This document shows positions 1 to 10,345 of a stretch of DNA of 10,345 nucleotides, piece by piece; within the stretch, counting starts at the first letter, position 1, and each line of letters opens with the position of its first letter. Below the pieces are notes generated by a model. The model made no database searches, had not been told where the DNA came from, and was given only the letters and a program-made list of their open reading frames with translations. This DNA is from a bacterium. GTDB lineage: Bacteria > T1Sed10-126. Location: assembly GCA_003557545.1 (NCBI GenBank), contig PWOD01000148.1, positions 1 to 10,345 on the forward strand, in the 5' to 3' direction. The position numbers were made by a program, and so were the translations under genes.

Positions 1-180
1 AAGAATCCAGCGTTTGTAGAAACCGTGACCGTTCAGACAACGATTTCCATCCAGGCAAAAAGGACATTCTTCCGGTGGAGGAAAATAATTATTTTTGCCT
101 AAAGCAGCATATTCATTTGCAGTCTGATTAAAATCACGTAAAATAATGATGGTTTTGGTTTGGGTCGGCCTATGGTTCAT
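1..180 (-). CDS. N-terminal part of zinc-ribbon protein, probably transposase-associated (runs off left edge)
   Basis: Sixty codons read on the minus strand from ATG at 180 to the window edge without a stop. Residues 38-45 hold ECPFCLDG, the first half of a treble-clef/zinc-ribbon motif, followed by NGHGFYKRW. A short basic start, then CPxC, a G-H-G turn and an aromatic-basic stretch is the pattern I associate with N-terminal zinc-binding domains of transposases and with DUF6431-type proteins often next to them; this assignment is inferred from pattern memory. The second Cys pair expected for zinc binding is not obvious before the edge. No good Shine-Dalgarno sequence precedes ATG 180. AAGGAAGG lies about 19 bases upstream, better placed for an ATT codon at 190-192, so the start is uncertain. 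The frame is closed upstream by an in-frame TAA. The start codon sits in the loop of a hairpin (162-201). Confidence 0.5.
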   Translation of the reverse strand, partial: MNHRPTQTKTIIILRDFNQTANEYAALGKNNYFPPPEECPFCLDGNRCLNGHGFYKRWIL

Positions 181-201
181 AAGGCCTATAATGGCCGACC
201 C
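162..201. repeat. Inverted repeat GGGTCGGCC / GGCCGACCC around the start of the left-edge gene
   Basis: Nine-base perfect arms at 162-170 and 193-201, separated by 22 bases that include the proposed start codon (178-180) and a direct repeat GGCCTAT at 167-173 and 183-189. In the minus-strand transcript this would form a hairpin hiding the start, or at DNA level could be an operator or an element end. The arms are seen directly; the role is not known. Confidence 0.5.
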
Positions 202-387
202 TTCCTTTCTTTTATTTTAAACCAATCATATTTTTCCTTCAGGTAAGCATAATACTTTTTTAATTAGATGTGAATTGTCACTTTACCAGCGGGGATTCAC
301 GGGCTTAACTCGAAAAGTTCACCGGAATCAATTCGAGACGTTACAGTAGAGGTTGATTCGAGAGATAATGAAGGCGCGACACCTTTT

Positions 388-1041
388 TTGTTATCACAAT
401 ATGTTCGAGTGCACGATAAACTGGTGAATGCAGGAGCAGATGTGAATGCTCAAACTTATTTTGGCCGAGGAATTCTAGAATTCTATGAAGGAAAGCTTGT
501 AGGACGCTGGCTGGAAGAGTTTATCCGGTTTGGAGTTGATCTTAATCGTCGAACCAGAGATGGCGACCCCGCCTTTTTTAAATTATTTTTTAGATTTTCG
601 CACTCAAGTATAGATGGTTTTATAGATGGTTTGAAAATAATTTTTAGAAACGGCGGAGAGGTACGATTACGTGATAGAAATGGGAAAACCATTTTACACA
701 GAGTTTGTGAACCAGGGGAGCAGAATTTTTATTCTGTACAACCCAATTTTGTTCGAATAATCGAGGTTATAATTGAATCTGGTGGAGAAATTAATCCTCA
801 AGATGTGGATGGCAAGACACCATTAATGGTTCTGGTAAATCAGGTAAATCAACTTAAGGAGAAAGGTGTGCATTTATTAGAAGGTGTGAAGTTATTATTA
901 GAAAATGGTGCTGATCCAAAATTAACTGATAAACAGGGAAGAGAAGCCCTGGATTTCATTGAGGAATCAGAAATAAAAGAACTCTTAAATCAGTACTTCG
1001 CCTATTTTTTGGCCTCTAGTTACTTTGTTTCCTTTTTCTAA
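388..1041 (+). CDS. Ankyrin-repeat protein, N-terminus uncertain, probably truncated
   Basis: Ankyrin repeats fold into protein-binding solenoids; no enzymatic role can be read here. The frame shows successive loop/helix starts: NAGADVNAQ, FGVDLNRRTRDGDPAFF, NGGEVRLRDRNGKTILH, SGGEINPQDVDGKTPLM and NGADPKLTDKQGREALDFI, about five degenerate repeats ending in a helix (SEIKELLNQ) and a short aromatic tail. The only start codon available is TTG 388, with no convincing Shine-Dalgarno sequence. The frame is open upstream from 274, and the preceding codons encode DNEGATPF, a perfect ankyrin fingertip, so the real repeat array begins before 388. No ATG, GTG or TTG exists between 274 and 388. I therefore read this as a 5'-truncated or decayed gene whose 3' end is intact. 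No signal peptide or membrane segment is visible, and there are no operon neighbours. The ankyrin call is strong; the gene's integrity is doubtful. Confidence 0.6.
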   Translation: MLSQYVRVHDKLVNAGADVNAQTYFGRGILEFYEGKLVGRWLEEFIRFGVDLNRRTRDGDPAFFKLFFRFSHSSIDGFIDGLKIIFRNGGEVRLRDRNGKTILHRVCEPGEQNFYSVQPNFVRIIEVIIESGGEINPQDVDGKTPLMVLVNQVNQLKEKGVHLLEGVKLLLENGADPKLTDKQGREALDFIEESEIKELLNQYFAYFLASSYFVSFF

Positions 1042-1587
1042 ATAAGCCTTTGCTAAATTAGCTATTAGTATCTGATAAAAGTCCGAGCCTGCAATTTTTA
1101 TTTCCCACGCTCGAAAATAAAATTTCCTGATTCATCCCCGTGAAAGTTCCTAAATAATATGTCGTATATCAGGAATTTCTAATATGTTTCCATATGACAT
1201 TGCATTATTTTTTTCGAGAGTCCATGATTGAAAGTTGAAAGCAGGAAAAGTTTGAATGGAAAATTCTACTATAGCTTTAGGAAAGGGAATATTGTAAGAT
1301 CCTCGTTCCCCAAAATGTGCTTGGTAATTAAAAAAACGGGAGCCAGATAAAATCCTGATATTGTCCATCTATTTTTAGCTTTTGATCCTTGCCCATCGAT
1401 CGTAGTTCTGCGCCTCTCGTCTGCTGTATCTGAATCTCCCACTTTATCATCTCCTTCTTAAAAATATTTGGTAAAATGAGATATGCTTGTATTGCGGCCG
1501 GATAAGATAGATACAGTTATGCAACAATCGGGCTCGCCGCGCTGGTGGTTTATTTAAAATATGCAATCTTCAGTGGAGGTGACAGCC
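1042..1587. other. Intergenic region with no firm gene
   Basis: About 545 bases between the ankyrin frame and the ATPase start. On the minus strand three short overlapping frames occur (1450-1328, 1442-1269, 1368-1150), of which only the 1442 one has a well-placed ribosome binding site. No good terminator follows the ankyrin frame, and I could not find a convincing sigma70 promoter for the ATPase. The AT-rich composition and the lack of a dominant frame suggest decayed DNA. Confidence 0.5.
1269..1442 (-). CDS. Possible small protein of 57 aa, unknown
   Basis: GTG at 1442 follows AAGGAG with an 8-base spacer, the best ribosome binding site in this region. The frame encodes a charged N-terminal half (about residues 2-26, with TADERRRTTIDGQ) followed by a hydrophobic stretch near residues 30-40 (GFYLAPVFLIT), so a single membrane helix is possible. 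A competing frame begins at ATG 1450, which directly abuts the same AAGGAG and has a poor spacer; it encodes 40 aa. A third starts at 1368 immediately after a stop. I recognise none of them. The three-way ambiguity makes a decayed gene as likely as a real small protein. Confidence 0.22.
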   Translation of the reverse strand: MGDSDTADERRRTTIDGQGSKAKNRWTISGFYLAPVFLITKHILGNEDLTIFPFLKL

Positions 1588-4284
1588 ATGCTCGAAAACA
1601 GGACAGCAGAAAAATGGCATGCGCTTGCTGGCGAGCAAGCGCCGGAAAAATTGAAGAGCAGCAAAGACGGTTTGAGCTGGGAGGAGGCCGCTCGCCGGCT
1701 TGAAAAGATCGGCCCGAATAAACTTCCTGAGGCGGAAAAAGAGAGCATCCTCCTGCGCTTCCTATCCCATTTCAATGACATCCTTATCTATATTCTAATT
1801 ATTGCCGGTCTTGCCACCGCACTGATGGGCCACTGGATTGATACCTGGGTTATTCTCGCTGTTGTTATCATCAATGCTCTGATTGGGTTTGTCCAGGAGG
1901 AGAAAGCTGAAAAAGCCCTGGAAAGTATCAAACATATGTTATCACCCTCGGCGTTGGTTATTCGCGCCGGTCAAAAAGAAGAAATTGAAGCTCATAATCT
2001 CGTCCCCGGCGATATAGTAAGGCTCAGTTCTGGCGATAAAGTTCCCGCTGATATGCGTCTGCTCGAAACCCATAGTTTTCAGGTCGAGGAATCCTCGCTG
2101 ACCGGCGAGACCGAAACTGTAACCAAGCAGAGCGAAGCGGTAGATGAAAAATCTGCCCTCGCTGACCGTAAATCGATGCTTTATTCCGGCACCATAGTTC
2201 GCCACGGGACTGCGGTCGGTCTGGTTACCGCCACCGCCAGCGATTCTGAACTGGGAAAAATAAACAGGATGATTTCCGAAGCTGAAGAAATAACCACCCC
2301 GCTGATTAAAAAAATTAACAGTTTCGGCAAAGCGCTTTCGGCTGTGATTGTTGCCACCGCCGCTCTCTTTTTTCTGATCGGTTATTTCGGTCGCGGATTC
2401 GAAATGGGGGAGACGGTGATGATGGTGATCGGTATTGCTGTTGCTGCTATTCCCGAGGGTTTGCCGGCCATACTGACAATTACCCTGGCAATCGGTGTCC
2501 AGCGCATGGCCGCCCGTAACGCAATTATCAGGAAACTGCCCTCCGTGGAAACTCTCGGTTCGGTTACCGTAATCTGTTCCGATAAAACTGGCACCCTGAC
2601 GCGCAATGAAATGACTGCCGAGGCCGTTTATACCGCCGGGCAGGACTATCAGGTCGAGGGCGGCGGGTATGCTCCCCAGGGTGAAATAAAAAAAGCCGGG
2701 TCCGCAGTCGACCTTAATGAGGAGCCGCTATTAAATTACCTTTTGCACTCGAATCTGCTCTGTAACGATACTGAACTGAGTCAAGACGAAACCGGAAACT
2801 GGGAAATAAAAGGTTCACCAACCGAAGGCGCTCTGAAAGCACTGGCTCTTAAAGCCGGGCTGGCCCCCGAAGGAGCGCGGCGTCTCGAGGAGCTGCCTTT
2901 TGAATCAGAATACAAATACATGGCTGTTTTAAATGAGGTCCAGCTCGACGGGGAAGAGCCGGCCCGCTATATATTTGTAAACGGCGCCCCCGACCGCCTC
3001 CTGAATATGGCCTCCACTCAGTTGGGACCCGACGGGCCCCGGGATTTGGACAGGGATTACTGGGATGAAAAAATAGAACAATCCGCTGCCCGCGGTCACC
3101 GCGTCCTCGGTTCGGCGTTTTGTCGCGTTGATTCGGACAAAGATGATCTCAACCGCGCTGATCTCAAAGAGGGACTGCAGTTTTTAGGATTGGTTGGCAT
3201 TATGGATCCGCCCCGCCCGCAAGCCATAGAAGCGATCGCCGAGTGTAAAGAGGCGGGGATTAAGGTGAAGATGATCACCGGAGATCACGCGGCCACGGCT
3301 GCAACTATCGGGCGGGAAATAGGTATCAGCCAGCAAGTAAAAGTTATCACCGGGGAACAACTGGAAGAAATGGACGATGCCGGGTTGATCGAAGCTGTCC
3401 GCGATTATGATATTTTCGCTCGCACCAGTCCCGAACATAAACTGCGCCTCGTTAAAGCTCTGCAGGCTCAAGATGAAATTTGTGCCATGACCGGAGACGG
3501 AGTTAATGACGCCCCGGCCCTCAAACAGGCCGATATCGGAATTGCCATGGGAATCAAAGGCACGGAGGTAACGAAAGAATCGGCCGGTATGGTTCTGCTC
3601 GACGATAATTTTACCTCAATTGTTAATGCAGTCGAGGAGGGGAGGACTATCTTCGATAATATCCAGAAGACACTATTCTTCCTGCTGCCGACCAACGGGG
3701 CCGAGGCTTTGATGCTGATGATCGGTATCCTGCTGGGAACAGCCATGGTAATCACACCGGTTCAGATCCTCTGGGTAAACATGGTAACCGCCGTCACACT
3801 CGCGCTGGCCCTGTCCTTTGAACCGATGGAAAAAAACACGATGAAACTCCCGCCACGCGATCCCAAGCAATCTATCCTGAGCCGCCGCTTTGCCGGCCGC
3901 TTCACTTTTGTTTCAGTGCTTATCGGTGCTCTTTGTTTTCTAGTTTTTCTCTACCTGAGAGGTATAGGTTACGAACTCGAACTCGCCCGGACGATTACCG
4001 TCAACTGCCTGGTGTTCACCCAGCTGTTCTACCTCTTCAACAGCCGTAAAATCCATGAACCGGCCCTCGGCAAAGATTTCTTCGACAATCCAATAGTTTT
4101 TGCCGTCAGCGCAATACTGATAATTCTCCAGCTCGGTTTTACCTATATCCCCTTCATGAATACCCTTTTCGAGACCAGAGCAATGCCACCCACCTACTGG
4201 ATCTACCCCCTGGCCCTGGGCCTGTTGGTTTTCACCCTAATAGAAACAAAAAAATATATCTTCAAAGAAGAAGTAATCCTCTAA
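1588..4284 (+). CDS. P-type cation-transporting ATPase, Ca2+-ATPase-like P2 class
   Basis: Integral membrane pump using ATP, through an aspartyl-phosphate intermediate, to move a cation, most likely Ca2+ by family resemblance. Start: ATG 1588, five bases after GGAGGTGA (1575-1582); the ATG at 1561 has no such site. The product is 898 aa, normal for the class. Visible parts: cation-ATPase N domain (about 8-60), M1/M2 (about 64-102), actuator loop TGET (172-175), M4 with PEGLP (289-293, Glu290), phosphorylation site DKTGTLT (Asp332), nucleotide-binding motif GSPTEGAL, VNGAPDRLL in place of the usual KGAPE, TGDH (563-566), hinge TGDGVNDAPA (635-644), then six C-terminal helices. In M5, Asn703 and Glu706 match the SERCA Ca2+ ligands Asn768/Glu771. 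In M6, Asn731 and Thr734 match Asn796/Thr799, but the position of Asp800 is Ala735. The gene stands alone, without a visible regulator. Fold and class are certain; the ion is inferred. Confidence 0.95.
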   Translation: MLENRTAEKWHALAGEQAPEKLKSSKDGLSWEEAARRLEKIGPNKLPEAEKESILLRFLSHFNDILIYILIIAGLATALMGHWIDTWVILAVVIINALIGFVQEEKAEKALESIKHMLSPSALVIRAGQKEEIEAHNLVPGDIVRLSSGDKVPADMRLLETHSFQVEESSLTGETETVTKQSEAVDEKSALADRKSMLYSGTIVRHGTAVGLVTATASDSELGKINRMISEAEEITTPLIKKINSFGKALSAVIVATAALFFLIGYFGRGFEMGETVMMVIGIAVAAIPEGLPAILTITLAIGVQRMAARNAIIRKLPSVETLGSVTVICSDKTGTLTRNEMTAEAVYTAGQDYQVEGGGYAPQGEIKKAGSAVDLNEEPLLNYLLHSNLLCNDTELSQDETGNWEIKGSPTEGALKALALKAGLAPEGARRLEELPFESEYKYMAVLNEVQLDGEEPARYIFVNGAPDRLLNMASTQLGPDGPRDLDRDYWDEKIEQSAARGHRVLGSAFCRVDSDKDDLNRADLKEGLQFLGLVGIMDPPRPQAIEAIAECKEAGIKVKMITGDHAATAATIGREIGISQQVKVITGEQLEEMDDAGLIEAVRDYDIFARTSPEHKLRLVKALQAQDEICAMTGDGVNDAPALKQADIGIAMGIKGTEVTKESAGMVLLDDNFTSIVNAVEEGRTIFDNIQKTLFFLLPTNGAEALMLMIGILLGTAMVITPVQILWVNMVTAVTLALALSFEPMEKNTMKLPPRDPKQSILSRRFAGRFTFVSVLIGALCFLVFLYLRGIGYELELARTITVNCLVFTQLFYLFNSRKIHEPALGKDFFDNPIVFAVSAILIILQLGFTYIPFMNTLFETRAMPPTYWIYPLALGLLVFTLIETKKYIFKEEVIL

Positions 4285-4384
4285 GCGGGCCCCCACGGCC
4301 AAGCCGGCAAGTCTCGATCATAGACTTTCGATCTTTGACTATCCTAATCTTGCGATACTTTTTTATTTTTAAAACTTACAACTT

Positions 4385-4494
4385 TCAAACTCCGTCCCCG
4401 TTAGATCCCCGTTAGATTAGATATAAGCCACCGGTGACCGTTCCGTCAAACTGTTGAAAATCCCGGTTAGTCAATAGTCAAACTCCGTCCCCAG
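4385..4494 (+). repeat. Intergenic repeat family, two copies plus an inverted copy at 6617-6645
   Basis: TCAAACTCCGTCCCC occurs identically at 4385-4399 and 4478-4492. The longer form at 4466-4494 (beginning GTTAGTCAATAGTCAAACTC) matches the reverse complement of 6617-6645 at 24 of 29 positions by hand alignment. The copies lie only between genes, so this looks like a dispersed intergenic repeat rather than coding sequence. The tandem CCCCGTTAGAT pair follows the first copy. Confidence 0.6.
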
Positions 4495-4520
4495 GGGAAC
4501 TATTGATCTTTGACCTTCGG

Positions 4521-4551
4521 CGGTTTGATTTTTCCTAATCTCCCTTTCGCC
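4521..4551 (+). repeat. Shared segment upstream of modules 1 and 2 (copy 1)
   Basis: Begins CGGTTTGATTTTT and ends TTTCGCC. The copy at 5239-5268 differs by one deleted base and two C-to-T changes (28 of 31 positions). Each copy ends shortly before the promoter of a two-gene module: 25 bases before the -35 box at 4577, and 10 bases before the one at 5279. It may be a shared cassette flank or an upstream regulatory element; the sequence alone does not decide. Confidence 0.6.
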
Positions 4552-4576
4552 TTTTAATGGTTCTCGGCGCTTCTCC

Positions 4577-4606
4577 TTGACTTTCTTGTTACAAATGTGT
4601 TACATT
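4577..4606 (+). promoter_or_regulatory. Promoter and direct-repeat operator candidate for module 1
   Basis: TTGACT (4577-4582), a 17-base spacer, then TTACAT (4600-4605; or TACATT with 18). The heptamer TGTTACA occurs at 4587-4593 and 4598-4604, 11 bases apart, about one helical turn and therefore on one face of the DNA. This suits cooperative binding by a ribbon-helix-helix antitoxin that represses its own operon, which is the known behaviour of such pairs. The binding itself is inferred. Confidence 0.55.
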
Positions 4607-4623
4607 ATTAGCAGGTGATAACA

Positions 4624-4842
4624 ATGGTAGAAACAGCAAAGAGAATCAATTTGTCCCTGTCGGAAGAAAAATATCAACTTCTCAAGGAGCTGGCTGAGGA
4701 AAAAGGCTGCTCGATGGCGGGATTGGTTGAAGACTTTATGGATGTTGGTCTGGAGTTATTTGAGGACATAGGTCTTTCTGAAATGGCCGAAAAACGGATA
4801 CAAGAGGACCCGGAGCAGTGGTTGAGTCTTGACGAGATATGA
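4624..4842 (+). CDS. Ribbon-helix-helix antitoxin of a RelE/ParE-type module
   Basis: A cytoplasmic DNA-binding antitoxin of 72 aa, expected to dimerise, bind its own promoter and neutralise the toxin encoded next. Start ATG 4624 is five bases after AGGTGA (4613-4618); the earlier GTG 4615 lies within that ribosome binding site and is unlikely. Residues 6-38 show the RHH pattern: beta strand KRINLSLSEE, helix KYQLLKELAEEKG, then CSMAGLVEDFM. The acidic C-terminal tail (about 45-72) is the usual toxin-wrapping region. Its last 14 bases overlap the toxin frame, giving translational coupling. The tail SEMAEKRIQEDPEQWLSLDE resembles tails I know from RelB/DUF6290-type antitoxins, from memory. Confidence 0.85.
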   Translation: MVETAKRINLSLSEEKYQLLKELAEEKGCSMAGLVEDFMDVGLELFEDIGLSEMAEKRIQEDPEQWLSLDEI

Positions 4843-5113
4843 AGTCAGGGTTCATTCCGGGGTAAAAAAGGACATTTCCCGGATCGACCCGCCGGTCTGG
4901 AAACGTATCAAAAAACAGATAAATCACCGCCTGACTGCAAAACCGGAATACTTCGGCAGCCCTCTGCGCGGCACATTAAAAGGGTTGTGGAAATTCAGGG
5001 TAGGGGACTACCGGGCGGTCTATAAGATAGACGAACAACAAAAGCAAATAAGCATCCTCCTGATAGCCCACCGAAAAGACCCCTACAGCAAAGTAACCCG
5101 CCGCCTCCAGTAA
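4829..5113 (+). CDS. RelE/ParE-superfamily toxin
   Basis: A 94-aa protein of the RelE/ParE fold. RelE members cleave mRNA in the ribosomal A site and ParE members inhibit gyrase; RelE-like action is favoured here by a basic active-site set: Lys51, Lys55, Arg57, Arg62, Arg82 and Tyr86, arranged as LKGLWKFRVGDYRAVY then AHRKDPY. These positions parallel the catalytic Lys, Arg and Tyr of E. coli RelE by pattern, not by structural alignment. The start is TTG 4829, inside the antitoxin's last codons. No ATG or GTG is available in frame that keeps the conserved first strand RYEVRVHSGVKKDI, so translation probably depends on coupling, which keeps toxin levels low. Length is normal and no residue of the core pattern is missing. 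The toxin call is confident; activity is inferred. Confidence 0.88.
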   Translation: MTRYEVRVHSGVKKDISRIDPPVWKRIKKQINHRLTAKPEYFGSPLRGTLKGLWKFRVGDYRAVYKIDEQQKQISILLIAHRKDPYSKVTRRLQ

Positions 5114-5177
5114 ACACAGCCGTTTTATCCCTCTCCCGCTCCACGCCCCCAGCAATTCACTCAAATTCAGAGGGTTA

Positions 5178-5196
5178 AACCCAGGTTCCTGGTTTT
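5178..5196 (+). terminator. Weak terminator candidate after module 1
   Basis: CCAGG (5181-5185) and CCTGG (5188-5192) followed by TTTT. The loop of the full pairing is only two bases, so the outer pair would have to open, and the T-tract is short. It is 65 bases past the toxin stop. Confidence 0.25.
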
Positions 5197-5238
5197 GCCC
5201 CTTTTCCCCGACTTTGATTTTGACTATCGACCCTTGAT

Positions 5239-5268
5239 CGGTTTGATTTTTTTAATCTCCTTTTCGCC
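5239..5268 (+). repeat. Shared segment upstream of modules 1 and 2 (copy 2)
   Basis: Second copy of the segment at 4521-4551, beginning CGGTTTGATTTTTTTAATC. The bases before it (TTTTGACTATCGACCCTTGA) also loosely resemble those before copy 1 and the start of the 6601 region (AACTATCGACTATTA). It ends 10 bases before the module 2 -35 box. Confidence 0.6.
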
Positions 5269-5278
5269 TAAAAAAAAG

Positions 5279-5331
5279 TTGTTTTTTCCGGTTATTTGTT
5301 TTATATTGTTTGTAGTTCGCAAACAGCGAAC
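5279..5331 (+). promoter_or_regulatory. Promoter plus palindromic operator of module 2
   Basis: TTGTTT (5279-5284), 17-base spacer, TATATT (5302-5307, five of six consensus). Just downstream, GTTCGC (5315-5320) and GCGAAC (5326-5331) form a perfect inverted repeat around AAACA, placed at the expected transcription start. Its location suggests repression by the DNA-binding protein encoded immediately after it; that is inferred. AAGGA at 5342-5346 is the ribosome binding site for ATG 5356. Confidence 0.55.
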
Positions 5332-5355
5332 AAAATAGTCAAAGGATAGATTTTT

Positions 5356-5877
5356 ATGTTAAAACCACAGGATGTTGTTGTTTGTCTGAAGGTTCAAGTT
5401 TCAAAAAAACGTGGCTGGACCTATCGAAGTTTGGCCAAAGAACTGGATATGAGTCATTCTGAAGTTTATCAGGCTTTGCAGAGAGCAGCGTATGCCGGTA
5501 TTTACAGCAGTGAAAGTCGGGTAATACTGGCCGAACCTTTTTTGAAAATGCTCAGGGGATTACGATACATTTTCTATGCAAAACCTGGGCGACTGGTTCG
5601 GGGGATACCGACCGCGCATTCGGGTCCGCCGCTGAACAATGAAATCATGGCCGGGGATGAAGATGTATATGTCTGGGCTGATCCCGAAGGAGCTGTCCGC
5701 GGGCAGGAGATTAAACCATTATATTCTTCTGTACCCCGGGCGGTGAAAAACGAGCAGTGCCTCTATGAATGGTTAAATCTTGTTGAGGCTATTCGTGTCG
5801 GCCGCCCACGTGAGCAGAAACTCGCCATTGAAATATGTGAGAAGCGTTTTAAGACTGCTGAGATGCAAGGAAACTGA
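5356..5877 (+). CDS. Winged-helix-like regulator, putative antitoxin partner of the nucleotidyltransferase
   Basis: A 173-aa cytoplasmic protein. Residues 6-55 read as a helix-turn-helix: WTYRSLAKELDMSHSEVYQAL (21-41) is a typical HTH, followed by a wing-like region. The middle and C-terminal part is unusual and strongly patterned: RYIFYAKPGRLVRGIPTAH (70-88), PPL (91-93), VWADPEGAVRGQEIKPLY (106-123), then a helical LYEWLNLVEAIRVGRPRE (136-153). I recall this pattern from proteins encoded beside nucleotidyltransferases, but know no published function. It is not the AbiEi family seen at 7167. Its stop TGA shares one base with the next start, so the two are co-translated, and the palindrome before it suggests autoregulation. 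Best guess: DNA-binding antitoxin or co-regulator. HTH is confident; the antitoxin role is inferred from gene order. Confidence 0.75.
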   Translation: MLKPQDVVVCLKVQVSKKRGWTYRSLAKELDMSHSEVYQALQRAAYAGIYSSESRVILAEPFLKMLRGLRYIFYAKPGRLVRGIPTAHSGPPLNNEIMAGDEDVYVWADPEGAVRGQEIKPLYSSVPRAVKNEQCLYEWLNLVEAIRVGRPREQKLAIEICEKRFKTAEMQGN

Positions 5878-6551
5878 TGCACCCCTCCCTTGAGAAGCTT
5901 ATAAAAGCTCATCGAGTATTGAAAAAATTGGATCTAAAAGTCACATATGTGGGGGGAACTGTTATACCTTTTTATATGAAGGATACAGCCGCAGAAAAAC
6001 CGCGACCGACGCTGGATGTTGATACAGTTGTTAAAATAACAACTTACGAAGAATATGTCAGGATTGAGCAAAAATTACGTTTGATTGGTTTGCAACCATC
6101 CCTGGCCCCGGATGCTCCTGTTTGCCGCTGGAAGTATGATGATTTAGAAATAGACGTTATGCCAGCCCGAGGTGATTTTTTTGGATTTTCTAATCAGTGG
6201 TATGAGGAAGGTATTGCTCATGCCGTTAAAAAAGATCTTACTGAAAAACTGACTATTCAGGTGTTCAGCCCGGTCTATCTTTTTGCTGACAAAATTAATA
6301 CATTTCTTGATCGAGGAAGTGGAGATTACTACGCTAGTTATGATTTTGAGGATATTATCCGTCTTGTTGATGGTTATCCGGATCTTATTTCAGAAATAAA
6401 AAGTGCGCTTCCAGAGGTAAAAAAATATATTAAAAATTGGGTGGAAAATCTTCTGAATCAACCACGAGGTCGAGATTATCTGGCTGCTCATGTTATACAA
6501 CAGGGAAGAGCTGAGGTATTACAGAAACGTTTAAAGAAAATATTTGATTGA
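5877..6551 (+). CDS. Nucleotidyltransferase-fold protein, AbiEii-like putative toxin
   Basis: A 224-aa protein with the polymerase-beta-type nucleotidyltransferase core: VGG (25-27), then PTLDVD with Asp47 and Asp49 as the metal-binding pair, and a third carboxylate Asp93 in DDLEIDVMP (88-96). Further conserved-looking parts are GFSNQWYEEG (103-112), SPVYLFADKI (131-140, with Lys139) and SYDFEDII (154-161). Members of this fold transfer a nucleotide to RNA or protein; AbiEii and MenT, for instance, are toxins, MenT acting on tRNA ends. Substrate here is unknown. ATG 5877 overlaps the previous stop by one base and is served by AAGGA (5867-5871). It is shorter than the 306-aa AbiEii at 7763 and has different spacing, so it is a separate branch. 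Catalytic residues are all present, so the enzyme is probably active. Fold confident, toxin role inferred. Confidence 0.85.
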   Translation: MHPSLEKLIKAHRVLKKLDLKVTYVGGTVIPFYMKDTAAEKPRPTLDVDTVVKITTYEEYVRIEQKLRLIGLQPSLAPDAPVCRWKYDDLEIDVMPARGDFFGFSNQWYEEGIAHAVKKDLTEKLTIQVFSPVYLFADKINTFLDRGSGDYYASYDFEDIIRLVDGYPDLISEIKSALPEVKKYIKNWVENLLNQPRGRDYLAAHVIQQGRAEVLQKRLKKIFD

Positions 6552-6616
6552 TTTAAAGTTTTGATTTGTTATGGAACATTTATTTTTGGTTTTTAACTCT
6601 TAACTATCGACTATTA

Positions 6617-6645
6617 CCAGGGACGGGGGTTGATTATTGACTAAC
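6617..6645 (-). repeat. Inverted copy of the 4466-4494 intergenic repeat
   Basis: Read on the minus strand it starts GTTAGTCAATAATCAAC and matches 4466-4494 at 24 of 29 positions with no gaps. It lies just after module 2. Confidence 0.6.
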
Positions 6646-6947
6646 TGCAGCGTGGTTGGTTCAAATAACGGGAAAAGTATCATGGTAGGATTGTTAGCGC
6701 ACCATAAATGAATTCTGATAACCCGGTTGTGCGATAATGCCAGCGAGTTGTCAAGCGACAATAAAATTCCACACCGAATGCGATAATGTATTAGCATGAC
6801 GGACTGCCATCATTTCATTTGTTAAAAGGAAAGAGTTTTGGGAGTAGGATTATTCTTTGGAGCGTGACTATACGTAAAATCCCGATCTAACAGGTATTTT
6901 CCATTTATTGCTTAACTTTCGTTGGAAATGAAATTACTTTTGTTTAT

Positions 6948-6975
6948 GGCAAACTAAAAAATCCGGAAAGTGGCA
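6948..6975 (+). repeat. AbiE-flanking direct repeat, copy A
   Basis: GGCAAACTAAAAA, four bases ATCC, then GGAAAGTGGCA. Copy B at 8856-8882 has the same two blocks with three bases between them, and both continue into a similar TTAAGGG / GTAAGGGG stretch. The copies bracket the AbiE module at a distance of 1908 bases. Confidence 0.65.
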
Positions 6976-7106
6976 TCGTTAAGGGAAAGCCTTAAACGTT
7001 CTCATAAGCATAAAGTTGCGGTGGAAAAGTTATTCTAAAACGGGTGGTTTTCAGAGCTGTGTGTGCTTTTTCATAGTGGACAGTGTAAGCGGGGTATGAT
7101 ATCTTT

Positions 7107-7156
7107 TTGTTACAAAACATTGGTAGTCATAAATAACTACCGAGGAAATGTAACAA
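7107..7156 (+). promoter_or_regulatory. 50-bp concentric palindrome, probable AbiEi operator/promoter
   Basis: Outer arms TTGTTACA (7107-7114) and TGTAACAA (7149-7156) are perfect. Inner arms GGTAGT (7122-7127) and ACTACC (7136-7141) are perfect. Both pairs share one centre (7131/7132) with equal 7-base gaps. A promoter TTGTTA (7107-7112), 17 bases, TAAATA (7130-7135) would lie inside it; the alternative -10 TATGAT at 7095-7100 lacks a good -35. AbiEi of characterised systems represses its own operon through inverted repeats at the promoter, so this is the likely binding site. Ribosome binding site AAGGTGA follows at 7155-7161. Confidence 0.7.
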
Positions 7157-7166
7157 GGTGATTTTC

Positions 7167-7766
7167 ATGGCTAAAGACAAAATGACGGCTATTCTGGAAC
7201 TTGCCGAAGCCAAGGGGATACTGCGTCCAAAGGATGTCCAGGAGGAAGGTCTGCCCCGGCAGTATGTGTATCGTCTGTATGAGCAGGGAAAACTCGATAA
7301 AATTAGCCGAGGTCTTTACAAGCTCCCCGAAAAGCAGTTTTCGATGAGCGATACACAGCTTGAAGCTTGTAAGAGAATAACGCACGGGGTGCTGTGTCTG
7401 AAAACGGCTCTTCGATTTCACGATATGACTACTCAGAACCCGCATAAGATCTGGATGGCCATTGATGTTAAGGCCTGGGAGCCGGAAGTGGACCTGCCGA
7501 TGAAATATATCAGGATGTCGGGCGAATCTTTCGAGAGTGGGATTGAAGAACACAAGGTTGATAAGATTCCGGTTCGGGTGTACAGTGCGGCTAAGACGGT
7601 GGCTGACTGTTTTAAATTTCGCAGTAAAATTGGACTTGAGGTCTGTCTGGATGCTCTGCGGGATTTTCGGTTCCAGAATATAGGAACTATGGACGATATC
7701 TGGAAATACGCAAAAATTAACCGGGTGCTGAATGTCATGCGCCCTTACATGGAAGCTCAAAGATGA
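7167..7766 (+). CDS. abiEi: AbiEi-type antitoxin and transcriptional repressor
   Basis: Antitoxin of a type IV abortive-infection module: in characterised systems AbiEi represses the operon with its N-terminal winged helix and counters AbiEii without stable complex formation. The 199-aa product has the family layout: winged helix at about 5-55 (ILELAEAKGILRPKDVQEEG, RQYVYRLYEQGKLDKISRGLY), then the all-alpha/beta C-terminal domain with GVLCLKTALRFHDM and the hallmark RVYSAAKTVADCFKFRSKIG. Start ATG 7167 is five bases after AAGGTGA; GTG 7158 lies within that site and is rejected. The final ATGA (7763-7766) overlaps the next gene by four bases, a standard coupling. Immediately upstream is the concentric palindrome. 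A 207-aa minus-strand open frame across it is a codon-bias shadow. Family assignment is firm. Confidence 0.93.
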   Translation: MAKDKMTAILELAEAKGILRPKDVQEEGLPRQYVYRLYEQGKLDKISRGLYKLPEKQFSMSDTQLEACKRITHGVLCLKTALRFHDMTTQNPHKIWMAIDVKAWEPEVDLPMKYIRMSGESFESGIEEHKVDKIPVRVYSAAKTVADCFKFRSKIGLEVCLDALRDFRFQNIGTMDDIWKYAKINRVLNVMRPYMEAQR

Positions 7767-8683
7767 GCCGGGCTGTCGACCTCGCCACGGTCCAGTCTAT
7801 CCGGGACCGGCTGAAAAATATAGCCCGTGCGAATGACGAGGATTTTAATCATGTTGTGGTCCGTTATGGTCTTGAAAGGATGTTGTACCGGTTATCGAAA
7901 TCTGAGCATAGTGATCAATTTGTGTTAAAAGGGGCCACGCTGTTTTTATACTGGCAGGGGGAACCACACCGACCCACAATTGATGCTGATTTTACGGCTA
8001 TCGCAGAAATGGGTATAGAGGAATTGGAAAAAATCGTTAAGAACCTATGCAACCTTGAGATTGATTCGGAAGACGGTGTGATTTTTCTTACTGAAACGAT
8101 AGAAGGTAAAAAAATTCGGGAGGGCAGGGCCTATGAGGGAATTCGGGTAAATCTGAAAGCTCTGCTCGGAACACAGGAGTTCGGAGTCCAATTGGACGTT
8201 GGCTTTGGGGACTCAATGGTTCCTGCTCCCGAAGAAATCGATTATCCTGTTCTGCTGGATTTTCCGTCCCCCCGGCTGAAGGCCTACCAGAAAGAGACCA
8301 TAATTTCTGAAAAGTTTCAGAACATGATTGAGATGGGCTTGGTTAACAGCCGTGTAAAGGATTTTTACGATATTTGGTTCCTTTGTAAAAACTTTGAATT
8401 CGATGGACTGGAACTCCAGGACGCATTTACGGGGACGTTTAAACGGAGAAAAACGGCGGTGCCCGAGGTTATCCCGCTATCCCTTACGGATGAAATGGAC
8501 CAGGACGAAGTTATGCGTACTCGCTGGACCGTGTTTCTTAATGATCTTGGTTTGAGAGGGGAAGACCTACCTTTAATTGATGTGATTAACCAGATACGAT
8601 CATTTGTAATGCCTGTTTCAAGGTCAATTCATAAAAAAGAAGAGTTCGATAAAATTTGGAAACCGGATAAAGGCTGGATTTAG
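7763..8683 (+). CDS. abiEii: AbiEii-type nucleotidyltransferase toxin
   Basis: Toxin of the type IV AbiE module, a nucleotidyltransferase-fold protein; characterised AbiEii binds GTP and arrests growth, limiting phage spread. The 306-aa protein carries: LKGATLFLYW (55-64) followed by RPTIDADF with Asp74 and Asp76; QLDVGFGD with Asp145 as likely third carboxylate; KETIISEKFQ (177-186, Lys184); and the family signature NSRVKDFYDIW (195-205). All motif residues I look for are present, so it is likely active. ATG 7763 overlaps the abiEi stop by four bases. The usual family signature at motif I often has G-S or G-G; here it is G-A (57-58), a mild variation. No terminator is clear after its TAG 8683. 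No membrane or export signal. Confidence 0.93.
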   Translation: MSRAVDLATVQSIRDRLKNIARANDEDFNHVVVRYGLERMLYRLSKSEHSDQFVLKGATLFLYWQGEPHRPTIDADFTAIAEMGIEELEKIVKNLCNLEIDSEDGVIFLTETIEGKKIREGRAYEGIRVNLKALLGTQEFGVQLDVGFGDSMVPAPEEIDYPVLLDFPSPRLKAYQKETIISEKFQNMIEMGLVNSRVKDFYDIWFLCKNFEFDGLELQDAFTGTFKRRKTAVPEVIPLSLTDEMDQDEVMRTRWTVFLNDLGLRGEDLPLIDVINQIRSFVMPVSRSIHKKEEFDKIWKPDKGWI

Positions 8684-8839
8684 TGGTAAGTTTCTATCCG
8701 TAAGTGGCAACCGAACCGGTTGTTAAGTTGTCAAGTTATGGGAGAAAGCGGAATGAAGATGTAAACCGTTAAAAACCTGAAAATTAGCCTGAATAGTCAT
8801 TTAGGAAAATTAAAAAAATCACCACAAGGTGCGCTGGCT

Positions 8840-8980
8840 ATGCAAAATATTTTGCGGCAAACTAAAAACCTGGAAAGTGGCAATCTAAAATTGGTAAGGG
8901 GAAATTTGCCGGGGGATGGTAATTTGGACATAAAAAAGGTTATGGATAAATATCCTGTGGAGGATTGGTTATGCTATTGA
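8840..8980 (+). CDS. Possible small protein of 46 aa, unknown
   Basis: ATG 8840 lies nine bases after AAGGTG (8825-8830). The frame is open back to 8764 and has mixed charged and polar content with no clear domain; it ends in an aromatic EDWLCY. Repeat copy B lies inside it, encoding NLESGN at residues 10-15. The shifted counterpart in copy A reads NPESGIVKGKP before a stop. I recognise no family. It could equally be a gene remnant read through a non-coding repeat. Confidence 0.2.
   Translation: MQNILRQTKNLESGNLKLVRGNLPGDGNLDIKKVMDKYPVEDWLCY
8856..8882 (+). repeat. AbiE-flanking direct repeat, copy B
   Basis: Same blocks as copy A (GGCAAACTAAAAA and GGAAAGTGGCA), 173 bases past the abiEii stop. 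Together with copy A this brackets promoter, operator and both genes of the module. Confidence 0.65.
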
Positions 8981-9032
8981 GTGGCGGGAAAGCAGCATGA
9001 ACAGTCCGGGATCTTTTGGGTGTCAAACTTTT

Positions 9033-9800
9033 TTATAGGCGCGCAGCTATGTCATATGCATAAGGATAATGGGCTTTTATTATGCGTTTTCTGGCTTTTT
9101 TTCGATTGTATTTAATGCTTCTAAATTTTACGGCCTGTGTTTCTTCATTGAGAAGAGCATAGCGTGCAGTCCTTAAATGATCTCTAGGCTGTCCGACGCT
9201 TCCGGGGTTGATAAGAGAGTTTGAATTTTCCAAAGGGAACCAAATGTCATAATTTAGTTTCTTGGTATATCCAATCCTTGGGACATGTGTATGTCCTACG
9301 CATATGAATGTCGGTTTGTTTCCATTGTATTTTTCGGATGTTTGAACAGTATTAATTGCTTTTTTGACATCTCGCTTATAAAAAATATAATCCGATGTGT
9401 GTTTGATATCATTGGGGCTTAAACCAGGGCGCGGAGAGCCATGCGCCAGAATAAGGTTAAATGTAGGTTTGTTAATTTCTTTCAGAGTGTTTAAACTCTT
9501 GAGAAAAGCGATGTTCTCCGGTTCTATTTGTTTCTTTGCCCATTCAACGCCAGATATACCCTGATAATTAAAATAGTTGTCGTAATCTACGAAATCTAAT
9601 ACTGCAGCATCATGATTTCCCATGATAGATTCTATTTGTTTTTTCCTGATAAAATCTATTACTTCATTAGGGCTTGCGTTGTATCCGACTAAATCACCCA
9701 AACAGATTATTCTGGCATCACGATGATTCTTTTTGATGTCAGCATAAACTGCCTTGAGAGCATCTATGTTGCTATGGATATCGCCAATAAGTGCGTACAT
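9033..9800 (-). CDS. Calcineurin-like metallophosphoesterase, YfcE/MJ0936 type
   Basis: Two-metal phosphodiesterase fold; related small proteins hydrolyse phosphodiesters in vitro, and the natural substrate here is unknown. The start ATG at 9800 follows AAGGAG with an 8-base spacer, giving 255 aa. The frame stays open another 52 codons to 9956, but that part has no family feature and the ribosome binding site decides. All metal motifs are present: GDIHSN (6-11, Asp7 and His9), LGDLVGY (34-40, Asp36), GNHD (61-64), AHGSPR (119-124) and GHTHVP (169-174), with NPGSVGQPR (198-206) completing the family signature. The basic KKARKRIIKAHYPY tail is close to the C-terminus. It is monocistronic, convergent with abiEii, with no visible link to the TA modules. 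Confidence 0.92.
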   Translation of the reverse strand: MYALIGDIHSNIDALKAVYADIKKNHRDARIICLGDLVGYNASPNEVIDFIRKKQIESIMGNHDAAVLDFVDYDNYFNYQGISGVEWAKKQIEPENIAFLKSLNTLKEINKPTFNLILAHGSPRPGLSPNDIKHTSDYIFYKRDVKKAINTVQTSEKYNGNKPTFICVGHTHVPRIGYTKKLNYDIWFPLENSNSLINPGSVGQPRDHLRTARYALLNEETQAVKFRSIKYNRKKARKRIIKAHYPYAYDIAARL

Positions 9801-10007
9801 TTTAAAGGCTCCTTTGATGTTCAAGGATGCCGCTCTGAGTTCGGATTTTCGTCGATGACCCTTTGATGCGAGGTTTGAGCCTCCTGATCCGGGATTTTGG
9901 GACAAGTTTCTAATAAAATAGTTTATCAGATTATTTTGTGGGATTAGATTTATCATTTATAACTACATGTAGTTTTAGGGCAGCGGGTGGGATCGGGAAG
10001 TGTACAT
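9801..10007 (-). other. Leader and probable promoter region of the metallophosphoesterase
   Basis: Read on the minus strand, the perfect 14-base palindrome AACTACATGTAGTT (9961-9974) is followed directly by TATAAAT, a candidate -10 box, giving a transcript leader of roughly 150 bases. The -35 hexamer at the usual distance is poor (GCTGCC). The palindrome lies in the spacer, where a repressor or activator could act. The leader frame is open but lacks coding features. Confidence 0.35.
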
Positions 10008-10032
10008 AAAAAAAGCGACCCTCAGGTCGCTT
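10008..10032 (-). terminator. Rho-independent terminator, minus strand
   Basis: Stem AAGCGACC (10013-10020) and GGTCGCTT (10025-10032) with loop CTCA, followed on the minus strand by a run of seven T. This ends transcription entering from the right and insulates the metallophosphoesterase promoter. On the plus strand a T-run occurs only after a 9-base gap, so activity there would be weak. Confidence 0.75.
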
Positions 10033-10345
10033 GATTGCCTCTTTTTTATTAACGCTATTTATTAGAATAGCAATTGTTGGGTGATGAGTTCAAGGATAAA
10101 ATTTATTTTGTGCGCACAAAAATTTTACTGTGATTAGTGGGGATGGAGTTTGATATTAGAAATTTTGTCAGTTTATATTCGTGGATTTTGGAAACAATAA
10201 AATTCAATTGCAAGATTTATTGTTTATTATTCTGTGAGCGCCTATAATTGAAATACTATTAAAACTATTAAAGAATTAAAAAATAATTTCTTGTGTAGTT
10301 GTTCGAGCCTTACCCACATTTTTATCCAATTATTTGCTCATCATC
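10033..10345. other. Right-edge AT-rich region with 16-bp palindrome
   Basis: No gene of useful length. It holds a perfect palindrome TTTTGTGCGCACAAAA (10106-10121). At the extreme edge the minus strand reads DDEQIIG then stop (TAA at 10322-10324), possibly the end of a gene beyond the window; eight codons prove nothing. If so, about 290 bases separate that stop from the terminator, room for a small RNA or a long 3' end. Confidence 0.35.

Follow-up and report, generated by a model that had tools for sequence, protein, structure and literature searches.

A winged-helix protein and a MenT1-like nucleotidyltransferase form a conserved gene pair, probably an autoregulated toxin-antitoxin module

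What is the role of a small gene pair that encodes a DNA-binding protein and a short nucleotidyltransferase, and is such a pair new? The question is raised by a locus in a stretch of 10,345 nucleotides, called the window here in its full length (assembly GCA_003557545.1, contig PWOD01000148.1), from a bacterium of the GTDB lineage T1Sed10-126. The first gene (5356-5877, + strand) encodes a winged helix-turn-helix (wHTH) protein of 173 residues, the HTH protein, and the second (5877-6551, + strand) a pol-beta-type nucleotidyltransferase (NTase) of 224 residues; both reading frames lie where the initial annotation had placed them, and they share one base, within TGATG, an overlap that supports co-transcription. 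The pair is one of three toxin-antitoxin (TA)-like modules within about 4 kb. Directly upstream is a ParDE-like pair consisting of an RHH antitoxin and a ParE-type toxin (4615-5113, + strand; RHH_5 7e-06, ParE_toxin 4e-10), and 0.6 kb downstream of the NTase gene follows a genuine AbiEi/AbiEii pair (7158-8683, + strand; PADLOC 3.6e-76 and 6.2e-95).

The initial annotation had put the HTH/NTase pair forward as a candidate for an undescribed system, which it is not: the pair is already catalogued in PADLOC-DB as the unvalidated phage-defence candidate PDC-M21A/B. The HTH protein matches the A model (7.3e-43) and the NTase the B model (5.8e-51), both strongly, and the two genes are adjacent in the same order, while Pfam and NCBIfam return nothing significant for either protein. 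PDCs are computational, unvalidated candidates that were derived by guilt-by-embedding (PMC12988326). Our literature search, with bioRxiv preprints outside its scope, found neither a paper that names PDC-M21 nor a published function for it.

The two genes are tightly linked. A contig profile scan yielded at least 569 confirmed relatives of the NTase, and in all of the best 80 of these the HTH gene lies directly upstream on the same strand, as it also does in the plasmid loci; a start/stop overlap is typical, most often ATGA. Searching from the HTH side gave 18 strong matches in two phyla, and 17 of these adjoin an NTase gene that is either intact (14) or broken (3), the one locus with none (L105) having about 300 bp of contig remaining. 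Pairwise distances of the two proteins are correlated as well, with a Spearman coefficient of 0.49 against a permutation maximum of 0.10. The initial annotation had named, as observations that would refute such a pair, genes found mostly apart and a metabolic neighbourhood conserved across genomes; adjacency was found from both sides, and the neighbours vary, so that the genes form a real self-contained pair. Among 133 immediate neighbours the commonest Pfam families, phage integrase and metallophosphatase, occur three times at most, and with no recurrent neighbour family a metabolic operon is ruled out.

The pair also appears to have its own operator. A 17-bp palindrome with perfect 6-5-6 symmetry, GTTCGC-AAACA-GCGAAC (GTTCGCAAACAGCGAAC; 5315-5331), stands 24 bp ahead of the HTH start codon, and nothing else in the whole 2.15-Mb genome matches RTTCGC-N5-GCGAAY; no wider regulon is thus apparent, and a global regulator with a regulon is ruled out. 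Of 91 loci, some of them near-copies, 32 have the same motif in the region before the HTH gene, and it is found neither in 908 kb of flanking DNA nor in shuffled sequences, counts that refer to a motif picked after the palindromes had been seen. Of the 18 loci that were fetched later through the HTH search, 6 likewise have it in the expected position. The palindromes that precede the HTH gene exceed those of shuffled sequences in length, and a 6-N5-6 palindrome of any sequence occurs in 51% of upstream regions vs 7% elsewhere. The motif is carried by, among others, Cyanobacteriota, Acidobacteriota, Bacteroidota, Pseudomonadota, Deinococcota and Thermodesulfobacteriota, a recurrence across phyla that rules out a chance palindrome. 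Because of the counts upstream, in flanking DNA and in shuffles, we take the palindrome, judged by sequence, to belong to a family-wide operator well beyond chance, so that the operator-like element named in the initial annotation is real, unique in its genome and conserved among relatives. The exact RTTCGC operator is missing in two-thirds of loci, and a palindrome with this geometry is present in about half. Elusimicrobiota copies (L029, L030, L038, L044 and L050) carry a different palindrome, of the ATATTACATATTGCAATATGTAATAT type, upstream of the HTH gene, which suggests that the operator and the specificity of the wHTH have shifted in step from one lineage to another. The shared promoter that had also been proposed is not confirmed: a consensus scan of the locus for promoters and terminators gave none that was convincing, and the one candidate is a weak promoter-like element, TTGTTT-17-TATATT (5279-5307, + strand), which was picked out by eye and falls below the threshold of the scan.

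The NTase is, in our prediction, the toxin. The catalytic set and signatures on which the initial annotation relied (GG26-27, D47, D49, D93, GFSNQWY and DFEDII) are all present, and in an alignment of 72 sequences G26, R43, D47, D49, R84, D93, N106, W108 and Y109 are invariant, as are K139, R146, G147, S154, D156 and D159. The AbiEii/DUF1814 motifs I (hGG; G26-G27), II (RxxxDxD; R43-D47-D49), III (K-x6-R; K139-R146) and the DxxD of IV (D156-D159) are thus invariant or nearly so, with the K/R before DxxD missing in the window NTase (Y155). In AbiEii, mutations of G49, R63, D67, D69, K173, R180 and D192 abolish toxicity (PMC3985639); by motif and spacing these residues correspond to G26, R43, D47, D49, K139, R146 and D156/D159 of the NTase. 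The NTase thus resembles MenT/AbiEii proteins, and the best solved match of its AlphaFold model (pLDDT 95.7) is MenT1 (Z 14.4, rmsd 3.7, 173 residues), followed by a fungal NTase-like protein (Z 11.6), LnuA (10.4), MenT3 (10.0) and ANT(2'')-Ia (9.8). The family profile also finds MenT1 by sequence (E 0.0029), and the alignment sets MenT1 R-F-T39-R-D41-V-D on R43-P-T45-L-D47-V-D49, so that catalytic D41 and phospho-acceptor T39 align with D47 and T45; judged by motif, K139 and D156/D159 are the counterparts of K137 and D149/D152 in MenT1. MenT1 phosphorylated at T39 is inactive (PMC11375011), and within the NTase family the phospho-acceptor position holds Thr in 71 of 72 sequences and Ser in 1.

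We predict that the HTH protein is an autorepressor and antitoxin. Its AlphaFold model (pLDDT 96.5) consists of a wHTH at about residues 1-75, which in model comparison resembles the MarR/MepR type (Z 8.6 over 73 residues), and a C-terminal domain at 76-173. The C-domain is the more conserved part (49% vs 41% mean identity) and has nine invariant residues, G83, T86, W107, G112, G116, P121, R147, R152 and A157; the GRLVRGIPTAH and GAVRGQEIKPLY signatures listed in the initial annotation are both present in the protein. Foldseek searches (vs PDB, BFVD; VIA) gave no convincing solved-fold match for residues 76-173, the matches falling mainly on the wHTH part, and since the query was the full-length model this result is no proof of a new fold. 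Profile searches found no AbiEi/COG5340-type match in Pfam or PADLOC and no HEPN family match in Pfam. The view that the partner is distinct from AbiEi is borne out; the AbiEi of the window, encoded at 7167-7763, by contrast matches its own PADLOC model at 3.6e-76.

How, then, does the pair relate to known toxin systems? It shares several features with AbiE, a type IV TA system: a wHTH antitoxin-repressor with a second domain, a short gene overlap, an inverted-repeat operator, DUF1814-like motifs I-III and the DxxD of motif IV (PMC3985639). However, the HTH protein matches no AbiEi model, and the NTase, which is about 80 residues shorter than the true AbiEii of the window and lacks the K/R of motif IV, scores 13.4 bits against Pfam AbiEii, below the cut-off of 22.5. 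Of 72 NTase relatives, 35 do match Pfam AbiEii at E <= 0.01 (best 1.2e-07), and hhalign of the family against the window's single AbiEii sequence aligned just the RPTxDxD stretch. The operator differs too, being 6-N5-6 here vs the long repeats of abiE, and membership of AbiE is ruled out by the partner and by the Pfam cut-off. MenAT1 of M. tuberculosis (Rv0078B-Rv0078A) supplies the closest solved fold to the NTase, but its antitoxin MenA1, a helical protein of 68 residues, has no DNA-binding domain, and the system is without transcriptional autoregulation, whereas our pair has a 173-residue wHTH partner and an operator-like palindrome. The spacer between GG and DxD is 19 residues in the NTase vs 13 in MenT1, and this spacer and the FSNxWY motif (N106, W108 and Y109 invariant) set the family apart. 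MenAT3/TglT-TakA (Rv1045-Rv1044) likewise has an NTase toxin fold (Z about 10), and S78 of MenT3, the phosphorylated hydroxyl residue, is equivalent to T39 of MenT1 (PMC11375011); it differs in its COG5340 (AbiEi-like) antitoxin and larger toxin (about 290 residues). The partner here, a MarR/MepR-like wHTH joined to an unmatched C-domain, is thus of neither the MenA1 nor the COG5340 type, and the pair is best classed with PDC-M21, in a two-gene form, and neither with AbiE nor with MenAT systems.

The distribution of the pair is broad and patchy. Relatives are spread over about 12 phyla, mostly in environmental bacteria and metagenome-assembled genomes, and the NTase is found in 4 of 98 widely spaced genomes, with the window's genome included and one of the four being a weak match (E 3.5e-7) without an HTH partner. 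It occurs in 16 of 146 genomes in one phylum, where some copies are remnants, and in 6 of 198 in another, and it is absent from the one same-family genome that was examined. Relatives are carried by 115 plasmid records and also by 3 IMG/VR contigs, which indicates mobility. A phage gene is ruled out by the lack of any match in 50,697 phage records, of a PHROG for the NTase, and of more than these three IMG/VR contigs. In the NTase tree 12 named groups are intermixed, with copies from Synechococcus/Cyanobium and Burkholderiales forming one fully supported group; the window NTase is the most divergent (end branch 2.52) and has its catalytic residues intact. Decay runs in one direction: an intact HTH gene with a broken or missing NTase gene was seen at six loci (L023, L033, L104, L105, L107 and L108), and among the loci examined none had an intact NTase with a broken HTH gene, in counts that are small, with some cases possibly draft-assembly errors and L105 judged from its short contig. 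Such one-way decay agrees with a toxin role for the NTase and an antitoxin role for the HTH protein. At one of the six, L107 (the same place as L116, 1769-3067, genome G047), a TnpB-like reading frame lies inside the NTase gene, and the HTH gene is intact.

By computation, then, the pairing is obligate, the operator conserved, the predicted fold MenT1-like, the catalytic residues intact and the distribution mobile and patchy, and an obligate small two-gene unit with its own operator that is mobile and patchy matches what is generally expected of a TA module. We therefore consider it likely that the pair is an autoregulated TA module, whose toxin would be MenT/AbiEii-like and probably act on tRNA 3' ends, and whose antitoxin-repressor would be a wHTH protein distinct from AbiEi and MenA. 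We infer that the HTH protein uses its wHTH to bind GTTCGC-N5-GCGAAC and represses the two genes, whose translation would be coupled. Its C-domain would neutralise the NTase, by masking the active site or by bringing about phosphorylation of Thr45. Once the repressor or antitoxin has disappeared or been titrated away, as might happen when a phage infects the cell, the freed NTase, with D47, D49, D93, K139 and D156/D159 in its active site, would transfer NMPs to RNA and stop growth, the RNA target most likely being the tRNA 3' end, as for MenT toxins. Some observations count against a TA module: the divergence of the window NTase, the fold shared with some drug-modifying NTases, the absence of the exact RTTCGC operator from two-thirds of loci, and the lack of a significant Pfam AbiEii match for the NTase. 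So does the stronger conservation of the HTH protein relative to the NTase, since the antitoxin is the faster-evolving partner in many TA pairs. If the interpretation is correct, the family would represent a further, widespread class of MenT/AbiEii-like toxins (at least 569 relatives) with an operator conserved across phyla, and an antitoxin family unlike AbiEi or MenA.

The benefit that such a module brings to its host is a separate matter, and the explanation that survives best beside the TA module concerns exactly this and overlaps with it: the PDC-M21 pair would sense phage and the NTase would stop growth by abortive infection, with defence and not addiction as the selected function. We regard this as a serious possibility, if one to be held tentatively. 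AbiE, a similar two-gene NTase system, confers phage resistance (PMC3985639), both proteins match the PADLOC candidate, and the pair sits between the ParDE-like and AbiE pairs in the window. A few of the immediate neighbours in other genomes are also defence-related (type I RM, PsyrT, AbiEi, a DpdF-like helicase and PDC-S05/S13, in a plain tally with no background rate), but most are non-defence genes, the listing itself is unvalidated, and the third gene of the listed system is absent at the window locus.

This third member, M21C, is a PP2C-like phosphatase (PF13672), and an alignment of three copies shows that its catalytic Asp motifs are kept. Many plasmid copies of the pair from proteobacteria have it; it is an overlapping third gene in those of Providencia, Vibrio and Agrobacterium, and it overlaps the NTase gene in three proteobacterial plasmid loci (L010, 5645-6376; L012, 5620-6294; L014, 5686-6423); altogether 82 plasmid records hold a relative of M21C, mostly from Rhizobium, Bradyrhizobium, Agrobacterium and Pseudomonas. 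In the window no such reading frame follows position 6551, the next genes downstream being the AbiE pair, and M21C was found beside none of the 80 genomic relatives (best 80 of at least 569) by a model that was built from three sequences and may miss distant versions. M21C might serve to reset a toxin that has been phosphorylated. One could speculate further that the HTH C-domain, for which no solved relative was found, makes the toxin phosphorylate its own Thr45, a phosphate that would silence a MenT-like toxin, and that the PP2C enzyme re-arms the toxin in the three-gene relatives; with the phosphatase, a plain TA pair would then become a sensor that can be reset, and the two-gene form would lack the reset. 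We consider such a phospho-switch unlikely, and the phosphatase paired in some relatives would offer a way to test reversible control by auto-phosphorylation of an NTase toxin.

Two other explanations are less likely than the TA module. In HEPN/MNT modules the NTase modifies its partner (PMC7641770), and by analogy with MntA and HepT our NTase might be a neutralising or regulatory partner that nucleotidylates the HTH regulator, with no growth-arresting toxin involved. The higher conservation of the HTH C-domain would agree with such a role, but the partner is a wHTH and not a HEPN protein, the decay is opposite, with the NTase broken beside an intact HTH gene and never the reverse, and the operator is unique in its genome with no wider regulon apparent, so that we find this role improbable. 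Least probable of all, and very doubtful, is an NTase like LnuA or ANT(2'')-Ia that modifies a drug or metabolite under its own repressor, with the HTH protein sensing the compound and derepressing the enzyme: those structural matches, the MarR-like wHTH and the mobile, plasmid-borne setting would suit it, but MenT1 is clearly the better match, the DUF1814-type motifs III and IV and R-x-T-x-D-x-D are kept, the pairing is obligate and fixed over some 12 phyla, mostly in environmental bacteria and metagenome-assembled genomes, and there is no conserved biosynthetic or resistance neighbourhood.

Two further genes were noted to the left of the three TA-like modules. A P-type cation ATPase is encoded at 1561-4284, and before it, at the left end of the window, lies a gene (388-1041, + strand) for what is, judged by sequence, an ankyrin-repeat-like protein.
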